From NCBI GenBank assembly GCA_027492035.1, contig JAOZFT010000004.1, positions 62,001-126,000 on the forward strand: 64,000 nt of DNA. Reading direction: 5' to 3'. Source of the stretch: Thermoproteota archaeon (GTDB taxonomy: Archaea > Korarchaeota > JAOZGF01 > JAOZFZ01). Below the pieces are notes generated by a model. It saw only the letters and a list, made by a program, of their open reading frames with translations. It was not told the origin of the DNA and searched no databases. Position numbers and translations under genes: made by a program. This document shows, in pieces, positions 1 to 64,000 of the stretch. Every line of letters starts with the position of its first letter. Positions within the stretch are counted from its first letter, which is position 1.

Positions 1-264
1 GTTGTGGGATTTAGAGAGGTTCAAGTCTAGGAAGCGTTCATAATGTCCAAGGTCTTGGTCTATTTCTCCACCGTCTTCTGTAACCCAAACCTCCCCATGT
101 TCCGTGGGGCGGAGAGTACCGGCGTCGAAATTAATGTAGGGGTCTACCTTTGCAGCTGTCACTTTAAACCCTCTGAATTGAAGCATTTTAGCTATGGAGG
201 CAGTTGCAACACCTTTCCCTAAACCACTTAGAACACCGCCTGTGACAAAAATATAAACAACCAT
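1..264 (-). CDS. pyrG: CTP synthase, N-terminal part (cut by window edge)
   Basis: Amidates UTP to CTP with glutamine and ATP in the cytoplasm. The 88 visible codons are the start of the synthetase domain: the P-loop-like [10 protein letters not shown] near residue 9, then [12 protein letters not shown] and the [23 protein letters not shown] segment, all diagnostic of PyrG. The ATG is the natural start because the first residues ([11 protein letters not shown]) match the family start. The rest, including the glutaminase domain, lies beyond the left edge. It reads in the same direction as scpA-smc but 55 bases separate them. Confidence 0.95.
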
Positions 265-319
265 TTAATTACTCATCTCCCCTTTTTCCCAAATTTTGTG
301 AAAGAGACTTGCTAAAATT

Positions 320-997
320 TTAAATTAATCTCTTCTCAATTTGTTTTAAGTATTGGTTTCTTGTTTCAGAAAATTTAGGAATTATTATGTGAATCTCTCC
401 GAAGTTTTCGTCTTGTGAGATGTCGATTTTCTTACTTTTAACAAGGAAAAGAATGGAAATAAAAAGATCTATTATTTCTTCTTTGGGTTTACCTGAAATT
501 AAGGCTGTAAAAGAGATTTTGCTTTTTCGGAGAAGCATCAACAGGGAATAGGTTTTGTGTATAGTTTCTGAAAAGTCAAATGTAAATACTTTATTGCTGA
601 ATTCTTCCCTTTCCTCTATCTTATTTACTTCTGTTTTTCTCCTCCAGTACTTTCCCATAGATGCTTTAAGTGCAGAAACTAGTTCATCGTAGGTTATAAA
701 CTCCCTTGTTTTGAGAATAGGCACTAAATTTACTTCCTCTGGATTTGTTTCTACCTTACGCACTTGCCTTTTTGAAACTTGCTTTTTCTTTTTCAAAATG
801 TACTCTATCTTCATCCTCAGAAGGATGGCAGCAGCTAAAATTACTCTTCCAGAAATTTTGAGGTCTACTTCCACTTTCTCTATTTCTTTTAAATACTCAT
901 CTGCTAAAGCTGAAATATCTATTTCCCAAGGGTTAAATTTCTCTTTTACTATTCGGTAAAGTAACCCTTCCCAATCCCTGAAATTAATTTTTTTCAT
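320..997 (-). CDS. scpA: Segregation and condensation protein A (kleisin)
   Basis: ScpA is the kleisin that bridges the heads of Smc in the chromosome-organising complex. The 225-residue length and the N-terminal pattern (DWEGLLYRIVKEKFNPWEIDISALADEYL, then a helix rich in AAAILLRMK) are typical of archaeal ScpA. The middle (about residues 70-120) is a basic linker, and the C-terminal 70 residues form the winged-helix region. The start overlaps the smc stop by four bases, so the two are translationally coupled. No scpB is seen next to them. Confidence 0.85.
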   Translation of the reverse strand: MKKINFRDWEGLLYRIVKEKFNPWEIDISALADEYLKEIEKVEVDLKISGRVILAAAILLRMKIEYILKKKKQVSKRQVRKVETNPEEVNLVPILKTREFITYDELVSALKASMGKYWRRKTEVNKIEEREEFSNKVFTFDFSETIHKTYSLLMLLRKSKISFTALISGKPKEEIIDLFISILFLVKSKKIDISQDENFGEIHIIIPKFSETRNQYLKQIEKRLI

Positions 998-3849
998 TTT
1001 TTAAACCTTAACATTACCACTCGCGAAAGGCCATCTTTCATTGTTACACCCACTAGCTGGTCAGCTTCAGCTAAAGTTTCCTTTTTAAGTGAAGCTAAAA
1101 TGAACTGGGTTTTTCTTGATTCCTCCTTTAACAACTTAGCGAATTTTTTACAGTTTAAAACATCCAAGGAGGAGTCAACTTCATCAAAAACATAGAAGGG
1201 AGATGGTTTAAATTTCTGGATAGCAAGTATGAAAGCTAAAGCCGTCAACGTTTTTTCTCCACCTGACAAAGCATCTATGTTAACTATTTTCTTTTCTGGA
1301 AGTTTAACTTCAATCACTAAACCGCTCTCTATTTCGTTTTCGTCCTCAAGCCTAAGTTTACCTTCTCCACCTGTTAGTTTATTAAAGACAAAGTTAAAGT
1401 TTGCAGAAACTTTTTCTAAAGTTTTTTTAAACACTTCCTTCTTTTTCTTTTCAATTTTATTAATTAAATCAAGTATTCTCTCCCTCTCCTCCAATACTTT
1501 TTGATACTTACTCTCTAAGTCATCTAATTCTTTTTTGAAAGAAAAATATTCCTCTTCAGCTTTGAAATTTAATTTCCCAAGCTGAGCAATCAATTTTTCA
1601 AGTTTTTCGATTTCCATCTTAGCCTTGTTTTCGTCTATGTCACCGAAAAGGTCTAGTCTTAAGCCTTTACTTTTCACTTCCTTCTTTAATCCTTCAAGTT
1701 CTGAATTTACTACAGCGAAGTTTATTTTTAGTTGCTCAAGTTGTTTTTTGCTCCATATGCTCTCCCTGAAAAAGCGGTCTTCTTCTTCCCTTAACTTTTT
1801 TAGATGCTCCTTAAGTTTTTTCCTTTTACTTCGCAATTCTTCAAAATTCATCCATTGATTTCCCATTTCAAGTAGTTTTTTATTTAATTCATTTATCTCC
1901 TTTTCTAGTTTAAGGTTTTCTTTTTCAAAGCGTTTTATTTCGTCTTCAACCTTAGTTCCTTTTTGGAAAACTGTTTTTTTAGCGTAGCCCCCAAAAACTA
2001 CACCATCTTTCTCAACTAAGTTACCGTTTAAATCCACTACCCGGTATTTCCCTATTTCACTTCTCCTTAATTTACGTATATCCTTTACAAGTAAGGTTCC
2101 CCCGAACACGTAATCAATTACTTTTCTGAATTTTTCGTCGTATTGAATGAAATCCTTTATTAAACCTAAACTTCTACTTTGCGGAGGTGGAGGTTTTTTT
2201 GTTTTGACGGTGTCTAATGGTATAAACCTTGCCCTTCCCACCTTTCCCTTTGTTAATATTTCTATACATTTCTTAGCTGTTTCAAAAGTATCAACCACTA
2301 TTAAGTTTAGTTTGGAACTTACCGATGACTCAATTGCTCTTTCATAGCCTTGTTTAGGTTTTATTAACTCGGAAAGTAAACCGTAAACCCCAGGTAGATT
2401 CTTGAGATGAATTGCTGCTTTTGGTTTAAATTTATCCAGGAGAGTGTTTAGTCTTTTAATTTCAGCTTCGTTAGCTTTCAGTTGAGCTTTTTTTACTTTT
2501 AAATTACTTTTTAAGTTTTCGTAACGTATAGATTCTGTTTCTTCAATTAATTTTTTCTCAATTCTTTCTATATCAGCCGTTTTCTCCCTTATTTCTTCCC
2601 TTATTTTGACTAATTCTTCATCATAATTTATTTTAGTGTAGTTTTTTATTTGGTTCTCTATTGAAGCCTTTTTCTCGTTTAAGCTTCTGAAACGGGAAAC
2701 TAAGATACTGTCTTCCAAGTGCTTCCTTCTTTCCTCTAGTTCAAAGTACTTCTTCATTTTTTCTATTTCTTTCTCTAAATTTTCAACTATTCTCCTTTTC
2801 TCGTCAATTATTATTTTTATTTCTTGGAGTTTTTGAAGAGTTTCCTCTAGCTTCTTTAAAGCTCTCTCTTTCTTTTCTTCATATTCACCTATGCCGCTTA
2901 TTTCGTCTATTATTCCTCTCCTTTCTACAGGTTTCATTTTAACAATTTTTGTTACGTCACCTTGTAACACAATGTTATGACCACTTGGTTGGAGACCATA
3001 CCTAGCTAACATGTCCATAACAACTGTCCTGGTTGCTCTTTCCCCGTTTAACCTGTAAACACTCTGTCCTTTATTTGAAATCTCTCTTGAGATTTCGATC
3101 TCTTCCCCTTCCCCCTTGAGCTTTAAAGAAACTTTAGCTTTCTTTTTTTTCAGTTTATTGCAAATTAATTGGGTTAAGTTTTCAGCTCTTAGGTTTTTGG
3201 AGCTTCTAACCCCTAATGTGAAGTTTATTGCTTCAATAATGTTTGAGTTGTGGATAAAAATGTTGTTACCTACAAAATTGTGTGTAAAGGGAATGAATAA
3301 ATCATAAACTTTCCCCTTCTCTTGGAAATAATTTATTTTCTTAATTATGTCAATTCCCAGTTTGTCACTTTTTTCCACATAAGAAAGTATTTTTATTCCT
3401 TCTTCCAAGCTTCTTGCTTCTAAAAACTTGAAGATGTTGTTTTGAATAACTAGAATGGGATGGTCAGAAGTTGTCTCTATTTTTCTCCCTTTAATTGTTT
3501 CTATTTCCAGTATTTCTCCGTTGTTCATTTTTTCTACGAAAAAAGACAATTTACTTTTGCAAAGGGAGCTGGTGGCTGGGTTAAAAGTAAGAATTTTGTA
3601 AGGGGATTCCTTCCAGTAGTAGAAAAAGCCTTCAGGTGAAGGTTTTCTTTCACCTTTCTTCTTTGCTTCATCCACTATTTTCTTTATTTCAAGTGGTTCA
3701 TTGTCTACTAACTGAATCAAAGTGTCCCCTTTTACACATTTCCCGCTTCCGTTAGGTCCAGTTATAGCATTAAAACCTGTTGAGAAGGGGATCTTAGCTC
3801 TTTTAAAGGATTTGAAATTTCTGAGGGTTATTGATTCAATTTTCAACAA
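994..3849 (-). CDS. smc: Chromosome segregation ATPase Smc, intein-containing
   Basis: SMC ATPase that shapes the chromosome with ScpA. The 951-residue precursor holds a 164-residue intein (residues 38-201) between the Lys and Ser of the P-loop GPNGSGK/S. Removing it leaves a 787-residue Smc. Visible parts: N-terminal head to about residue 325, first coiled-coil arm to about 480, hinge about 480-635 with GG turns (VFGGT, VFGGY), second arm to about 810, then the C-terminal head with LSGGEKT (861-867) and Walker B FYVFDEVD (885-892). Archaeal Smc proteins usually have about 1,150-1,190 residues, so each arm is roughly half the usual length. Both ATPase halves look intact. Confidence 0.95.
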   Translation of the reverse strand: MLKIESITLRNFKSFKRAKIPFSTGFNAITGPNGSGKCVKGDTLIQLVDNEPLEIKKIVDEAKKKGERKPSPEGFFYYWKESPYKILTFNPATSSLCKSKLSFFVEKMNNGEILEIETIKGRKIETTSDHPILVIQNNIFKFLEARSLEEGIKILSYVEKSDKLGIDIIKKINYFQEKGKVYDLFIPFTHNFVGNNIFIHNSNIIEAINFTLGVRSSKNLRAENLTQLICNKLKKKKAKVSLKLKGEGEEIEISREISNKGQSVYRLNGERATRTVVMDMLARYGLQPSGHNIVLQGDVTKIVKMKPVERRGIIDEISGIGEYEEKKERALKKLEETLQKLQEIKIIIDEKRRIVENLEKEIEKMKKYFELEERRKHLEDSILVSRFRSLNEKKASIENQIKNYTKINYDEELVKIREEIREKTADIERIEKKLIEETESIRYENLKSNLKVKKAQLKANEAEIKRLNTLLDKFKPKAAIHLKNLPGVYGLLSELIKPKQGYERAIESSVSSKLNLIVVDTFETAKKCIEILTKGKVGRARFIPLDTVKTKKPPPPQSRSLGLIKDFIQYDEKFRKVIDYVFGGTLLVKDIRKLRRSEIGKYRVVDLNGNLVEKDGVVFGGYAKKTVFQKGTKVEDEIKRFEKENLKLEKEINELNKKLLEMGNQWMNFEELRSKRKKLKEHLKKLREEEDRFFRESIWSKKQLEQLKINFAVVNSELEGLKKEVKSKGLRLDLFGDIDENKAKMEIEKLEKLIAQLGKLNFKAEEEYFSFKKELDDLESKYQKVLEERERILDLINKIEKKKKEVFKKTLEKVSANFNFVFNKLTGGEGKLRLEDENEIESGLVIEVKLPEKKIVNIDALSGGEKTLTALAFILAIQKFKPSPFYVFDEVDSSLDVLNCKKFAKLLKEESRKTQFILASLKKETLAEADQLVGVTMKDGLSRVVMLRFKK
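3247..3738 (-). other. Mini-intein inside the Smc P-loop
   Basis: A 164-residue in-frame insertion that starts with Cys (CVKGDTLIQL, block A), contains a TxxH block B (TTSDHP) and ends with block F/G features (VYDLFIPFTHNFVGNN, then IHN) before extein Ser202. These are the protein-splicing residues: Cys1, block-B His, and the terminal His-Asn followed by Ser+1. The length leaves no room for a LAGLIDADG homing endonuclease between blocks B and F, so this is a splicing-only mini-intein. Insertion at a nucleotide-binding loop is typical of inteins. Confidence 0.93.
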
Positions 3850-3940
3850 AGCAACCTCTCAAAAAGGGATGAAGGAAAATCTTTTGCAGAATCAACAATA
3901 AGGAAGAAACGTGTCCCCTTGAAAAGGATGAGAACTTTTA

Positions 3941-3966
3941 AAAGTTTATTTTTAAATTTTTATACT
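3941..3966 (-). promoter_or_regulatory. 26-base AT-rich element upstream of smc
   Basis: Read on the minus strand this 26-base stretch (begins AGTATAAAA, ends AAATAAACTTT) matches 14803-14828 on the plus strand at 25 of 26 positions. It sits about 90 bases before the smc start in the 270-base divergent gap. It contains TATA-like tracts and is roughly self-complementary. A promoter or regulator site is inferred from position and duplication only. Confidence 0.4.
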
Positions 3967-4119
3967 TAAAAGGAAAATTAAAAATCATTAAAACAATTTG
4001 ATGTTTTCCATTGGAAGGGACAGAGGGGTAAAAATAGGGCAGGGAGTTAATTTGTACTTGTTTGAAAACCCTTAAAAAGTTTTTTCATTAGAGAAATAAG
4101 GAAGTAATGGAGAAAAAAT

Positions 4120-5241
4120 ATGTGGATGCCCCAAAGGCTTGACGCTTTAACAGTCTGGTTTAATAAGGAAGTAAAGGAAAGATTAAAATGGTATTATGAA
4201 GTAATGGCTGAAAAGAAACCAGCTAAGTACTTGATCTGTAAAAGAGTACCTACAGAATTGAAACTGGAGGAAGCAAGTGAAAAAGAGCTGTGGAGCGAAC
4301 ATAAAAGGTTAAGTGAAGAGTTTAAAAAAATTTGGAACAAAATAAAAAAGGGAGAGTTAAAATTAAATGAGTTAAAAAGGGCAAAAACAAATTTTTTAAG
4401 CTTAAAGATAGAGATAGTAGAAAGGATACTGGAAAATTGCCATTTCTGCGAAAGAAAATGCAGAATCAACCGAAGAAAGGAGGTAGGGTACTGCAAGTTA
4501 AAAGATAAAAGTTATGTTGCATCCTTCTTCCTCCATTATGGTGAAGAAGCCCCTTTAGTCCCAAGTGGCACAATATTCTTTCTAGGTTGCAACTTCAGCT
4601 GTGTTTTTTGCCAAAACTGGGATATAAGTCAAGAATGGAGGAGAAACAACAGGGTAAACGGAGTTAAAGCAGATCCTGAAGTTTTAGCAAGAATCATCAA
4701 GGAACTAAAAAGTAAGAGGGCGAGGAATATTAATTTCGTTGGAGGCTCCCCTACCCCAAATTTGCACACGATTTTGAATTCCTTAAAGTACATAAGCGTC
4801 AACGTACCTCTGCTTTGGAACAGCAACTTCTACATGAGCATGGAAACAAACAAAATCTTAACTGAAGTGATTGATATATGCCTACCAGACTTAAAATATT
4901 TCAACGACGAATGTGCTTTAAGGTTGTCGAAGGTTCCAAAATATTTTGAAAAAGTGTCTAGGAACATCAAGTATTTTCATGATGAAGAAGTAGATACAAT
5001 CATTAGACACTTGGTTTTACCTAACCACCTGAATTGCTGCAGCAAACCCTTACTGGAATGGATAAGTGAAAACTGCCCACATGCCTTAGTGAATTGCATG
5101 AGTCAGTACAGACCTGAGTTTCTGTGCAAAAGACACCCTGCACAGTACCCTGACATAAACAGAAGACCTAGTCAAGAAGAAATGAAAGAGATACACAGTT
5201 ACTGCGACAAATTAGGTTTAGTGTGGCGTCCTATTTCCTAG
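4120..5241 (+). CDS. Radical SAM protein, PflX-like (pyruvate-formate-lyase-activase homologue)
   Basis: A 373-residue radical SAM protein. The N-terminal 100 residues are a charged helical region. Next comes a cysteine cluster (C107, C110, C114, C125; CHFCERKC pattern), then the radical SAM motif CNFSCVFC (C157, C161, C164; Cx3Cx2C) that binds the [4Fe-4S] cluster and S-adenosylmethionine. The arrangement fits the PflX-like family, whose substrate is unknown; no glycyl-radical enzyme lies beside it. A second ATG lies two codons downstream and could be the start. It stands alone, divergent from smc. Confidence 0.8.
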   Translation: MWMPQRLDALTVWFNKEVKERLKWYYEVMAEKKPAKYLICKRVPTELKLEEASEKELWSEHKRLSEEFKKIWNKIKKGELKLNELKRAKTNFLSLKIEIVERILENCHFCERKCRINRRKEVGYCKLKDKSYVASFFLHYGEEAPLVPSGTIFFLGCNFSCVFCQNWDISQEWRRNNRVNGVKADPEVLARIIKELKSKRARNINFVGGSPTPNLHTILNSLKYISVNVPLLWNSNFYMSMETNKILTEVIDICLPDLKYFNDECALRLSKVPKYFEKVSRNIKYFHDEEVDTIIRHLVLPNHLNCCSKPLLEWISENCPHALVNCMSQYRPEFLCKRHPAQYPDINRRPSQEEMKEIHSYCDKLGLVWRPIS

Positions 5242-5580
5242 GAAACACTGACATCTGATAATGAAAGGCAAGTCAGGGAAGAAACAGTACAAGGTTTTAT
5301 CAAATGAATAGAGGGAATATCAGAAAATGAATTTAAGGTCCGTATGGGTTTCATGTTGCAATTAAGATGCTATACAACACGGAATTCTTCAAGTAATAAA
5401 GAACCATGAAAACTTGAGAATTGGAAATAATCAAAAGTTAACTTTTCACTTAAGGAGGGTTATTTCTGGTTACTTTTCGTAATAACTAGATATATCGAAA
5501 AATTTAAAACTCTTAAATAACATTTCAATATCAATACATATTTAGGTATAGGAGGTAGGAGGGAAGGGGGAAGAAAAAAC
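5242..5580. other. Intergenic region before the ABC exporter operon
   Basis: 339 bases with no supported gene; the longest readable pieces are 16-20 codons. The right part holds AT-rich promoter-like sequence (around 5500-5516) and a strong purine-rich ribosome-binding stretch (GGAGGTAGGAGGGAAGG) just before the GTG start of the permease. No RNA gene was recognised. Confidence 0.5.
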
Positions 5581-6717
5581 GTGCTGAAGTTAATTTTCAA
5601 AATGGCTTTCAGAGATTTTATTATGCGTAAAGCAAGAACTATTTTAACAATTTTAGGTGTAGCTATCGGTATAGCTACAGTAGTTTCCCTTGTTTCAATT
5701 TCAACCGGAACTAAAGCGCAAATGGAGAAATCTTTAGCTGGATTAGCCGACTTCATGGTTTCTCCATCTAGTAACGCCTTCGGCACTGGAAGTAAAATGG
5801 ACTACACTTACTACCTTTACATCAGGGGATTCCCTGAAGTAGAAGCTGCTGCACCTTACTTGGAGGGGATACTGGCTGTTAATAATAAATTATCGCTTAT
5901 TATTGGATTGGATCCTTCCATCGACGCTATCCATAGCTCTCCAATAAAAGAGGGAAGAAGTATTAATTGGTCAGCTAAAGAAGCAGTTGCAGGATATGCA
6001 GCTGCTCAGTCACTCAACCTAAAAGTTAACATGATTTTACATATTTCTAAAGGACCTGGATACAAGGGAGAAGATTTTAAGCTTGTTTCAATTCTTGAAA
6101 GGACAGGAGGGTTCATAGATGGAGAGATATACATACCTTTACAGTACATGCAGAGAATAATGAAAGCTGAAGGTAAAATAAACGGTGTAATTATTAAGTT
6201 GAAAAGTCCTAACTTGGCGAATTCCTTCAAACAAAGAATAAAAAAGAACCTCCCTGACCTGGAAGTGTTCTCACCAGGGACCATAATGGAAAACATAGGA
6301 GAAGTTCTGTCTCTCCTGGACTCTGTTCTTCTTGCAATAAGTGGGGTATCTTTACTCGTAGGCGTAACAAGTGTTCTATCCACCATGATCACAAATGTAA
6401 TAGAGAAAACCAGGGAGATAGGGGTTATGAAAGCTATAGGGGCAAGTAGACGGCAAATATTAACTATTTTCCTTTTCCAATCCGTAATTGTTTGCTTAAT
6501 TGGGGGAATTTTGGGTGTTTTCTTCAGTATAGGGGTTTCTCCCTTCTTGGAGCAGCAAATTAGTTTAGCTTCCGGAATATCTTTCCAAGCTGTTTACTCC
6601 CCTGAACTTGTGCTTGGAGCAATTGCTTTATCGTGTTTGTTAGGTGTCGCCTCAGGTTTCATTCCTTCGTGGAAAGCAGCTAATATCCAACCCGTGGAGG
6701 CCCTAAAATATGAGTGA
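5581..6717 (+). CDS. ABC transporter permease, MacB/FtsX family
   Basis: Membrane half of a MacB/LolCDE-type exporter. One membrane segment near residues 20-42 (ILTILGVAIGIATVVSLVSI), an extracytoplasmic MacB-type domain of about 200 residues, then three C-terminal membrane segments (about 247-270, 298-322, 343-365) with the FtsX signature TREIGVMKAIGASRRQI between the first two. It ends in the family-typical [20 protein letters not shown] start chosen because of the long GGAGG-type ribosome-binding site. It overlaps the ATPase gene by eight bases. Such transporters are mechanotransmitters rather than substrate channels, and the substrate is unknown. Confidence 0.9.
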   Translation: MLKLIFKMAFRDFIMRKARTILTILGVAIGIATVVSLVSISTGTKAQMEKSLAGLADFMVSPSSNAFGTGSKMDYTYYLYIRGFPEVEAAAPYLEGILAVNNKLSLIIGLDPSIDAIHSSPIKEGRSINWSAKEAVAGYAAAQSLNLKVNMILHISKGPGYKGEDFKLVSILERTGGFIDGEIYIPLQYMQRIMKAEGKINGVIIKLKSPNLANSFKQRIKKNLPDLEVFSPGTIMENIGEVLSLLDSVLLAISGVSLLVGVTSVLSTMITNVIEKTREIGVMKAIGASRRQILTIFLFQSVIVCLIGGILGVFFSIGVSPFLEQQISLASGISFQAVYSPELVLGAIALSCLLGVASGFIPSWKAANIQPVEALKYE

Positions 6718-7582
6718 AAATATGGATAAAGTAGTAATAAAGTTAGTTGAATTAACTAAGATTTATGAAGTAGGAGTACCTGTGAAAGCTTTAGATAACG
6801 TAAATCTGGAGATAAGGAATGGTGAATTCGTTTCAATAGTGGGGCCTTCAGGTTCAGGAAAATCAACGCTTTTAAACATGATAGGTTGTATGGATAAACC
6901 TACTTACGGCAAAGTTTACGTAGATGAAGTTGATGTTACACAGTTGAAGGAAAAGGACTTAGTTAAGTTAAGGGCTGAGAAGATAGGTTTCGTTTTTCAA
7001 ATGTTTAATTTAATCTCTACCTTAACTGCTTTAGAAAACGTTCAACTACCCATGCTTTTTTTAGGCAAAGGATATAAGGAGTCTTTAGAAAGAGCTGCTT
7101 TGTTGCTTAGATTAGTTGGTTTATGGGATAGAATGAACCACAGGCCTCTCCAGTTAAGCGGTGGACAAAGGCAGAGAGTAGCCATAGCCAGAGCTTTAGC
7201 TAACGACCCTCCCATAATTCTAGCCGACGAACCAACCGGTAACTTGGACAGCAAAACCGGTCAAGAAATCATTGAAATTATGCGGGAAATAAATGAAGTG
7301 ACAAATAAAACATTTGTAATTGTTACCCATGACTTGGAGGTGGCTGAAAAAACCGACAGAATAATTTTCTTGAAGGATGGAAAAGTAATTACGGAGAAAG
7401 GTAAGATTGAAGAGAAGAAAAGTTCTATTGAAAAACTTTTGGGAGAGTTGGAGAAACTGAAGAGGGAACTGCTTCTTCTCAACATAATGAAGGAAAGCTT
7501 AGATGCTGAAACCTATAATTGGAAAAGGACGGAGATTTCGGAGAAGATAATGCAAATTGAGGAAGAGGTGGAGAGAAGGTGA
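6710..7582 (+). CDS. ABC transporter ATP-binding protein, LolD/MacB type
   Basis: Cytoplasmic ATPase partner of the permease. It has Walker [10 protein letters not shown], the Q-loop, signature LSGGQRQR, Walker [12 protein letters not shown] and the switch His in VTHD. The core ends near residue 230; the remaining 60 residues are a charged helical, probably coiled-coil tail absent from simple LolD proteins. A second in-frame ATG lies four codons downstream and could be the start. The stop overlaps the GTG start of the next gene, so the three genes form one operon. Confidence 0.93.
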
Positions 7583-9855
7583 AAAGAAAACTAACATTAG
7601 TTTTAACGCTTACAGCGCTGGTTATTATCTCTCAATATTTACATATTCAGATTTCTTTTTCAAGTGAAGAACCACGCGAAGGCCCCGAAATATCAGTTAA
7701 TAAGGATGTGAAGTATGAGCTAAGTGTCAGTTTTACAGGTAAGAAAGCAGCATTTACAGAGGACGTCCAGTTAACAATTTTTAACAGGGGAAGAGAAACT
7801 CAAAAAATAAATTTGACAGATAGGGTTTTCCAAGGAAAAATTGAAACTTTAACATTTAAAGAGGGACCTAGAAACAGTTTTTCGGAGAAAATAGGTGATG
7901 TTCTTTACCTGGAATGGATAAATCTTGAAGTGAAACCGCATTCAACAACCGTGATACATTACGAAATCGACACGGATTTCGCATTAATTAATGCAAAAGT
8001 AACTTTTTTAGTAAATGGGGAAAAATCTAAAGTTATTCATGTTTCAGGTGACCGGTACCTGTTTGTTAACAGGTCTGACAATTTGTCGCTTTTAATCAAT
8101 TTAAGTAATGAGTTGCCTGTGTGGGTGAATGAAGTAAAGTACTACCCCTTCCAAATTCTTTTATCTGTAAATATACCTGAGGATTACTTTATGTACGTCA
8201 AAGCAGATCCTGAACCTACTTTATCAAGTTCTTTAATGGGGGTAGAGGTTAAAACTTGGAGTTTTACCCTATCAAACAGTTCTGAAAAAATTAAACTTAA
8301 TCTTAGAGCGAAAAGAAACGCTTCTTTAGGCTTTGTAGAAGTAGACCCGATTAGAGTGGTGGTTTTACCTCAACCTAAAGAAACCATTCAAATGCTTGAG
8401 AATTCACGGGAGAATATGCAGAAATCCATAGATCAACTTAACAACATGAGCAAATATTTAAGTAATTTCAGCAATGTTTTAGATGCTGAAACTAAGCTTT
8501 TAAATGCTTCACTGCGTTACATGAATTTTGTTTCTAATTCCCTCAGGAATTTATCTGGTGGGACAAGGAATATTTCTTCAGCTCTAAACTTAACAAGTAA
8601 AGGATTAAAGAACCTTTCCAACCTGGTTGGTGACACAGTTACTAGACTGAGGGTTTCTACCAGCTCTATACCTTCAAATCCACCTTTCCTTCTCCACGTA
8701 TCTGAGATTCCAGCTTTACCTCCAAATTTCCCAATACCTATAAACTCTTCTTTATTAAACAAATTAAAGGAAATGTTTTCGGAGGTAACTCAGGAAGTTG
8801 TGGATAAAGTGAACTCATTTATTACCAATATTTGGTCCAGTTTTATTTCACAAGTTGTAACTCCGTTGAGGAGACTAGTTCTGGAGCTCGAGTTTCTAAA
8901 GAAACAATTGAACTATGTTTCTGACTCCGTTTCTTTATTAACAAATGCAACAGGCAACGTTTCCACTGCTTTAAAACTACTTTCAAACCAAACAATGAAT
9001 ATACATGATTTAATCAATGAATCCTATCAAGTGACTCTGCATTCAAAAAAGGCTGTAGATAAAATGGTGGACGAAATAAATTCTCAAATTTCTAATTTAA
9101 CGAGGAAGAAAAAAGACCTTGAGAACGAAATAAAACTTTTAGCCATGAATACTCCCTTAAACATGCCTGTTTCAATTGTTTCCGTTAAAAATGGAGGAAT
9201 CCATTTCTCAATTAAAAAAATCGGCGACAAAAACTGGGAAGTAAGGGATTTGCAATTAGGCGAAGCTTTAGGGCTTAATTTAACTTGTGTCTCAATCTGT
9301 TTTGATGAAACGTCGGAAGTAAAAACTTTTGTGCAGGGAGAGGGAGGTGAATTTGTGGAAGTTAACCCCACTTCCTTAAACATGTATGTAGGAAATGGAA
9401 CCATAACCTTTTTACCCTATAACTCTGATGCAGGAAACGAGAGACCCTTTTTAAAAAGTTTAACAGGTTCAGAAATTAGGATAAGGATAAAGTCAAAGGA
9501 AAAACCTAAAGTGAAAGCGGTGCTGGATCTAGTAAACAGTTCTTGGTTAAGTTTTGAAGAGAATAATGAATATGTAGTATATGTTCGGTTGCCGAAAATC
9601 TCCTATGGTTTCATTCCGAAAAGTTTAGAAACACCCAACTTCAACTTAACTCAGGAAAGAGAGAAAGTTTCAGGTTTTAAGTTTGAAAGATGGATGTGGA
9701 TTCCCTTACTTACTATTCCATTGATAGCAACAACGCTTTTGATATTAAGAGAGAAGCCTCCTAAAGTTGTTGTCACTGATAAATTAATTTCAAAGGTTGA
9801 CGAATTAGAAAAGAAACTGAAAAGTTTAAGGAACAGCCGAAAACCTGTTAAATAG
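7579..9855 (+). CDS. Membrane-anchored extracytoplasmic coiled-coil protein of the ABC operon
   Basis: 758 residues. An N-terminal hydrophobic stretch (residues 5-28) looks like a signal peptide. A beta-rich region to about residue 265 is followed by a long helical region (about 270-520) with many Asn-x-Ser/Thr sequons, a second globular region, and a C-terminal membrane segment (about 712-732, IPLLTIPLIATTLLIL) with a basic tail. The protein is therefore outside the cell and anchored at its C-terminus. Four-base overlap with the ATPase gene implies that it works with the exporter, by analogy with the adaptor of MacAB-type systems. No known family was recognised. Confidence 0.7.
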   Translation: MKRKLTLVLTLTALVIISQYLHIQISFSSEEPREGPEISVNKDVKYELSVSFTGKKAAFTEDVQLTIFNRGRETQKINLTDRVFQGKIETLTFKEGPRNSFSEKIGDVLYLEWINLEVKPHSTTVIHYEIDTDFALINAKVTFLVNGEKSKVIHVSGDRYLFVNRSDNLSLLINLSNELPVWVNEVKYYPFQILLSVNIPEDYFMYVKADPEPTLSSSLMGVEVKTWSFTLSNSSEKIKLNLRAKRNASLGFVEVDPIRVVVLPQPKETIQMLENSRENMQKSIDQLNNMSKYLSNFSNVLDAETKLLNASLRYMNFVSNSLRNLSGGTRNISSALNLTSKGLKNLSNLVGDTVTRLRVSTSSIPSNPPFLLHVSEIPALPPNFPIPINSSLLNKLKEMFSEVTQEVVDKVNSFITNIWSSFISQVVTPLRRLVLELEFLKKQLNYVSDSVSLLTNATGNVSTALKLLSNQTMNIHDLINESYQVTLHSKKAVDKMVDEINSQISNLTRKKKDLENEIKLLAMNTPLNMPVSIVSVKNGGIHFSIKKIGDKNWEVRDLQLGEALGLNLTCVSICFDETSEVKTFVQGEGGEFVEVNPTSLNMYVGNGTITFLPYNSDAGNERPFLKSLTGSEIRIRIKSKEKPKVKAVLDLVNSSWLSFEENNEYVVYVRLPKISYGFIPKSLETPNFNLTQEREKVSGFKFERWMWIPLLTIPLIATTLLILREKPPKVVVTDKLISKVDELEKKLKSLRNSRKPVK

Positions 9856-10882
9856 GTTTTAGGAAATCGCCTTTATAGCCTAAAACCATATGCAAATACT
9901 TAGCGTCCTCTTTTAAGTCTTCAATTTCTTCTATGTCCCCTCTCACCTTCACCTTTTCACCTTTTTTAACATGTTCAGTAAACCTGCCTCTAAAACTTGT
10001 TAATTCCTTTATTTTCTCTAAGCCAGGGAGGTTACTAATTGGTTTGACGTTGCCGACCACGTATTTGCACGGTGTAAAAATGGAGTCCTTATCTTCCCAT
10101 ATTTCACAAGTTATGGTTCCTTTACCTATGAAACGAAACTTTAACTCTCCATATTTGTACCTGATTTCACTCCTTTTTTTCACAAGCCTGACAAAATAGT
10201 CTTTATCCTTTATTTTGCCGTGAAGAATTTTCTTGGCTTCAATTTTTCTTAGGTGCATATTTGAAACTGCTTTTTCACCCCATCTAAAGGACACTATCCT
10301 TTTAACTGTTTCCAAATTATAAGGCTTAATTTCTCCTTCATTCCTCATTTCCTTCAGTGCAGAGTAAACTTTTCTACTTTCCCTTTCACCATAAACAACT
10401 AAATCTATGTCTGAATCCTTTGTTTCTAAACCCACCAAAACAGAACCGGAGACCCCTATGGAGGAAAAGAAACCCCTTCTTTCATTAAGTTCCCCCACAA
10501 ATTCACAAATTAAAGTTTCCAGTTCACTTTTCCTCTTTTTTAAAGTAAGCTCCTTGATTTTTTCTACTGGGTTATAAATTTCCTTTATTTCACTCAAAGG
10601 AACACTTTGAATCAGTTTACTCATTACTGGGTCAAAATAAAGATATTTTGGGTATTTCTTCCTTAAAAGATTGAAGCTTTCATTTAGGTCGTAAACTCTC
10701 AAATATTTCCTCTTCCCTCTTCTCCTATTTCCTTTACTTGAAGGAACATAACATAAAAAAGCTGTTACCCTATTTGGTGGATGGACTCCTCCTTTAACAT
10801 GGAAAAGTAATCCTTCATTTGTTTCAAGATAAAACCCCTCATTTAATTCAGGGAATTCCATTTTTAGCCACATCCTTTTCAA
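9848..10882 (-). CDS. Predicted nucleotidyltransferase, paralogue 1
   Basis: 344 residues with the DNA-polymerase-beta-type nucleotidyltransferase motif GVSGS (about 143-147) followed by SDIDLVVYG (Asp158, Asp160). It shares an N-terminal domain with the next two genes: HPPNRVTAFLCYVPS near residue 34 and a KYPKY segment near 77. This fits an archaeal predicted-nucleotidyltransferase family (COG1665, from memory) of unknown substrate. The TTG at the upstream end and ATGs four and eight codons later are all possible starts. It converges on, and slightly overlaps, the coiled-coil protein gene. Confidence 0.7.
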   Translation of the reverse strand: MKRMWLKMEFPELNEGFYLETNEGLLFHVKGGVHPPNRVTAFLCYVPSSKGNRRRGKRKYLRVYDLNESFNLLRKKYPKYLYFDPVMSKLIQSVPLSEIKEIYNPVEKIKELTLKKRKSELETLICEFVGELNERRGFFSSIGVSGSVLVGLETKDSDIDLVVYGERESRKVYSALKEMRNEGEIKPYNLETVKRIVSFRWGEKAVSNMHLRKIEAKKILHGKIKDKDYFVRLVKKRSEIRYKYGELKFRFIGKGTITCEIWEDKDSIFTPCKYVVGNVKPISNLPGLEKIKELTSFRGRFTEHVKKGEKVKVRGDIEEIEDLKEDAKYLHMVLGYKGDFLKPI

Positions 10883-10924
10883 AGAAACCTGGATAGAAGG
10901 GTTTGAAAAGGTTTAAAGGATGCA

Positions 10925-11335
10925 TTAATGAAAAAAAAGTATACTATCAGCTAATTTAACCCCTTTCACTGTTTCAAGTTCTTTAAACAATTTCTTTATC
11001 TTCCTTCCTTCCCCTAAACAAATAATTGTTTCTAAACAGTCCTCTTCTAAATGAATATGAGTGGAACTCATGACAATGTCATGGAAAAGATGCTGTTTCT
11101 CAGTTATCTCTTCTTGGCAACCATGTTTCTCATGGTCATAAATCAAACTTATTACTCCAATATTAGCTTCTTCTTTTTCAAAAGTTTTATGTTTATTTAT
11201 TAGTAATCTTATAGCAGCTCTTATTGCTTCAGACCTATTAGCAAAACCTGTTTCATCAATGAAAGAGTCAAGCTCTTTCAAAAGACTGTTAGGCAAACTA
11301 ACACCGAACCTAACAATTTCTTTTTGAGGCATCAA
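10925..11335 (-). CDS. nikR: Nickel-responsive regulator NikR
   Basis: Ribbon-helix-helix DNA-binding domain at residues 7-50 (RFGVSLPNSLLKELDSFI...NRSEAIRAAIR) and a C-terminal ACT-like nickel domain. By alignment with E. coli NikR the nickel ligands are His82, His93, His95 and Cys100 (HLFHD and THIHLEEDC). The loop between the last His and the Cys has four residues rather than the five in E. coli. NikR represses nickel uptake or nickel-enzyme genes when nickel is sufficient. The nickel enzymes here are CdhA and CdhC, encoded about 14 kb away. It sits within the nucleotidyltransferase cluster. A second Met codon follows the first directly. Confidence 0.9.
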   Translation of the reverse strand: MMPQKEIVRFGVSLPNSLLKELDSFIDETGFANRSEAIRAAIRLLINKHKTFEKEEANIGVISLIYDHEKHGCQEEITEKQHLFHDIVMSSTHIHLEEDCLETIICLGEGRKIKKLFKELETVKGVKLADSILFFH

Positions 11336-11412
11336 AATTCTTCCTCACATTTTAAGGAACTCTTCCGTGGAGGTGTCTTATGAAAACATGCTATGTTTTT
11401 AAACTTAAAAAA

Positions 11413-12477
11413 CTATTCTTCAATTTCTTTTATATATTCATCTTCTCTGAAGGCGCTGGAACCGATTACTACCCTGAAATACTCTCCATTACCTTTAACT
11501 TGCATAACTTTTTCAAGTTCACCTTTAACTTCTATCCTGTCCCCCTTTCCTGCAATATCCATGAATAAACCTTCGTAAGAAACTACCTCTTTTATTTTTC
11601 CAGGTTGCAGATTTCCATTGAACAATGAAACCTCACTTATTTTGTAAATGGAGGGAAGGAAAACAGCTTCAGATGAATCTTCAACTGTAGCTTTCAGGAT
11701 TACTTGCTTAATTGGAAGGTAAAGTTTGTCACCGTATTTTTCCTTTATTTCTTCATCTTTCCTTACTGGATGGATAGAGAAATAAGTGTTTTGGTAGAAG
11801 CCGTAGTTCCACCTTCCCTTTCCAATGTGATAGAGTTCTTTGTAGCCCAAGGTTTGAAAAAGAGACATCCTTTTCTCAACCCATTCCTTCAACTTTTCTT
11901 TAGTTAAAGGTTTCAACTGAGCTTCTTTACATTCCAAAATTTCTTTAAGGACTTCCTTAACCCTAAAAGAGTTTCTAGAGCCGTAAACAATTAAATCTAT
12001 ATCTGAAAATTTTGGGTTATGGATTCCAAGCAATATCGAACCTGTTACTCCGAAATTATTTATTTCTACACCGCTTAAATCAGAAATTTCTTTAACAAGG
12101 CTTACTGTTTTCCTTTCCAGTGTATCGATTTTTCTTCGGTTTAAAAGTTTTTTAAGTTTTTCTTCAGGCTTATAATATTTTTTAATCCTTTCCTTTGGTA
12201 CAAAAGAGAAAAACATGTTTCTAACTGGACATTTCGAAACATAAAGGGGGTAGTTGTTTTTTAGGAAATCAATGGTTTTCTTAACTTCAACTGCATGGTA
12301 GTGGGTAAGTTTTCTTTTATAACTTACTCCCTTCCCCCTCCATTCCCCATCTTTGGCTGGTGTGTACTTTAGATAGGCAGTGTACTTGTTTTTTGGATGT
12401 AAATAACCTGTTACACAGAAAAACATGTCCTCCCTTGTTTTTATGAAGTCACGGTCTTTAGGTTTTCTTATTTTCAT
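11413..12477 (-). CDS. Predicted nucleotidyltransferase, paralogue 2
   Basis: 354 residues, same architecture as its neighbours: N-terminal domain with HPKNKYTAYLKYTP, the segment ERIKKYYKPEEKLKKLL near residue 96, then GVTGS (143-147) and SDIDLIVYGS (Asp159, Asp161). The C-terminal 100 residues differ in detail from the paralogues but keep the pattern of an OB-like strand region with KGDRIEVKGELE. Its start overlaps the stop of paralogue 3 by four bases, so the two are co-translated. Substrate unknown. Confidence 0.7.
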   Translation of the reverse strand: MKIRKPKDRDFIKTREDMFFCVTGYLHPKNKYTAYLKYTPAKDGEWRGKGVSYKRKLTHYHAVEVKKTIDFLKNNYPLYVSKCPVRNMFFSFVPKERIKKYYKPEEKLKKLLNRRKIDTLERKTVSLVKEISDLSGVEINNFGVTGSILLGIHNPKFSDIDLIVYGSRNSFRVKEVLKEILECKEAQLKPLTKEKLKEWVEKRMSLFQTLGYKELYHIGKGRWNYGFYQNTYFSIHPVRKDEEIKEKYGDKLYLPIKQVILKATVEDSSEAVFLPSIYKISEVSLFNGNLQPGKIKEVVSYEGLFMDIAGKGDRIEVKGELEKVMQVKGNGEYFRVVIGSSAFREDEYIKEIEE

Positions 12478-13502
12478 TTCTTCACCGTTTTAACAAATTC
12501 CTCTTTCAAACCTGAACCTATAATTACCCTATACCTACCTGAGCTTGACTTTTCAAGCATTCCTTTAACTATAACCACTTCACCTCTTTTCAAGTAGCTC
12601 CTATACAAGCCGATCATAGAGACTATTTCTTCCACTGTAACATTAGGAGTTCTCCCCTCTAAAAAACATTTTTTTACCTTGTAAATTACTGGCCTGAACA
12701 TCGACTCCGCAGTGTCAGCAACTTCACAAGTTACTGTTACAGGATGTAAAGGTTTCCATTCCTCTTCATTTCTTATTTCATTTATTAGCCTTGTAGCGTT
12801 TAAAACAAACCTTTTTCCATTGTAGAATCCGGTATTCATTCTCCTTTCCTCCACTTCATTCTTTCTTGAAATTTCCAAAACTTCTCTTTTCTCTAGCACC
12901 TGTAAAGTTTTAATTACTTTTTCATAGTTTCTGGAGCCGTAAACAGCTACATCTATATCACTTTGCTCACTATGCATGCCTAAACTTATTGAGCCATGGA
13001 TGCCGAAAAAATCAATTTTCACTTTTGAGTAAAACGAGAGGAGATGAATCAAATTTAATGCTTTTTTTTCCAGTTCATCCTTCATTCTCTTACTTAAAAG
13101 TTTTTTTAAGCATTCATTTGGGCGGTATACCTCCTTTATTTTGTCACGTAAGGGAGCAATCAACCATTTCTTCAGGTTCAAGTCATAAAAAACGTAACCT
13201 GGGAAATGACTCTTCAAGGACTTTATTATTTGCGAGTAATTTTCTGGAGAGTAAAGTAAAGCTGGCCTAACCATTTCTACACTTTTAAAAAACCATTTTT
13301 GACTAAGCCATTTAAGTTTGAAGTTGTAAGCCAGTTTTGAAGGGATGTATTTGAGGAAGCTTATTACCCTGTTCCAGGGATGTTTATAGCCGAAAGTGTA
13401 AAATATAAAATTGTCCTTTGAAACTATGACATCACCATCCCTGAAAATTCCATTTCCCGGCGTGTAAGGTTTTCTATTTTTCATTCCCTCCCCTTCTTTC
13501 AT
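12474..13502 (-). CDS. Predicted nucleotidyltransferase, paralogue 3
   Basis: 342 residues; GIHGS (167-171) and SDIDVAVYGS (Asp182, Asp184) form the nucleotidyltransferase motif, preceded by the shared HPWNRVISFLKYIPS domain. The N-terminus is about 15 residues longer than the paralogues; an alternative ATG lies at codon seven, preceded by GGGGAGG but with almost no spacing. It follows the ATP-grasp gene by 15 bases. The three paralogues are strongly diverged, so the triplication is not recent. Confidence 0.7.
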   Translation of the reverse strand: MKEGEGMKNRKPYTPGNGIFRDGDVIVSKDNFIFYTFGYKHPWNRVISFLKYIPSKLAYNFKLKWLSQKWFFKSVEMVRPALLYSPENYSQIIKSLKSHFPGYVFYDLNLKKWLIAPLRDKIKEVYRPNECLKKLLSKRMKDELEKKALNLIHLLSFYSKVKIDFFGIHGSISLGMHSEQSDIDVAVYGSRNYEKVIKTLQVLEKREVLEISRKNEVEERRMNTGFYNGKRFVLNATRLINEIRNEEEWKPLHPVTVTCEVADTAESMFRPVIYKVKKCFLEGRTPNVTVEEIVSMIGLYRSYLKRGEVVIVKGMLEKSSSGRYRVIIGSGLKEEFVKTVKK

Positions 13503-13517
13503 GCTTCCCTTTCTCTG

Positions 13518-14672
13518 TTAAATGGCTTCAGTGATTCTTTTAGCTTTCCTCTTTAAATTTTGAAACACTTTTAAATAGTTTTTATGAGTGTCTACAACGC
13601 TGCAAACAGGCTCTCCTTTTTTAACCTCTGTATTCGGGGGAGAAAGATCTTTCACAAAACTGTAAAGTTTAAGGTTTGGCACCTTCCCTTTCCTGGGCGA
13701 AAAAACAACTCCTCTCCCGCTGAATTTTTTAGCTTTAAATTTTTTCTTCGGTAATTCTCCGTTACAGGCTTGCAAATGTAACTGAGTTAAGTTTATTTCG
13801 TATGCCCTTTCAATACACCCTATGCTTCCTTGAAACCTGGGGTTGACTTCAACAAGGTAAGGGATTCCTTTCTTTAGAATAAAATCTATTCCGTTTGATC
13901 CGACGAGGCTGAATTCATTCGTTAAAGCATCAACAATTACCTCAATTTGTTTTTTGGTTTCAGGTTTAACTTTGTACGGTGAAATATTGCCGCAGAAAGT
14001 GAAATCCCCAGGCGAATTTAACCATTTCTCCCCTATTAATTGCCTGTTTATTGAAACTAGAAAGGCTTCTTCTCGGTTTGAAAGAAAGGATGCGCTTGCA
14101 TCCACCCCTTCCACATACTTCTGCACTAGAACTTCCCCCTTAACAGCAGGGATGTCGTCTTCTGTTAAAATAAGTTTTTTCCCTTTACCGCCACTTCCGA
14201 ATGGGGCCTTTAAAACTAAGGGGGGTTTCATTTCGTTTAAGATATTTAAAACTTCATCGTAGCCTTTAACAATTTCTGTTTCTGGGAAGTTAATCCCTCT
14301 CTCCTCCAGAAAACTGAAAAATTTTCTCCAATTCCTCACATTCCTCACCGAATCAGCACCGTTTCCCTTCAAAGGGAAAATTTTACTTATTTCCTTCCAG
14401 AAAAAGGGGAAATCGTCGAAACCAGAGGTTACCAGACAAAAATCAATCTCTTCAGTTTCCTTCAGTTTCCTCAGTTCCTGTAGACATCTCTTGATTCCAG
14501 TTTTAATGTCCTCAAGCTGAAACCAAGGGATTTTAATTGTTTTAACCGTCTTATCAACTACATCTAAATCTTTCCAATAGGTTACACAGTATATTTCATG
14601 GTTTAAATTTTTCAGCGATTCTACAACCCCCCTTACGTTATAGCCAACTACCAATACTTTCAAAGGAACCAC
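13518..14672 (-). CDS. ATP-grasp ligase (COG2232-like)
   Basis: 384 residues. It starts with a Rossmann-like N-domain (KVLVVGYNVRGVVESL). The ATP-grasp core has a Gly-rich loop (LKAPFGSGGKGKKL, about 157-170), the hinge VLVQKYVEG, and the metal-binding end YLVEVNPRFQGS. The pattern matches archaeal predicted carboligases of the COG2232 type (from memory), which join a carboxylate to an amine or thiol using ATP. Product unknown. It is the first gene of the leftward group with the nucleotidyltransferases and NikR, so a modified-cofactor or nucleotide-linked product is possible but not shown. Confidence 0.75.
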   Translation of the reverse strand: MVPLKVLVVGYNVRGVVESLKNLNHEIYCVTYWKDLDVVDKTVKTIKIPWFQLEDIKTGIKRCLQELRKLKETEEIDFCLVTSGFDDFPFFWKEISKIFPLKGNGADSVRNVRNWRKFFSFLEERGINFPETEIVKGYDEVLNILNEMKPPLVLKAPFGSGGKGKKLILTEDDIPAVKGEVLVQKYVEGVDASASFLSNREEAFLVSINRQLIGEKWLNSPGDFTFCGNISPYKVKPETKKQIEVIVDALTNEFSLVGSNGIDFILKKGIPYLVEVNPRFQGSIGCIERAYEINLTQLHLQACNGELPKKKFKAKKFSGRGVVFSPRKGKVPNLKLYSFVKDLSPPNTEVKKGEPVCSVVDTHKNYLKVFQNLKRKAKRITEAI

Positions 14673-14802
14673 TTCTTTGTAAAATTTATTTTGTTTTACC
14701 TATTTAAAGGGGGAAATTAGAAACGAAACAAGAGAAAATTTGAGAACAGGCACTTCGCATAACAGAAACTTTTTTATTTTCCCTTTTCAAAGTTTTAAAA
14801 GA

Positions 14803-14828
14803 AGTATAAAAGTTTAAAAATAAACTTT
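14803..14828 (+). promoter_or_regulatory. 26-base element shared with the smc upstream region
   Basis: Matches 3941-3966 (opposite strand) at 25 of 26 bases. Its inner part, AAAGTTTAAAAATAA (14809-14823), recurs exactly at 27379-27393 upstream of cdhA. It lies about 85 bases before the TATA-containing inverted repeat of the ferredoxin/AOR promoter. A regulator-binding role is inferred. Confidence 0.4.
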
Positions 14829-14893
14829 AACTATTTCGCCTTCCTTTCTTCTTCTTGCAAAAGGAGAATAAATTTTAAAGTAGAGGAAAAAAG

Positions 14894-14914
14894 TTTATAT
14901 AAATCATTTATAAA
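14894..14914 (+). promoter_or_regulatory. TATA box within an inverted repeat, ferredoxin/AOR/MttB operon
   Basis: TTTATA-N9-TATAAA inverted repeat that contains a TTTATATAA TATA box about 50 bases before the ATG. The same element, 19 of 21 bases identical, precedes cdhA at 27468-27488. This is the likely operon promoter, possibly with an overlapping operator. Confidence 0.6.
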
Positions 14915-14945
14915 TTCTTGGAAGGATTGGTCCTGGTGCTGTAAA

Positions 14946-15380
14946 ATGCCTATTAAAATCAGGGTAGATCATCCAGATAGATGTATGGGCTGCTATAACT
15001 GTGTTTTTGCCTGCAGCCGAGAACTGTACGGAGTGATTTCTAAAAGATTTTCTGCAATTCAGGTGCACGATTCAAAAACTTCAAATACGTTTCTCATAAG
15101 GGTTTGTGTCGGCTGCACCGACCCTGACTGCGCCAACGCCTGCCCCTACGAAGCATTGAAACCTCGGCCGGAAGGAGGAGTTGAACTTGTCAACCCTGAC
15201 AAATGTAAAAAATGTGAAGATAGACCCTGCATACCAGCATGTCCAGTGAATGCTTTACCATGGGACCCTATCAATAAGAAACCCATAATTTGCACAGAGT
15301 GCGGTGAATGTGCCAAATACTGTCCACATGAAGTTATTTTTTACGGAGAAGTGATTGAAGCTACACCGTCTCCGATTTAA
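14946..15380 (+). CDS. Four-cluster ferredoxin-type iron-sulfur protein (AOR partner)
   Basis: 144 residues almost filled by cysteine motifs: CMGCYNCVFACS, CVGCTDPDCANACP, CKKCEDRPCIPACP and CTECGECAKYCP, enough for four [4Fe-4S] clusters. Such HycB-like proteins pass electrons to or from a catalytic subunit. The gene ends 16 bases before an aldehyde ferredoxin oxidoreductase, so it is most likely its electron-transfer subunit. It is the first gene of the operon, behind a clear TATA box. Confidence 0.88.
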   Translation: MPIKIRVDHPDRCMGCYNCVFACSRELYGVISKRFSAIQVHDSKTSNTFLIRVCVGCTDPDCANACPYEALKPRPEGGVELVNPDKCKKCEDRPCIPACPVNALPWDPINKKPIICTECGECAKYCPHEVIFYGEVIEATPSPI

Positions 15381-15396
15381 AAGGAAGGGAGAAAAA

Positions 15397-17148
15397 GTGG
15401 AGAAAGTACTTTTTATAGATCTAACTGAAAGGAAAGTTTGGAGTGAAGAGAAGGGGGAATTGTTTAAAAAATTCCTAGGAGGATCAGGAGTTGCAATAAA
15501 TTTGCTTCATGAACTTTGCCCTGAAAAAGAGGATCCTTTCTCACCTGAGAACCCGATAATTTTCGCTGTAGGGCCCCTGTTAGGGGTTTACCCATCTTGC
15601 ACAAAAACAATAGCAATGTTTAAATCTCCTTTAACAGGGAATTTAGGTGAATCACACGCAGGAGGCAGGTTCGGTACAGCTTTAAGATGTGCTGGCTACG
15701 GCGCAGTAGTTATAAAGGGAGTTTCAGCAGAACCTGTTTACTTAGATATTTACGACAATGACAAGGTGTTGTTTAAAAGAGCCGCTTCCTTCCTTGGGCT
15801 TCCACCCAGAAGAATAATAGATTATCTGAAAAGAGAGGATGTGCTGGGTTTAGAGAGTGTAATTGCAACAGGGTTAGCAAGTGAAAAATTTGTCGCGTTC
15901 GCAGGGGTAATAGTTGATAAACACTTCTATTTTGGAAGATTAGGTTTAGGTACAATTTTTGGAGCAAAGAATTTGAAAGCCATAAGAATAACTTCTGACG
16001 GTAAGATTCCGATAAAAAACGTAGATGAATACAAGATTTTGTATGATGAAATTTATGAGAAGATAGTTAAAACGGATGCTATGGCTAAATACCATAACTT
16101 AGGAACTCCTCAAAATGTTCATTCTTTAAATGAAATAAGAGGCCTTCCAACAAGAAACTTTCTTTCAGGATATTTTGAAGAAGCTGAAACCATTTCAGGA
16201 GAATATTTTGCAGATAACATTTTGTTACGTAAAATGCCATGCTCCCACTGCCCAATAGGATGCAAACATGTGGCACTGGTTAAGGAACAATTTGCTGCAC
16301 AACATGAGCTAGAAGTTCTTGAACTTCCATACGACTATGAACCAATTTATTCACTTGGTTCAAACCTTGGAGTAAGTGACACAGTAGGGGTGCTTAAGCT
16401 TATTTCAACCTGTGACCTTTATGGCTTGGACGCCATGATAACAGGCAACTTACTTGCGTGGGTTACTGAAGCATTCATGAGAAATTTAGTGACTGAAAAA
16501 GAAACCTTGGGACTGAAACCTAAATGGGGTTATTACGAAACCTACATAAAAATGATTGAAAACATAGTTAAAATGCCTAACTCTTTCTATGCGAGTCTTG
16601 CAATGGGTAAAGTGCCTGTGAAGGAGGGAGAAAGTTTCTACATGACAATTGGCGGTAACGGAGTAGCAGGTTACCACACAGGCCTAGCCCAAGTTTTAGG
16701 TACAGCCATTGGCGCTAGACACTCCCACGTAAGCAACGCAGGATACTCTTTAGACCAAAAGTACTTAGGAAAAGAATTACCACCCGAAGAAATAGTTGAT
16801 ACATTAATAACTGAAGAACAGAAGAGATGCATACTTGAATCATGTGGAGTGTGTCTATTCGCGAGAAGAGTTTATGATTTAGAACTTATTTCGAAAGCTT
16901 TAAATCCTTTAGGCTGGAATTACTCAGCAGATGAACTCAGAGAAATCGGTAAAGAGATTTATAGGCTGAAGTTTAAGTTTAAGTTCAGGGAAGGGTTCCA
17001 ATTTGAAACTTTGCACATCCCAGAAAGGTTCTTTGAAACCCCCTCAGCTAATGGCTTAATAAGTAAAAAGAAATTCTTTAAAGCATTAAATTACGCAGCG
17101 AAAAGGATAAAGGAACTAGCTGAAATTCCAGTGGTTGAAAAGAAATGA
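15397..17148 (+). CDS. Aldehyde ferredoxin oxidoreductase family (tungsten/molybdopterin)
   Basis: Interconverts aldehydes and carboxylic acids with ferredoxin-type electrons. 583 residues from the GTG start, which I prefer over an upstream TTG because it follows GGAAGGGAG and gives a normal AOR beginning (EKVLFIDLTERKVW). The cluster-binding cysteines are visible as CSHCPIGC, and CGVC near the C-terminal third supplies the last ligand. Glycine-rich pterin-binding segments (GGRFGTALRCAGYGAVVIKG) lie near residue 85. The four-cluster protein upstream is its likely partner, and a MoaB at 46.5 kb fits pterin-cofactor synthesis. Substrate unknown; acetaldehyde/acetate is plausible beside CODH/ACS. 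Confidence 0.9.
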   Translation: MEKVLFIDLTERKVWSEEKGELFKKFLGGSGVAINLLHELCPEKEDPFSPENPIIFAVGPLLGVYPSCTKTIAMFKSPLTGNLGESHAGGRFGTALRCAGYGAVVIKGVSAEPVYLDIYDNDKVLFKRAASFLGLPPRRIIDYLKREDVLGLESVIATGLASEKFVAFAGVIVDKHFYFGRLGLGTIFGAKNLKAIRITSDGKIPIKNVDEYKILYDEIYEKIVKTDAMAKYHNLGTPQNVHSLNEIRGLPTRNFLSGYFEEAETISGEYFADNILLRKMPCSHCPIGCKHVALVKEQFAAQHELEVLELPYDYEPIYSLGSNLGVSDTVGVLKLISTCDLYGLDAMITGNLLAWVTEAFMRNLVTEKETLGLKPKWGYYETYIKMIENIVKMPNSFYASLAMGKVPVKEGESFYMTIGGNGVAGYHTGLAQVLGTAIGARHSHVSNAGYSLDQKYLGKELPPEEIVDTLITEEQKRCILESCGVCLFARRVYDLELISKALNPLGWNYSADELREIGKEIYRLKFKFKFREGFQFETLHIPERFFETPSANGLISKKKFFKALNYAAKRIKELAEIPVVEKK

Positions 17149-17942
17149 AAATTTGTATTTCCGGGAAAGGGGGTACAGGAAAAACAACTCTTGCAGGGAC
17201 TCTTTCACGCTTGTTCGGGAGGGATGGTTATAAAGTTTTAGCAATAGACGCTGACCCAAACACTACACTAGCTTCAGCACTGGGCATACCGCCTGAAACA
17301 GCTGAAAAAATAATACCTATTTCCGAAAATAAGGAATTAATCAAGGAAAGAACAGGCACCCAACCAGGAAGTTCATGGGGTGTTTTCTTCAACCTTGTAC
17401 CTGATGTAAGAGATATAAAGGATAAGTTCAGTATTCAAGCACCCGACTCAGTATCTTTACTAGTGACTGGAACAATTGAATTCGGTGGAGGAGGCTGCTT
17501 CTGCCCAGCAGCTGCTTTACTGAAAACCCTCCTTAGTTATCTTATAGTGAGGGAGAAGGATGTGGTAATTGTTGACATGGAAGCAGGGCTAGAGCACTTG
17601 GGACGGGGAGTAACAAAAGAATTTGATGTCCTTTTAATCGTAGTAGAACCCAGCCTCAAATCCTTAGAAACAGCCGAGAAGATAAGAAAATTAGCTGAAG
17701 ATTTATCAATAAAGGAAGTATTTGTTGTCCCTAATAAGGTCTCCACTAAAGAACAATCAAGAAGAATCAAGGAGTATCTTTCTAACAAGGGATTTGAAGA
17801 AATAGGGGAAATACCTTATGACACAAACGTGATTGAAGCAGACATGGTTGGTAAAGCTTTACTTGATTACAACCCAAACTCTAAAGCAGTGAAAGCAATA
17901 AAGAAAATTTACCAAGGACTTGTTAAACTAAATCAACATTAA
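17145..17942 (+). CDS. cooC: CODH maturation ATPase CooC
   Basis: P-loop ATPase of the MinD/ArsA type with deviant Walker A GKGGTGKTT at residues 7-15, signature DADPNT, and the nickel-binding Cys-x-Cys in GGCFCPAAALL (about residue 118) seen in CooC proteins. It loads nickel into the C-cluster of carbon monoxide dehydrogenase. The start overlaps the AOR stop by four bases. Its presence in the MttB/AOR operon rather than beside cdhA links that operon to the CODH/ACS complex. Confidence 0.9.
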   Translation: MKICISGKGGTGKTTLAGTLSRLFGRDGYKVLAIDADPNTTLASALGIPPETAEKIIPISENKELIKERTGTQPGSSWGVFFNLVPDVRDIKDKFSIQAPDSVSLLVTGTIEFGGGGCFCPAAALLKTLLSYLIVREKDVVIVDMEAGLEHLGRGVTKEFDVLLIVVEPSLKSLETAEKIRKLAEDLSIKEVFVVPNKVSTKEQSRRIKEYLSNKGFEEIGEIPYDTNVIEADMVGKALLDYNPNSKAVKAIKKIYQGLVKLNQH

Positions 17943-17979
17943 AAATCCCTAATCCATAAAAAATTGGAGGAGGGGCTTA

Positions 17980-18657
17980 GTGCCACCTGACTTGCTGACA
18001 GAAATAAAGGAAGCATTAATTTTTGGGAAATACGATACAGTAGAGAAAAAGGTAAATGAAGCATTGAAAAAGAAAGTTCCACCAATGAAAATCCTAAATG
18101 AAGCCTTAATTGAAGGAATGAAAGAAGTCGGGAGGAAATGGATTGATGGCGAAGTTTTTCTAGCCGACGTAATGATGTCAGCTGAAGCAATGAGGAAGGG
18201 AATGAATTTAATTGAGCCATTAATTTCTAAACCAGGAAAGGAAAGGAAGATTAAGGGCAAAGTGTTAATTGCAACCATTTATACCGACATCCATGACATA
18301 GGGAAGAAAATAGTTGCAGCTTTACTGCAAGCTGAGGGGTACGAAGTAATTGATTTAGGAGTTGATGTCCCACCTTCAAAAATAATTGAGGAGGCTTTAA
18401 AGAACAAAGTGGATTTAATTGGTGTTTCATGCCTCTTAACAACCTCTATTCTCTACATAAAAGACTTAATTGACTTCCTTTCCACAAGGAAGCTGAGGAA
18501 TAAATTTATTGTTGCAGTTGGAGGAGCTGCTTTAACAAAAGATAAATCTGAGGAGATAGGGGCTGATCTCTACGCCGAAACAGCGGAGGAAGCAATTAAA
18601 GAAATAAATGAAAAAATTAAAGAGTTTAAAGCAAGAGGTAAGGAGGGAAATGATTGA
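17980..18657 (+). CDS. Corrinoid methyl-carrier protein (MttC/MtbC-like)
   Basis: 225 residues: an N-terminal four-helix cap domain (about 1-90) and a C-terminal Rossmann B12-binding domain with DIHDIGKK, whose His is the lower axial ligand of the cobalt, followed by LGVDVPP and a GGAAL loop. It carries methyl groups on cobalt between a substrate-specific methyltransferase and an acceptor. GTG start follows GGAGGAGGGG. It overlaps the MttB homologue, its expected methyl donor enzyme. Confidence 0.92.
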   Translation: MPPDLLTEIKEALIFGKYDTVEKKVNEALKKKVPPMKILNEALIEGMKEVGRKWIDGEVFLADVMMSAEAMRKGMNLIEPLISKPGKERKIKGKVLIATIYTDIHDIGKKIVAALLQAEGYEVIDLGVDVPPSKIIEEALKNKVDLIGVSCLLTTSILYIKDLIDFLSTRKLRNKFIVAVGGAALTKDKSEEIGADLYAETAEEAIKEINEKIKEFKARGKEGND

Positions 18658-20014
18658 CCCCTGGGAGATTATAGGAAGGGGGGAGGAGGGACCCCACATA
18701 CCTGAAAAAGAATTTGACATGAACCTTTTCAAAAAACTAGCTTCTTTAGAGAAAGAGTACGAAATAAAATTCAACGGAGAGCCCCTCCTTCAGGATAAAC
18801 AAATGATAAACTCAATTTATGAAGCAGGTTTAGAGTTAGCTGTAGAAACAGGTTTCTATTTGCTTGACACACAAAGGAGAATTCTTTTCACAGAGGATGA
18901 AATAAAGTATTATTTATCTAAATCCAAGAAAAAACTAGTTTTAGGCGAAGGGAAAGAAGCTGAAGAATTGGTGAAAAGGGAAATCAATGACAAGAAACCT
19001 CCTTTGTTAATAGCAGGAATGGCTGGAACCCCTTTACCGGAAAGGGATTTCTTTATTAAAAGCGCCATGTCATACGTTAAAGAAGAGGTGGTGAAGGGTT
19101 TAGATCATGGCTCAATAACATCAGTTGAAGGGAGAGAAGTAAGAACTGGAAGTCCTTTAGAAATTCATGCAACTAGAAGAGAGATAACTTGGTTAAGGGA
19201 GGCTTTGCAGAGGGTAGGTAGACCTGGTTTACATTTACTAGACGGGGAATCAAGCATAACTTCAAAGGGAGTTTTATCTGTGCTTTCACCAAACTATTTA
19301 AGAAAAACAGACGCATACTTTGTGCCGGTGCTAAATGAAATGAAGACAGATTACGTTAGGTTAAGTAAAGCATTAGCTGGAACAGAATACGGTTGTTTAA
19401 TTGCGAGCTTGGTTGACCCAATTCTTGGAGGATACTCAAGAGGCCCAGAAGGAACAGCTATTTGTTCAATTGCAGAGTTAATACTGAGCAAAATAATTTA
19501 TCAAGCCAACTATTTTCTCCTACATCCCTCAGATATAAGGGTGAAGTCAACAACCACACCTCAGTGTACATGGGTCCTAGGTGCAGTAGGGCAAGCAATA
19601 AGTAAGAACACAGACCTTCTTGTTTTTGCAGATGTTTGGGTTACTTCAGGAGCAGGCACCGAAACTGTTTTCCAAGAAATAGTTCCTAACACCTTAGTGG
19701 CTACCTACTCTTCACTGCATTTATTGGGGCCTGTTACCGCTTGCGGTTTATTACCTAACGGTACAGGTCTTGAGGCAAGATACATGGGGGAAATAGCTGA
19801 AACAACAGCAAAGAAACAGCTTAAACCGGAGATAATTAACGAAGTAGCTTCCCGTTACTTAAATCTCTACATTAACAAGTTATCTTCACCAGATTTAGGA
19901 ATTAGTTTTAAAGGTCTTTACAACATGGAGAAAGTGACACCGAGAAAAGAGTATCTGAACACCTTTGTCGCTAACTTTGAAAAGTTTAAGAAAGAAATAG
20001 GTATCCACGATTAA
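18650..20014 (+). CDS. MttB-family corrinoid methyltransferase, non-pyrrolysine
   Basis: Member of the trimethylamine methyltransferase family that moves a methyl group from a quaternary or tertiary amine to the corrinoid protein. 454 residues, slightly shorter than the roughly 480-495 usual. There is no in-frame amber codon, so this is the non-pyrrolysine branch whose characterised members use glycine betaine, proline betaine or carnitine. I take the ATG that follows AGGAGGG and overlaps the corrinoid gene by eight bases, not an ATG 42 bases upstream. It is the last gene of the operon and converges on cdhE'. The actual substrate cannot be read from sequence. Confidence 0.87.
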   Translation: MIDPWEIIGRGEEGPHIPEKEFDMNLFKKLASLEKEYEIKFNGEPLLQDKQMINSIYEAGLELAVETGFYLLDTQRRILFTEDEIKYYLSKSKKKLVLGEGKEAEELVKREINDKKPPLLIAGMAGTPLPERDFFIKSAMSYVKEEVVKGLDHGSITSVEGREVRTGSPLEIHATRREITWLREALQRVGRPGLHLLDGESSITSKGVLSVLSPNYLRKTDAYFVPVLNEMKTDYVRLSKALAGTEYGCLIASLVDPILGGYSRGPEGTAICSIAELILSKIIYQANYFLLHPSDIRVKSTTTPQCTWVLGAVGQAISKNTDLLVFADVWVTSGAGTETVFQEIVPNTLVATYSSLHLLGPVTACGLLPNGTGLEARYMGEIAETTAKKQLKPEIINEVASRYLNLYINKLSSPDLGISFKGLYNMEKVTPRKEYLNTFVANFEKFKKEIGIHD

Positions 20015-20051
20015 AAGTTTAGAAAGTTACCTGTTTGCAATGGTTAATTTT

Positions 20052-21422
20052 TCATTGACGTAACCATTTCTTTTCAAGAAACCCTTTGATTTCTCTTGAA
20101 TCAAAAGGCCCAACCAGGACTTCCCAGCCGCTAACATCCTCTATTTCTCCACCTAATTTAGCTGCCCTACCTGGAATAATTATTTTCTTATGTTTAACCT
20201 TTTCTTCAATTCTGTTTTCTTTAATGAGTCTAGCTACACTGTCAGGGTTTATTTTATTCCCTGCAACTGAAGTGTTGACACTTAGCCCTCCTGTGTCAAC
20301 AACAAGCAAGTAAGTTGAAATTCCTTGAATTTTTAAGTCATTTGAAACTATGTGGTAGGTTAGAGAGTAGTTTGTAGTCATCATTACGGGAGAGTTTTCG
20401 TCAGGAGACCCTATCACGTAAAGTCCTGGTTTTATTTGTAACGGAATCCTTGGGTCGATGTAGATTGCTTGTCTTAGCAACATTAAAGGAAGAACTGCCC
20501 ATTTTACGATGTTGGAGAGGATAATTATTCCTCCATACCTTAGAAGAAAGGCTGCTGATGCCATTACCTCCCAGTAATCCTTAAAATTGCCATTATTTAC
20601 CTTGATCAAGTTTGGGAAAACCAAAGTCGGGTAACCTAGAGTTTTAATTTTCTTCTCAACAGCTCCCCTCCTAATAATTGTTAGTGAACTTATTTCATCC
20701 ATTAAGTTTTGACCAGGAGGAATTATTAATATTTCATTAACTCCGAATTGATTTAATCTGGTAATTAAGGTTTTAACTTCCTCTAGATTGCTTCCATGAA
20801 CAGCTACGGGGGTTTTAAATTTCTTTGCAAGCACAGCCATTTGATTCACGTTCATTGACGTAACTGGACATATTAAGGGTTTATCTTCACCCACAAACTC
20901 TAAAGCTTTCATTAAAGAGTAGGGAGTAGTGCTGCAAAGAATTAATGGGAGATTTGTGTGTTGTTTCACTATTTTTAAGGTTTCTACAAATTTTTCAGCG
21001 TTACCAGAAACAGACTTCACAGCAAACATGTTCAGTTTTAACGTCTGCCCCATTCTCTCAATTCTAAATTCTTCAGCTTCCTTTATTTTTTCAATTATTT
21101 CCTCGCTAGACATTCTGTCACTTATTTCTACTGCGAACAAAGCTTCATTGTAGAATTTCTCTTCATGTCTAAACGCAACTTTCTCTCCCCCTATAACTAC
21201 TTTGTTTCTTCCAGTACCTATCTCAACTTTTACAACTGGGGGAGCAGTTTTTGTTAAAAGTGCATCCTTAGCTTCCTCGCTTAAGTAGGGGCATTGTGAA
21301 GGGTTTGCCTTCCCTTCAACTATTTTGAAAGCGAACGCCATACAAGTAGGTACCCCGCATTCTCCACAGTTCTTTTTGGGAAGAAGTTTATAGATGTCGG
21401 TAGGACTTATTTTTTTAGCCAT
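20052..21422 (-). CDS. cdhE: Second corrinoid iron-sulfur protein, large subunit (CdhE paralogue)
   Basis: 456 residues: N-terminal [4Fe-4S] domain with NCGECGVPTC and a fourth Cys in SQCPYL, then a TIM-barrel and C-terminal B12-binding domain. It is collinear with the main CdhE at 22634-24028 throughout but clearly diverged. With CdhD' it would form a corrinoid iron-sulfur protein that carries methyl groups to acetyl-CoA synthase. I choose the ATG giving MAKKISPTDIYKLLP because the paralogue starts MAKELSPLDIYKLLP; an upstream GTG is possible. It overlaps nothing but follows cdhD' by 11 bases. It converges on the MttB operon. Confidence 0.9.
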   Translation of the reverse strand: MAKKISPTDIYKLLPKKNCGECGVPTCMAFAFKIVEGKANPSQCPYLSEEAKDALLTKTAPPVVKVEIGTGRNKVVIGGEKVAFRHEEKFYNEALFAVEISDRMSSEEIIEKIKEAEEFRIERMGQTLKLNMFAVKSVSGNAEKFVETLKIVKQHTNLPLILCSTTPYSLMKALEFVGEDKPLICPVTSMNVNQMAVLAKKFKTPVAVHGSNLEEVKTLITRLNQFGVNEILIIPPGQNLMDEISSLTIIRRGAVEKKIKTLGYPTLVFPNLIKVNNGNFKDYWEVMASAAFLLRYGGIIILSNIVKWAVLPLMLLRQAIYIDPRIPLQIKPGLYVIGSPDENSPVMMTTNYSLTYHIVSNDLKIQGISTYLLVVDTGGLSVNTSVAGNKINPDSVARLIKENRIEEKVKHKKIIIPGRAAKLGGEIEDVSGWEVLVGPFDSREIKGFLEKKWLRQ

Positions 21423-21433
21423 ATTTGCCGCCT

Positions 21434-22441
21434 TTACCTGGTTTTTAACCACTCCTCCACAGTTATAAACTGCTTAGGTTCATTGAAGAAATTATTAACG
21501 AATTCATTTATCAGCTTCGCTGCTTCAGGGTGTAGGGATGAAGATATGTTTGCTCCAGCCATTATCCCAGTTATTGCCGTTAAAACTTCGAAAGTTATTC
21601 CTGTTTTTTCTGTTTCGAGTTTATCTTCTTCCTGAAGTTCCCTTGCAAGCCAGCTTTCACTTGAAAAAATAATGCTTGGACTTTGAAGGATTTTGTCTCC
21701 TCTAAGGGCCCTTATTTTTACTCTTTCAAGCGTTGAAAAAGTATATTCGATGCCGTAACCTAAAGCCCCCGTGGTCACATCCATAATTATTTCTTTATTT
21801 GTTAATCCAAGGTTTAAGAGGGAGGTATTAAGTTTAAGTGCTTGGTTTACATCCATGTTTGTTTTTGCAAGTACAGGGTGTTTCTTTTCCAGACAAGCCT
21901 TACCTATTTCTTGGAAAGCATTAGTGTACACAGGCCCTATTAAACATTTTTCTCCTTCACATATTTCAGCTGATTTCGTCAATATTTCATTGTTTTTCCT
22001 GTAATCATCCATTTCAATGATGTCCATTACCCCTGTAATTAGGAGGGGGACCTTAACTGCTTGAAGAACTTCCTCAATAACGTTACTTATCTCTTTTTTG
22101 AAAGTTTCATTCCTTATAGAGAAGGCATCTGTCAATCTTAAGTTAACCATTTCTGCTTTAAATTTATTAACAGCTTCTCTACTCCATTCAACAGGGTTAT
22201 CTACCAAGTCACCGAAGAAATTAAACAGGGAACCGGGTAAAGGAGCATGGTAACAATACACTTCGTGAGCTATTCTTGGGGGGTTAGGGTTGATCCCTTC
22301 AAAACTGTAGAGAGGTAAGTATTTGTCTCCCCCTACAGTTACTGAGTAACTTCTAGTTCCCCCTTCAGTTTTTGTGGCCCCAATCTCAACTTCTTTAATT
22401 TCGCCCTCATATTTTTCGAAAGAAATGGGAATACTTGACAT
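21434..22441 (-). CDS. cdhD: Second corrinoid iron-sulfur protein, small subunit (CdhD paralogue)
   Basis: 335-residue TIM-barrel subunit that pairs with CdhE'. It shares IGATKTEGGTR and the VTTGALGYGIEYTF segment with the main CdhD (IGATKKEGGTR, TTTAALGYGLDYAF). It lacks the first 55 or so residues of the main CdhD, which carry the helical segment also found in the 74-residue protein next to cdhC. The ATG is chosen because GGTGA lies eight bases before it; TTG and GTG codons lie just upstream. A 190-base gap separates it from cdhE, so it may have its own promoter. Confidence 0.88.
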   Translation of the reverse strand: MSSIPISFEKYEGEIKEVEIGATKTEGGTRSYSVTVGGDKYLPLYSFEGINPNPPRIAHEVYCYHAPLPGSLFNFFGDLVDNPVEWSREAVNKFKAEMVNLRLTDAFSIRNETFKKEISNVIEEVLQAVKVPLLITGVMDIIEMDDYRKNNEILTKSAEICEGEKCLIGPVYTNAFQEIGKACLEKKHPVLAKTNMDVNQALKLNTSLLNLGLTNKEIIMDVTTGALGYGIEYTFSTLERVKIRALRGDKILQSPSIIFSSESWLARELQEEDKLETEKTGITFEVLTAITGIMAGANISSSLHPEAAKLINEFVNNFFNEPKQFITVEEWLKTR

Positions 22442-22633
22442 TTCAGTTTTCACCAAAAAATTACTTGGGTGAACAGAAACCTCTTTTTCAAATAAGTTTT
22501 TCCCTTAAAACAGTTTATTTGTCTCCTTCTAGAGGTGCAAAGTTCCCTTAGGAAAGGAAACGTGACTTCAAGGATGGGGTTAACACTGGATAATTTCTTT
22601 TGTGAGAGAAAAAATGTAGGTGTTAGGAAAAAA

Positions 22634-24028
22634 TTACTTCCATTTTTCTTGCATAAATTTAGGTATTCCTGAGGAATCTAATGGCCCTACAAGCACTTTC
22701 CAACCGCTTTTTTCCTCTATTTCTCCACTTAACCTTGAAGCTCTGCCAGGGATCACTATTTTTCTATGTTTCACTTTTTCTTCAATTTTGCTTTCCTTAA
22801 TTGAATCTGCGACTCTGTCAGCAGTTAATTTCCTTCCTGCAACAGCTGAATCAACAGATAACCCTTCTGTATCAACAACTAAGAGGTAGCAATCCAGTTT
22901 AGCTGACTGTATATCTGCAGCAACTGTGTAATAGGTTAAAGCGAAGTTGGTAGTGAATAATACAGGTGAGTTTTCGTTAGGTTGTCCAAACGTCCTTATT
23001 CCTGGTTCAACAGCCACAGGTTTCCTTGGGTCTGTATATATGTTTTCTCTTAGGATAATTTGAGGCAGAAGACTCCAACCTTCCAAGTTATGAACTATTA
23101 ATGCATCTGCAAACCTCACTATCAACATACCGGCTAAATATGTTTCCTCCCATTTCTTATCCAGTATACGTCCTTCTTGAGTCCAAGCAGTTATGGGAGT
23201 GCCTATTAACGGGAAACTAAGTAATTCATCATTTTCCTTAAAAGCTGCTCTACGGATCATTGTGAAATTGTTCAGGGTTGCTGAGACTCCATCGCCTGGA
23301 AAAGTACCTGGATCTAGAACTAAATCTTCGATTCCGTACTCTTTCATAGTTTTCACCAATGACTTAAGCAATGTTATATCGTTAGGTGCAAAAATTGTTA
23401 AGGGGCAATTATACATTGAAGCTAGTTCACCCATTTTGTCCCAGTTATCTTTTGTAGCTGCGTAAATAAGAGGCTTGCTGTTTTTAGCTTCTGACAAACC
23501 TGACTTCATGACTTTAGGGTTGAAGGTGCAAAGGATCATTGGTAAACTTGTGTTTTCAACAACTGTTTTAACTGTTTCCCCGAATTTTTCAGGATCTTCT
23601 GTTACTGACCTCACAGCCACCAAGTTTAGCTTTAATTCTTTGCCTATGTAGCTATAGGAGAAGTTTTCAATTTTCTTAACCCTCTCAATTAATTCGTCTT
23701 TAGGCAGGTCATCTGTAACATCTACAGCTATAGCTGTTGGGTTTATGTAAGTTAATTCATGTCTATACATCACATACTCTCCACCTATTTTCACTTCTTT
23801 AGTTGGGCTTTTAATTACTACCTCTTTCAGAGTAGGCTTTATTAAATCCCAAATTTTTTCTCGGTTTCTTCTGTATTTACTTGTTAAAAGAGGTTTACAG
23901 GCGTCAAGTCCAATTTCCATTGCAACAAGTTTAGTTGCAAAAGCCATACAGTTTTCTAGGCCACATTCTTTACAGTTAGTTTTGGGAAGGAGTTTATAGA
24001 TGTCTAGTGGACTTAATTCTTTAGCCAA
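22634..24028 (-). CDS. cdhE: CODH/ACS corrinoid iron-sulfur protein, large (gamma) subunit
   Basis: 464 residues. N-terminal [4Fe-4S] motif NCKECGLENC plus the Cys in DACKPL, then a TIM-barrel and C-terminal corrinoid domain. In the archaeal acetyl-CoA decarbonylase/synthase it shuttles the methyl group between tetrahydropterin and the A-cluster of CdhC. TTG start preceded by AAAGGTGACG. It is the fourth gene of the leftward cdhC-linker-cdhD-cdhE operon, 15 bases after cdhD. Confidence 0.95.
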   Translation of the reverse strand: MAKELSPLDIYKLLPKTNCKECGLENCMAFATKLVAMEIGLDACKPLLTSKYRRNREKIWDLIKPTLKEVVIKSPTKEVKIGGEYVMYRHELTYINPTAIAVDVTDDLPKDELIERVKKIENFSYSYIGKELKLNLVAVRSVTEDPEKFGETVKTVVENTSLPMILCTFNPKVMKSGLSEAKNSKPLIYAATKDNWDKMGELASMYNCPLTIFAPNDITLLKSLVKTMKEYGIEDLVLDPGTFPGDGVSATLNNFTMIRRAAFKENDELLSFPLIGTPITAWTQEGRILDKKWEETYLAGMLIVRFADALIVHNLEGWSLLPQIILRENIYTDPRKPVAVEPGIRTFGQPNENSPVLFTTNFALTYYTVAADIQSAKLDCYLLVVDTEGLSVDSAVAGRKLTADRVADSIKESKIEEKVKHRKIVIPGRASRLSGEIEEKSGWKVLVGPLDSSGIPKFMQEKWK

Positions 24029-24043
24029 GTTGCGTCACCTTTT

Positions 24044-25234
24044 TCAGAATTTTTTAGTAACCCAGTTAATAACTTCCTGAGGTTTTACAGGCTTTTGCTC
24101 CACCAGCCTCTGAATTACCGACTTCACTGTTTCAACTGCTTTGGGATGCATCATCATGAATAAGTCAACTCCAGCTAAAAGCAGAGTTAATGCAGTAACC
24201 ACTTCCCATATTGGTCCTCTTAGCTCCCTAGGTTCCCATTCTGGTCCTAGTTTTATCCATGCTTCTCTAGCAGCCCAAGCATTGGTTGTGCCTGAGGATA
24301 ATGGGTGCTGCAGCTCCTCGTCGCCCATTAACGCAGCAAGCCTCGTCCTTTCCATTATAGTGAATGCATAATCTAAACCATAACCTAAAGCTGCAGTGGT
24401 TGTATCCATTATTATGTTTTCTTTGGGTAAGTACTCGTAGAGTTTACGGTCAAGTTCTTTCTGCTGCTGCATATCCATTGAAGTAAAGGCAATTACGACA
24501 TGGCCGTGCTCCTTAATAGCTTTGGCGGCTTTTTCCAGATCCATGTCCAAGGTAACTGAGTTGATAAGTATTCTTTCTCCTTCAGCAGCCTCAGCCACTT
24601 TCTCAAAAACCTGTAAATCCTTTACAGGGTCTCCGCAACCCCCTACTGTCAAGGGTACTTTAACTGCTTGAAGAACTTCCTCCACTGTTTTCGCAGCCTC
24701 ACTTGGAGAAGTGTTTTCACGTAAGGGGTCTATGCTTTCCATGTGAAGGTTTATCATTTCAGCACCGAATTTGTTGACTGCCTTTTTAGCCCATTCTGCA
24801 GGATCATCTAACACATCTCTCCAATTATTTTTCACTGCTTTAGCCATGGGTATCTTGGTGTCGAAAACATCCAGTGAAACAACAGGGGGGTGGGGAGTAG
24901 GTGATTCAAAAGTGTAAAATGCAGGAGAAGTTTCTCCTCCCACCACTACGGTTTTATCCCTAGTACCTCCTTCCTTTTTAGTGGCTCCGATTTTTACTTC
25001 AACAACTCTTCCAGGGTAAATTTGAATAGGGGGGGTGAATTCAGTCTTTAAAATTTCAGTTGGTTTTTTGATTTGTGGAACAGCGGCAGGGTAGGGAATA
25101 AACCTTTGAGGCACTGGTTCAAACTCCAACTCTGAAAATTCAGCTTCAATGTTTTCTAGGATCATTTCAGAATTGTTTAATTTTTTAATTAGGTCAAGTA
25201 TGGAGTTGAAGAAAGAATTAGCTTCCTCGCTCAA
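24044..25234 (-). CDS. cdhD: CODH/ACS corrinoid iron-sulfur protein, small (delta) subunit
   Basis: 396 residues. Residues 12-40 are a helical segment (with SEMILENI) that recurs in the 74-residue protein encoded just upstream. A Pro-rich linker follows, and the TIM-barrel begins near IGATKKEGGTRDKTVVVGG. It forms the corrinoid iron-sulfur protein with CdhE and takes part in methyl transfer from the pterin carrier. TTG start after AAAGAGGTAGAC. Six bases separate it from the small gene. Confidence 0.95.
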   Translation of the reverse strand: MSEEANSFFNSILDLIKKLNNSEMILENIEAEFSELEFEPVPQRFIPYPAAVPQIKKPTEILKTEFTPPIQIYPGRVVEVKIGATKKEGGTRDKTVVVGGETSPAFYTFESPTPHPPVVSLDVFDTKIPMAKAVKNNWRDVLDDPAEWAKKAVNKFGAEMINLHMESIDPLRENTSPSEAAKTVEEVLQAVKVPLTVGGCGDPVKDLQVFEKVAEAAEGERILINSVTLDMDLEKAAKAIKEHGHVVIAFTSMDMQQQKELDRKLYEYLPKENIIMDTTTAALGYGLDYAFTIMERTRLAALMGDEELQHPLSSGTTNAWAAREAWIKLGPEWEPRELRGPIWEVVTALTLLLAGVDLFMMMHPKAVETVKSVIQRLVEQKPVKPQEVINWVTKKF

Positions 25235-25240
25235 TTAAGT

Positions 25241-25465
25241 CTACCTCTTTTCCTCTTTAGTTTTATGCAAAGTTAGTTTTTCAATACTGAGTTTAACCCC
25301 CTTAATTTTTTGAACTGATCCTTTAGAGGAGGGCTTGATGTGCATTTCATCAAAAGTTAAGTTTATGTTTTCAAGAATGGTTTCTGATTTCTCTATCTCT
25401 TCAATTAATTCTACAACTGTTTTAAGTAAAGGTTTTGGTTCCCTTCTTTCACTCAAGTTTTTCAC
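25241..25465 (-). CDS. 74-residue linker-like protein of the CODH/ACS operon
   Basis: No known family recognised. Residues 17-45 (VVELIEEIEKSETILENINL...) resemble residues 12-40 of CdhD, with 12 of 29 identical and SExILENI shared. Residues 54-68 (IKGVKLSIEKLTLHK) resemble the extreme C-terminus of CdhC (IKGAKINIEKLLLKK), with 10 of 15 identical. The protein thus joins one segment from each neighbour and looks like an assembly adaptor between acetyl-CoA synthase and the corrinoid protein; that role is inference. GTG start after AAAGGAGATAAAG. It lies between cdhC (2-base gap) and cdhD (6-base gap). Confidence 0.8.
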   Translation of the reverse strand: MKNLSERREPKPLLKTVVELIEEIEKSETILENINLTFDEMHIKPSSKGSVQKIKGVKLSIEKLTLHKTKEEKR

Positions 25466-25467
25466 CT

Positions 25468-26883
25468 TTATCTCCTTTTCCTTTTCTTTTCTACTTTTTT
25501 AAGAAGCAATTTCTCGATGTTGATTTTTGCACCTTTAATGCTGATTTTAAAGTTTCCAATTGGTAGCGGTAAAGGCATTCCTTGGACAGGTACTCCAGCT
25601 GCAGGTACTGCTTCGATTTCTTCTTCTTCCTCTTCAGCTATAGCTTCTTCTTCCAATCCCATTTCTTTCCACCTTTCAACAACCGGGTGATTGACTTTTT
25701 CCAGGAACTCTTTTAATTCATCTATGTTCTGCACATCTTTCTCTGTAGCTATTTTATCAACTACATCTTTTGGGATGAAATCTTTTACTCTTTCTTTAAA
25801 GTCTGTAGGCATCCAAACAACTCTGTGCCATCCTCCATCAACCTGCAAAAATTTGGGGGATCTTGTGTATTCTATGGAAATGCCGTGGAAACCGTCTACT
25901 TGTCTACCTCCAGCTGTTGCATCCGCCATTGTCCCAAACCTTAAACCATTGACAGCGTTACCTTTGAAGTCCCTGTGAATTAGACCCATACCGTCCACTT
26001 CAGGGATATAGAAAGCTATGCCTTCAAAACATCCACAGGATGTGTGGGGGTATCCAAAAGCAGTGTAAAGCCATACTCTTTCAATAGCACCCAAGGACTT
26101 CTCCTTTGCAGCTTTATTGGCTCCAGTGTACTCTCCCTTCCAAGGATCTAAACATTCACCTTTAGGAATTGCGAAAATTGGTCCCTTTGGGTCTATTTTT
26201 GCAGCAGCACGTCCATCATACCAACTTATTGCTCCACAATTGGAATAACGTTGGGGAGTGATTATGCAGACATGGGTAGGAGCAAAGGATTGGCAGAGGA
26301 GGCAACCGTAGAATTCATCCACTTCTTCATCCTTTAACCCTCTAGCTTTAGCGTCTCTGGCTTCATAGACTTTCAATGCCATATTGTATTGTTCCTCTAC
26401 CTTTTTTGGGTCGGTTAAGAAAGTTACTTGTATTTTTTCAATTATGGGTAATTCTGACTTATATAATCTGATCATAACTTTCCCTACAAGTTCAAAAGTG
26501 TTTAATCCTTTTTTGAAAGAGTTTTTACTTACTCTGCACCAGATGTCGTATCTCTGGTTTAAGTGCATGAATCCCTCTATGTAATTTGTGAATTCATGTA
26601 TTCTTCTTTCAATGACGCCTTCTAGATCCTCTTCCAGTTCCTTTCCTGCCACTTCCACAAGAATACCGAACGGATACGTTTTTCCCTCTTCTAAATCTTT
26701 CAAGTCAGGCCCTACAATGCTTATTTTACCATCCTCAACTTCTCCTGGTTTCTTCACTCTTACGAGTTCAAACTTTGTTTTTACCTTCGGCCCCCCTAGT
26801 TCAACATACATTTCGTTTTTTCTTATTCTTTCCCCTTCATAAACTATTCCTACGTCAACAGGAATGTCTTGAAACATGGACAT
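25468..26883 (-). CDS. cdhC: Acetyl-CoA synthase (CODH/ACS beta subunit)
   Basis: 471-residue archaeal acetyl-CoA synthase, lacking the N-terminal CODH-binding domain of the bacterial enzyme. Joins CO, a methyl group and coenzyme A at the nickel-iron-sulfur A-cluster. The A-cluster cysteines lie in GCLLCQSFAPTHVC, SNCGAISW and HTSCGCFEG. An acidic stretch (EEEEEEIEAV) and Pro/Gly-rich linker lead to a conserved C-terminal motif (about 449-463). ATG start with AAGGGGA upstream. It is the first gene of the leftward operon, divergent from cdhA. Confidence 0.96.
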   Translation of the reverse strand: MSMFQDIPVDVGIVYEGERIRKNEMYVELGGPKVKTKFELVRVKKPGEVEDGKISIVGPDLKDLEEGKTYPFGILVEVAGKELEEDLEGVIERRIHEFTNYIEGFMHLNQRYDIWCRVSKNSFKKGLNTFELVGKVMIRLYKSELPIIEKIQVTFLTDPKKVEEQYNMALKVYEARDAKARGLKDEEVDEFYGCLLCQSFAPTHVCIITPQRYSNCGAISWYDGRAAAKIDPKGPIFAIPKGECLDPWKGEYTGANKAAKEKSLGAIERVWLYTAFGYPHTSCGCFEGIAFYIPEVDGMGLIHRDFKGNAVNGLRFGTMADATAGGRQVDGFHGISIEYTRSPKFLQVDGGWHRVVWMPTDFKERVKDFIPKDVVDKIATEKDVQNIDELKEFLEKVNHPVVERWKEMGLEEEAIAEEEEEEIEAVPAAGVPVQGMPLPLPIGNFKISIKGAKINIEKLLLKKVEKKRKRR

Positions 26884-27378
26884 TTTTTTCCCCTTCTTTC
26901 TTGTACGAATTTGAGCTTAGAGCCTTTTTAACTCTTTACTACAAACCATTTCTAAAATTAATTTACCTATTTAAATTTTTAACATTTAAAAATCTATCTT
27001 TTACCTTCTTGATGCTACTATATCTCTTTTTTGGCTTTATTTAAGCTGGAGGAAACTTCATCTACAAATAAATTTTTTACAAGGAAATTTAAGGGTTTTG
27101 AAGCTGAAAAAGAGGTTATAGGAAGCTGAGAAATACCGGGTTCTATAAGTTGTTTATATAGGTCTCTCTTTAAAAAACTTTTTAACAAAATAAAGTTTCT
27201 GGAGACTGAAAAATTTGTTTAAATGAAAAAAGAGAAGAAGAGTACAGTTTTTCCGGGTAGAGATGTTCCTATGCTAACAGGTTTATTTACTGCCTAAGTC
27301 CTCCATTATTTGTTTTTCACCAAAAATGTAAGCTGCTGGATAATTGATTACTTTGTTCAGCTTAATAAAAAGATTTGT

Positions 27379-27393
27379 AAAGTTTAAAAATAA
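27379..27393 (+). promoter_or_regulatory. 15-base element shared with the AOR operon upstream region
   Basis: AAAGTTTAAAAATAA, identical to 14809-14823. In both places it lies 85-89 bases before the start of the TTTATA-N9-TATAAA element, so both the motifs and their spacing are conserved. Confidence 0.4.
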
Positions 27394-27467
27394 CTGTTGC
27401 TTAAAAAAACCGGAAAATAAAATGAGAAAGGGACAACTGCTACTGAAAAACATTGAAAAGGGTAAAA

Positions 27468-27488
27468 TTTATATAAGTAATTTATAAA
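27468..27488 (+). promoter_or_regulatory. TATA box within an inverted repeat, cdhAB promoter
   Basis: TTTATA-N9-TATAAA, 19 of 21 bases identical to 14894-14914. A start of transcription about 25-30 bases downstream would give a leader of roughly 65 bases before the TTG start of cdhA. The common element argues for co-regulation of CODH and the AOR/CooC/MttB operon. Confidence 0.6.
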
Positions 27489-27563
27489 CAATTTTCCTTA
27501 AACTTCATTTCCCTAAAGCTGTCCGTTTCAAAATCCTTTTCCTCTTTCCAGAGGCGATTCATT

Positions 27564-29909
27564 TTGTCAAAAAAGGACTTAAGAGTGAAAATAGGAGAAG
27601 TTAAAACAGAAAAAGGCACAATGAAAGATTTAGAAATTTCAATTGGGAGAATATTTGAGGAGGAGTGGGAGGAACCGGTTGGCCCAACCCCCTTTCCATC
27701 AATCAAGGACTTAAGGAACTGGGACTTCAAACTCTTAAAACGTTACAAACCATTTTACATGCCTTTCTGCGATTTATGCTGTTTTTGCACCTACGGAAAA
27801 TGTGACTTGACAAAAAATAAAAGGGGAGCTTGTGGAATCGACATGGCTGGCCAACAAGCCAGGATTGTTCTGTTAGCCTGTGCAATAGGTGCAGCTACAC
27901 ATTGTGGACATGCCAGACATTTAGTAGAACACTTGATTGAGGAATATGGAAGAGATACACCTCTATCAATGGGTGAAAACGTTGAGATAGAGGCTCCACA
28001 CGTAAGGCTTGTTTGTGGAATAAGGCCAAGGAAAATAAAAGATTTAGAAATAGCACTTGATTACGTGGAAAATCAAGTAACCCATTTGCTTTCTGCCATA
28101 CATACTGGCCAAGAAGGGCACTGGATGGATTTTGAATCAAAAGTTTTCCATGCAGGCATGATTGACCACGTCGCAATGGAGATAGCTGACATCGCCCAAA
28201 TAGCAGTTTACAACTTCCCTAAAGCCGACCCAGATGCTCCGTTGGTTGAGTTAGGTGCTGGTGTTGTAGACTCTAAGAAACCAACAATACTTGTGGTGGG
28301 GCATAACGTCCCTCCAGCCATAGCTATCGCAGATTACTTGACAAAAGAAAATCTTGTAGGCAGCGTTGAAGTTGCTGGCTTATGCTGCACTGCTATAGAT
28401 TTGACAAGGTACTCTTCATTTGCAAAAATAATTGGTCCAATGAGTTGGACTTTAAGGTTTATAAGAAGCGGATTAGCAGATGTAATAGTAGTGGATGAGC
28501 AGTGTGTAAGAACAAACTTAGTTGAAGAGGCCAAGAAAATCGGGGCGCTTTTCATTGCTACTTCTGAAAAAAACTGTCAGGGCCTGCCTAACAGAACAAA
28601 TGATCCAGCGGATCAAATCGTGGATGATTTAGTGAGTGGAAAACAACCTGGAGTTTTAATTTTTGACACTGAAAAAGTTGGGGAAGTAGCTGTTAAAGCA
28701 GCTTTAGCTGTAGCACCTAAGAGGAAGAAGAAAAGATCTCTTTTAACACCCAAAGAGATCATTGAGGGATCAAAGAAATGCATTAAATGCCAAGAATGCA
28801 TAAAGGCATGCCCAGATAATTTACCAGTGATGTATGCAGTGAATGATGCCGCTCGAGGAGATCTTTCTAAGTTAGCTGAACTTTATGAGAAATGTATCGG
28901 CTGCGCCAGATGTGAAAGTGCATGCAGCGTGAATTTGCCGCTTCACACTTACATCATTTCAGCTGCAGAGAAAAAAATGACGGAAGAAAAGTTTAAGATA
29001 AGAGCCGGAAGGGGACCTATTAGCGACATAGAAATAAGGGAAGTTGGTCAACCTATCGTTTTCGGTGAAATACCTGGAGTTGTTGCCTTTGTAGGTTGTC
29101 CAAACTACGCAAATGGTGGAAAAGAAATTCCTGAAATGGTTGATGAATTTGCAAAGAGAAGATACATAATTACTCTTTCAGGATGCGCAGCCATGACAGC
29201 TGGAATGTTCAAAGATGAAGAAGGGAAGACAGTGTATGAAAAGTATCACGGCAGATTTGACGCTGGAGGAGTTGTAAACGTGGGTTCATGTGTTTCAAAC
29301 CCACACATTTCTGGGGCGGCAATAAAGATAGCTAGAATATTCGCTAAAAGGAACATAAGAGCAAACTATGAAGAAATTGCTGACTATGTTTACAACCGTA
29401 TAGGTGCAGTTGGTGTTGCATGGGGCGCTATGTCGCAAAAAGCAGCTTCAATAGCTTCAGGTTTTTGGAGACTAGGGGTTCCAGTAATCGTTGGCCCCCA
29501 TGGTTCGAAATATAGAAGAATGCTGCTTGGAAGGAAAGACAGGGATGAGGACTGGTATGTTTGGGATGCAAGGACAGGTAAAAAAGTATATGTTGGACCT
29601 GCACCGGAACACCTGTTCTACACAGCTGAAACAAAGGAGGAAGCCATGGTTATGATAGCTAAACTTTGCATAAGACCTAACGATACAACTAAGGGGAGAG
29701 CTATAAAACTGACCCACTACATAGATCTTTACAAGAAATTTTACGGTAAGTTACCTGATGACATACATCTTTACGTCAGAACAAAAGCAGATATTCCATT
29801 AACCATGAAAGATGAAATACTCGCATATTTAGAAGCTAAAGGATGGAAAGAAAAAGCAACGCCTGACCCGACACTTCTACCTCGATTAATAAGGAAAAAG
29901 GAGGGATGA
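27564..29909 (+). CDS. cdhA: Carbon monoxide dehydrogenase (CODH/ACS alpha subunit)
   Basis: 781-residue nickel CODH that interconverts CO and CO2. N-terminal cluster cysteines are in CDLCCFCTYGKCDL and GACG. Two ferredoxin-like motifs in the middle (CIKCQECIKACP, CIGCARCESACS) mark the archaeal alpha subunit, and C-cluster ligands lie in the later parts (GCAAMTAG, GSCVSNPH). TTG start after GAGGCGAT; no better start is in frame. It overlaps cdhB by four bases. It is divergent from cdhC, an arrangement that separates the CO dehydrogenase component from the synthase/corrinoid component. Confidence 0.96.
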   Translation: MSKKDLRVKIGEVKTEKGTMKDLEISIGRIFEEEWEEPVGPTPFPSIKDLRNWDFKLLKRYKPFYMPFCDLCCFCTYGKCDLTKNKRGACGIDMAGQQARIVLLACAIGAATHCGHARHLVEHLIEEYGRDTPLSMGENVEIEAPHVRLVCGIRPRKIKDLEIALDYVENQVTHLLSAIHTGQEGHWMDFESKVFHAGMIDHVAMEIADIAQIAVYNFPKADPDAPLVELGAGVVDSKKPTILVVGHNVPPAIAIADYLTKENLVGSVEVAGLCCTAIDLTRYSSFAKIIGPMSWTLRFIRSGLADVIVVDEQCVRTNLVEEAKKIGALFIATSEKNCQGLPNRTNDPADQIVDDLVSGKQPGVLIFDTEKVGEVAVKAALAVAPKRKKKRSLLTPKEIIEGSKKCIKCQECIKACPDNLPVMYAVNDAARGDLSKLAELYEKCIGCARCESACSVNLPLHTYIISAAEKKMTEEKFKIRAGRGPISDIEIREVGQPIVFGEIPGVVAFVGCPNYANGGKEIPEMVDEFAKRRYIITLSGCAAMTAGMFKDEEGKTVYEKYHGRFDAGGVVNVGSCVSNPHISGAAIKIARIFAKRNIRANYEEIADYVYNRIGAVGVAWGAMSQKAASIASGFWRLGVPVIVGPHGSKYRRMLLGRKDRDEDWYVWDARTGKKVYVGPAPEHLFYTAETKEEAMVMIAKLCIRPNDTTKGRAIKLTHYIDLYKKFYGKLPDDIHLYVRTKADIPLTMKDEILAYLEAKGWKEKATPDPTLLPRLIRKKEG

Positions 29910-30436
29910 TGAAAATGAAACTCGAACCCTACCAAAAAGCTGAAATACCTGGACCGTCGAAAGCTTTCGCAATAAGCAATGCGAAACTGCTACTGGCTAA
30001 AATAAAGAAAGCGAAGAAGCCTTTAATGATTATTGGCCATAAATCTTTAGAGTTAGAAATAAATGGCAAATTACTTATAGACTACTTGGTTGAAATAGCG
30101 AAAAAATACAGGATACCAGTTATAACTTCTACTCCCACCTACCTAGAAATTAAGAGGAGGGGGTATGAAACAGTGTACCCAATGAATTTAATAGAGGCTG
30201 CCAGCATGGTTAAGGACCCTTCATGGACAGGGTTTGACGGAAAAGGAAATTACGACTTAGTTTTCATTGCAGGATTCCCTTACTATTATGAATGGTTGAC
30301 CTTGTCAGGTTTAAAACATTTCTCGTCAATTGAAACAATTAGTTTAGACCCTTACTATCAACCACATGCCTCATGGTCTTTTCCAACAATGAAGAAGGAA
30401 GAATGGGCCAAAATCATAAATGAACTGCTGGAATAA
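29906..30436 (+). CDS. cdhB: CODH/ACS epsilon subunit
   Basis: 176-residue Rossmann-like subunit that binds CdhA in the archaeal complex and may hold FAD or help in electron transfer. The start KAEIPGPSKAFAISN and the TSTPTYLEIKRRGYE and GFPYYYEWLTLSGLKHFS segments are family-typical. ATG overlaps the cdhA stop after AGGAGGG. Together they form the alpha2epsilon2 CO dehydrogenase component. Confidence 0.93.
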   Translation: MMKMKLEPYQKAEIPGPSKAFAISNAKLLLAKIKKAKKPLMIIGHKSLELEINGKLLIDYLVEIAKKYRIPVITSTPTYLEIKRRGYETVYPMNLIEAASMVKDPSWTGFDGKGNYDLVFIAGFPYYYEWLTLSGLKHFSSIETISLDPYYQPHASWSFPTMKKEEWAKIINELLE

Positions 30437-30565
30437 AACATTCCTTTCAAACCTATCCTTTTTTACTAAATAAATTTCTCTAAAAAGTATCTTTACATGT
30501 AGGGAGGAGTTGTCGGCAGAACCACATGCTTCAGTTTTATTTCATTTTAGTTATTGAGAGAGAAA

Positions 30566-31450
30566 ATGAAGAGATTTCCCACCTATAAATTTACCCCACA
30601 CAAAAAACATTTTTTAACTTTTCCTGCAATAAAGGAGATTATTAAAGCATTCAATAAAGGAGTTAGTTGTTTAGAGATAACTTTGGACTTAGGCAAAACG
30701 GTTAGCACTATAAAGTTTGAAGAATTTAATGTAGTTTTTCCAGATGACGCTAAGATCCATGTTGAAATTTTAAGGAAAGTGAAAGACGAAAGAGCTGTGT
30801 ATGGAGTGAATCCTACAACTAATTCCCTATTTAAGGTTTCGTTTTCAAAAAGTAACTCCTTTTATAAATTGGTGAGCATAGGAAAGGAAGAAGCCCCCAC
30901 CTTAGAAATAAACGGAATCCATATGCATCAAATAAAGAAACTTACCCCCTGGCAAGATTCAAAAAAGAAAGTTTCAGCCGCACAAGTTAGAAGAGGAAGT
31001 AAAGTGTTGGACATAGGAACAGGTTTAGGTTACACCGCAATCCTCAGTTTCCAAAAATCCTTATGTGAAGTGTTAACCATAGAAAAAGACAGGAATGTAC
31101 TGGAAATAGCTGAATACAATCCCTGGTCCTGGCCTCTAGCTAACCAGGAAATAAAAATTCTAAACGGAGACGCTTCAAAAGAGATAAAGAAATTTGAAGA
31201 TGAATACTTTGACAGAATAATTCATGACCCACCTAGATTCAGTTTAGCAGGTGAACTCTATAGTTTAGATTTTTACCGTGAACTTTACAGGGTTCTAGCT
31301 AGAGGTGGCAAACTTTTCCATTATACAGGGGAACCGAGGAGGAGAGGAGGCAGATCAGTTATTGTGAAGGGAGTCAGTGGAAGATTAAAGAAAGCAGGTT
31401 TCAAAGTTGAAAGAATAAAGGAAACACAAGGCTTTTTGTGCTATAAATAA
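30566..31450 (+). CDS. SAM-dependent methyltransferase, archaeal COG2521-like
   Basis: 294 residues. The C-terminal half is a class I methyltransferase: motif I VLDIGTGLGYTAIL, an acidic residue after LTIEKD, and motif IV IIHDPPRFS, followed by LYRVLARGGKLFHYTG. The N-terminal 130 residues are a separate domain. The pattern matches a predicted archaeal methyltransferase family; the DPPR motif would allow nucleic-acid or amine targets, and none can be chosen. ATG preferred over a TTG four codons upstream. It stands alone after cdhB. Confidence 0.75.
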   Translation: MKRFPTYKFTPHKKHFLTFPAIKEIIKAFNKGVSCLEITLDLGKTVSTIKFEEFNVVFPDDAKIHVEILRKVKDERAVYGVNPTTNSLFKVSFSKSNSFYKLVSIGKEEAPTLEINGIHMHQIKKLTPWQDSKKKVSAAQVRRGSKVLDIGTGLGYTAILSFQKSLCEVLTIEKDRNVLEIAEYNPWSWPLANQEIKILNGDASKEIKKFEDEYFDRIIHDPPRFSLAGELYSLDFYRELYRVLARGGKLFHYTGEPRRRGGRSVIVKGVSGRLKKAGFKVERIKETQGFLCYK

Positions 31451-31575
31451 TTGGTTTAATCACACATTCCTATTTCTAGTTTCCAATTTTTACCTGTTTT
31501 AGCCAGGTTCAACCTCGTTAGGAGTTTAGTAAAGTAAAATTTTTCTCTGAATTCTTGCCTTAAAAAAGGATGTTT

Positions 31576-31995
31576 TCAAGTCTTCTTCCCCTTTCCAAGT
31601 AATTTTTTATAAATATTGACTAATCCGGTATTTGCGGTTATTATCTCGGAAGCCCTCGAATCTAAAGCTGAAGCTAAATGCACCGCTTCTGCAGGAGTTA
31701 GTTTCTCTTGCATAACCAATTTAAGAGCCTTAAACAGTATTTCTTCATTTAACTCAATAAGTTTTAAATTCTTAAAGAAAAGAAACATTTTAGCCTTCTC
31801 TAAAGCTATATCTCTACCTATTTCTTCATTTAATTCACCAAAAAACTTTACCCAAGTTAAAACTGAAGTACAAGCCCTAATTTCTCCTTTAACGGTTTTT
31901 AGCAAATAATTCCTGTACTTCTCCGTCTTTTCATTTAGATAACCAAGTACAGGTTCCAAAAAAACTTCTGGGAAGAAATAAATCAACTCTCTCAA
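31576..31995 (-). CDS. PIN-domain protein (VapC-like), probably inactive
   Basis: 139 residues with the PIN-domain pattern: N-terminal IYFFPEVFLEPVLGYL, middle VLTWVKFFGELNE, and C-terminal HLASALDSRASEIITANTGL. The usual first strand reads LDTNVFLEP; here the catalytic Asp is Phe and the Asn is Glu, so the metal site lacks its first acid. Other acids remain. TTG start overlaps the stop of the AbrB-like gene, the normal toxin-antitoxin order. Either the toxin is dead or the family has shifted its site. Confidence 0.75.
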   Translation of the reverse strand: MRELIYFFPEVFLEPVLGYLNEKTEKYRNYLLKTVKGEIRACTSVLTWVKFFGELNEEIGRDIALEKAKMFLFFKNLKLIELNEEILFKALKLVMQEKLTPAEAVHLASALDSRASEIITANTGLVNIYKKLLGKGKKT

Positions 31996-32192
31996 CCCTT
32001 TTTTCTTTTATGCAAAGGGGACGAACAAAAACTTTCAATGAATTTTTCAGGTGGAAGGAGAGGCTTCAAAACTATAGCATCCCCTTTCACTTCAAATGTT
32101 ACAACGCTTCCTTCTTTTAAACCGAAATGATCTCTTATGTCCTTAGGAATCACTATTTGACCTCTTGCACCTAACTTTCTGGTGAAGTAAAT
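31992..32192 (-). CDS. AbrB/SpoVT-type antitoxin, start codon unclear
   Basis: About 66 residues with the swapped-hairpin AbrB pattern RKLGARGQIVIPKDIRDHFGLKEGS followed by VKGDAIVLKPL. The frame is open upstream to a TAG, but no ATG, GTG or TTG occurs before the conserved domain. The best candidate is the ATT used here, because GGAGGGG sits six bases before it. So the gene either uses a rare ATT start or has lost its start. Its stop overlaps the start of the PIN protein. It would bind DNA and repress the pair. Confidence 0.65.
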   Translation of the reverse strand: MYFTRKLGARGQIVIPKDIRDHFGLKEGSVVTFEVKGDAIVLKPLLPPEKFIESFCSSPLHKRKKG

Positions 32193-32310
32193 TCCAAATC
32201 CCCTCCAAAAAACAAAATTTTTAACTTCCCTTACCTTCCTTTCTCCAAACTAAGGAACAAGAAATGAATTAAAAAGTTTTAGTTTTAAGTAATGTGAAGG
32301 AGGAAAAGGC

Positions 32311-33612
32311 ATGGTTTATTCACATATTCAAGATGTTCTTTTAGGCAAATTTAAAGAAGGAGAAACGGTGAACCTGAGAGGATGGGTTTACCTTACAAGA
32401 GACCTCGGTAACCTCTACTTCCTGGTTTTAAGAGATGCTACAGGTTTGCTTCAAACAGTTATAAGAAAAAGCAACACTGAACCTGAACTTTTAGAAAAAA
32501 TTAAACAAATTTCCCAAGAAACAGCAGTTTCTTTAAATGGCAAAATCAAGAAAGATGAAAGGGCACCTGGAGGATATGAAATAGAAATCAACAACTTAAA
32601 TATTTTAGGCCTTTCTAGAGATTACCCTCTCTCAAAAAAGTCACACGGAGTCGAGTTCTTACTCAACCACAGGCATTTATGGTTAAGAAGTCCTCGGCAA
32701 AGAGACATATTGAAAATTAGAGAGTCAGTTACCTGGTATGCGAGGGAATTTTTTAGGAGAGAAGGCTTCACAGAAGTACATCCACCTATGTTAACTCCTT
32801 CAATGGTGGAAGGAGGGGCAACCCTTTTCGAGCTAAAATACTTTGACAGAAATGCCTACTTAACCCAGAGTTCACAACTGTATTTGGAAGCTTTAATTTT
32901 CTCACTTGAAAAAGTTTGGTGTTTAGCACCTTCTTTTAGAGCTGAGAAATCAAGAACAAGGAGGCATTTGACCGAGTACTGGCATTTGGAAGCTGAAGAA
33001 GCTTTCTACAGCAACGAAGACAACATGAAACTTCAAGAAAAACTTGTAAGTTACATATGTAAGAAAGTAGCTGAGAAGAACAGAGAAGAACTTGAAACTT
33101 TCCAAGTTAGACCTGAGAGGCTGCTGAAAATTAAACCCCCCTTCAAAAGAATGAAGTATCAAGAGGCAATAGATAAGCTGCAAAGGAAGGGTTTTGACGT
33201 TAAATACGGAGATGATTTCGGAGCAGATGAGGAAGAAGCCCTCACAAAAGATATGGAGACCCCTTTATTCATAACTAACTACCCTTTAGAGATAAAGGCT
33301 TTCTACATGAAAGAAGACCCTAACAACCCAGGAACGGCACTTTGCGCTGATTTGCTTTTACCAGAAGGGTATGGAGAAGTTATTGGTGGAAGCGAACGTG
33401 AAACAAACTATGAAGTATTAGTTAAAAGGATAGAAGAAACTGGACAGCCTATAGAAAACTATAAATGGTACTTAGACCTAAGGAAATATGGTTCGGTGCA
33501 ACACTCCGGGTTTGGATTAGGACTTGAAAGATTGATAATGTGGCTGCTTAAGTTAAGCCATATAAGGGAAGCAGTTCCCTTCCCAAGAACCCCTAGCCGA
33601 ATCTACCCCTAA
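32311..33612 (+). CDS. asnS: Asparaginyl-tRNA synthetase
   Basis: Class IIb synthetase, 433 residues. The N-terminal OB-fold anticodon-binding domain (VNLRGWVYLTRDLGNLYFLVLRD) is followed by the catalytic core: motif 2 FRAEKSRTRRHLTEYWHLEAE, YLTQSSQLYLEALI and motif 3 GFGLGLERLIMWLL. The TQSSQLYLE and SVQHSGFG segments point to AsnRS rather than AspRS, whose equivalent reads AQSPQLYKQ. Clear AGGAGGA before the ATG. It is divergent from the PIN/AbrB pair. Confidence 0.88.
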   Translation: MVYSHIQDVLLGKFKEGETVNLRGWVYLTRDLGNLYFLVLRDATGLLQTVIRKSNTEPELLEKIKQISQETAVSLNGKIKKDERAPGGYEIEINNLNILGLSRDYPLSKKSHGVEFLLNHRHLWLRSPRQRDILKIRESVTWYAREFFRREGFTEVHPPMLTPSMVEGGATLFELKYFDRNAYLTQSSQLYLEALIFSLEKVWCLAPSFRAEKSRTRRHLTEYWHLEAEEAFYSNEDNMKLQEKLVSYICKKVAEKNREELETFQVRPERLLKIKPPFKRMKYQEAIDKLQRKGFDVKYGDDFGADEEEALTKDMETPLFITNYPLEIKAFYMKEDPNNPGTALCADLLLPEGYGEVIGGSERETNYEVLVKRIEETGQPIENYKWYLDLRKYGSVQHSGFGLGLERLIMWLLKLSHIREAVPFPRTPSRIYP

Positions 33613-33677
33613 TAAGCCTTAAACAAGAAGTCAGGAAAGTTTAGAAGAGAAATTTGTAAAGGTGACAAAGTTATTTT

Positions 33678-34463
33678 TCAAATTGAAGCATCAGCTTTCT
33701 TTAAAGCTTTCTCCACTTCTTCCCTTATTATATAACCACCTACGTGGAGAATAGGTTCCTTGAGCTCAGGATCAACAGACATTGTAGCTGTACAAGGGTA
33801 ACTATGATGAGCCTTCGCTACAGCGTCATAAATGGTTTCTTTCTCAATTTTTACACCTATAAGTTTTTTTGCAACATACCATGTAGAGCCGCAAGGAGCG
33901 CTCCTTATCACAACAGTAGATGGAACTACATCATGCTTATTACCTTTTGTAACAGAGACTTCCAGTAGTGGCCTTCCTATCCCTAACTCATTTATGAACC
34001 TTGAAATTAAGGGTTTGTTGTTTTGAGGCTCCAATGAACAAAAGGGTTTCGGGAAGGCATACTCCAAACCTGTTTCCTGACATTCTCTTTCCAGCTGATT
34101 TTTTAAACCCGTAGGAACTTCAGTAAAATCTTCAATAGGTACAATTAATCCTTTTACACCATTTTCCTTTAAATAGTAAGGAAGCTCCAGCAACAGGTCT
34201 TTATGTAAACCAGAGGCTATACACAGATCAACCTCCGGAATTTTTTTAGGCATATACTCTTGAGGTTCATCAATAAAACCTGGTAATTCAGAGGGATTAG
34301 GCAACTGTAAAGCTGCTAAAATATTACGAGCGTAAGTATACACACCGTATTTGCAAGAGTCACAATATAGGCCGCAGGCCTTGCAAAAACTTGGATCATT
34401 CACTAAATTCCTTATTACACGTTCCATAAATTCTCCGCTGTAGATGAAGACTAATTTTAACAT
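33678..34463 (-). CDS. DUF166 family protein
   Basis: 261 residues. The N-terminal CKACGLYCDSCKYG is a four-cysteine group likely to bind a metal or cluster, and further cysteines lie in VIRSAPCGSTWYVAKKL and HHSYPCTATMSVD. The layout matches the archaeal DUF166 family, whose function is unknown. It converges on asnS, and a ferredoxin gene lies about 100 bases upstream in the same direction. Confidence 0.75.
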   Translation of the reverse strand: MLKLVFIYSGEFMERVIRNLVNDPSFCKACGLYCDSCKYGVYTYARNILAALQLPNPSELPGFIDEPQEYMPKKIPEVDLCIASGLHKDLLLELPYYLKENGVKGLIVPIEDFTEVPTGLKNQLERECQETGLEYAFPKPFCSLEPQNNKPLISRFINELGIGRPLLEVSVTKGNKHDVVPSTVVIRSAPCGSTWYVAKKLIGVKIEKETIYDAVAKAHHSYPCTATMSVDPELKEPILHVGGYIIREEVEKALKKADASI

Positions 34464-34561
34464 TTCCTAATCCACTTACCAATAAAGAAATTAAAACTGG
34501 CTTTCCCTTTTCTAAAAAAATTAAATGTTTTAAATAAGGCCTTTAAACCGAATACTTTCAT

Positions 34562-34801
34562 TTAATCAATTAATTGCATCACACCCTTTGGACAAGCTTT
34601 TATACATTCCATACACCGTGTGCATTTACCGTAATCAATAACTGGTGGCTTAACCTCTTCTATAGCTGATTCAGAGCATGCATTTACACAATAGAAGCAC
34701 CCATGGCAATTTCCTATTGCTGCAACATACACTTCCTTGTTGTATTTGTACTTATCTATTTCACTCCTAACTAGTGAACCAAAAAATACTTGTTTTCCCA
34801 T
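34562..34801 (-). CDS. Small 2[4Fe-4S] ferredoxin
   Basis: 79 residues with two complete cluster motifs, CHGCFYCVNACS and CTRCMECIKACP, after a 30-residue N-terminal extension. It is a soluble low-potential electron carrier. Its upstream region carries three TTATAA palindromes spaced by about one helical turn. It lies between the DUF166 gene and a flavin-reductase-like gene on the same strand, and could serve the methyltransferase module beyond. Confidence 0.88.
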   Translation of the reverse strand: MGKQVFFGSLVRSEIDKYKYNKEVYVAAIGNCHGCFYCVNACSESAIEEVKPPVIDYGKCTRCMECIKACPKGVMQLID

Positions 34802-34810
34802 TTAAACTCG

Positions 34811-34840
34811 TTATAAATAAGTTATAATAACAGTTTATAA
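34811..34840. promoter_or_regulatory. Three TTATAA palindromes upstream of the ferredoxin
   Basis: TTATAA at 34811, 34822 and 34835, spaced 11 and 13 bases. One is probably the TATA box of the ferredoxin gene; the regular spacing could mark a repressor site. Half-sites resemble the TATAAA arms upstream of the AOR operon and cdhA. Confidence 0.3.
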
Positions 34841-35038
34841 AATTTTCTTAGATAAATACGGAAAAATTTTATTAGGTTTTCAAAAGAAGACGAAAAAGAA
34901 AATTCAAAAAAGCAGATTTCTTACACTTCTTTTTAGAAAGGGTTCAATTATTACCTTTCTCAGTTTAAATTATTGAAGAATCTACCGAAGAAATTCTCAT
35001 ATCAGAACCCGAGGGACTGAAATGAACTTTCCCTATTT

Positions 35039-35599
35039 TTATGTTTCTTTTCCAACTGTAGAAACAGTAACAAAGTAGTCTTTCCCTACATGAAGAAGAG
35101 GCCTGAAAACTTTAAGGTTGTAAAGTCCTTCATTAGTTAAGTATTTTTCTTGGGCTTCAGCTAGAAGCACGTCAGCTAAGAAAAGGTCATGATCGCCTGC
35201 TTTAATAACTTCTCTAATCTTACATTCAATATAGGCGATACATTCCTTTATTCGGGGTGTTTCCACTTTTTCGCTTTTTTCAATCCTTAACCCTGCCTCC
35301 TTAAATTTGTCAACCTTTTCACCGGAAACACTTCCACAAAACAATGCCTGTTTCATTAAGTTGTATGAAGGAATGTTAACAACAAATTCTCTTGCCTCTT
35401 TGATTATTTTGTAAGAGAATCTAGTGGGTTTTATGCTTAATACTAGAATAGGGGGGTTCAAGCTAACAGGTGTTATCCATGCAACAGTTATAATATTTGT
35501 TTTGTTTGTTTCTTTATTTTTACATGTTATTAGTACTGTTAAACAGGGGTGAAGAAGGTAATTAAACTTATTTAATGGGATCTTAACCACACAATTCAC
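35039..35599 (-). CDS. Flavin-reductase-like FMN-binding protein (flavoredoxin family)
   Basis: 186 residues matching the flavin reductase-like split-barrel fold: NIITVAWITPVSLNPPILVLSIKPTRFSYKII near residues 35-66, EFVVNIPS, and a C-terminal ECKIREVIKAGDHDLFLADVL. Archaeal members act as flavoredoxins that pass electrons between ferredoxin and flavin partners. It follows the corrinoid/UroD methyltransferase pair on the same strand, so a role in reactivating the corrinoid protein is possible but unproven. Confidence 0.83.
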   Translation of the reverse strand: MNCVVKIPLNKFNYLLHPCLTVLITCKNKETNKTNIITVAWITPVSLNPPILVLSIKPTRFSYKIIKEAREFVVNIPSYNLMKQALFCGSVSGEKVDKFKEAGLRIEKSEKVETPRIKECIAYIECKIREVIKAGDHDLFLADVLLAEAQEKYLTNEGLYNLKVFRPLLHVGKDYFVTVSTVGKET

Positions 35600-35672
35600 C
35601 TCCGAAGTTTTTACTTGACAAGCTAGAAAATTTTGGCATCAGTAATAAGTTTCCTTTAATTTTTTAATTTAT

Positions 35673-36320
35673 TCAGCTTTCTTCAATTAATTTTTTACAT
35701 TTCTTAACAGCCTCAATCGCGTCTTTACCGTAGGAATCTGCACCTATTTCTTTGGCAAGGGTTTCAGATGTTGGTAACCCTCCAATTATGACCTTCACTT
35801 TGTTCCTTAAACCTGTTTTAATTAGTTCAGAAATAACTTCCCCCATTTCTTTAACTGTCACTGAAAGTAGAGCTGACAGTGCAAGTATTTTCGCTTTATT
35901 CTTTTTCACAGCCTCTACAAATTCTTCTTTAGGTACATCTACACCAAGATTTATAACATTGAAACCTGAGGCTTCAAGCATGGTTGCCACAAGGTTTTTA
36001 CCTATGTCATGAATATCCCCCCTTACGGTACCTATAACCACTGTATTTCTCACTACATTACTTCTTTTTTCAATGAGAGGCTTCATTTTTTCCATAGCCT
36101 CTTTAAACATTTCAGATGCTATTAACATGTCTGTTAGAAAGTATTCCCCCCTCTCAAACAGTTCACCGATTCTCTGCATCCCAGGTGTTAAGGCTTCAAA
36201 AATTATTTTTTGCACCATAACCCCCTTTTCTAAAGCTTCTTCAAGAAACTTAAAGAATTCTTTATGGTTCAATTCTATTAATTTCTCCTTTAATCCCTTA
36301 ATTAATTGGTTCTGCCCCAT
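35673..36320 (-). CDS. Corrinoid methyl-carrier protein, second copy
   Basis: 215 residues: helical cap domain (about 1-90) and B12-binding domain with DIHDIGKN (cobalt-ligand His), LGVDVPKEEFV and the GGLPTSETLAKEIGADSYG loop. The ATG is preferred to a TTG three codons upstream. The start overlaps the end of the UroD-like methyltransferase gene, its likely donor. It is related to, but clearly different from, the corrinoid protein of the MttB operon. Confidence 0.9.
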   Translation of the reverse strand: MGQNQLIKGLKEKLIELNHKEFFKFLEEALEKGVMVQKIIFEALTPGMQRIGELFERGEYFLTDMLIASEMFKEAMEKMKPLIEKRSNVVRNTVVIGTVRGDIHDIGKNLVATMLEASGFNVINLGVDVPKEEFVEAVKKNKAKILALSALLSVTVKEMGEVISELIKTGLRNKVKVIIGGLPTSETLAKEIGADSYGKDAIEAVKKCKKLIEES

Positions 36321-37351
36321 AACTCCCAAGCCCTTCTCAGCTTCAGTATTTTCTCAAAAACGTTTTCCTCCCTAAAAGTTCTACCAGGGTAAGGCCTGTG
36401 AGTATTTGAAAGAACTAATTTCTTTTTCCCATGCTTCTTTAGGAGTTTTTCAGGTATTGACAAGAAATGTTCAGGTGTTAAATCATCTCTAAAAAGCAAA
36501 TCAACCGGTAAACCCGTCATAAAAACTGTTTCCTTCACTTGCTGCCTGGCTTTCGCAACTAAGTCAACCCATTTTAGAGCATCACTTAAGGTTGATTTAA
36601 CGCTTAAGTCTAAGGGGTGAAGTGCATCGTAGAATTTGCTCAACTTAGTTATGAAGTTCTTTCTTGTAATGTCGCCGTCACTATGTAGAATACTTAGTTT
36701 CCCTTCCCTTTTTATTTCGGCTGTAAATTTTTTATGCCAAGGAAAATAAAGTTTCATAAAAAATTCAGGCCGGTAATTAGGTCCACTGTAACTGCATGCG
36801 TCGTCAGCAACCCTTACAGCATCCACCCACTCAATTTCTAAACCTACCTTAATAAGTTCCAGTATATATTTTGAAACCTTGCTATAAAGTTCACTTGCCT
36901 TCTGCGGATTTAGTTTCGTAAGAGAAGAGAAATCGAAACGATGGAAAGATAATTCAGTCTGGGTTGAGGGTTTAAATTGTTCCGGTGCACACATGTACTC
37001 ACACTGCTCCGTGGGGCCAAGAACCTCAAACACAACAAATTTTTCCTTTGCATAATTTGAAACCTGTTTCTTAAACTTCTCCACAGCTGAAGACACGACA
37101 TAACTTACTTCAGGCCATTCATACTTCTCTATTTCCATTTCATCAGCCCATTCAAAAATGCTTTGATTGTTTCTCCTACAAAATGGGCCTTTCTCTCTAA
37201 GGAAAACGGACCATTGGGGAATCCAAGCATAGCCCAGAACTAAATCACTGAATTCAGCTTCAAATTCTTTATCTAACGTTTCAAGATGCAAAGGCACTCT
37301 GCCAGTTTCTTCACCATTAAAAACTTTAATTACAAGGTCTCTGCTGTCCAT
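36302..37351 (-). CDS. UroD-family corrinoid methyltransferase
   Basis: 349 residues of the uroporphyrinogen-decarboxylase fold used by MtaA/MtbA and by O-demethylase methyltransferases. Visible family features are the N-terminal GEETGRVPLHLE and a C-terminal region with HSDGDITRKNFI and SNTHRPYPGRTFREEN, where a family His/Cys set binds zinc in characterised members. I start at the ATG giving MDSRDLVIKVFNGEE; the 83 codons upstream are not protein-like. Coupled to a corrinoid protein, it would demethylate a methoxy or methylated substrate or re-methylate a pterin or thiol. Which one cannot be told. Confidence 0.8.
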   Translation of the reverse strand: MDSRDLVIKVFNGEETGRVPLHLETLDKEFEAEFSDLVLGYAWIPQWSVFLREKGPFCRRNNQSIFEWADEMEIEKYEWPEVSYVVSSAVEKFKKQVSNYAKEKFVVFEVLGPTEQCEYMCAPEQFKPSTQTELSFHRFDFSSLTKLNPQKASELYSKVSKYILELIKVGLEIEWVDAVRVADDACSYSGPNYRPEFFMKLYFPWHKKFTAEIKREGKLSILHSDGDITRKNFITKLSKFYDALHPLDLSVKSTLSDALKWVDLVAKARQQVKETVFMTGLPVDLLFRDDLTPEHFLSIPEKLLKKHGKKKLVLSNTHRPYPGRTFREENVFEKILKLRRAWELWGRTN

Positions 37352-37553
37352 TATTGCACCCAGCAATTTTCGGATACAGAAAATCTCTTCTAAAATAAAA
37401 CTTAAACAAAACTCTTTAAAATCCTTTATCAGTACAAAATATTTCCCATTTAAAAATGTAGTATTGGAAATGTGAAACTGAAAGTGTTGACTAAAACAAA
37501 TTAAAGGATATAGAGGAAAATGAAAAAAATTCCTACAGTGGGGGAGTGTCTGT

Positions 37554-38108
37554 ATGATTTGGGAGTATTTGTTAATTGGGTCAGCGTTTGGTGCATTCAT
37601 AGGTTACTTAGCTAACCGCATAGCCGTTTGGATGCTTTTCCATCCAATTAAACCCTTAAAAATAGGGCCCGTAGTAATGCAAGGTATTTTTCCAAAGAAG
37701 AAGAGGGAAATAGCTGAAAGAATTGCTTTAGTTATATCTGAGAAAGTTATGTCAGGGGAGGAAATAATAAAGTTGACAACAGAGGCTGTTGAAAAGGAAC
37801 TAAGTCAAAGAAAGTTGTTTTTTCCTTTTCCGTCATTCACAACCTTTAGAGAAGTAATAAACGCCATAGTTAAGGCCACAGTAACAAATTTTATGAAAAG
37901 CTTCCTCTTCCTTAAAGGGACAGAAGAAAACATTAACATTAAAGAATATATTCTGGAGAAATTTGATGAATTCAGCAATGAAGAATTCGAAAAAGTATTC
38001 AAAGAAGCAGTGGGTAAAGAGTTAAATTATATTTCAATAAATGACGCAATAATAGGGGGAGTTGTAGGGATCATAGAAGTCTCCCTCCTAACTATCCTTC
38101 ACATTTGA
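37554..38108 (+). CDS. DUF445 family membrane protein
   Basis: 184 residues. An N-terminal membrane segment is followed by the family signature (GAFIGYLANRIAVWMLFHPIKPLKIGP...QGIFPKKKREIAERI, about residues 12-58), a helical soluble region and a C-terminal membrane segment (AIIGGVVGIIEVSLLTILHI). Function of the family is unknown. It is divergent from the methyltransferase, about 200 bases away. Confidence 0.8.
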   Translation: MIWEYLLIGSAFGAFIGYLANRIAVWMLFHPIKPLKIGPVVMQGIFPKKKREIAERIALVISEKVMSGEEIIKLTTEAVEKELSQRKLFFPFPSFTTFREVINAIVKATVTNFMKSFLFLKGTEENINIKEYILEKFDEFSNEEFEKVFKEAVGKELNYISINDAIIGGVVGIIEVSLLTILHI

Positions 38109-38244
38109 GCCAGACCTCCCAAAACTGAGAACTTCTAAACCTTTCAAAATTTTAACCCCTTACTTAATGTTTTTGGACATGCCCTGAAATAAGTGGGAAA
38201 ATAGAAAAAGGAGAAATAACTTTTTTGAAGCCTAAAAACAAACT

Positions 38245-38334
38245 GTGAAGCGGGATTACTGCATAGTTGAAATAAGGAACAGGAAAGTTGTAGACGTAAA
38301 GTTTGAGAACTTGTTCCCGAAAAAGAAGAGATGA
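38245..38334 (+). CDS. Possible 29-residue small protein upstream of mptE
   Basis: A GTG-initiated 29-codon frame with well-mixed, protein-like composition (starts MKRDYCIVEIRNRK, ends FPKKKR), ending 19 bases before the mptE start. A TTG with AAGGAGA upstream lies 15-20 bases before it but in another frame. It may be a small gene, a remnant of a longer one, or chance. Confidence 0.25.
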   Translation: MKRDYCIVEIRNRKVVDVKFENLFPKKKR

Positions 38335-38353
38335 AAAAGAGGGAATAGGGGTT

Positions 38354-39118
38354 ATGAGGATAGGGGAGTGGTTAAAAATTTACAGAAGAATAGCCGAAGA
38401 CTTCGGTTTTGATATGAAAAAAGACCAAGTAGCAAGTTATATTCTTTCATCCCTCTTAGATTCAGATCACTTGTTCGAACTCACTGCAAAAATTAGAAGG
38501 AAGCCGTGTTTAGTTTTCGGTGCAGGGCCTAGCCTGGCAAAAGATTTCAAAAAAGCATTGAGGCTAGGAGCTACCGAAAAAACAGTTACTGTTTGCGCAG
38601 ATGACGCTGTAACAGTTTTTAAGCAACATAAAACCAAATGTGACGTAATAACTACGGACCTAGATGGGGATTTACAAAATTTAAAGTGGATGTTTCAACA
38701 AGGGTCTTTGTTTGTTGTACATGGTCATGGCGATAACATTAAAAAGCTTAAGGAAATTGTGCCTTTACTGAAGAGCAGAGTTGTGGGTTCAACACAAGTT
38801 TTCGAGACGCCACGCGTCCATAACTTCGGTGGTTTCACAGATGGAGACAGGGCTGTCTTTTTATGTACAAGTTTAGGAGCTTCAAAAGTGGGTTTGTTGG
38901 GGATGGATTTTAGGGGAGAGATAGGGAGTTACTCTATCAAGGATTTAGATAAGGTTAAAGACCCTTCTTGGGAAGACAAAAAAAGGAAAAAGTTGAAATG
39001 GGCTGAAGAATTAATTTCTATTTTGGTTAAAAAAGAAAGGGTGCCAATTTATAACCTATCTAAAACATGTATTAAAGACGTGCCAAATCTAGGGCTTAGA
39101 AAGTTTTTAGGTGAGTAA
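38354..39118 (+). CDS. mptE: 6-hydroxymethyl-7,8-dihydropterin pyrophosphokinase MptE
   Basis: 254 residues of the archaeal MptE (DUF115) family that activates hydroxymethyl-dihydropterin with ATP for tetrahydromethanopterin or archaeal folate synthesis. Visible motifs: LVFGAGPSLAKDF near residue 52, CADDAV, and the acidic DVITTDLDGD, followed by VVHGHGDN and GFTDGDRAV. The ATG giving MRIGEWLKIYRRIAEDFGF is chosen over one 17 codons upstream. It supplies the C1-carrier pterin needed to feed CODH/ACS. Eight-base overlap with an upstream reading of the next gene may imply co-transcription. Confidence 0.88.
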   Translation: MRIGEWLKIYRRIAEDFGFDMKKDQVASYILSSLLDSDHLFELTAKIRRKPCLVFGAGPSLAKDFKKALRLGATEKTVTVCADDAVTVFKQHKTKCDVITTDLDGDLQNLKWMFQQGSLFVVHGHGDNIKKLKEIVPLLKSRVVGSTQVFETPRVHNFGGFTDGDRAVFLCTSLGASKVGLLGMDFRGEIGSYSIKDLDKVKDPSWEDKKRKKLKWAEELISILVKKERVPIYNLSKTCIKDVPNLGLRKFLGE

Positions 39119-39146
39119 TGGCTTCAGTTGCGGAGGGGGGAGAAAC

Positions 39147-40295
39147 ATGACCACTTCAAGTTTGAGCAAGACAGAGTTTTTGAATGAAGTTGGTAAATTC
39201 GTTTCTGAGAGGATAGCTCCTTTAAGCAGGGAGATAGATGAGAGAAATGAGTTTCCGAAACTTCTTTATAAAGAAATGGGTGAAAAAGGCATTCTTGGAG
39301 TGACGGTTCCAAAAAAGTATGGGGGAAGAAATTACGGTTTCCCTATTTATTTAAAGGTGGTGGAAAGGGTTGCTAGGGAGTCTTCAGCCGTTGCAGCCTC
39401 AATAGCCACTCATGAAATGTTAACGTATATTTTGTTGAAACACGGAACAGAGAAGCAGAAAGAAAAATATTTAACCAGTTTAGTTAATGGGGAAATGGTT
39501 GGTGGTTTCGCTATGACTGAACCATGGGCAGGAAGCGACGTAAACAGTATATCAACTTCTGCAGAAATAAGGGAAGATACAATAATTATTGATGGTGTGA
39601 AGAAATTTATTTCAAACGGCACATTTGGAGACTTGTTTGGGGTTGTTGTGAAGACTGGTGAGTTGGGGAAGGGAAGGGCTGAACTTTCGTTTGTTTTGGT
39701 AGAGAAAAAGGATCCAGGGTTTAAAATGGAGGAGAAACTTGATTTATCAGGTAATAGGGGGTTAGGAGTAGCTAAACTTGTTTTTAACAACTGTGAAGTG
39801 GAGAGAGGTAAATTAGTTGGTGAAAAGGGGGAAGGTTTTAAGATAATTATGGATGCCTTGCTCCTTGGCAAGCTTTCCTATGCAGCTATAGCATTGGGTT
39901 TAATGGAGGAAGCTGTGAATCTTTGTCTTAGTTACACGAGAGAAAGAAAGCAATTTAATCAGCCTTTGTTTAATTTCCAAGCCGTGAATTTCACCATAGC
40001 TGAAATGGCGACAGAGTTTGAGGCATCTAAGGCTTTACTTGAGAAAGTTGCATCGAAGTGGGGGAGGGATGAAAACTTAAACTTCTATGCTTCAGTGGCT
40101 AAGTTATTCATAACAGGAAAGGCTTGTGAAACAGCGCTGAAAGCTGTTCAGTTACATGGTGGACGGGGTTACTTGAGAGGTGAAAAAGTTGAAAAACTGT
40201 ACCGTGACGCAAAAGGGTTAGAAATAGGTGAAGGAACTTCAGAAATTCAGAAAAGAATAATAGCTAGGGAACTTTCAAAAATGGGGATGGTTTAA
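39147..40295 (+). CDS. Acyl-CoA dehydrogenase 1
   Basis: 382-residue FAD enzyme that makes the 2,3-double bond of acyl-CoA. Family segments: FAMTEPWAGSDVNSI, the active-site region FISNGTFGDLF, QLHGGRGYLRGEKVEKLYRDAK and GEGTSEIQKRIIAREL with the catalytic-type Glu in EGTSEIQ. ATG chosen because GGAGGGGGGAG precedes it; codons upstream are Gly/Cys-rich and not family-like. It lies beside mptE and is on the opposite strand to the main beta-oxidation cluster. Confidence 0.92.
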   Translation: MTTSSLSKTEFLNEVGKFVSERIAPLSREIDERNEFPKLLYKEMGEKGILGVTVPKKYGGRNYGFPIYLKVVERVARESSAVAASIATHEMLTYILLKHGTEKQKEKYLTSLVNGEMVGGFAMTEPWAGSDVNSISTSAEIREDTIIIDGVKKFISNGTFGDLFGVVVKTGELGKGRAELSFVLVEKKDPGFKMEEKLDLSGNRGLGVAKLVFNNCEVERGKLVGEKGEGFKIIMDALLLGKLSYAAIALGLMEEAVNLCLSYTRERKQFNQPLFNFQAVNFTIAEMATEFEASKALLEKVASKWGRDENLNFYASVAKLFITGKACETALKAVQLHGGRGYLRGEKVEKLYRDAKGLEIGEGTSEIQKRIIARELSKMGMV

Positions 40296-40568
40296 ATGAG
40301 TGAGAAAGAAAAAGAGGAAAAAGTTGGGGAGGAATTACCTGTTTCAGAAAAACTGAAAGTAATTAAAAGCGTTACCCTTTACAAAACAAAGAAGTGGTGG
40401 TCTGCAGCAGCATTAATTGATTCCTTTGGAAGAAAACAAGTCGCCCTTTACGTTTGGCTAAACAAGAACGGTAAATGGAAGAGGAACCAGAAATTCGTGG
40501 TTCATAGCAAGAAGGAATGGAACGATGTTCAAAGAACTGTTGAAAAATTAATTTCTGAAATTGAATGA
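40296..40568 (+). CDS. Small hypothetical protein next to acyl-CoA dehydrogenase
   Basis: 90 residues, not recognised. An acidic N-terminal tail (about 15 residues) precedes a compact domain with KSVTLYKTKKWWSAAALID and VALYVWLNKNGKWKRNQKF, rich in Trp/Tyr and Lys, ending in a helix. No cysteines or membrane segments. The ATG follows the dehydrogenase stop directly, so it is co-translated. The basic aromatic surface suggests nucleic-acid or protein binding, which is a guess. Confidence 0.7.
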   Translation: MSEKEKEEKVGEELPVSEKLKVIKSVTLYKTKKWWSAAALIDSFGRKQVALYVWLNKNGKWKRNQKFVVHSKKEWNDVQRTVEKLISEIE

Positions 40569-40572
40569 CACT

Positions 40573-41643
40573 TTACACATTTTCCAAATTGAAAACTATT
40601 CCTTTTTTAAAAAATTGTTTGGTTTTAAGTAATTTGACAATTTCCTTTAAAATTTTTGTTACTTGGCCGACAAGTGATAACTCAGCTATTTTTAGGGCAG
40701 GGTTGTCTCTTTTTCCTGTAACTGCAAGTACGTGTTCAGGTTCAAACCAGTAAAGGTTTTCAAACGTCCCCATTACGCCCCAAAGAATTAAAAGTTTAGG
40801 TTTCAATTTTCTATCCACGTAGTTGAAAGCTTTTTCTTCAGAAGCGAACATATTCGAAGCTGCAAAGGAAGGTATTACTGAAGCACCTATTAATTCTCCG
40901 AATTCTTTAAGCAGCAGAAAATTCTCTTTCTCCCCAAGTTCAAGCCCGCCGCAGACAATTACTTCCTGTTCAGCGAATTTTCTTTCTTCTATACATTCTT
41001 TACCTACTATTTCCGTTTTTAAAACTCCTAAGTCTTTAATTTCTATCATTGATGATGAACCGTACCTGAATTCATCCTTGAAAGGCTCCGGTAAATTTTC
41101 AACTTTGACAGTAGCAATTTGCGGCTTAGTTTTAGGAGTTATAGCTTCAATTTTCTGTTTAGAATTGAAAATTGATTTAGTTTGTATGAGTAATCTGTTG
41201 ACAGTATCTAAGGACAAATCCTCTACTTCTGTTACAGCGCCGGTTTTTAAAGCCGCTGACAATTGCCCTGCTAAACTTACCCCTAAATCTGTGTGAGCAA
41301 AAAGTAGAACTTCTGGTTTCTTCTCTTTAACTATTTTTTCCAATGCCTTCTTATAAACTTCCAATGTTTCGTTTATTTCCCCCTTTAATTTTATTAAGTA
41401 AACAGTATCTGCTCCATAACTTATTAATTCCTTACTTCCCTGTGTTTCTTGTGAGAAACATATTGCTTCAACTTTTGTTCCGAGCATGTTAGCTAGTTCT
41501 CTTGCTTTACCAAGCACCTTGATTGATTTTTTTGAGAAAGTACCCCTCTCTTGCTCAATAAGAACCCAAATGTTTCGGTAGTCTCCTGATTTAATTTCTT
41601 TCTGCACAATACTTTCCAAATATTTTTCTTCAGCTGGAATCAT
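40573..41643 (-). CDS. etfA: Electron transfer flavoprotein alpha subunit, atypical FAD site
   Basis: 356 residues. The N-terminal domain (NIWVLIEQERGTFSKKS...GKARELANMLGTKVEAI) and the start of the C-terminal domain (VIVCGGLELGEKENFLLLKEFGELIGASV) are clearly EtfA. The normal FAD-binding run after this (SRpaVDaGW...GQTGK and GISGAIQH) is replaced by SFAASNMFASEEKAF and GVMGTFEN, so the FAD signatures are missing. ATG with AAAGGGATGA upstream chosen. It follows etfB by 16 bases in the beta-oxidation cluster. It may bind FAD differently or have another role. Confidence 0.82.
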   Translation of the reverse strand: MIPAEEKYLESIVQKEIKSGDYRNIWVLIEQERGTFSKKSIKVLGKARELANMLGTKVEAICFSQETQGSKELISYGADTVYLIKLKGEINETLEVYKKALEKIVKEKKPEVLLFAHTDLGVSLAGQLSAALKTGAVTEVEDLSLDTVNRLLIQTKSIFNSKQKIEAITPKTKPQIATVKVENLPEPFKDEFRYGSSSMIEIKDLGVLKTEIVGKECIEERKFAEQEVIVCGGLELGEKENFLLLKEFGELIGASVIPSFAASNMFASEEKAFNYVDRKLKPKLLILWGVMGTFENLYWFEPEHVLAVTGKRDNPALKIAELSLVGQVTKILKEIVKLLKTKQFFKKGIVFNLENV

Positions 41644-41659
41644 TTCCCAATCATCCCTT

Positions 41660-42427
41660 TCAGTATTTTTCAAGTTGCTTGAGCAGGTAGTGGGCAAGTT
41701 GCTTAGGTTTACCTTCAAGTATCTGTGGCCTTTTTTTTGTTTCAGAGGGCAGAAACTTCTTTTTCACTTTTGTCACTGCTTCCCTCAAAGCCTCTTCTTT
41801 TATGTTTAAATCTTTAACTGTTAAAACCTTAATTTCTTTTTTGTAGGCTTTATGTATTTCCCAAGAGGTTTGGTACCTTTTTGGGAAAGAGTTTTCTTGA
41901 ATTGTTAAAAGAGCCGGGAGATGAGTGGAAACTTGAATTATTTGGTCTTGAAATTTAGCTTTCACAGTTAATTCTCTCTTCTCAATCCTGATTTCTTTAA
42001 CATTAGGTATAAATGGGATATTAAGTAATTCAGCCATTTGCGGACCTGTTAAACCGCTACGGTAATCTTGACTTGTTTTTCCGCACAGAATTAAGTCGAA
42101 ACCTATTTTCTTCATTGCTTCTGATAAGAGGTATGATTGTGAGAGAGAATTCAGTTCACCCAGCGATGGTGCATTCACCATAACTCCTTCATTTATTCCG
42201 AAAGATAATGCTTTACGCAAAACGTTTTCAGCTTCAGGGTTGCCTAAGCATAAAGCTATAACGTGGGCGTTGATTTCCTTTTGTAAGTAAAGTGCAGCAT
42301 CTATTACAAACTTGTCATATGGGTTTATGGTTAAGGGCACATCGTCTAGAAGCAATGTTTCTGTTCTTTTATGCACCTTTACTTTTTCAGGGTTGTAAAT
42401 TGGTTTTATACAAGCTACTACTTTCAT
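41660..42427 (-). CDS. etfB: Electron transfer flavoprotein beta subunit
   Basis: 255 residues starting MKVVACIKPIYNPEKV. Typical EtfB parts are INPYDKFVIDAALYL, LCLGNPEAENVLRKALSFGINEGVMV, the GKTSQDYRSGLTGPQMAELLNIPF nucleotide loop, and LPALLTIQENSFPKRY. It takes electrons from acyl-CoA dehydrogenase together with EtfA. The ATG is four bases after the dehydrogenase stop, so the set acyl-CoA dehydrogenase-etfB-etfA is one transcriptional unit. No ETF:quinone oxidoreductase is visible in the window. Confidence 0.9.
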   Translation of the reverse strand: MKVVACIKPIYNPEKVKVHKRTETLLLDDVPLTINPYDKFVIDAALYLQKEINAHVIALCLGNPEAENVLRKALSFGINEGVMVNAPSLGELNSLSQSYLLSEAMKKIGFDLILCGKTSQDYRSGLTGPQMAELLNIPFIPNVKEIRIEKRELTVKAKFQDQIIQVSTHLPALLTIQENSFPKRYQTSWEIHKAYKKEIKVLTVKDLNIKEEALREAVTKVKKKFLPSETKKRPQILEGKPKQLAHYLLKQLEKY

Positions 42428-42431
42428 TTTT

Positions 42432-43634
42432 TCAGAGACCTCTCTCAACTATGTCTCGTGCAATAATCCATCTTTGGATTTCGTTGGTTCCTTCATAAAT
42501 TTCTCCTATTATGGAGTCTCTGAAAGCTTTCTCTACAGGTAATCCTTCAGTGTAGCCTAAGGAGCTGTAGAGTTGAAGGGTTCTTTCAATTGCCCGTGAA
42601 GCAGTTTCTGAACTTAACGCTTTAACCATTGCAGAGTACCTTGACACTTTCTCCCTGAAGGCTCGAGACACCTTTTCTTTGTTGGCTATTTTGTGAAAGT
42701 ACTGTTCAACCATTGCCACTGTTTGGTAAACTAAATGCCTCGCTGCTTCGTATTCTATCGCTGAGTTAGCTATGAACCATTGAACCATTTCTTTATCCCC
42801 TATTTTTCTATCTAACTTATCGTTTAGTTTCACGTATTCAATCATTTTCTCTATTGCCCACCTGGTTCCTCCTAAAGTGCCTGCTGACAGGGTGGCTCTT
42901 CCCCCATCAAGAGCAGTTAAAGCTACAATGAAACCGTAACCTACTTTCCCTAAAACGTTTTCTTCAGGTACTCTGCAGTTGTCAAAAACTATTTCATTTG
43001 TAGGAGCTGCTCTAATGCCCATTTTCTTCTCTTTCACACCTACTTTAAACCCTGGGAAATCTTTTTCAACTATGAAAGCAGTTATTCCTCCCCTTGCACC
43101 TAAAGCCTTGTTCGTAGCTGCAAAAACTAAAAAAACATCTGCTATTTCTCCGTTTGAAATAAACATTTTAGTTCCGTTTAAAACGTATTCACCCCCATCC
43201 TTTTCAGCTGTTGTTTGGATATTGGCTGCGTCACTTCCAGCTTCAGGTTCAGTTAACCCGAAGGCACCTATTTTTTCTCCTTTACACATTGAAGGTAAAT
43301 ACTTTTCTCTTTGTTCTTCATTTCCAAAAAGCCAGATTGGAACCAGGCAAATGCCTGTATGGGCACCTATAATTGTTGCGTGAGCATTATCCACTCTCGC
43401 AAGCTCCTCTAACATTATTGAGTAACCTATTTCTCCAAATCCAGCTCCACCATATTTTTCAGGGATAGGTACACCAAAGAAACCTGCCTTCGCCAGCTTT
43501 TTTATGGTGACTGTCGGAACCTTTTCCAATTTATCATACTTACCCACGTAAGGAACAACTTCGTTTTCCAAAAATTCCTTCACAAACTCCCTGAAACACT
43601 CCTGCTCTTTAGTGAATGAAAAATCGAAAGGCAA
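42432..43634 (-). CDS. Acyl-CoA dehydrogenase 2
   Basis: 400-residue acyl-CoA dehydrogenase: FGLTEPEAGSDAANIQT, KMFISNGEIADVF, the RAAPTNEIVFDNCRVPEENVLG loop and IYEGTNEIQRWIIARDIV with the catalytic-position Glu. I start at the TTG that lies six bases after AAGGAGGG, giving MPFDFSFTKEQ, close to the usual short N-terminus. It has a different, longer sequence than dehydrogenase 1, implying another chain-length or branch preference. It sits between enoyl-CoA hydratase and etfB. Confidence 0.92.
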   Translation of the reverse strand: MPFDFSFTKEQECFREFVKEFLENEVVPYVGKYDKLEKVPTVTIKKLAKAGFFGVPIPEKYGGAGFGEIGYSIMLEELARVDNAHATIIGAHTGICLVPIWLFGNEEQREKYLPSMCKGEKIGAFGLTEPEAGSDAANIQTTAEKDGGEYVLNGTKMFISNGEIADVFLVFAATNKALGARGGITAFIVEKDFPGFKVGVKEKKMGIRAAPTNEIVFDNCRVPEENVLGKVGYGFIVALTALDGGRATLSAGTLGGTRWAIEKMIEYVKLNDKLDRKIGDKEMVQWFIANSAIEYEAARHLVYQTVAMVEQYFHKIANKEKVSRAFREKVSRYSAMVKALSSETASRAIERTLQLYSSLGYTEGLPVEKAFRDSIIGEIYEGTNEIQRWIIARDIVERGL

Positions 43635-43677
43635 GAGCAACCCTCCTTTTTCCAAGAATTTTTCTCAGAAAAAACGT

Positions 43678-44466
43678 TTATTTCCCTTTGAATTGAGGCT
43701 GTCTTTTTTCAATGAAGGCTTGCATTCCTTCTCTTAAATCTTCAGACTTAGCCAACTCCTTCATGCACTCAAGTTCCACCTTTAAGGCATCTTCTATTGC
43801 CAGTTTCTCCAATCCCTCATTTATTGCCTTCTTAGCAAGTTTAACAGCTAAGGGTGATGCCTTCATTATTATCATACGAGCAATATCCATGGCCGCTCTT
43901 AATTCCTCACCATCAGGAACCAATTTATTCACTAAACCAATGCGATAAGCCTCCTGTGCACTTACCATTTGACCCGTGAAGATCAGTTCTTTAGCTTTTC
44001 CCTTACCTATTAATCTAGCCATTCTCTGTGTTCCACCCCAGGCTGGAATCAAACCTAAAGTTACTTCAGGTTGGCTAAATCTTGTCCTGTCTGAAGCAAC
44101 CCTTATGTCACAGGCCATGGCCAATTCATTTCCTCCCCCGAGAGTGTAGCCATGTAATGCAGCTATTACGGGTTTAGGTAGTTTTTCAATTTTAGTAAAT
44201 ACTCTATGCCCCTTTTCAACAACTTCTACAGCTTGTTCAGGGGATAACTGGGCTAAATCTTTGACATCAGCACCTGCAGAGAAGGCGTTAGGTCCTGCAC
44301 CGGCAATTACAACAGCTTTAACTTCTTCATCCTGAGCTATTTCGTCAAAAACTTTATCTAATTCGTCAAGCATTTTCCTACTTAAAGCATTCACGGGAGG
44401 AGAGTCTAATGTCACTATACCTATTCCTTCTTCCTTCCTATATTTTATTGTTTCGTATTCCGCCAA
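43678..44466 (-). CDS. Enoyl-CoA hydratase (crotonase family)
   Basis: 262 residues. Hydrates trans-2-enoyl-CoA to 3-hydroxyacyl-CoA. The oxyanion-hole motif AGADVKDL and both catalytic glutamates are present: HGYTLGGGNELAMACD and FSQPEVTLGLIPAWGGTQRM. TTG start with GGAGGTG eight bases upstream. It lies between the 3-hydroxyacyl-CoA dehydrogenase and acyl-CoA dehydrogenase 2 genes, all leftward, forming a beta-oxidation cluster. Confidence 0.93.
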   Translation of the reverse strand: MAEYETIKYRKEEGIGIVTLDSPPVNALSRKMLDELDKVFDEIAQDEEVKAVVIAGAGPNAFSAGADVKDLAQLSPEQAVEVVEKGHRVFTKIEKLPKPVIAALHGYTLGGGNELAMACDIRVASDRTRFSQPEVTLGLIPAWGGTQRMARLIGKGKAKELIFTGQMVSAQEAYRIGLVNKLVPDGEELRAAMDIARMIIMKASPLAVKLAKKAINEGLEKLAIEDALKVELECMKELAKSEDLREGMQAFIEKRQPQFKGK

Positions 44467-44597
44467 TGAAAAACACCTCCTTGAAAAACATTACCAAAAT
44501 ATGGGGGAAGGGTTAGAGATTAAATATTTAACCTTTTCAAAACAGGTTTCTTTTCCTTCACTTTTCATCATGAATTGATTTCAGGGCCTTTATTTTT

Positions 44598-45581
44598 TTA
44601 GGTTTGGGCTGTGTAGTCGTAAAAGCCTCTGCCTGTTTTCTTTCCCCATCTTCCCAGGTGGTAAAGTTGTTTAATTATCTGTACCGGTTTCATTTGGACC
44701 AAGCCGCCCCAAGCTTCTTTCAAGCTTTCTTGTACATGGTAAATCACGTCTATTCCTATCGTGTCAGTTAACTCAAAGGGGCCCATGGGCCAACCTGCCC
44801 CTACTTTCATTGCTAAGTCGATATCCCTGGGGGAAGCTATCCCTTCTTCATACAAAGCGTAGGCTTCGTTTAAGGCTTTTGCTAATATGCGGTTGACTAT
44901 AAATCCTGGTGTTTCTTTCACTTTTATTGGCTGCATTAGATATCTTTCATTTCTTAATGTTCTTAGGAAATCTAGGGTGTCGTCGACTACATCATACCTT
45001 GTTTCTAGGCCGGGTATGACTTCTATTAAGGGAAGAACTGTGGCTGGGTTGAAAAAGTGAATCCCTATTACTTTTTCAGGCCTGGTTGTGGCTGAAGCTA
45101 TTTCCGTTACTGAAAGAGTGGATGTATTAGTCGCTAAGATTGTTTTTTCTGGACATATCAGGTCTATTTCTTTGAAAACCTTCTTTTTTATGTCTATTCT
45201 TTCAACAACAGCTTCAATGACTAGATCCACGTCTTTAAATTCATTGTAGGAGTCTGTTACTTTTATTTTCCCCAGTATTTTTTCTTTCCTTTCTGGGGTG
45301 TAAGTTGGCTTCAACCTTTCTTTTATTTGTTTTTTCTGTTCATCCGTAAGTTTTATCCCGTCTTTTTCCTCTATTCTTTTTATTTCATTATCTGCTTTGT
45401 GGAGATGGTATTCCACTAACTTATCTAGGCTTTTTTTTATCCTTTCCAACCCTTTTAAAGCTAGATCCATGTTTATGTCCTTTAATACAACATCTAAGTT
45501 ATTTATAGCCATTATTTCTGCTATTTGACTTCCCATAACCCCTGCCCCTACAACCCCTACTTTCCTTATGAACAGAACCAT
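44598..45581 (-). CDS. 3-hydroxyacyl-CoA dehydrogenase
   Basis: 327 residues. The Rossmann NAD motif is GVVGAGVMGSQIAE (residues 8-21). The catalytic core follows: LATNTSTLSVTEIA, then HFFNPATVLPLIEVIPG with the active-site His, and ETPGFIVNRIL. The C-terminal domain ends GFYDY. Residues 60-100 hold a charged helical insert (RIEEKDGIKLTDEQKKQ...) somewhat longer than in short bacterial FadB-like single-domain forms. It oxidises 3-hydroxyacyl-CoA. It is the first gene of the leftward beta-oxidation cluster; no thiolase is seen in the window. Confidence 0.93.
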   Translation of the reverse strand: MVLFIRKVGVVGAGVMGSQIAEIMAINNLDVVLKDINMDLALKGLERIKKSLDKLVEYHLHKADNEIKRIEEKDGIKLTDEQKKQIKERLKPTYTPERKEKILGKIKVTDSYNEFKDVDLVIEAVVERIDIKKKVFKEIDLICPEKTILATNTSTLSVTEIASATTRPEKVIGIHFFNPATVLPLIEVIPGLETRYDVVDDTLDFLRTLRNERYLMQPIKVKETPGFIVNRILAKALNEAYALYEEGIASPRDIDLAMKVGAGWPMGPFELTDTIGIDVIYHVQESLKEAWGGLVQMKPVQIIKQLYHLGRWGKKTGRGFYDYTAQT

Positions 45582-45689
45582 CCTTTAAACACCACCATTT
45601 AGTTTTTGTTCAGAAAACTCCATGGAAATAATTGAAGGCAATGAATATTTAAATGAAGAAGTGAAAAAGTTGCTTAAGTAAAAATTTTT

Positions 45690-46376
45690 TCAAGTATCCG
45701 GTAATTTCTTCCTTATTACTAAACCGTGCCAAGTTAAGTCAAGGTTTTGTGTCGAAGAAGATGCAGTAGTTTTTTGTTTTCGCGGAATCAGCGTATCTGA
45801 AGGAATTGGGGTATGAATTAAGAGCTCTTTTTGTTGCCCATATTGAAGGATGGCACGTTCTTTAAAGAAAGAGGGTAATGGATTTTGGTGTAAGTAACGC
45901 TTTGGCTTTAACAATGTATAGTGGCTTTTTGTTAGGAATTGTTGACTCTTCTCCCCCCTCAAAATTTCTATGGCTTCTTTTATGACTTTTTCGACGGGAA
46001 ACCCGAGGCCTAATCCTTCACAAGATGAATCTACATAAACAAAATACTTTTTCGAGTTAAAAGTAAAGATTGCTTCTTCTGGTTTATACTTTTTTAAAGG
46101 AGAGGTTTGGACATAAAAAGGAAATGTTTTACAAGCAACGGGTTTAACTCCTTGAATAGTGCATAAGTTGTTTTTTAAAAAAACACAGGAACCATCAACT
46201 CTTCTTTTTAAGTAAATTTTTCCTTTTCTAACCTCTAAATAGTTTGAATAATATTTCAGAAAGAAGGGAAGTTCTCCTGAATTTATTGGAACCCAGTAAT
46301 GTCTGCAGCATTTGCCGCAGCCTAAACATAACCAATATTTCACGTGTCTCCAAGGAATGAGCCATTTGTTCCACAT
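45690..46376 (-). CDS. YkgJ-like cysteine-rich metal-binding protein
   Basis: 228 residues. Cysteine pattern CLGCGKCCRH near residue 17, then CVFLKNNLCTIQGVKPVACKTFPF near 65-88, typical of the YkgJ (putative zinc- or iron-chelating) family. The C-terminal 60 residues are a low-complexity Ser/Thr/Lys tail. Function of the family is not settled. It is divergent from moaB and is not clearly part of the beta-oxidation cluster. Confidence 0.75.
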   Translation of the reverse strand: MWNKWLIPWRHVKYWLCLGCGKCCRHYWVPINSGELPFFLKYYSNYLEVRKGKIYLKRRVDGSCVFLKNNLCTIQGVKPVACKTFPFYVQTSPLKKYKPEEAIFTFNSKKYFVYVDSSCEGLGLGFPVEKVIKEAIEILRGEKSQQFLTKSHYTLLKPKRYLHQNPLPSFFKERAILQYGQQKELLIHTPIPSDTLIPRKQKTTASSSTQNLDLTWHGLVIRKKLPDT

Positions 46377-46553
46377 TTTTTATCCCTGAAGACACACTAA
46401 AATCATCTGGAGAGGGAGGTAAGAAACCTTTATATAGTTTTAAAGAAAACTTTCTCTCAAAAATTTTTAAGGAAAACCTACAGTTCCTCTCAATAAAATT
46501 TTCTAATATGTTTTCTTTCTCTTATAAAGGTTTAACTAAAGTAGGGGGAAATA

Positions 46554-47090
46554 TTGAAAAATAAAGAAACAACTTCTTTTATCCATAAAGAGAAGGCACC
46601 TAAGGAATTCTCTTTCGGCATAATAATAGTAAGCGATTCCAGGTTTCAACAAGTTTTAAAGCGGAAGGAGATAATTGATGAAAGTGGCAGAGTGCTTGAA
46701 GAAGCTTTGAAAAAGGATGGGCATAAAAAGGTTTTCGAATTTATTTTACCTGATGATAAAGAGATAATAATGGCTTTTGTTAAATTTATAGCGAAAAAAG
46801 AGAATTTAGACACCTTAATTTTTATAGGAGGAACAGGCATTTCCAATAGAGACGTGACAATCGAGGCTTTGGAGGAAGTTTCTGAAAAGAAAATGAAGGG
46901 ATTTGGTGAAATTTTCAGGTTCCTCAGTTATAAAGAGATAGGCTCAAGCGCCATTTTATCAAGAGCTGAAGCTTATATTTATCATGGAAAAATTATTTAC
47001 TGTTTACCAGGCTCACCTAATGCCGTGAAAGTAGCACTACCATTAATACTTAAAGAAACAGGGCATGTTTTAAGACATTTAAAGGAATAG
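46554..47090 (+). CDS. moaB: Molybdopterin biosynthesis protein MoaB
   Basis: 178 residues. Adenylates molybdopterin before metal insertion in archaea. The MoaB/MogA fold is shown by FGIIIVSDSR, IFIGGTGISNRDVTIEAL (the GGTG motif), GFGEIFRFLSYKEIGSSAILSRA and IYCLPGSPNAVKVAL. It serves the tungsten/molybdenum pterin cofactor of AOR-type enzymes such as that at 15.4 kb. TTG start after GGGGGAA; TATA-like CTTATAAAGG lies about 30 bases upstream. Confidence 0.93.
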   Translation: MKNKETTSFIHKEKAPKEFSFGIIIVSDSRFQQVLKRKEIIDESGRVLEEALKKDGHKKVFEFILPDDKEIIMAFVKFIAKKENLDTLIFIGGTGISNRDVTIEALEEVSEKKMKGFGEIFRFLSYKEIGSSAILSRAEAYIYHGKIIYCLPGSPNAVKVALPLILKETGHVLRHLKE

Positions 47091-47552
47091 GCAGAATCAG
47101 GGGGAGGCGGGAACTTGGAAGTGGATACGAACAAAGTACTGAATAAGAACGAACTCATGAAAATTTTTAAAGTACTGAAGTGAAGAAGCTGGAGAAATCT
47201 GGACAGGAGTAATGAATCTCAGTAAGAAGGGCTGCCCTTTAATGAAGAAATAAATTGGCACCTCTTGAAGGTGCTGAAAGAAATCGAAACTATGGCATGG
47301 AGGTGATAAGTTTCCCGTAAAAATTGAGAAAAACTGGAGGTACATTGAAAAAGATTGAAAATTAAGCCTCTTTCCCCTTCTTCAGATGACCCAGTTGAAG
47401 GGTCTCTACATCTCATTTTATAAAAGGGGTAATTTCTCTTTAAAAATCTTTCTACTTAAGTGAGGGAGTAAAAGTTAAACTTTTTGAAAACTCTGGATTC
47501 TTGTTTCATGTTTTCGAAAAATTGCTTTCAAAGATTAGTGAGGAGTTAGTTT
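47091..47552. other. Intergenic region between moaB and the DUF460 gene
   Basis: 462 bases. The left half holds the gene relic described separately. The right half (about 47360-47552) shows no coding evidence on either strand; it contains a TATA-like TTTATAAA on the minus strand near 47417. No RNA gene was recognised. Confidence 0.4.
47115..47358 (+). pseudogene. Decayed small gene (frameshifted relic)
   Basis: A strong ribosome-binding stretch (GGGGGAGGCGGG) precedes a TTG frame that reads MEVDTNKVLNKNELMKIFKVLK and stops. Protein-like pieces continue in other frames: KKLEKSGQE, NEEINWHLLKVLKEIETMA and GGDKFPVKIEKNWRYIEKD, ending at a TGA. At least three frame changes would be needed to join them, so this looks like the relic of an 80-residue gene. 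Parent family not recognised. Confidence 0.4.
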
Positions 47553-48806
47553 TCAGTTACGCCATTTTTCTTCACGGTATTTCTTGATGTATTTTTTAAA
47601 CCAAGTTTTGAGATCTTCTTGTTTTGTTCTTTCGTAAATGTACCCTACAGTTTTGTTATTTATTTTTAGGGGTTCCAGGTTTAATTTGTTTGCATCTAAA
47701 ATGGTGAACCTCCTCCGTTTTCCCGTTTCAGTTTTTTTAGATGGATGGTTACTAATTATTGCTTTTACACCTGTTCTTCTCAAGAAATTAACACCATCTG
47801 TATCTTTGACGAGAGGGTTTTTTACGTAAACCATGGTAAACCCTTTTATTGGTAATCTTTCATTTACAGCATGGATTTTTTCCAACGTTAAATTCTCGAT
47901 TAATGGGACAAAGACTATGGTTTTTTTATTTAGTGCCTCGTTTAGTTTTTGTACAAGTAGTTTAAGTTCTCTTAATGTTTTTTTCAGGGAAATGTTTTCT
48001 TTACTTACTTTCTTGAAGTTTTCAATTAATTTCTTTATTTTCATATCCCTTATAAATAACTCTCTGTCTTTGCTGATTCTCTGGTTCCTTTGCTTTTTGA
48101 ATTCTTCAATTTGGTAGAGATAGGTGTTTATTTTTTCTTTGAGTGCATTCATTTCTGAGACCAGATTTTTGTTTTCTACTCTTAATCTTTCTATTTCGGC
48201 TTCTTTTGCCTTTAACTTAAGTTCAAGATCCTGAAGTGGCAAGTTTTTAGGTTTACCTCCCCTTCTTTGGATAGAAATTTTTCTTGTTTTCCCTTTTTCA
48301 AGCTTCGCAATTGCGTTACAAATGGAGACACCACGTAAAACAGCGGCTTTTAACTCATCACCGTATAGTTTACCCTTTTTTTCTAAGGAGTGGATATCTA
48401 TTCTTTCCAATAAGTTTTTGTAAGCCTTGTATGCTTTTCTAGCAGCTGTATAGGCATCTTTTTCGTGTTGACCCCATTTATTGATTTTTAAACTGTTCAA
48501 GCCTTCAGAAAAAATTTCTAGTTTTTCTTCCTTCGACAAGTCTTTCTTTGGTGCATATATTTGGCTATTCAGAATCCTTGCCACTTTATACACTACTCTA
48601 GACGGGTTTTTCTTGTCGACAGCAATAATTAAAGGATTCCCCATTTTTGAAATTAACTGAACCACTGCTGGGAAACTGGGCTTCCTTAACTGTGTCTTAA
48701 ATATTAATTCACCCTTTAAATTAAGAATAGCTAAACCTGTTGTGTCGCCAGGGTCTACACCTACAATTAAGTATTTACTTACCCTGTTCTTTTTCAGGCA
48801 ATTCAC
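47553..48806 (-). CDS. DUF460 family protein with RNase H-like domain
   Basis: 417 residues. The N-terminal domain starts YLIVGVDPGDTTGLAILNLKG, an RNase H/RuvC-like first strand with Asp, followed by the EKDAYTAARKAYKAY helix with further acids (residues about 10-135). A basic linker and a coiled coil (about 200-290) lead to a C-terminal domain with YVKNPLVKDTDGVNFLRRTGVKAIIS. The family usually exceeds 600 residues, so this is a compact form. Nuclease activity is possible from the acids seen; function is otherwise unknown. GTG start. Confidence 0.72.
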   Translation of the reverse strand: MNCLKKNRVSKYLIVGVDPGDTTGLAILNLKGELIFKTQLRKPSFPAVVQLISKMGNPLIIAVDKKNPSRVVYKVARILNSQIYAPKKDLSKEEKLEIFSEGLNSLKINKWGQHEKDAYTAARKAYKAYKNLLERIDIHSLEKKGKLYGDELKAAVLRGVSICNAIAKLEKGKTRKISIQRRGGKPKNLPLQDLELKLKAKEAEIERLRVENKNLVSEMNALKEKINTYLYQIEEFKKQRNQRISKDRELFIRDMKIKKLIENFKKVSKENISLKKTLRELKLLVQKLNEALNKKTIVFVPLIENLTLEKIHAVNERLPIKGFTMVYVKNPLVKDTDGVNFLRRTGVKAIISNHPSKKTETGKRRRFTILDANKLNLEPLKINNKTVGYIYERTKQEDLKTWFKKYIKKYREEKWRN

Positions 48807-48934
48807 CCTCTAACTTATTGCTAAACAAGGTTACAGGTTTTTAAGTATGGAAGAATTATTTAAAACGTCACCCTTTTTTAAAAATAGTTCTTTCCTAAAA
48901 ATTAATGAAAGCAACTCTACTCTGAGGGAAAGAA

Positions 48935-50308
48935 ATGATTAAATTGTTTCCTAAACCAATAGTTTCTTATTTTTTGATTTATTTAATTTTTTCAGGTTTT
49001 GTTGCACCCTTCCAGTCTTATTCCTCGGAGAATTCAAATAGAAAGTTTAGTTTTTCAGGAAATGGAATAAAAATAGAGTTCTACTTGTCTAAAAATGTTT
49101 ACTTCACATCTGAAAACATAGATGTTCTGAATTTCTCTATTAAAAACAATAGAGATGACTCTGTTTTTCTTTCCAGTATAGAGTTTTTTTGGTACTGGCG
49201 CCCTATAAGGTGGAGTATAAAGAAATATTTACGTGGAGGCTCCCAATACTCCATAAAGAAGTTGTCTCTAGAGATACCTGGAAACTTAGAAACAAAAATA
49301 TATCCTTTTAGGGTATATGTTTATTTGGTGAAAGGAAATTCCTCAAGTAGCGAAATTTTCTCTGTCAAAAGCCCAGAATTCTACATAGTTGTGAGAAGGA
49401 GTATTTATTCATGCGAAATTGAACAGTTTAAGTTTCCAAAAGTTGTTGAAAGAGGATCTTCTTCAGATTTCAGCTTTGATTTGAAAAATACCGGTAATAA
49501 AGAAATAGAAGAAGTGAATTTATCAGTCGTGGTCACCAATTCCACTTTATTATCTATTAAGAAAAAAATCCATCTGAAAAGTGAAGATACACTTACCCTC
49601 GAATTTAACTTTACTGTACCTTACACTGTAGCAACAGGTTACCAGAAATATTTTGTTACTTTAGAATTCCATGGTTTTCAAGTAACAAGAGAAGGGGACT
49701 TGTTTATTTCGCCTGGAAAAAGGGAAATAGTAGAGTTAAATATTGAGTTAGCTAAGGAAAATTTCAAAAAAGCATATTTAACATACCAAACCAGTAGAAA
49801 TGATGGATTAATCGATAATCAGTTAGAAGCTTTATATACAGCGTTAAAAATTGAAGAAGAAAATATGATGAAAATGTATAACCAATCAAATTTTGGAGAT
49901 GCAGGTGAAAAAGCAAAGGAAGTGAATAACTTATCTAAACAATTAATTTTGTTAATTTACAAAAAATATTTAAGTGAGGCGGAAAGGAAACTAAATGAGG
50001 CAAGGAAACTGTTCAATGCTGCTGTTTCAGCCGGAGTACACAGGAATACCTTGTTTAAAGCTGAGAAATTAATAAATCAATCAATGGAGGAGATAAGGGG
50101 AGGATATTCTTCATTTAATCAAACAATAAACGAAATCAAGAAACATAGCTTCAAATCTCTTAACTTGTCTCAGGAGGCTGAACTGGAAATAAAGGATGCA
50201 TTTGAAAGAACTAGAAAGATTCAAGCACAAACTTTAGTTTTAATTTTTTCAATAATTTCATTGATTATATTCCTTGTTCTGGTTGTTATAGAGCTTTATT
50301 TAGCTTGA
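48935..50308 (+). CDS. Membrane-anchored extracytoplasmic protein with coiled coil
   Basis: 457 residues, not recognised. Hydrophobic N-terminal signal (residues 8-28), then two beta-sandwich-like regions; the second (about 165-255: VVERGSSSDFSFDLKNTGNKEIEEVNLSV) resembles CARDB/NEW3-type adhesion modules. A helical coiled-coil region (about 268-425) and a C-terminal membrane segment (LVLIFSIISLIIFLVLVVIELYLA) follow. The architecture parallels the large protein of the ABC operon at 7.6-9.9 kb, so both may belong to the cell envelope. Many Asn-x-Ser/Thr sites. Confidence 0.65.
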   Translation: MIKLFPKPIVSYFLIYLIFSGFVAPFQSYSSENSNRKFSFSGNGIKIEFYLSKNVYFTSENIDVLNFSIKNNRDDSVFLSSIEFFWYWRPIRWSIKKYLRGGSQYSIKKLSLEIPGNLETKIYPFRVYVYLVKGNSSSSEIFSVKSPEFYIVVRRSIYSCEIEQFKFPKVVERGSSSDFSFDLKNTGNKEIEEVNLSVVVTNSTLLSIKKKIHLKSEDTLTLEFNFTVPYTVATGYQKYFVTLEFHGFQVTREGDLFISPGKREIVELNIELAKENFKKAYLTYQTSRNDGLIDNQLEALYTALKIEEENMMKMYNQSNFGDAGEKAKEVNNLSKQLILLIYKKYLSEAERKLNEARKLFNAAVSAGVHRNTLFKAEKLINQSMEEIRGGYSSFNQTINEIKKHSFKSLNLSQEAELEIKDAFERTRKIQAQTLVLIFSIISLIIFLVLVVIELYLA

Positions 50309-50348
50309 TATTTTAATTTCCGAAATTTTTACAGGAAAAGAACTGTTT

Positions 50349-51242
50349 TCATCTATAACCTATGAGATACTCCTTTACTTCATTTAAATCTTTTTTAACT
50401 CCTAATTTCTTTCTAAAGAAATCCAGAATTGTTTTTATATCTCTTTCTAAAAGGAAATATGAACCATAATCATTTTTTGTAACCCATTGAGCCCAATCTA
50501 TCACAGTTATTTTATCAAGTTCCTCAATTAAGATGTTGTATTGATTAAGATCACCATGCACAATTTGAACAGTTTCCAGCCAAAATTTTATTTCCTCCAT
50601 TATTTGTTCCAATAACTTTTCGGGGTGTAATATTTTCCAGTAGGAGTTAACAAGCATTTCCCCCTTTATTTTTTCTGTTAATAGAACTTGTCTAAACTGG
50701 AAAATAGGCTTCGGGACCTTCGCTTTTCTTGGATAAAGTTTTTTTAAAGCTTTAAATTCTCTTTTAGCTAATTCTTTGGACGTTTCATAGCTCCAGTAAG
50801 GAGAAGAGACATTTCTTAACAAGCGGTACCTCTTTACCTTCTTAAACGCAGGCATTCCCACTTTCAAAACCTTTACTGCAACTTCTTCATCTTTACTTGT
50901 TAAGCCTTCATACACTTTAGATTCTTTTCCAACCCCTAGTTCTTTGCCTATGTAAACCAGTACATTCATTTCTCCGAGTAATCTTAAAGTTAAAACATCG
51001 AAGGCTACAGGTGTAAGCTTAAAGCCTACATAGGGTTTACTGCTTAACCTCACCAGTTTCTTTTTATTGAGATTTTTCATTATTTTCTGTGTAAGAGTTG
51101 AAGAAAAACTTGTTCTTTTAGCAACTTCTTTAAGAGGTATAAGGAGGAAGTGTTGTGAAAGCTTCTCGGCTTCCGAAAGGAAGGTTAGTTCTTTGGATGT
51201 TAAGTTTTTAGCTATGTACCCAATTGTTTTAGCAAAGAACAT
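50349..51242 (-). CDS. rio2: RIO2-type serine protein kinase
   Basis: 297 residues. An N-terminal winged-helix domain (about 1-85) is followed by a RIO kinase domain: nucleotide loop GVGKESKVYEG, Lys in EVAVKVLKVG, hinge LTEKIKGEML, catalytic VHGDLNQYNIL and metal-binding VIDWAQWV. RIO2 works in maturation of the small ribosomal subunit. It follows the HTH/S-layer-like regulator by 13 bases on the same strand, probably in one transcript. Confidence 0.93.
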   Translation of the reverse strand: MFFAKTIGYIAKNLTSKELTFLSEAEKLSQHFLLIPLKEVAKRTSFSSTLTQKIMKNLNKKKLVRLSSKPYVGFKLTPVAFDVLTLRLLGEMNVLVYIGKELGVGKESKVYEGLTSKDEEVAVKVLKVGMPAFKKVKRYRLLRNVSSPYWSYETSKELAKREFKALKKLYPRKAKVPKPIFQFRQVLLTEKIKGEMLVNSYWKILHPEKLLEQIMEEIKFWLETVQIVHGDLNQYNILIEELDKITVIDWAQWVTKNDYGSYFLLERDIKTILDFFRKKLGVKKDLNEVKEYLIGYR

Positions 51243-51255
51243 TTATTTTTCCCTT

Positions 51256-52173
51256 CTAGAAGAAAGTTTCTTCTAACACGTCATAGTTGTCTATTTCTCC
51301 ATCACTATCCATATCTTTTCCTAAAAAGACAGCTGCATAATTTGTGGATGTGTTAACTTGAACTTCCTCCTTTTTGCCAAGAGTTAAATTCTGTAAAGCT
51401 AAAAGGGCTGTTTTTGTGCCGTGAAGACTTAAACCAGCTATTAATAGCAAAGCATATCTCTCGTTGTAGGGGTTTTGAATTTTCTCCAACACCCCCACTG
51501 CTTCGTCGGTGTAGTTCTTGTTTGTTAAAGAGGAAGAAACACGGTGATTAGCTACGTCAAAGAAGACAGGTAATAGGGAATTGATTTTATCCGTTAACAT
51601 GTTCGAGATTGGGCCACCTATTAAAATAAGGCTTCGTTCTATTTCTGAAATTTCCACCCTATAATCCACATCCATGTAAATACTTATTGGACTCAACCTT
51701 GTACTGAATAAACCGAGTAAGTAGGTTACTTGAGCAGCTAAATATGCATCTTTTGCTCTGTGCCCGTATTTCCCGTGAAGATCCGGTGAACCCACAACCA
51801 CATCGACATCTACTTTACCTTGAGTTATGAAATAATTTAGGGGGAACGGGGTTTGTTTATCTTCAACCTGGTTATGTATTAAACCCTGTTCAGGTTGCTC
51901 ACTTAAAAAGAGAATATAGGTTTTGGATGTAGGGGCGAGAAACTTCGTTTCTATTCCCTTCCTATGTATTTTCCTTACAGTTTTCACTAATCCTTCTCTT
52001 TTTAGAATTGAAATGTGGTAATATAATCGTTGCTCGTTTATGTTTAGTTCCTTAGCTAGTTTTTTCGTGTAAAGAGGTTTCTTAGCTAACCTTCTAAGTA
52101 TTTCGACGCGTGTGGGGTGAGCTAATGCTTTTAGTTCATTTATAGTGAGTAATTTAAACTTTTTATTAATCAC
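51256..52173 (-). CDS. ArsR-like HTH regulator fused to an S-layer-like domain with EF-hand-type end
   Basis: 305 residues. Residues 8-75 are an ArsR-type winged helix (LAHPTRVEILRRLAKKPLYTKKLAKELNINEQRLYYHISILKREGLV). The remainder (about 110-285) resembles archaeal S-layer-protein modules: VVVGSPDLHGKYGHRAKDA, LILIGGPISNMLTDKIN, NPYNERYALLLIAGLSLHGTKTALLAL. The last residues, DMDSDGEIDNYDVLE, have the spacing of a calcium-binding EF-hand/dockerin loop. No signal peptide or membrane segment, so a surface-type domain appears to serve as a cytoplasmic sensor. It is upstream of rio2. Confidence 0.7.
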   Translation of the reverse strand: MINKKFKLLTINELKALAHPTRVEILRRLAKKPLYTKKLAKELNINEQRLYYHISILKREGLVKTVRKIHRKGIETKFLAPTSKTYILFLSEQPEQGLIHNQVEDKQTPFPLNYFITQGKVDVDVVVGSPDLHGKYGHRAKDAYLAAQVTYLLGLFSTRLSPISIYMDVDYRVEISEIERSLILIGGPISNMLTDKINSLLPVFFDVANHRVSSSLTNKNYTDEAVGVLEKIQNPYNERYALLLIAGLSLHGTKTALLALQNLTLGKKEEVQVNTSTNYAAVFLGKDMDSDGEIDNYDVLEETFF

Positions 52174-52486
52174 CTTTTTCCACCTAAAGTTTAAATTTTC
52201 TTATAACGGTATAAATTTTTTTTAGTTCTCTATTTTGAATACAGCTTCTTATTTCAATGAAAAACTCGAAGAAGATCACAGAGAAAAGGAAAGATAAATG
52301 TAGAATAATGAAACTTTATTCAGTGATTGTGCAAATGGATTGTATGATTTCACGTTTCTTATCTGTTTTAACAATCTTTAAATGAAGATTTTTATAAGAG
52401 CAATCAGTCTCTGAAAGTGTTTTACTTAATTTAGGGGGATACATGATCCTTCAACTAGCCATTTTCATTGAGTGGGGGAAACAAAC
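52174..52486. other. Divergent region between the HTH regulator and glmS
   Basis: 313 bases without a supported gene. A TATA-like TTTTTATAAG at 52389-52398 is the likely glmS promoter, leaving a leader of roughly 65 bases. A 22-codon frame starting at 52443 overlaps the glmS start in another frame and is probably chance. No glmS ribozyme is expected in archaea and none was recognised. Confidence 0.45.
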
Positions 52487-54295
52487 TTGTGCGGCATTGT
52501 GGGTGTCATAAGTAAAGAATTTAATGTTGCTCCTTTAATTGTTTCTATGCTGAAAAAATTGGAGTATAGAGGGTATGATTCCGCCGGTGTAGCTTTGGTT
52601 CAACCGGGAAAAGTAGTTGTAAAAAAGGATAGAGGAGTGATTGATGACATCAGGGAGAGGTATAACTTAACCAAAATGGAAGGTAAGGTAGGTTTAGGCC
52701 ATACAAGATGGGCAACGCATGGGGCTCCTTCACATAAAAATGCTCACCCCCATCAGGATTGCAGGGGTGAAATAGCAGTTGTACATAACGGTATAATTGA
52801 AAATTATGTGGAGTTGAAGAGGGAATTAGTTATTCGAGGACATTTATTCAAATCTGAAACAGATACAGAAGTTATACCGCATTTAATAGAAGAAAAGTTA
52901 GCTGAAGGATTAGATTTGAAGGAAGCAGTTAAGGAAACAGTTAAAAAATTAAAGGGTTCCTTTGCTATTGCTGTTGTTTCAAGCAAGTTTCCCCATAAAA
53001 TAGTTGCAGCTAAGAAAGGTAGTCCACTGGTGGTAGGTGTGTCTGAAGAAGCTTTATTCATAGCTTCTGATATACCAGCCTTTCTTCAACAAACAAACAA
53101 AGTTATTTTCATAAGCGAGGAAGAAATTGTTACTCTTACTGGTAATAAGGTTGAAATTGAAACTTTTAACGGTCAAAAAGTGAAAAGAACTATTCAAACA
53201 ATAAACTGGACATATGAAATGGCTCAAAAATCAGGATATCCACATTTCATGTTAAAAGAAATAGAAGAACAACCCCTAGCTATAAAAGAAACCCTTAGAT
53301 CAACTAATGGTGAACTAATGGAGATAGTTGAGGAAATAGTGAAAAATGAGGGAAACCTCTACTTTGTAGCAAGCGGAACCTCTTACCACGCTACACTTGC
53401 TGGAAAGTATATTTTCGCAAAAGTGGCGGGGATACCCTTTGAAACTATGCAATCATCGGAATTTACTGAAGCAATAGTTCCTACTCTTAGCCCAAAATCA
53501 CTGGTTTTTGCAGTTAGTCAATCGGGAGAAACTGCTGACACAAAAGTTTCACTTAAAAAAGCTAAAGAAAGGGGGGCTAAAACCATTGCTTTAACAAATG
53601 TTTTAGGAAGCTCAATAACTAGGATAGCTGATGAAGTATGTTACACTTACGCAGGCCCTGAGATAGGAGTAGCTGCAACTAAAACATTCACTTCTCAAAT
53701 TACGTTGCTGACTTATCTCGCCCTTAAATCAGCTGAGGTTTTAGGGCTTGAAGTGGAGGAGAAGTTTAGAAAACTGAAAAAGTTACCTCAATACCTTTCT
53801 AAAACTTTAACCACATCCAACCTTGCGCAAAGAATAGCTAAAGAAATAAAAAGCCATGGAGACGTTTACTTTATTGGAAGAGGAGTAGGATATCCAGTAG
53901 CTTTGGAAGGAGCCTTAAAATTGAAGGAAATAAGTTATATTCATGCGGAGGGAACAGGAGCGGGGGAGTATAAGCATGGTCCACTGGCGTTAATTAGTGA
54001 AAACACTCCTGTGGTAGCTGTTGTTACGCCCGGCCCATCGCAAACAAAGATGGTGGGAAACATAGAAGAAGTAAAAGCAAGAGGAGCTAAAGTTATTTCG
54101 ATAGCTCCAGAAGGAAACAAAAAAATAGAGGAAATGTCGAACTTCACCTTTAAAATAAATAGAGAAGTGGATGAATTCCTATCACCAGCACCTTACATAG
54201 TTCCTTTACAATATTTAGCTTATTATACAGCAGTTTTAAGAGGTTTAAACCCAGACAAGCCTAGAAACCTGGCTAAAAGCGTCACTGTAGAGTAA
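52487..54295 (+). CDS. glmS: Glutamine-fructose-6-phosphate aminotransferase
   Basis: 602 residues. Makes glucosamine-6-phosphate from fructose-6-phosphate and glutamine, the first step of amino-sugar synthesis. The TTG start is chosen because the next codon is Cys (CGIVGVI), the N-terminal nucleophile exposed after Met removal; an upstream GTG would bury it. Glutaminase domain with GHTRWATHG and HNGIIENY to about residue 220, then two SIS isomerase domains with VASGTSYHA, SQSGETADT and the end LAKSVTVE. It is followed by a glycosyltransferase gene in the same direction. Confidence 0.96.
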   Translation: MCGIVGVISKEFNVAPLIVSMLKKLEYRGYDSAGVALVQPGKVVVKKDRGVIDDIRERYNLTKMEGKVGLGHTRWATHGAPSHKNAHPHQDCRGEIAVVHNGIIENYVELKRELVIRGHLFKSETDTEVIPHLIEEKLAEGLDLKEAVKETVKKLKGSFAIAVVSSKFPHKIVAAKKGSPLVVGVSEEALFIASDIPAFLQQTNKVIFISEEEIVTLTGNKVEIETFNGQKVKRTIQTINWTYEMAQKSGYPHFMLKEIEEQPLAIKETLRSTNGELMEIVEEIVKNEGNLYFVASGTSYHATLAGKYIFAKVAGIPFETMQSSEFTEAIVPTLSPKSLVFAVSQSGETADTKVSLKKAKERGAKTIALTNVLGSSITRIADEVCYTYAGPEIGVAATKTFTSQITLLTYLALKSAEVLGLEVEEKFRKLKKLPQYLSKTLTTSNLAQRIAKEIKSHGDVYFIGRGVGYPVALEGALKLKEISYIHAEGTGAGEYKHGPLALISENTPVVAVVTPGPSQTKMVGNIEEVKARGAKVISIAPEGNKKIEEMSNFTFKINREVDEFLSPAPYIVPLQYLAYYTAVLRGLNPDKPRNLAKSVTVE

Positions 54296-54308
54296 GGAGT
54301 TGTTTAGG

Positions 54309-55412
54309 ATGACAGATTTATGTTTCATATCTAACAGTTTTCCTCCGGATAAAGTTGGCAGCAAAGAATATTACGCGTTTCACGTATACAACCGCGTAAA
54401 ACCAATTTGGGATGTAAAAGTAATAACTAAACATTGGTTATTAAAAATTCAAGATGAAAACGTTATCCAACTGGATTTCTGGAAAGTAAGAAAGATAGGA
54501 ACTTACCTCTGGGCTCATAAAGTAGCTAAGGTTTTGAAGGAACAAAACCCAAAACATGTTCATGCCTTCGATTTTAGATCAATTTATTCAGCTTATTTGA
54601 GCGGCTTAAATTTTTCAGGGACATTACACCATGAAGACATAAATTACATATCTAAACACTTTCTTCTCAAAAGAGTTTTTAGGAAATACTTTGAGAAAAG
54701 CGACAAGGTTTTCGTAACCAACTATAAATCGTTAAATCTTCTGAAGAATTCCTTTAAGGATATAACCGATAAACTTGAACTTCTACCTTTAGGAGTTGAT
54801 GCAAATAAGTTTTCTCCCTTTCAAAAGACCAACACTATAAAGAAAAGGCTAAGTCTAGGCGAGAATGTTATTTTGCACGTCAGTGGTGAACTAACCCAAA
54901 ACCAAGAATTAAAAAATTTAATTGAAGCATACCGTAAATTAAAGAAAGAAATAAATGTCTCTTTGCTGATAATAGGGAAACCCTCTGAGAGTTTCAAAGA
55001 TAAGTACAACCAACTTGTTAGAAACAGTCCCGACGTGACTTTCCTGGAATTTGTCCCTCACACAGAAATAAACAAGTATTACGCTTTAGCTGATGTTTTT
55101 GTTACCTTACCTTTAAAATATGACGGTGTGGGTTTGTCCATTCTGGAGGCAATGGCTTCAGCCACTCCTGTAATTTGTCCTCCTTCAGAAATCTATAAAG
55201 AAATGGGGGAGGAAAATATATTAACAGTCCCTAATGTAAAGGATGTTAAGGCACTAACAAAAATTCTAAAGGCTGTTCTAACAGATAAGAAATTCTCTAA
55301 AACATTAGGCTACAAGTCAAGGAAGTATGTGATGGAGAATTATACGATCGAAACAATGATTTCTAAGTTGTCAAAGTATTTTGAAGAGAAAATAAAAAAA
55401 GTGAAATCTTGA
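54309..55412 (+). CDS. Glycosyltransferase family 4 (GT-B fold)
   Basis: 367 residues. N-domain with PPDKVGSKEYYAFHV, central LLPLGVDANKFSPF, and C-domain with NVILHVSGEL, FVPHTEINKYYALADVFVTLP and the donor-sugar motif GVGLSILEAMASATPVI (E-x7-E-like). It ends with VMENYTIETMISKLSKYF. It transfers a sugar from a nucleotide donor to lipid, glycan or protein. ATG chosen, eight bases after AAGGAG; a TTG three codons upstream is less likely. It follows glmS by 13 bases, so amino-sugar supply and glycan assembly are linked. Confidence 0.9.
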   Translation: MTDLCFISNSFPPDKVGSKEYYAFHVYNRVKPIWDVKVITKHWLLKIQDENVIQLDFWKVRKIGTYLWAHKVAKVLKEQNPKHVHAFDFRSIYSAYLSGLNFSGTLHHEDINYISKHFLLKRVFRKYFEKSDKVFVTNYKSLNLLKNSFKDITDKLELLPLGVDANKFSPFQKTNTIKKRLSLGENVILHVSGELTQNQELKNLIEAYRKLKKEINVSLLIIGKPSESFKDKYNQLVRNSPDVTFLEFVPHTEINKYYALADVFVTLPLKYDGVGLSILEAMASATPVICPPSEIYKEMGEENILTVPNVKDVKALTKILKAVLTDKKFSKTLGYKSRKYVMENYTIETMISKLSKYFEEKIKKVKS

Positions 55413-55478
55413 AAGGCTACACCATATTTCATAACAAGGCTTTTCCGAAGCTAGAAATGCTCTAAGGAATTTAAAAAG

Positions 55479-57074
55479 TTAGGGTAAATATTTGACCATA
55501 TAAGCCCCCAAGTGTTCGTACCCTAGCCTTTTATAGTATAATTTTGTACCTAAAGCGCTTGTTACCAGAATTTTCTCTTTACGGTGCTTTTCACTTATTT
55601 CTTCAGCTAAAGATAAAAGCTTCTTTCCTACACCCTTATGCTGGTAAGCATTTTTTTTCTTGGCACCTACAGGAATCATCTCGCCATAAACATGCAGCTC
55701 ACGAACTAACGCTGACTTACCCCTTATCTCCCACCTGAAAACCTTTGAAGAAGGAAATCTGAGCCTAAGAAAACCTACCAATGCGTCCTCTAACTTAGCC
55801 GTTAAAAAGAATTCACGCCCCCCCGAGGCTTCATAACTAGTTATTTCATAACTTATTTCACAGGAACCTTCCTTTTTCTTCTTCAAACGACCTATTTCAT
55901 TACATCTTATGCATTTGCATCTTAACCCCTTTTCATCCATGTATTCCTTAATAAGTTGTCTTAAATTGCTTTTCTTAACACCAGCTGCTATTTCCGGTGC
56001 TGGGATGTCACGTTGAACCCGCATTATCCGCACCCAAGGCGGAACTAAGGATTTTATTGCAGCAATTACTTCAATTGCAGTTTCTAAACTGTAAGGGATG
56101 TACACCCCCTCTTTCCAAAGGGTATAAAGCTTAGTTCCAGGAATAACCAAGGTGGGGTAGATCTTTAACATGTCAGGTTTAAATTTCTCATCCATGAATA
56201 TTTCCTTCGCCATTGAAACATCCATCTTAGGAGTTGAACCAGGTAAACCAGGCATGATATGGTAACATACTTTTAAACCGGAGTCTTTCAGTTGTTGAGT
56301 GGCTTCATAAACATCCTTTACTCCATGTTCCCTATTTATCAAGGAGTATATTTCATCATAAATGGTTTGTACACCTAATTCAACCCTGGTAACACCTAAT
56401 TCCAGCATTAAGTTTATATGTTCCTTTTTTGAATAATCAGGCCTTGTCTCCACAGTTAAACCAACATTTCTTATTTCACTTGACTCAGCAAGCCTTTTTG
56501 TTTCCTCTAGCGTCCTTCCTATTTTATTATTTAAAGCGTCTAAACATTTTTTCACAAACCCCCTTTGATAATTTCTTGACATTGCAGGGAAAGTGCCTCC
56601 CATAATAATTAGTTCAACTTTGCTTACGGTATGTCCTATGGAGGATAATTGCTTTATACGCTGTTTAACTTGCATGTAAGGATTGAATTCGTTTTGAATT
56701 GCCCGCATAGCTGCTGGTTCTTTGCCTGTATAGCTCTGAGGAACGTCGCCAAAAATCGAACTAGGTCCTCCAGGGCAATAAATACATGGTTTATCTTTGG
56801 GACAGGGGAAGGGATGAGTCATAACTGCTATAACATTCACGCCTGAAAGACTTCTGACATTTTTTATCCTCAACAAGTTTTTAAATTGAAACAGCCCCCT
56901 CTTTTCCATGTAGGAGATAATCTCTGAATTTTTGGGGACCCTTCTCAAGTTTAGCCTTTTAGCTACCTTAATCTTTAATTTATTAAGTTGAACAGGGTCC
57001 ACAGTTCCTGAATTGGGAATTTCTTTCAACAATTCTTCAGAGAAAACATTTGTGGACCAGAGGGTGTTTTCCAA
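55479..57074 (-). CDS. elp3: Elp3-type tRNA uridine-34 modification enzyme
   Basis: 531 residues with two domains. The radical SAM domain has the Elp3 cysteines in THPFPCPKDKPCIYCPGG and continues with VKRVELG-type TRVELGVQTIYDEIY and the MPGLPGSTPKMD segment. The C-terminal GNAT acetyltransferase domain ends ATSALGTKLYYKRLGYEHLGAYMVKYL. It adds the carboxymethyl group to wobble uridine of tRNA using acetyl-CoA and S-adenosylmethionine. TTG start with AGGGG upstream. It is divergent from the S30e operon. Confidence 0.95.
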   Translation of the reverse strand: MENTLWSTNVFSEELLKEIPNSGTVDPVQLNKLKIKVAKRLNLRRVPKNSEIISYMEKRGLFQFKNLLRIKNVRSLSGVNVIAVMTHPFPCPKDKPCIYCPGGPSSIFGDVPQSYTGKEPAAMRAIQNEFNPYMQVKQRIKQLSSIGHTVSKVELIIMGGTFPAMSRNYQRGFVKKCLDALNNKIGRTLEETKRLAESSEIRNVGLTVETRPDYSKKEHINLMLELGVTRVELGVQTIYDEIYSLINREHGVKDVYEATQQLKDSGLKVCYHIMPGLPGSTPKMDVSMAKEIFMDEKFKPDMLKIYPTLVIPGTKLYTLWKEGVYIPYSLETAIEVIAAIKSLVPPWVRIMRVQRDIPAPEIAAGVKKSNLRQLIKEYMDEKGLRCKCIRCNEIGRLKKKKEGSCEISYEITSYEASGGREFFLTAKLEDALVGFLRLRFPSSKVFRWEIRGKSALVRELHVYGEMIPVGAKKKNAYQHKGVGKKLLSLAEEISEKHRKEKILVTSALGTKLYYKRLGYEHLGAYMVKYLP

Positions 57075-57218
57075 TTCTATATACCCCTAAATTTAATTAG
57101 TTTGGGAAAGGATAGTTTATTAGGGGGAGAGAGAAACTTTAATAATATTCTTTTAAATTCTCCTTAGCCTTTCATGGGAGTAGAGGAAAAAAGGCAGGTT
57201 TACTTACGTTACTTTTTT

Positions 57219-57237
57219 AAGGTATACCTTTATATTT
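57219..57237 (+). promoter_or_regulatory. Palindrome and TATA box of the rps30e operon
   Basis: AAGGTATACCTT is a perfect 12-base palindrome whose last bases run into TTTATATTT, a good archaeal TATA box. A repressor bound to the palindrome would block TBP, so this may be an operator. Transcription would start near 57260. Confidence 0.45.
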
Positions 57238-57293
57238 TTAAACATTGAAGGAATTTTATGGAAGGGAAACGTGAGCATGGGATTTCTTTATTG

Positions 57294-57327
57294 CTTCTCT
57301 CCTTTTTTTTAAAAAAAAAGGGAGAGT
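57294..57327 (+). repeat. Inverted repeat in the rps30e leader
   Basis: CTCTCC followed by eight T, then nine A and GGGAGAG, able to fold as a 14-pair hairpin with one bulged base. It lies in the transcribed leader if the 57229 TATA box is used. It could act as an attenuator, a processing site or merely a homopolymer-driven repeat. Confidence 0.45.
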
Positions 57328-57393
57328 GAATGAAAAAGAGTAAAGGGTGAGAAGACTTTCTGCAGGTTAAAATTTTGAGGAGGTGATACTTTT

Positions 57394-57575
57394 ATGCCAA
57401 GAGGCAGCCACAGGTTTTAACCGGCTAGGGCAGCTTGGCAAAGGCAGGAAAGGTTAGAAAAGCTACTCCTAAGGTTGAAGGGAAAAAGAGACGCAGTCCC
57501 CCAGCTAGGGTAAGAAATAAAAGAAATTACATTAAGAGGGTGTTATTGAAAAGAAAAATTGGTCAACCTAAGTAG
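57394..57575 (+). CDS. rps30e: Ribosomal protein S30e, interrupted by a 17-base candidate intron (join 57394-57411, 57429-57575)
   Basis: Small-subunit ribosomal protein, 54 residues once 17 bases are removed. Without removal the ATG frame reads six residues plus RF and stops at TAA. The rest, GSLAKAGKVRKATPKVEGKK...RRSPPARVRNKRNYIKR, ending KIGQPK, is unmistakable S30e but sits in another frame behind an in-frame TAG. Joining gives MPRGSHGSLAKAGKVRK, and the HGSLxKAGKVR core is the conserved S30e start. The ATG has the best ribosome-binding site in the area (GAGGAGGTGAT). The interruption is flanked by a bulge-helix-bulge fold. nop5 follows about 40 bases later. Confidence 0.85.
57412..57428 (+). 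other. Candidate 17-base bulge-helix-bulge intron in rps30e
   Basis: Sequence AGGTTTTAACCGGCTAG. Pairing: outer helix 57396-57401/57434-57439 (6 pairs), tandem G-A mismatch, 57404-57405/57430-57431; central 4-pair helix 57406-57409 (AGCC)/57423-57426 (GGCT); inner helix 57413-57415/57420-57422. The two 3-base bulges, ACA (57410-57412) and AGG (57427-57429), lie on opposite strands across exactly 4 pairs, the canonical splicing-endonuclease substrate. Cutting after the second base of each bulge removes exactly these 17 bases and restores the S30e frame. Confidence 0.8.
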
Positions 57576-57615
57576 GGAAGATCCAATTAAAAGACTAAGT
57601 AGGTAAAAATTGAAA

Positions 57616-58788
57616 ATGAAAGCTTACCTAACTGTTTCACCATTGGGAGTGTTAGCAGTAAATGAAAAAAAGGAAATAATTCTAGTTAAGAAATTAAAGG
57701 GGGATATAAACCAAGTAACGGACAAATTTATCTCTTTTTTAGAAAAAAGGACACTTACAGAACTCAATAACGCCTTAGAAGAATTACTAGATATGGGATA
57801 CCGAGAAATAAACATTGAAGAGAGGGAACCTGTAAAGGTAAAGGAAGAAATTAAGGGAGTCATAAAATATAGTATACCAAATAAAGCTGGTTTATTGTTT
57901 AGAAGATATTTCACGGCTTTATCAGTTGAAAAATTTGGTTTCAGAAACAAAAAGGAAGCAAGAAGACGCATTCGTGAAGTAAGTATAAGGGTTACGGTTT
58001 ATGGAATAAAGAAGGATAGATCCAGAAAGGATTTATCGATCATTCAAGCCATACATGTATTAGATGACTTGGAAAAAATGCTTAACTCCCTCTTTTTGAG
58101 GATAAAGGAATGGTACTCACTATACTTTCCTGAACTGTTTGATATATTAGAGTCTCAAGAATTAATAATCAAACTAATTTCCAAATTTAAGAAACCAGAA
58201 AAGATTAACCCACAAACCCTTAAGGAAGAATTTAATTTGCCATCAGAGATTATAAATAAAATAGCGAGTTCCATTAATGAAACTGTTGGGGCGAAGTTGC
58301 AAGAGAGAGACAGTGAGGTTATAGAGGAATTGATTCAGGAGTGGCTTTCTTTAAAAAAGTGCTATGATGCAGTGAGGGGCTACATAGAAGAGGAAATGCC
58401 GAAAGTAGCACCAAACACTTCTTCACTTACAGGGGCATTAATAGCTGCCCGGCTTATTTCGTCAGCAGGAGGGCTGGAATCACTTGCTAAATTACCCTCA
58501 AGCACTATCCAGTTATTAGGAGCTGAAAAAGCTTTATTCAGGTTTATAAGAGGAAAAGGTACACCCCCAAAACATGGAGTTATTTACCAATACCCTTTAA
58601 TAAGGAAGTCAAACAAGAAAGTAAGAGGGAAGCTAGCTCGTAAACTTGCTAACAAGATAGCCATTGCAGCTAGAATTGACATGTTTTCAGGGGGCAGAGG
58701 TGAAGGCAAGCTTCAAGAAAAATTTGTGAGAGAAATCAAAAATATTGTTAAGGAAGAAAGGAATGAAAGTAATAAACAGCAAATTTGA
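57616..58788 (+). CDS. nop5: C/D-box RNP scaffold Nop5 (Nop56/58)
   Basis: 390 residues. Scaffold that holds fibrillarin and L7Ae on C/D-box guide RNAs for rRNA and tRNA 2'-O-methylation. N-terminal fibrillarin-binding domain, a coiled coil (about 130-260), then the Nop domain with VAPNTSSLTGALIAARLISSAGGLESLAKLPSSTIQLLGAEKALFRF and KHGVIYQYPLIRKS. The C-terminus ends soon after the Nop domain with a basic tail. ATG preferred over a TTG two codons upstream. It overlaps flpA by 26 bases. Confidence 0.95.
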   Translation: MKAYLTVSPLGVLAVNEKKEIILVKKLKGDINQVTDKFISFLEKRTLTELNNALEELLDMGYREINIEEREPVKVKEEIKGVIKYSIPNKAGLLFRRYFTALSVEKFGFRNKKEARRRIREVSIRVTVYGIKKDRSRKDLSIIQAIHVLDDLEKMLNSLFLRIKEWYSLYFPELFDILESQELIIKLISKFKKPEKINPQTLKEEFNLPSEIINKIASSINETVGAKLQERDSEVIEELIQEWLSLKKCYDAVRGYIEEEMPKVAPNTSSLTGALIAARLISSAGGLESLAKLPSSTIQLLGAEKALFRFIRGKGTPPKHGVIYQYPLIRKSNKKVRGKLARKLANKIAIAARIDMFSGGRGEGKLQEKFVREIKNIVKEERNESNKQQI

Positions 58789-59443
58789 GGGAATTTACTG
58801 GTTAAAAAAAGGTAAGAGAAAGTTCTTAGTAACAAAAAATTTAGTGCCTGGATTTAGAAGCTGTAATGAAGAAATAGTTTATGTAAATGGTCGAGAGTAT
58901 AGAGTATGGGACCCTTACAGGTCAAAAGCTTCTGCAGCGATACATAAAAAGGTAAAAGAGTTTCCTGTGAAGGAGGGGGACCTAATACTCTACCTTGGAG
59001 TAGCTTCTGGTACCACAGCGTCTTATTTAAGTGACATTATTGGTGAAGAGGGAGTCATCTATGGAGTTGATTTCTCAGCTTCAGCTTTATTACCATTAAT
59101 CCAAATTGCAAGGAAAAGGGAAAATATTGTTCCTTTACTCGCAGATGCAAGAACTCCTTCACGGTATATTAACTTCGTCGAAGAAGTTGATGTGGTGTAC
59201 TGCGACGTTGCGCAACCTAACCCTACTAGTATTGTGTCGACTAATTCAAATCTTTTTTTGAAAGAGTCAGGTTATGTACTGCTTGCTATAAAAGCCAGCA
59301 GCATCGATATTTCAAAAAAACCTAAAGAAGTGTACCTAGAAGAAGAGAAGAAGCTGAAAGAGACGGGTTTTGAAATAATTGACTCAGTGAATTTAGTGCC
59401 TTACCATAAGAAACATGCTTTCCTTCTCTTGAAAAGGAAGTAA
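58763..59443 (+). CDS. flpA: Fibrillarin-like rRNA 2'-O-methyltransferase
   Basis: 226 residues. Methyltransferase of the C/D-box RNP. Visible motifs: YRVWDPYRSKASAAI, the SAM-binding LYLGVASGTTASYLSDIIG, VYGVDFSASAL-type GVIYGVDFSASALLPL, and VDVVYCDVAQPNPT. The ATG follows AAGGAAGAAAGG; an earlier ATG-like start six codons upstream is less family-like. It overlaps nop5, its direct partner, and trm1 follows 17 bases later. Confidence 0.95.
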   Translation: MKVINSKFEGIYWLKKGKRKFLVTKNLVPGFRSCNEEIVYVNGREYRVWDPYRSKASAAIHKKVKEFPVKEGDLILYLGVASGTTASYLSDIIGEEGVIYGVDFSASALLPLIQIARKRENIVPLLADARTPSRYINFVEEVDVVYCDVAQPNPTSIVSTNSNLFLKESGYVLLAIKASSIDISKKPKEVYLEEEKKLKETGFEIIDSVNLVPYHKKHAFLLLKRK

Positions 59444-59460
59444 ATTTAGAGAAAAGAGAC

Positions 59461-60597
59461 ATGAAGCTTAAACTTTATAAGGAGGGAAAAGTTTTCTTCT
59501 TTGCTTCCCAAGGAGAACTTAATTCCTCCGCACCTGTTTTCTATAACCCGAAAATGAAACAGAATAGAGATTTCACAATATTAGTGGGAGCATGGCTTAG
59601 GAAAGAAAAGAAAAAAGGAATAAATTATTTAGAGCCATTATCAGCTTCTGGAGTTAGAGGGTTAAGGTTTGCAAAAGAAATTGAGGCCTCTAAAGTAATT
59701 ATTTCAGACAAGAAAAAGACAGCTTACCAAGTAATGCAGACGAACATCAAAATAAATGAGTTGGAAAGTAAAGTAACTCCTTTCAATTTGAAGGCAATTA
59801 CCTTAATGGAAATACTTAAAGAAATGATGTTCTGGTTTGATTTAGTTGACATAGACCCTTTTGGTTCACCAATCTACTTTGTTGAAGCTGCCTCAGCTAT
59901 TCTTAAAAGGAGAGGAGTACTAGCGGTTACAGCTACGGATTTAGCCACTTTACAAGGTGTTAAACCTGAAACATGTTTTAGAAGATACGGAGTAATGCCT
60001 TATAGAACAGATTATTCTAAAGAACTTGGTCTGAGAGTATTAATAAGTTCAGTAATTTTACGAGTCTCTCCCTCTGAAATATTTCTGGAACCTATTCTGT
60101 CCTTTGCAGGTAAGCATTACTACAGAATTTTCTTTCAAGAGGTGAAAGGTTTCAATTATAAGAGATGGGGTTACAATCTCTACTGCAAAAGTTGCTTATG
60201 GAGAGGAACAACCTCAATTGAAGAGAGTCACTACCATAAATGCCCCAATTGTGGAGGGAATATAAAGGTTATAGGGCCATTATGGTTAGGCCCTCTGGTA
60301 TCGTGCAACTTAATTGAAAAATTAAAAGAAATGCTTAGAAATTTTCGATATATAGAAGATAGAGAGAACCAAAAGTTGCTTAGTTTGTTAAGTCAAGAAT
60401 GTTCAGCCCCTCCTTTCTATTTCGATCTTCATTCTTTTTCGTCTAGAATAAGAGTCTCTCCACCAAACATCGAAGAAACAATGCTTAGGGTTAAAGAGCT
60501 AGGTTACTCAGCCTACAGAACCCATTTCTCCTCCACTGCAATAAAATCAAACATTGGCGCAAAGGACTTGACTGAATTGTTACGAAGGAGGAATTAA
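59461..60597 (+). CDS. trm1: tRNA (guanine26-N2)-dimethyltransferase Trm1
   Basis: 378 residues. Adds two methyl groups to G26 of tRNA. Markers: VFYNPKMKQNRDF, LEPLSASGVRGLRFAKEI (SAM site), DLVDIDPFGSP (catalytic motif) and TATDLATLQGVKPETCFRRYG. A zinc-ribbon of CKSCLW and CPNCGG lies near residues 242-265. The C-terminal domain ends with the HFSSTAIKSN segment. It is the fourth gene of the rps30e-nop5-flpA-trm1 operon, which groups translation and RNA-modification functions. Confidence 0.94.
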   Translation: MKLKLYKEGKVFFFASQGELNSSAPVFYNPKMKQNRDFTILVGAWLRKEKKKGINYLEPLSASGVRGLRFAKEIEASKVIISDKKKTAYQVMQTNIKINELESKVTPFNLKAITLMEILKEMMFWFDLVDIDPFGSPIYFVEAASAILKRRGVLAVTATDLATLQGVKPETCFRRYGVMPYRTDYSKELGLRVLISSVILRVSPSEIFLEPILSFAGKHYYRIFFQEVKGFNYKRWGYNLYCKSCLWRGTTSIEESHYHKCPNCGGNIKVIGPLWLGPLVSCNLIEKLKEMLRNFRYIEDRENQKLLSLLSQECSAPPFYFDLHSFSSRIRVSPPNIEETMLRVKELGYSAYRTHFSSTAIKSNIGAKDLTELLRRRN

Positions 60598-60599
60598 TT

Positions 60600-60971
60600 T
60601 CAGAGGCTGTTCAGCCATTTAAGTAATTTGCTGCAGTTATAGCTTCTACGGCGATCAGAGATATTACACTCATGAATGAGTTCACAAGTGAAGCAAGGGG
60701 CACTCTTTATTAAAGAGTAATCATGAAGCACTTTTTCAGGAAAGAAAGGATGATACTTATTCCCTTCGCCGTTAACCAAAAACCCCTTCTTGAGAAGGAA
60801 GTTAATAGCTTCATTAATTTTTTCTCGGGAAATCTGAAGCTTTTTTTCTAAGTCTTTTACTGTTGCCCCTTTTCCGTTGTTGGTTTTACTTATTGCATGG
60901 TAAACATCTAAGTATGTCTCTATATCGATTTGACCCTTTTCCCCCTCCATTTCCTCCATTTCAAACCACAC
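60600..60971 (-). CDS. Winged-helix protein with C-terminal cysteine cluster, TFE-beta/RPC34-like
   Basis: About 123 residues. A winged helix (about 20-75: YLDVYHAISKTNNGKGATVKDLEKKLQISREKINEAINFLLKKGFLV) is followed by CFTCELIHEC...YNCSKLLKWL, a C-x2-C-x5-C-x9-C set like the cluster-binding end of archaeal TFE-beta and eukaryotic RPC34. That factor joins TFE-alpha in promoter opening. GTG at the upstream end, or ATG 4 or 7 codons later, are possible starts. It lies downstream of the rps8e-srp19-gar1 group. Confidence 0.65.
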   Translation of the reverse strand: MWFEMEEMEGEKGQIDIETYLDVYHAISKTNNGKGATVKDLEKKLQISREKINEAINFLLKKGFLVNGEGNKYHPFFPEKVLHDYSLIKSAPCFTCELIHECNISDRRRSYNCSKLLKWLNSL

Positions 60972-61065
60972 TCACCTTTGAAAAAATTTTCCCAAGAAAA
61001 AATTCAGCCAACAAACACCAATAAAAATTGTATTTGCTACAATATAAAAATATTAGGTTTAAAAA

Positions 61066-61269
61066 CTATGAATTTGATGATTGAACCAAAACGTACGGTT
61101 GAGAAACAGGGCCCAGTACATCTACCACTTTGCCTTTTAGGGTTTTCTCCCCCTTAACTGTTACTTTACTGAAGAGCTTGGGTACTTGGGAATGTTTTTT
61201 TAACTTGATAAGAAATTTACTTGGTTCAATTTCTGTCACAATTTCACCTTCAATAATTATGCTTTTCAT
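61066..61269 (-). CDS. gar1: H/ACA RNP protein Gar1
   Basis: 67 residues with the Gar1 six-strand barrel pattern: GKVVDVLGPVSQPYVLVQ preceded by VPKLFSKVTVKGEKTLKG. Gar1 assists Cbf5 in guide-directed pseudouridylation. It is shorter than many archaeal copies, but small forms exist. It follows srp19 by 14 bases in an rps8e-srp19-gar1 group, a common archaeal neighbourhood. Confidence 0.85.
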   Translation of the reverse strand: MKSIIIEGEIVTEIEPSKFLIKLKKHSQVPKLFSKVTVKGEKTLKGKVVDVLGPVSQPYVLVQSSNS

Positions 61270-61283
61270 TGCAAAAAACTTCC

Positions 61284-61571
61284 TCAGCCCTGCTTTACTA
61301 GTTTTTCCCCTATCAACTTAAGGATGTAGGTCTTACTCTGAACTTTTTTGACTTTTAATCTTCCTTTCTCGGTGAACCAAGTTCTTGGGTGTCTTTTATT
61401 TTCTTCCAAGATAGGGTTTAGGTTTAACCTTTGAGCTATTTGGAAGAGTTTTTGGGGGTCAGGGTTTCTAACTGACAATTTTTTCGGCACTTTTCTCCCT
61501 TTTTTCCTCGATTTCTTAGTATCAAAGTATAGGGGGTAAATGATGATGTATTTTCCCTTCTCCTCCTTCAT
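61284..61571 (-). CDS. srp19: Signal recognition particle subunit SRP19
   Basis: 95 residues. IIIYPLYFDTKKSRKKGRKVPKKLSV is the SRP19 RNA-binding start, and NPILEENKRHPRTWFTEKGRLKV matches the conserved middle. It binds SRP RNA and promotes Ffh/SRP54 loading. The ATG overlaps the rps8e stop by four bases. Confidence 0.95.
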   Translation of the reverse strand: MKEEKGKYIIIYPLYFDTKKSRKKGRKVPKKLSVRNPDPQKLFQIAQRLNLNPILEENKRHPRTWFTEKGRLKVKKVQSKTYILKLIGEKLVKQG

Positions 61572-61960
61572 TCTTCTTCAACTTTGACCGCGTTTATAAC
61601 TCCGTTTTGGCCTGGTCGGCTTGTCACTCTTACCAAGCCCAAAGGAGTTGAGAGAATGGCTCCTTTAGTGATTACTTTCCTTCTTGTATAGATTTTGTTT
61701 GCAGGGTTTTCGATTAAGTCTTGTATCTTTGTTTTCTGTGTTTTCTTTGTTTTTGGGTCATAGACGTTCACTACCTCGTCTCTTAAAAGTTTAAATTTCA
61801 CTTGCCCCCTTTTCCCCTTTACTTTTTTAAGTTTTCTTTCCCCTATTTTAGTTTGGGTTGGATAAGACCCTATTAAGGCTTTCTTTTTCGTTTTTCTATG
61901 CCTTATAAACTTCTTCCCAGTTTTCGTCCTTCCTTTCACTTCACCATGATACACAGACAT
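61568..61960 (-). CDS. rps8e: Ribosomal protein S8e
   Basis: 130-residue archaeal/eukaryotic small-subunit protein. Markers: KTGKKFIRHRKTKKKALIGSYPTQTKIGE near the start and IYTRRKVITKGAILSTPLGLVRVTSRPGQNGVINAV near the end. First gene of the leftward rps8e-srp19-gar1 group. The MSVYHGEVKGR start is slightly different from the usual MxWQG opening but in the right place. Confidence 0.96.
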   Translation of the reverse strand: MSVYHGEVKGRTKTGKKFIRHRKTKKKALIGSYPTQTKIGERKLKKVKGKRGQVKFKLLRDEVVNVYDPKTKKTQKTKIQDLIENPANKIYTRRKVITKGAILSTPLGLVRVTSRPGQNGVINAVKVEEE

Positions 61961-62057
61961 GCAAAAGACACCTTTTGTTTAAGAAATATTTTTTGATAAA
62001 GTCTTTTTAAAAGAGATACTTCCCAATTTAAAAAAATGGTAGTGTTTACTCGAGAAA

Positions 62058-63347
62058 CTATGAATAGGTTTTTAAACAATGAACTGAAATTCTTAATGAA
62101 GCAGCAAATAAAGCAAGCTCGAAAAGGCTGAAACCCATCTCGAATTTTGAAACAAGTTCACTTATTAGAATTAGGTAGGATGCTAGACAATGCTCTGCTT
62201 TTCTTAACCTGTAATTGAGTCCTAAAATAAATCCTAAAAGTAAGGGTAAGGAAATTAATTCAGCTAAACCACCATCCATCACGAAAGGAGCGAAAAAGGA
62301 TGCGGTTAACCCTTTATTTTTATGGCCAATGAAATGGCCTATTACTAAATTTGGGTGGTAGTAAGCTGTCCATACACGTAATCTGAGCCCTTCATAGCCG
62401 AAAGGCAAGCTCTTCTTCACTATTTTATTGTATAGACCTATATTTACTCCCAACCTGTAAAGTAATAGGTTAAAAGGGTTAGCTTCATTTCTCAAATTTC
62501 CGTATTGGGAAGAAGCCTTAAAAAAACCAAGCAAAGCCACTAAAGAAAACAGGATAGAAACAAAAAGAAATACTGAAAGTAGAGTTTTCCAGGAGAGGGA
62601 TTTTTTAGCCGTTAAAACTATAAAGAAACCTATTAAGAGGAAAGAGATTAGATCTACTCTGTAACCGTAACTTCCATAAATTAGGGCTGATAAGGCAATA
62701 AACAACACTTTGTTGAATGTTTTCTTTATTTTTTGGAGAGCTGCGGCATAAGTGAACACCCCATAGGCTCTACCTACTGTTGATAAGGGATAGTAAGTTG
62801 GTAAACCTTGAGAAGGAAATAAAAGTGGAAACTTTAACTGAGAAAGCAAAGGAAGGAGGAACATTATGGAGAAAATTGAGTAAAGAGAAAACGTAATCTT
62901 AGGAGAAAAATAAAGGAGATATTTAGATTCTTTATACCCTTTTATGTATTTCCTGAAGTAAAACGGCACCTTAAAAGATGATTCAAAACTGAACCAAATT
63001 GCAGCAGATATTAAGAAACTCTGGAAATCAAATAGTTTTTTAAAAAGGATTTCTGAAATCATGAAGCCTGAGATTACGAAGAAGATAAAGGATAAGAACC
63101 AAGACCTCTTTACCAGAACGAATTCTTTATTGAGCTTAATGTGCAAAGCCAAAAATAAACCGGAATAAATACTAGCCATGCCTAAAACAAAAGTAAAAAA
63201 TGTTTCTAAGGAGGGTTTATTGAAGTTGCTTAACCAATTGGAGGTTGGAGTCCAAAAAAAGGCTAATTCCGCCAAAGAAAGGTATAAAAGGAAGATAAGA
63301 AATGTGAGCAGGTATGGATTAATTAATGTTTCAGTTTTAAATTTCAA
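62058..63347 (-). CDS. Polytopic membrane protein, polysaccharide-polymerase (Wzy)-like
   Basis: 429 residues with about ten hydrophobic membrane segments across the whole length, and a longer polar loop near residues 290-350 (FKASSQYGNLRNEANPFNLLLYRLG). A Gly-Tyr-Arg in a membrane context (YGSYGYRVDLISFLL) recalls the GxRT region of oligosaccharide repeat-unit polymerases. TTG start with AAGGAGGG upstream; the stop of the neighbouring gene lies two bases before. The paired gene has the same character, so both likely act in surface polysaccharide assembly. Confidence 0.6.
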   Translation of the reverse strand: MKFKTETLINPYLLTFLIFLLYLSLAELAFFWTPTSNWLSNFNKPSLETFFTFVLGMASIYSGLFLALHIKLNKEFVLVKRSWFLSFIFFVISGFMISEILFKKLFDFQSFLISAAIWFSFESSFKVPFYFRKYIKGYKESKYLLYFSPKITFSLYSIFSIMFLLPLLSQLKFPLLFPSQGLPTYYPLSTVGRAYGVFTYAAALQKIKKTFNKVLFIALSALIYGSYGYRVDLISFLLIGFFIVLTAKKSLSWKTLLSVFLFVSILFSLVALLGFFKASSQYGNLRNEANPFNLLLYRLGVNIGLYNKIVKKSLPFGYEGLRLRVWTAYYHPNLVIGHFIGHKNKGLTASFFAPFVMDGGLAELISLPLLLGFILGLNYRLRKAEHCLASYLILISELVSKFEMGFSLFELALFAASLRISVHCLKTYS

Positions 63348-63348
63348 C

Positions 63349-64000
63349 CTAAACCCTCCTTTTCAATGAGCATAGGAATAGAGTAATAGAGATGAAGAGG
63401 TAGATGTAAACATTAAAATCTAATATTCCAGTTTCAATTCCTGGAACAAAGTAAGACATGAAAACAGAATAAGAAAAAATCGGAATAACTTTTCCTTCAT
63501 TTACTTTACTATGAATTAAACTTATAACTAGACCCATCAAAAGAAACTCAAGCAAAATTCCAGATAGGCCAAAATCAGCTAAGAATTGGCCGTAAATTGT
63601 GCAAGTTGAGGTGACACCTGCTTCAGCACCTATTAGGTTAGTTATTATGGACCTTGGTCCTATTCTTGGACCTGGCAAAAATTTAATAACACTTGTTATT
63701 GCTGAATATTGGACAGCACCCCTTGTGTACCCGTTAAAACCCACCCTTTTCAAAATCAGTTCTAAATTGTAGGTTGTAATTGTGGACCTGGAGAAAATAA
63801 GGGTGAGAAGCAGCAAGGGATTAGCCACCCCCCACCTTACTGAACTTACTGCAACATATACCGTTCCACCCATTAAGGCGGGAAGGAGGATATCGATAAA
63901 CCTAAGGGTGCCAGTCAGGTAGAGCACAAATATACCTCCTATTGCTTCCGCTAAAACGCCTGTCCTGAAACCTAAAAATGAAACCAAGATAAGGTTAACC
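63349..64000 (-). CDS. Polysaccharide-polymerase-like membrane protein (cut by window edge)
   Basis: At least 217 residues with six or so membrane segments. FLGFRTGVLAEAIGGIFVLYLTG resembles the GxRT motif of repeat-unit polymerases, and a polar loop (SAITSVIKFLPGPRIGPRSIITN) precedes the last segments. The frame stays open to the edge with hydrophobic residues, so the true start is probably outside the window, although a TTG exists at 63987. It is followed after one base by the second polymerase-like gene. Confidence 0.6.
   Translation of the reverse strand, partial: VNLILVSFLGFRTGVLAEAIGGIFVLYLTGTLRFIDILLPALMGGTVYVAVSSVRWGVANPLLLLTLIFSRSTITTYNLELILKRVGFNGYTRGAVQYSAITSVIKFLPGPRIGPRSIITNLIGAEAGVTSTCTIYGQFLADFGLSGILLEFLLMGLVISLIHSKVNEGKVIPIFSYSVFMSYFVPGIETGILDFNVYIYLFISITLFLCSLKRRV

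Follow-up and report, generated by a model that had tools for sequence, protein, structure and literature searches.

A pre-mRNA intron in archaeal cbf5 was reportedly described by Watanabe in 2002 for the Sulfolobales and Desulfurococcales. Its occurrence in both orders is documented, and the bulge-helix-bulge (BHB) motifs at its borders are mostly of unconventional form (Yokobori 2009, PMC2738675). A 2016 review restricts the introns of archaeal pre-mRNAs to cbf5 (PMC4810243), and in 2020 cbf5 was named as the sole reported example, in a paper that also describes BHB sites in the 5' UTR of HVO_1309 of Haloferax volcanii and their processing by the splicing endonuclease (PMC7714728). Here we describe 17 bases at 57412-57428 of a 64,000-nt stretch of DNA from an uncultured archaeon (hereafter the window; C9:62001-126000 of the 666-kb contig C9) which interrupt the gene for ribosomal protein S30e, rps30e. 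Fold and protein comparison together make it very probable that these bases are a BHB intron, spliced from the rps30e pre-mRNA by the endonuclease and most simply explained as gained after the split from the order-level relative.

By mechanism the predicted S30e intron belongs with the BHB introns of Archaea, and together with those of cbf5 and alba it forms a small set in the same genome. Like the cbf5 intron it comprises a BHB in a protein-coding transcript, a cut between the second and third bulge residues and borders that fit protein conservation. It is not, however, a member of the cbf5 intron family, as it lies in another gene and at another site and the cbf5 gene of this genome has an intron of its own; moreover its BHB is strict whereas those of cbf5 are mostly unconventional, and so far it is lineage-specific. 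With the BHB introns of archaeal pre-tRNAs, of which this genome has many, it shares motif, size range and presumed enzymes, but its substrate is an mRNA and its fold is formed by exon codons rather than by a tRNA body. HVO_1309 likewise involves splicing endonuclease acting on an mRNA, as predicted for S30e, but there the BHBs lie in the 5' UTR, whereas in rps30e it is the coding sequence that is interrupted and restored. The locus is made up as follows:

57379-57386, + strand: strong Shine-Dalgarno sequence GGAGGTGA, 7 nt 5' of ATG 57394, read from the sequence
57394-57411, + strand: rps30e exon 1, ATGCCAAGAGGCAGCCAC, encoding MPRGSH, an N-terminus as in relatives of the phylum (MPRGSH/MPRGTH)
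57412-57428, + strand: predicted 17-nt BHB intron AGGTTTTAACCGGCTAG, where the unique HGSL-restoring deletion and the BHB cut sites coincide
57429-57575, + strand: rps30e exon 2, GSLAKAGKVRK...GQPK and stop, matching PF04758
57616-58788, + strand: nop5 (Nop56/58-like, PF01798), the conserved 3' neighbour of rps30e, in the same S30e-nop5 order in G002, G003 and G004
58763-59443, + strand: fibrillarin (PF01269), next in the cluster after nop5

The Shine-Dalgarno sequence marks ATG 57394 as the translation start, yet the frame opened there reads MPRGSH-RF-stop. The remainder of S30e (GSLAKAGKVRK...) lies in a different frame, which opens right after TAG 57426-57428 and runs to the stop at 57575; both this TAG and the TAA at 57418-57420 that ends the exon-1 frame are inside the predicted intron. 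The gene retains its ancestral position 5' of nop5 and fibrillarin. A near-perfect inverted repeat (CTCTCC-T8-A9-GGGAGAG, 57297-57326) lies about 70 nt 5' of rps30e, in the interval that separates this gene from the divergent elp3.

The borders of the insert can be defined from the protein alone. When every single deletion of up to 60 nt that links ATG 57394 with the S30e frame was enumerated, just one of the 118 frame-restoring deletions, that of 57412-57428, regained the motif HG[SAT]L. Its product is a 54-residue S30e beginning with MPRGSHGSLAKAGKVRK, and it scores 40 bits against the Pfam S30 model. The initial annotation had held that the gene is out of frame with its well-placed start and that removal of precisely these bases restores it, and on both points our results agree. 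Without splicing, a 46-residue S30e (MAKAGKVRK...) could start at the internal TTG 57435, the segment behind the upstream ATG then being a decayed remnant; this is exactly the reading frame that an ORF finder gives, and its product scores 27 bits, which is the Pfam cut-off. But such a protein would lack HGS, residues that occur in the other S30e proteins whose start could be read, nothing comparable to GGAGGTGA precedes TTG 57435 while a strong Shine-Dalgarno sequence serves ATG 57394, and the supposed remnant has kept a perfect MPRGSH. Since in simulation a matching BHB would in addition arise by chance with a probability below 1e-5, we hold translation from the internal TTG to be very unlikely.

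The BHB itself is evident from RNAfold minimum free energy (MFE) structures, supplemented for the central helix by pair probabilities, and consists of the following elements:

57395-57440, + strand: outer exon-exon helix, with 7 bp (57395-57401/57434-57440), a tandem G-A mismatch and 2 bp (57404-57405/57430-57431)
57406-57426, + strand: central 4-bp helix, 57406-57409 (AGCC) with 57423-57426 (GGCT)
57410-57412, + strand: bulge ACA on the 5' side, with cleavage predicted after 57411
57427-57429, + strand: bulge AGG on the 3' side, with cleavage predicted after 57428
57413-57422, + strand: intronic hairpin, 3 bp (57413-57415/57420-57422) closing a 4-base loop (57416-57419)

In the MFE structure the rps30e insert thus has a strict BHB, with two 3-nt bulges on opposite strands, a 4-bp helix between them and flanking helices. 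Central helix, bulges and inner helix with its loop are as initially annotated; the outer helix, on the other hand, had been taken for a contiguous run of six pairs and is instead composed of 2 pairs, the tandem G-A mismatch and 7 pairs. The BHB is both the MFE and the centroid structure of the 56-nt site 57390-57445 and is retained when the 236-nt message 57340-57575 is folded. The pair probability of the central helix is 0.88-0.91 with flanks of 25-40 nt and 0.61-0.75 with flanks of 60-100 nt. The local fold by itself is only moderately stable (z -2.2); the strength of the S30e case lies in the coincidence of borders: the exon ends defined by the 118-deletion enumeration are identical with the cuts predicted from the fold after the second bulge residue, as had been proposed initially. 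How rarely this would come about by chance was estimated with 200,000 simulated inserts, in which random genomic 17-mers were placed between synonymous S30e exons. The strict motif occurred in 20 and its all-Watson-Crick form in 1 of them, and none combined the strict motif with a matching MFE structure. Part of the start codon lies within the outer helix, in folds of the message before as well as after splicing, so that a regulatory role of this helix is possible.

These data lead us to suggest the following course of events. In the nascent transcript the 17-nt insert folds together with exon 1 and the first bases of exon 2, as in the computed structures, into a strict hBHBh' motif; EndA would then cleave after 57411 and 57428, and RtcB would ligate the exons to an mRNA for the S30e that begins with MPRGSHGSLAKAGKVRK. 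Complete S30e would be produced from the spliced message only, while the unspliced message would yield just the peptide MPRGSHRF.

The structured and frame-disrupting nature of the insert might also be thought to point to translational recoding, that is, to ribosomal bypassing or programmed frameshifting across it. However, the exon-1 frame is ended by TAA 57418 and TAG 57426-57428 stands in the exon-2 frame directly before GGC 57429, so that a single shift cannot connect the two. Bypassing of the T4 gene 60 type finds no matched take-off and landing codons either: no landing codon matches TTT, which directly precedes the stop TAA, and a hop from GGC to GGC would lose SH. Recoding is thus hardly credible. 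Group I and group II introns, whose catalytic cores comprise hundreds of nucleotides, are not to be reconciled with an insert of 17 nt, and there is no Rfam match anywhere in the 64,000-nt window. Nor did comparison of the S30e intron with other sequence of the contig reveal a clear relation beyond shared 10-mers.

The genome (G000; 1.87 Mb, 93% complete) is a draft in 42 contigs, and the 17 bases could accordingly be suspected to be a sequencing or assembly error. A random 17-nt error would not, however, produce a strict BHB at the sole borders that restore HGSL, nor would it recur in like manner in alba and cbf5, and the cbf5 intron is common to relatives at the identical site; an error is in our view most improbable. 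The incompleteness of the assembly would also leave room for a recent pseudogene whose functional counterpart lies in genomic sequence missing from the assembly. When an intact second rps30e was sought, a possibility raised in the initial annotation, the copy described here was the sole S30e match in the whole assembly, 93% complete as it is, at E values up to 10. Exon 2 is moreover fully open and conserved, and the gene is at its ancestral place before nop5. We give the pseudogene explanation next to no weight and keep to a spliced rps30e.

The initial annotation had further called for examination of rps30e in close relatives. In the order-level relative (G002) the syntenic orthologue is uninterrupted, hence intronless, and starts with MPRG(S/T)HG, and the same uninterrupted gene and start are found in the relatives of the phylum in which S30e was located. 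Among 394 genomes surveyed, S30e was above the cut-off in 66, and for about half of these genomes the start was read. The starts read are intact except for that of G343 (L099), which is divergent; in G017 (L031) an automated check of starts found no standard motif, and by eye the start reads MPGTHGSLNKAGYVRELT and is uninterrupted. An insert was seen in none of the S30e starts read. The only same-family genome, G001, was left out of this comparison because its contig ends inside nop5. The uninterrupted gene in the order-level relative and in all other readable starts suggests that the 17-nt intron, lineage-specific so far, was gained locally while the gene order around it was kept, which would most simply have occurred after the split from the order-level relative.

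The host encodes both enzymes expected of a lineage with BHB introns, a splicing endonuclease and the ligase RtcB. Its EndA is a single chain of 375 residues with two endonuclease domains (C9:about 442880-444010; L039, L040), the C-terminal half of which is nearest to crenarchaeal catalytic subunits while the N-terminal half weakly resembles structural subunits. By these sequence similarities EndA may be a beta-alpha fusion whose specificity is relaxed, and on inspection by eye the active-site Tyr, His and Lys are apparently present. Introns were called by ARAGORN in 18 of 29 tRNA loci, the individual calls being taken as given, and the BHB finder gave ambiguous registers at the tRNA loci. All tRNA matches above the cut-off are on the 666-kb contig and none on the other 41 contigs, which might reflect a limit of the search, an unusual replicon organisation or a binning issue.

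A scan for BHBs on both strands of C9 alone, blind to gene identity, took about 89,000 motifs to 44 (33 + 11) with the BHB as MFE fold, which were then filtered for the joining of reading frames. The top three candidates in which both frames are blocked were cbf5, alba and rps30e, all of them conserved genes that are exactly repaired by the deletion. The match in proS (C9:233946-233885) was dismissed as a false positive as its normal frame is intact, and further matches, named by eye as infB-like, kae1/bud32-like, methionine-aminopeptidase-like and others, were set aside for intact frames or natural stops. The introns in the other two genes are the following:

C9:310022-310044 (L115): cbf5 BHB intron of 23 nt at GTL|D, join GHLGTLDPNVTGVLPVALG, from the gene-blind scan
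C9:232046-232011 (L111), minus strand: strict BHB intron of alba, 36 nt with an in-frame stop, at IGR|KPTMNYV, join IYIGRKPTMNYVLATV, from the gene-blind scan

That cbf5, classically interrupted in Crenarchaeota, is split between frames in this genome was found by family search as well. Its GTL|D site is interrupted in at least 10 relatives, some of them outside the phylum and most with BHB-like folds; intron loci are in G085 (L172), G113 (L173), G053 (L171) and in G001, G002, G009, G011, G023, G008, G017 and G024 (L161-L168). With lengths of 13-35 nt, conserved borders and several families, these introns make a usable covariation set. Spliced alba scores 78 bits against Pfam Alba, and the pair probability of its BHB drops to about 0.1 with 100-nt flanks. 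In most relatives alba is uninterrupted. The same-family genome G001, however, has in alba (L219) a 62-nt insert whose BHB-like borders likewise give KPTMNYV, although its modelled fold is less certain. Because this insert lies about 8 nt further 3', it suggests independent gain or sliding. The cbf5 intron is older, and it and the alba intron are presumably processed by the same machinery as that of rps30e.

With at least three predicted introns on one 666-kb contig (rps30e 17, cbf5 23 and alba 36 nt) and a shifted alba site in G001, we think it probable, if with clearly less assurance than for rps30e itself, that minimal BHB introns are actively being acquired by essential protein genes of this lineage, and that archaeal protein-gene introns are recurrently gained beyond cbf5 and missed by annotation. 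The S30e gene illustrates how gene finders miss them, its mechanical call beginning at TTG and losing the conserved N-terminus. In the open-licence literature searched cbf5 was the one archaeal protein gene known to be interrupted by a BHB intron, and we found none in S30e, alba or any ribosomal protein gene, for ribosomal protein genes in keeping with the initial view that no such intron was known. As the search covered open-licence papers, rps30e would provisionally be the first ribosomal protein gene with a BHB intron and is an apparently unreported host gene. If true, the introns in rps30e and alba would mean that the tRNA-splicing machinery processes further essential archaeal messages beyond cbf5 and that recent lineages gain introns of this kind. 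This would widen the known distribution of archaeal protein-gene introns and make their origin directly testable.
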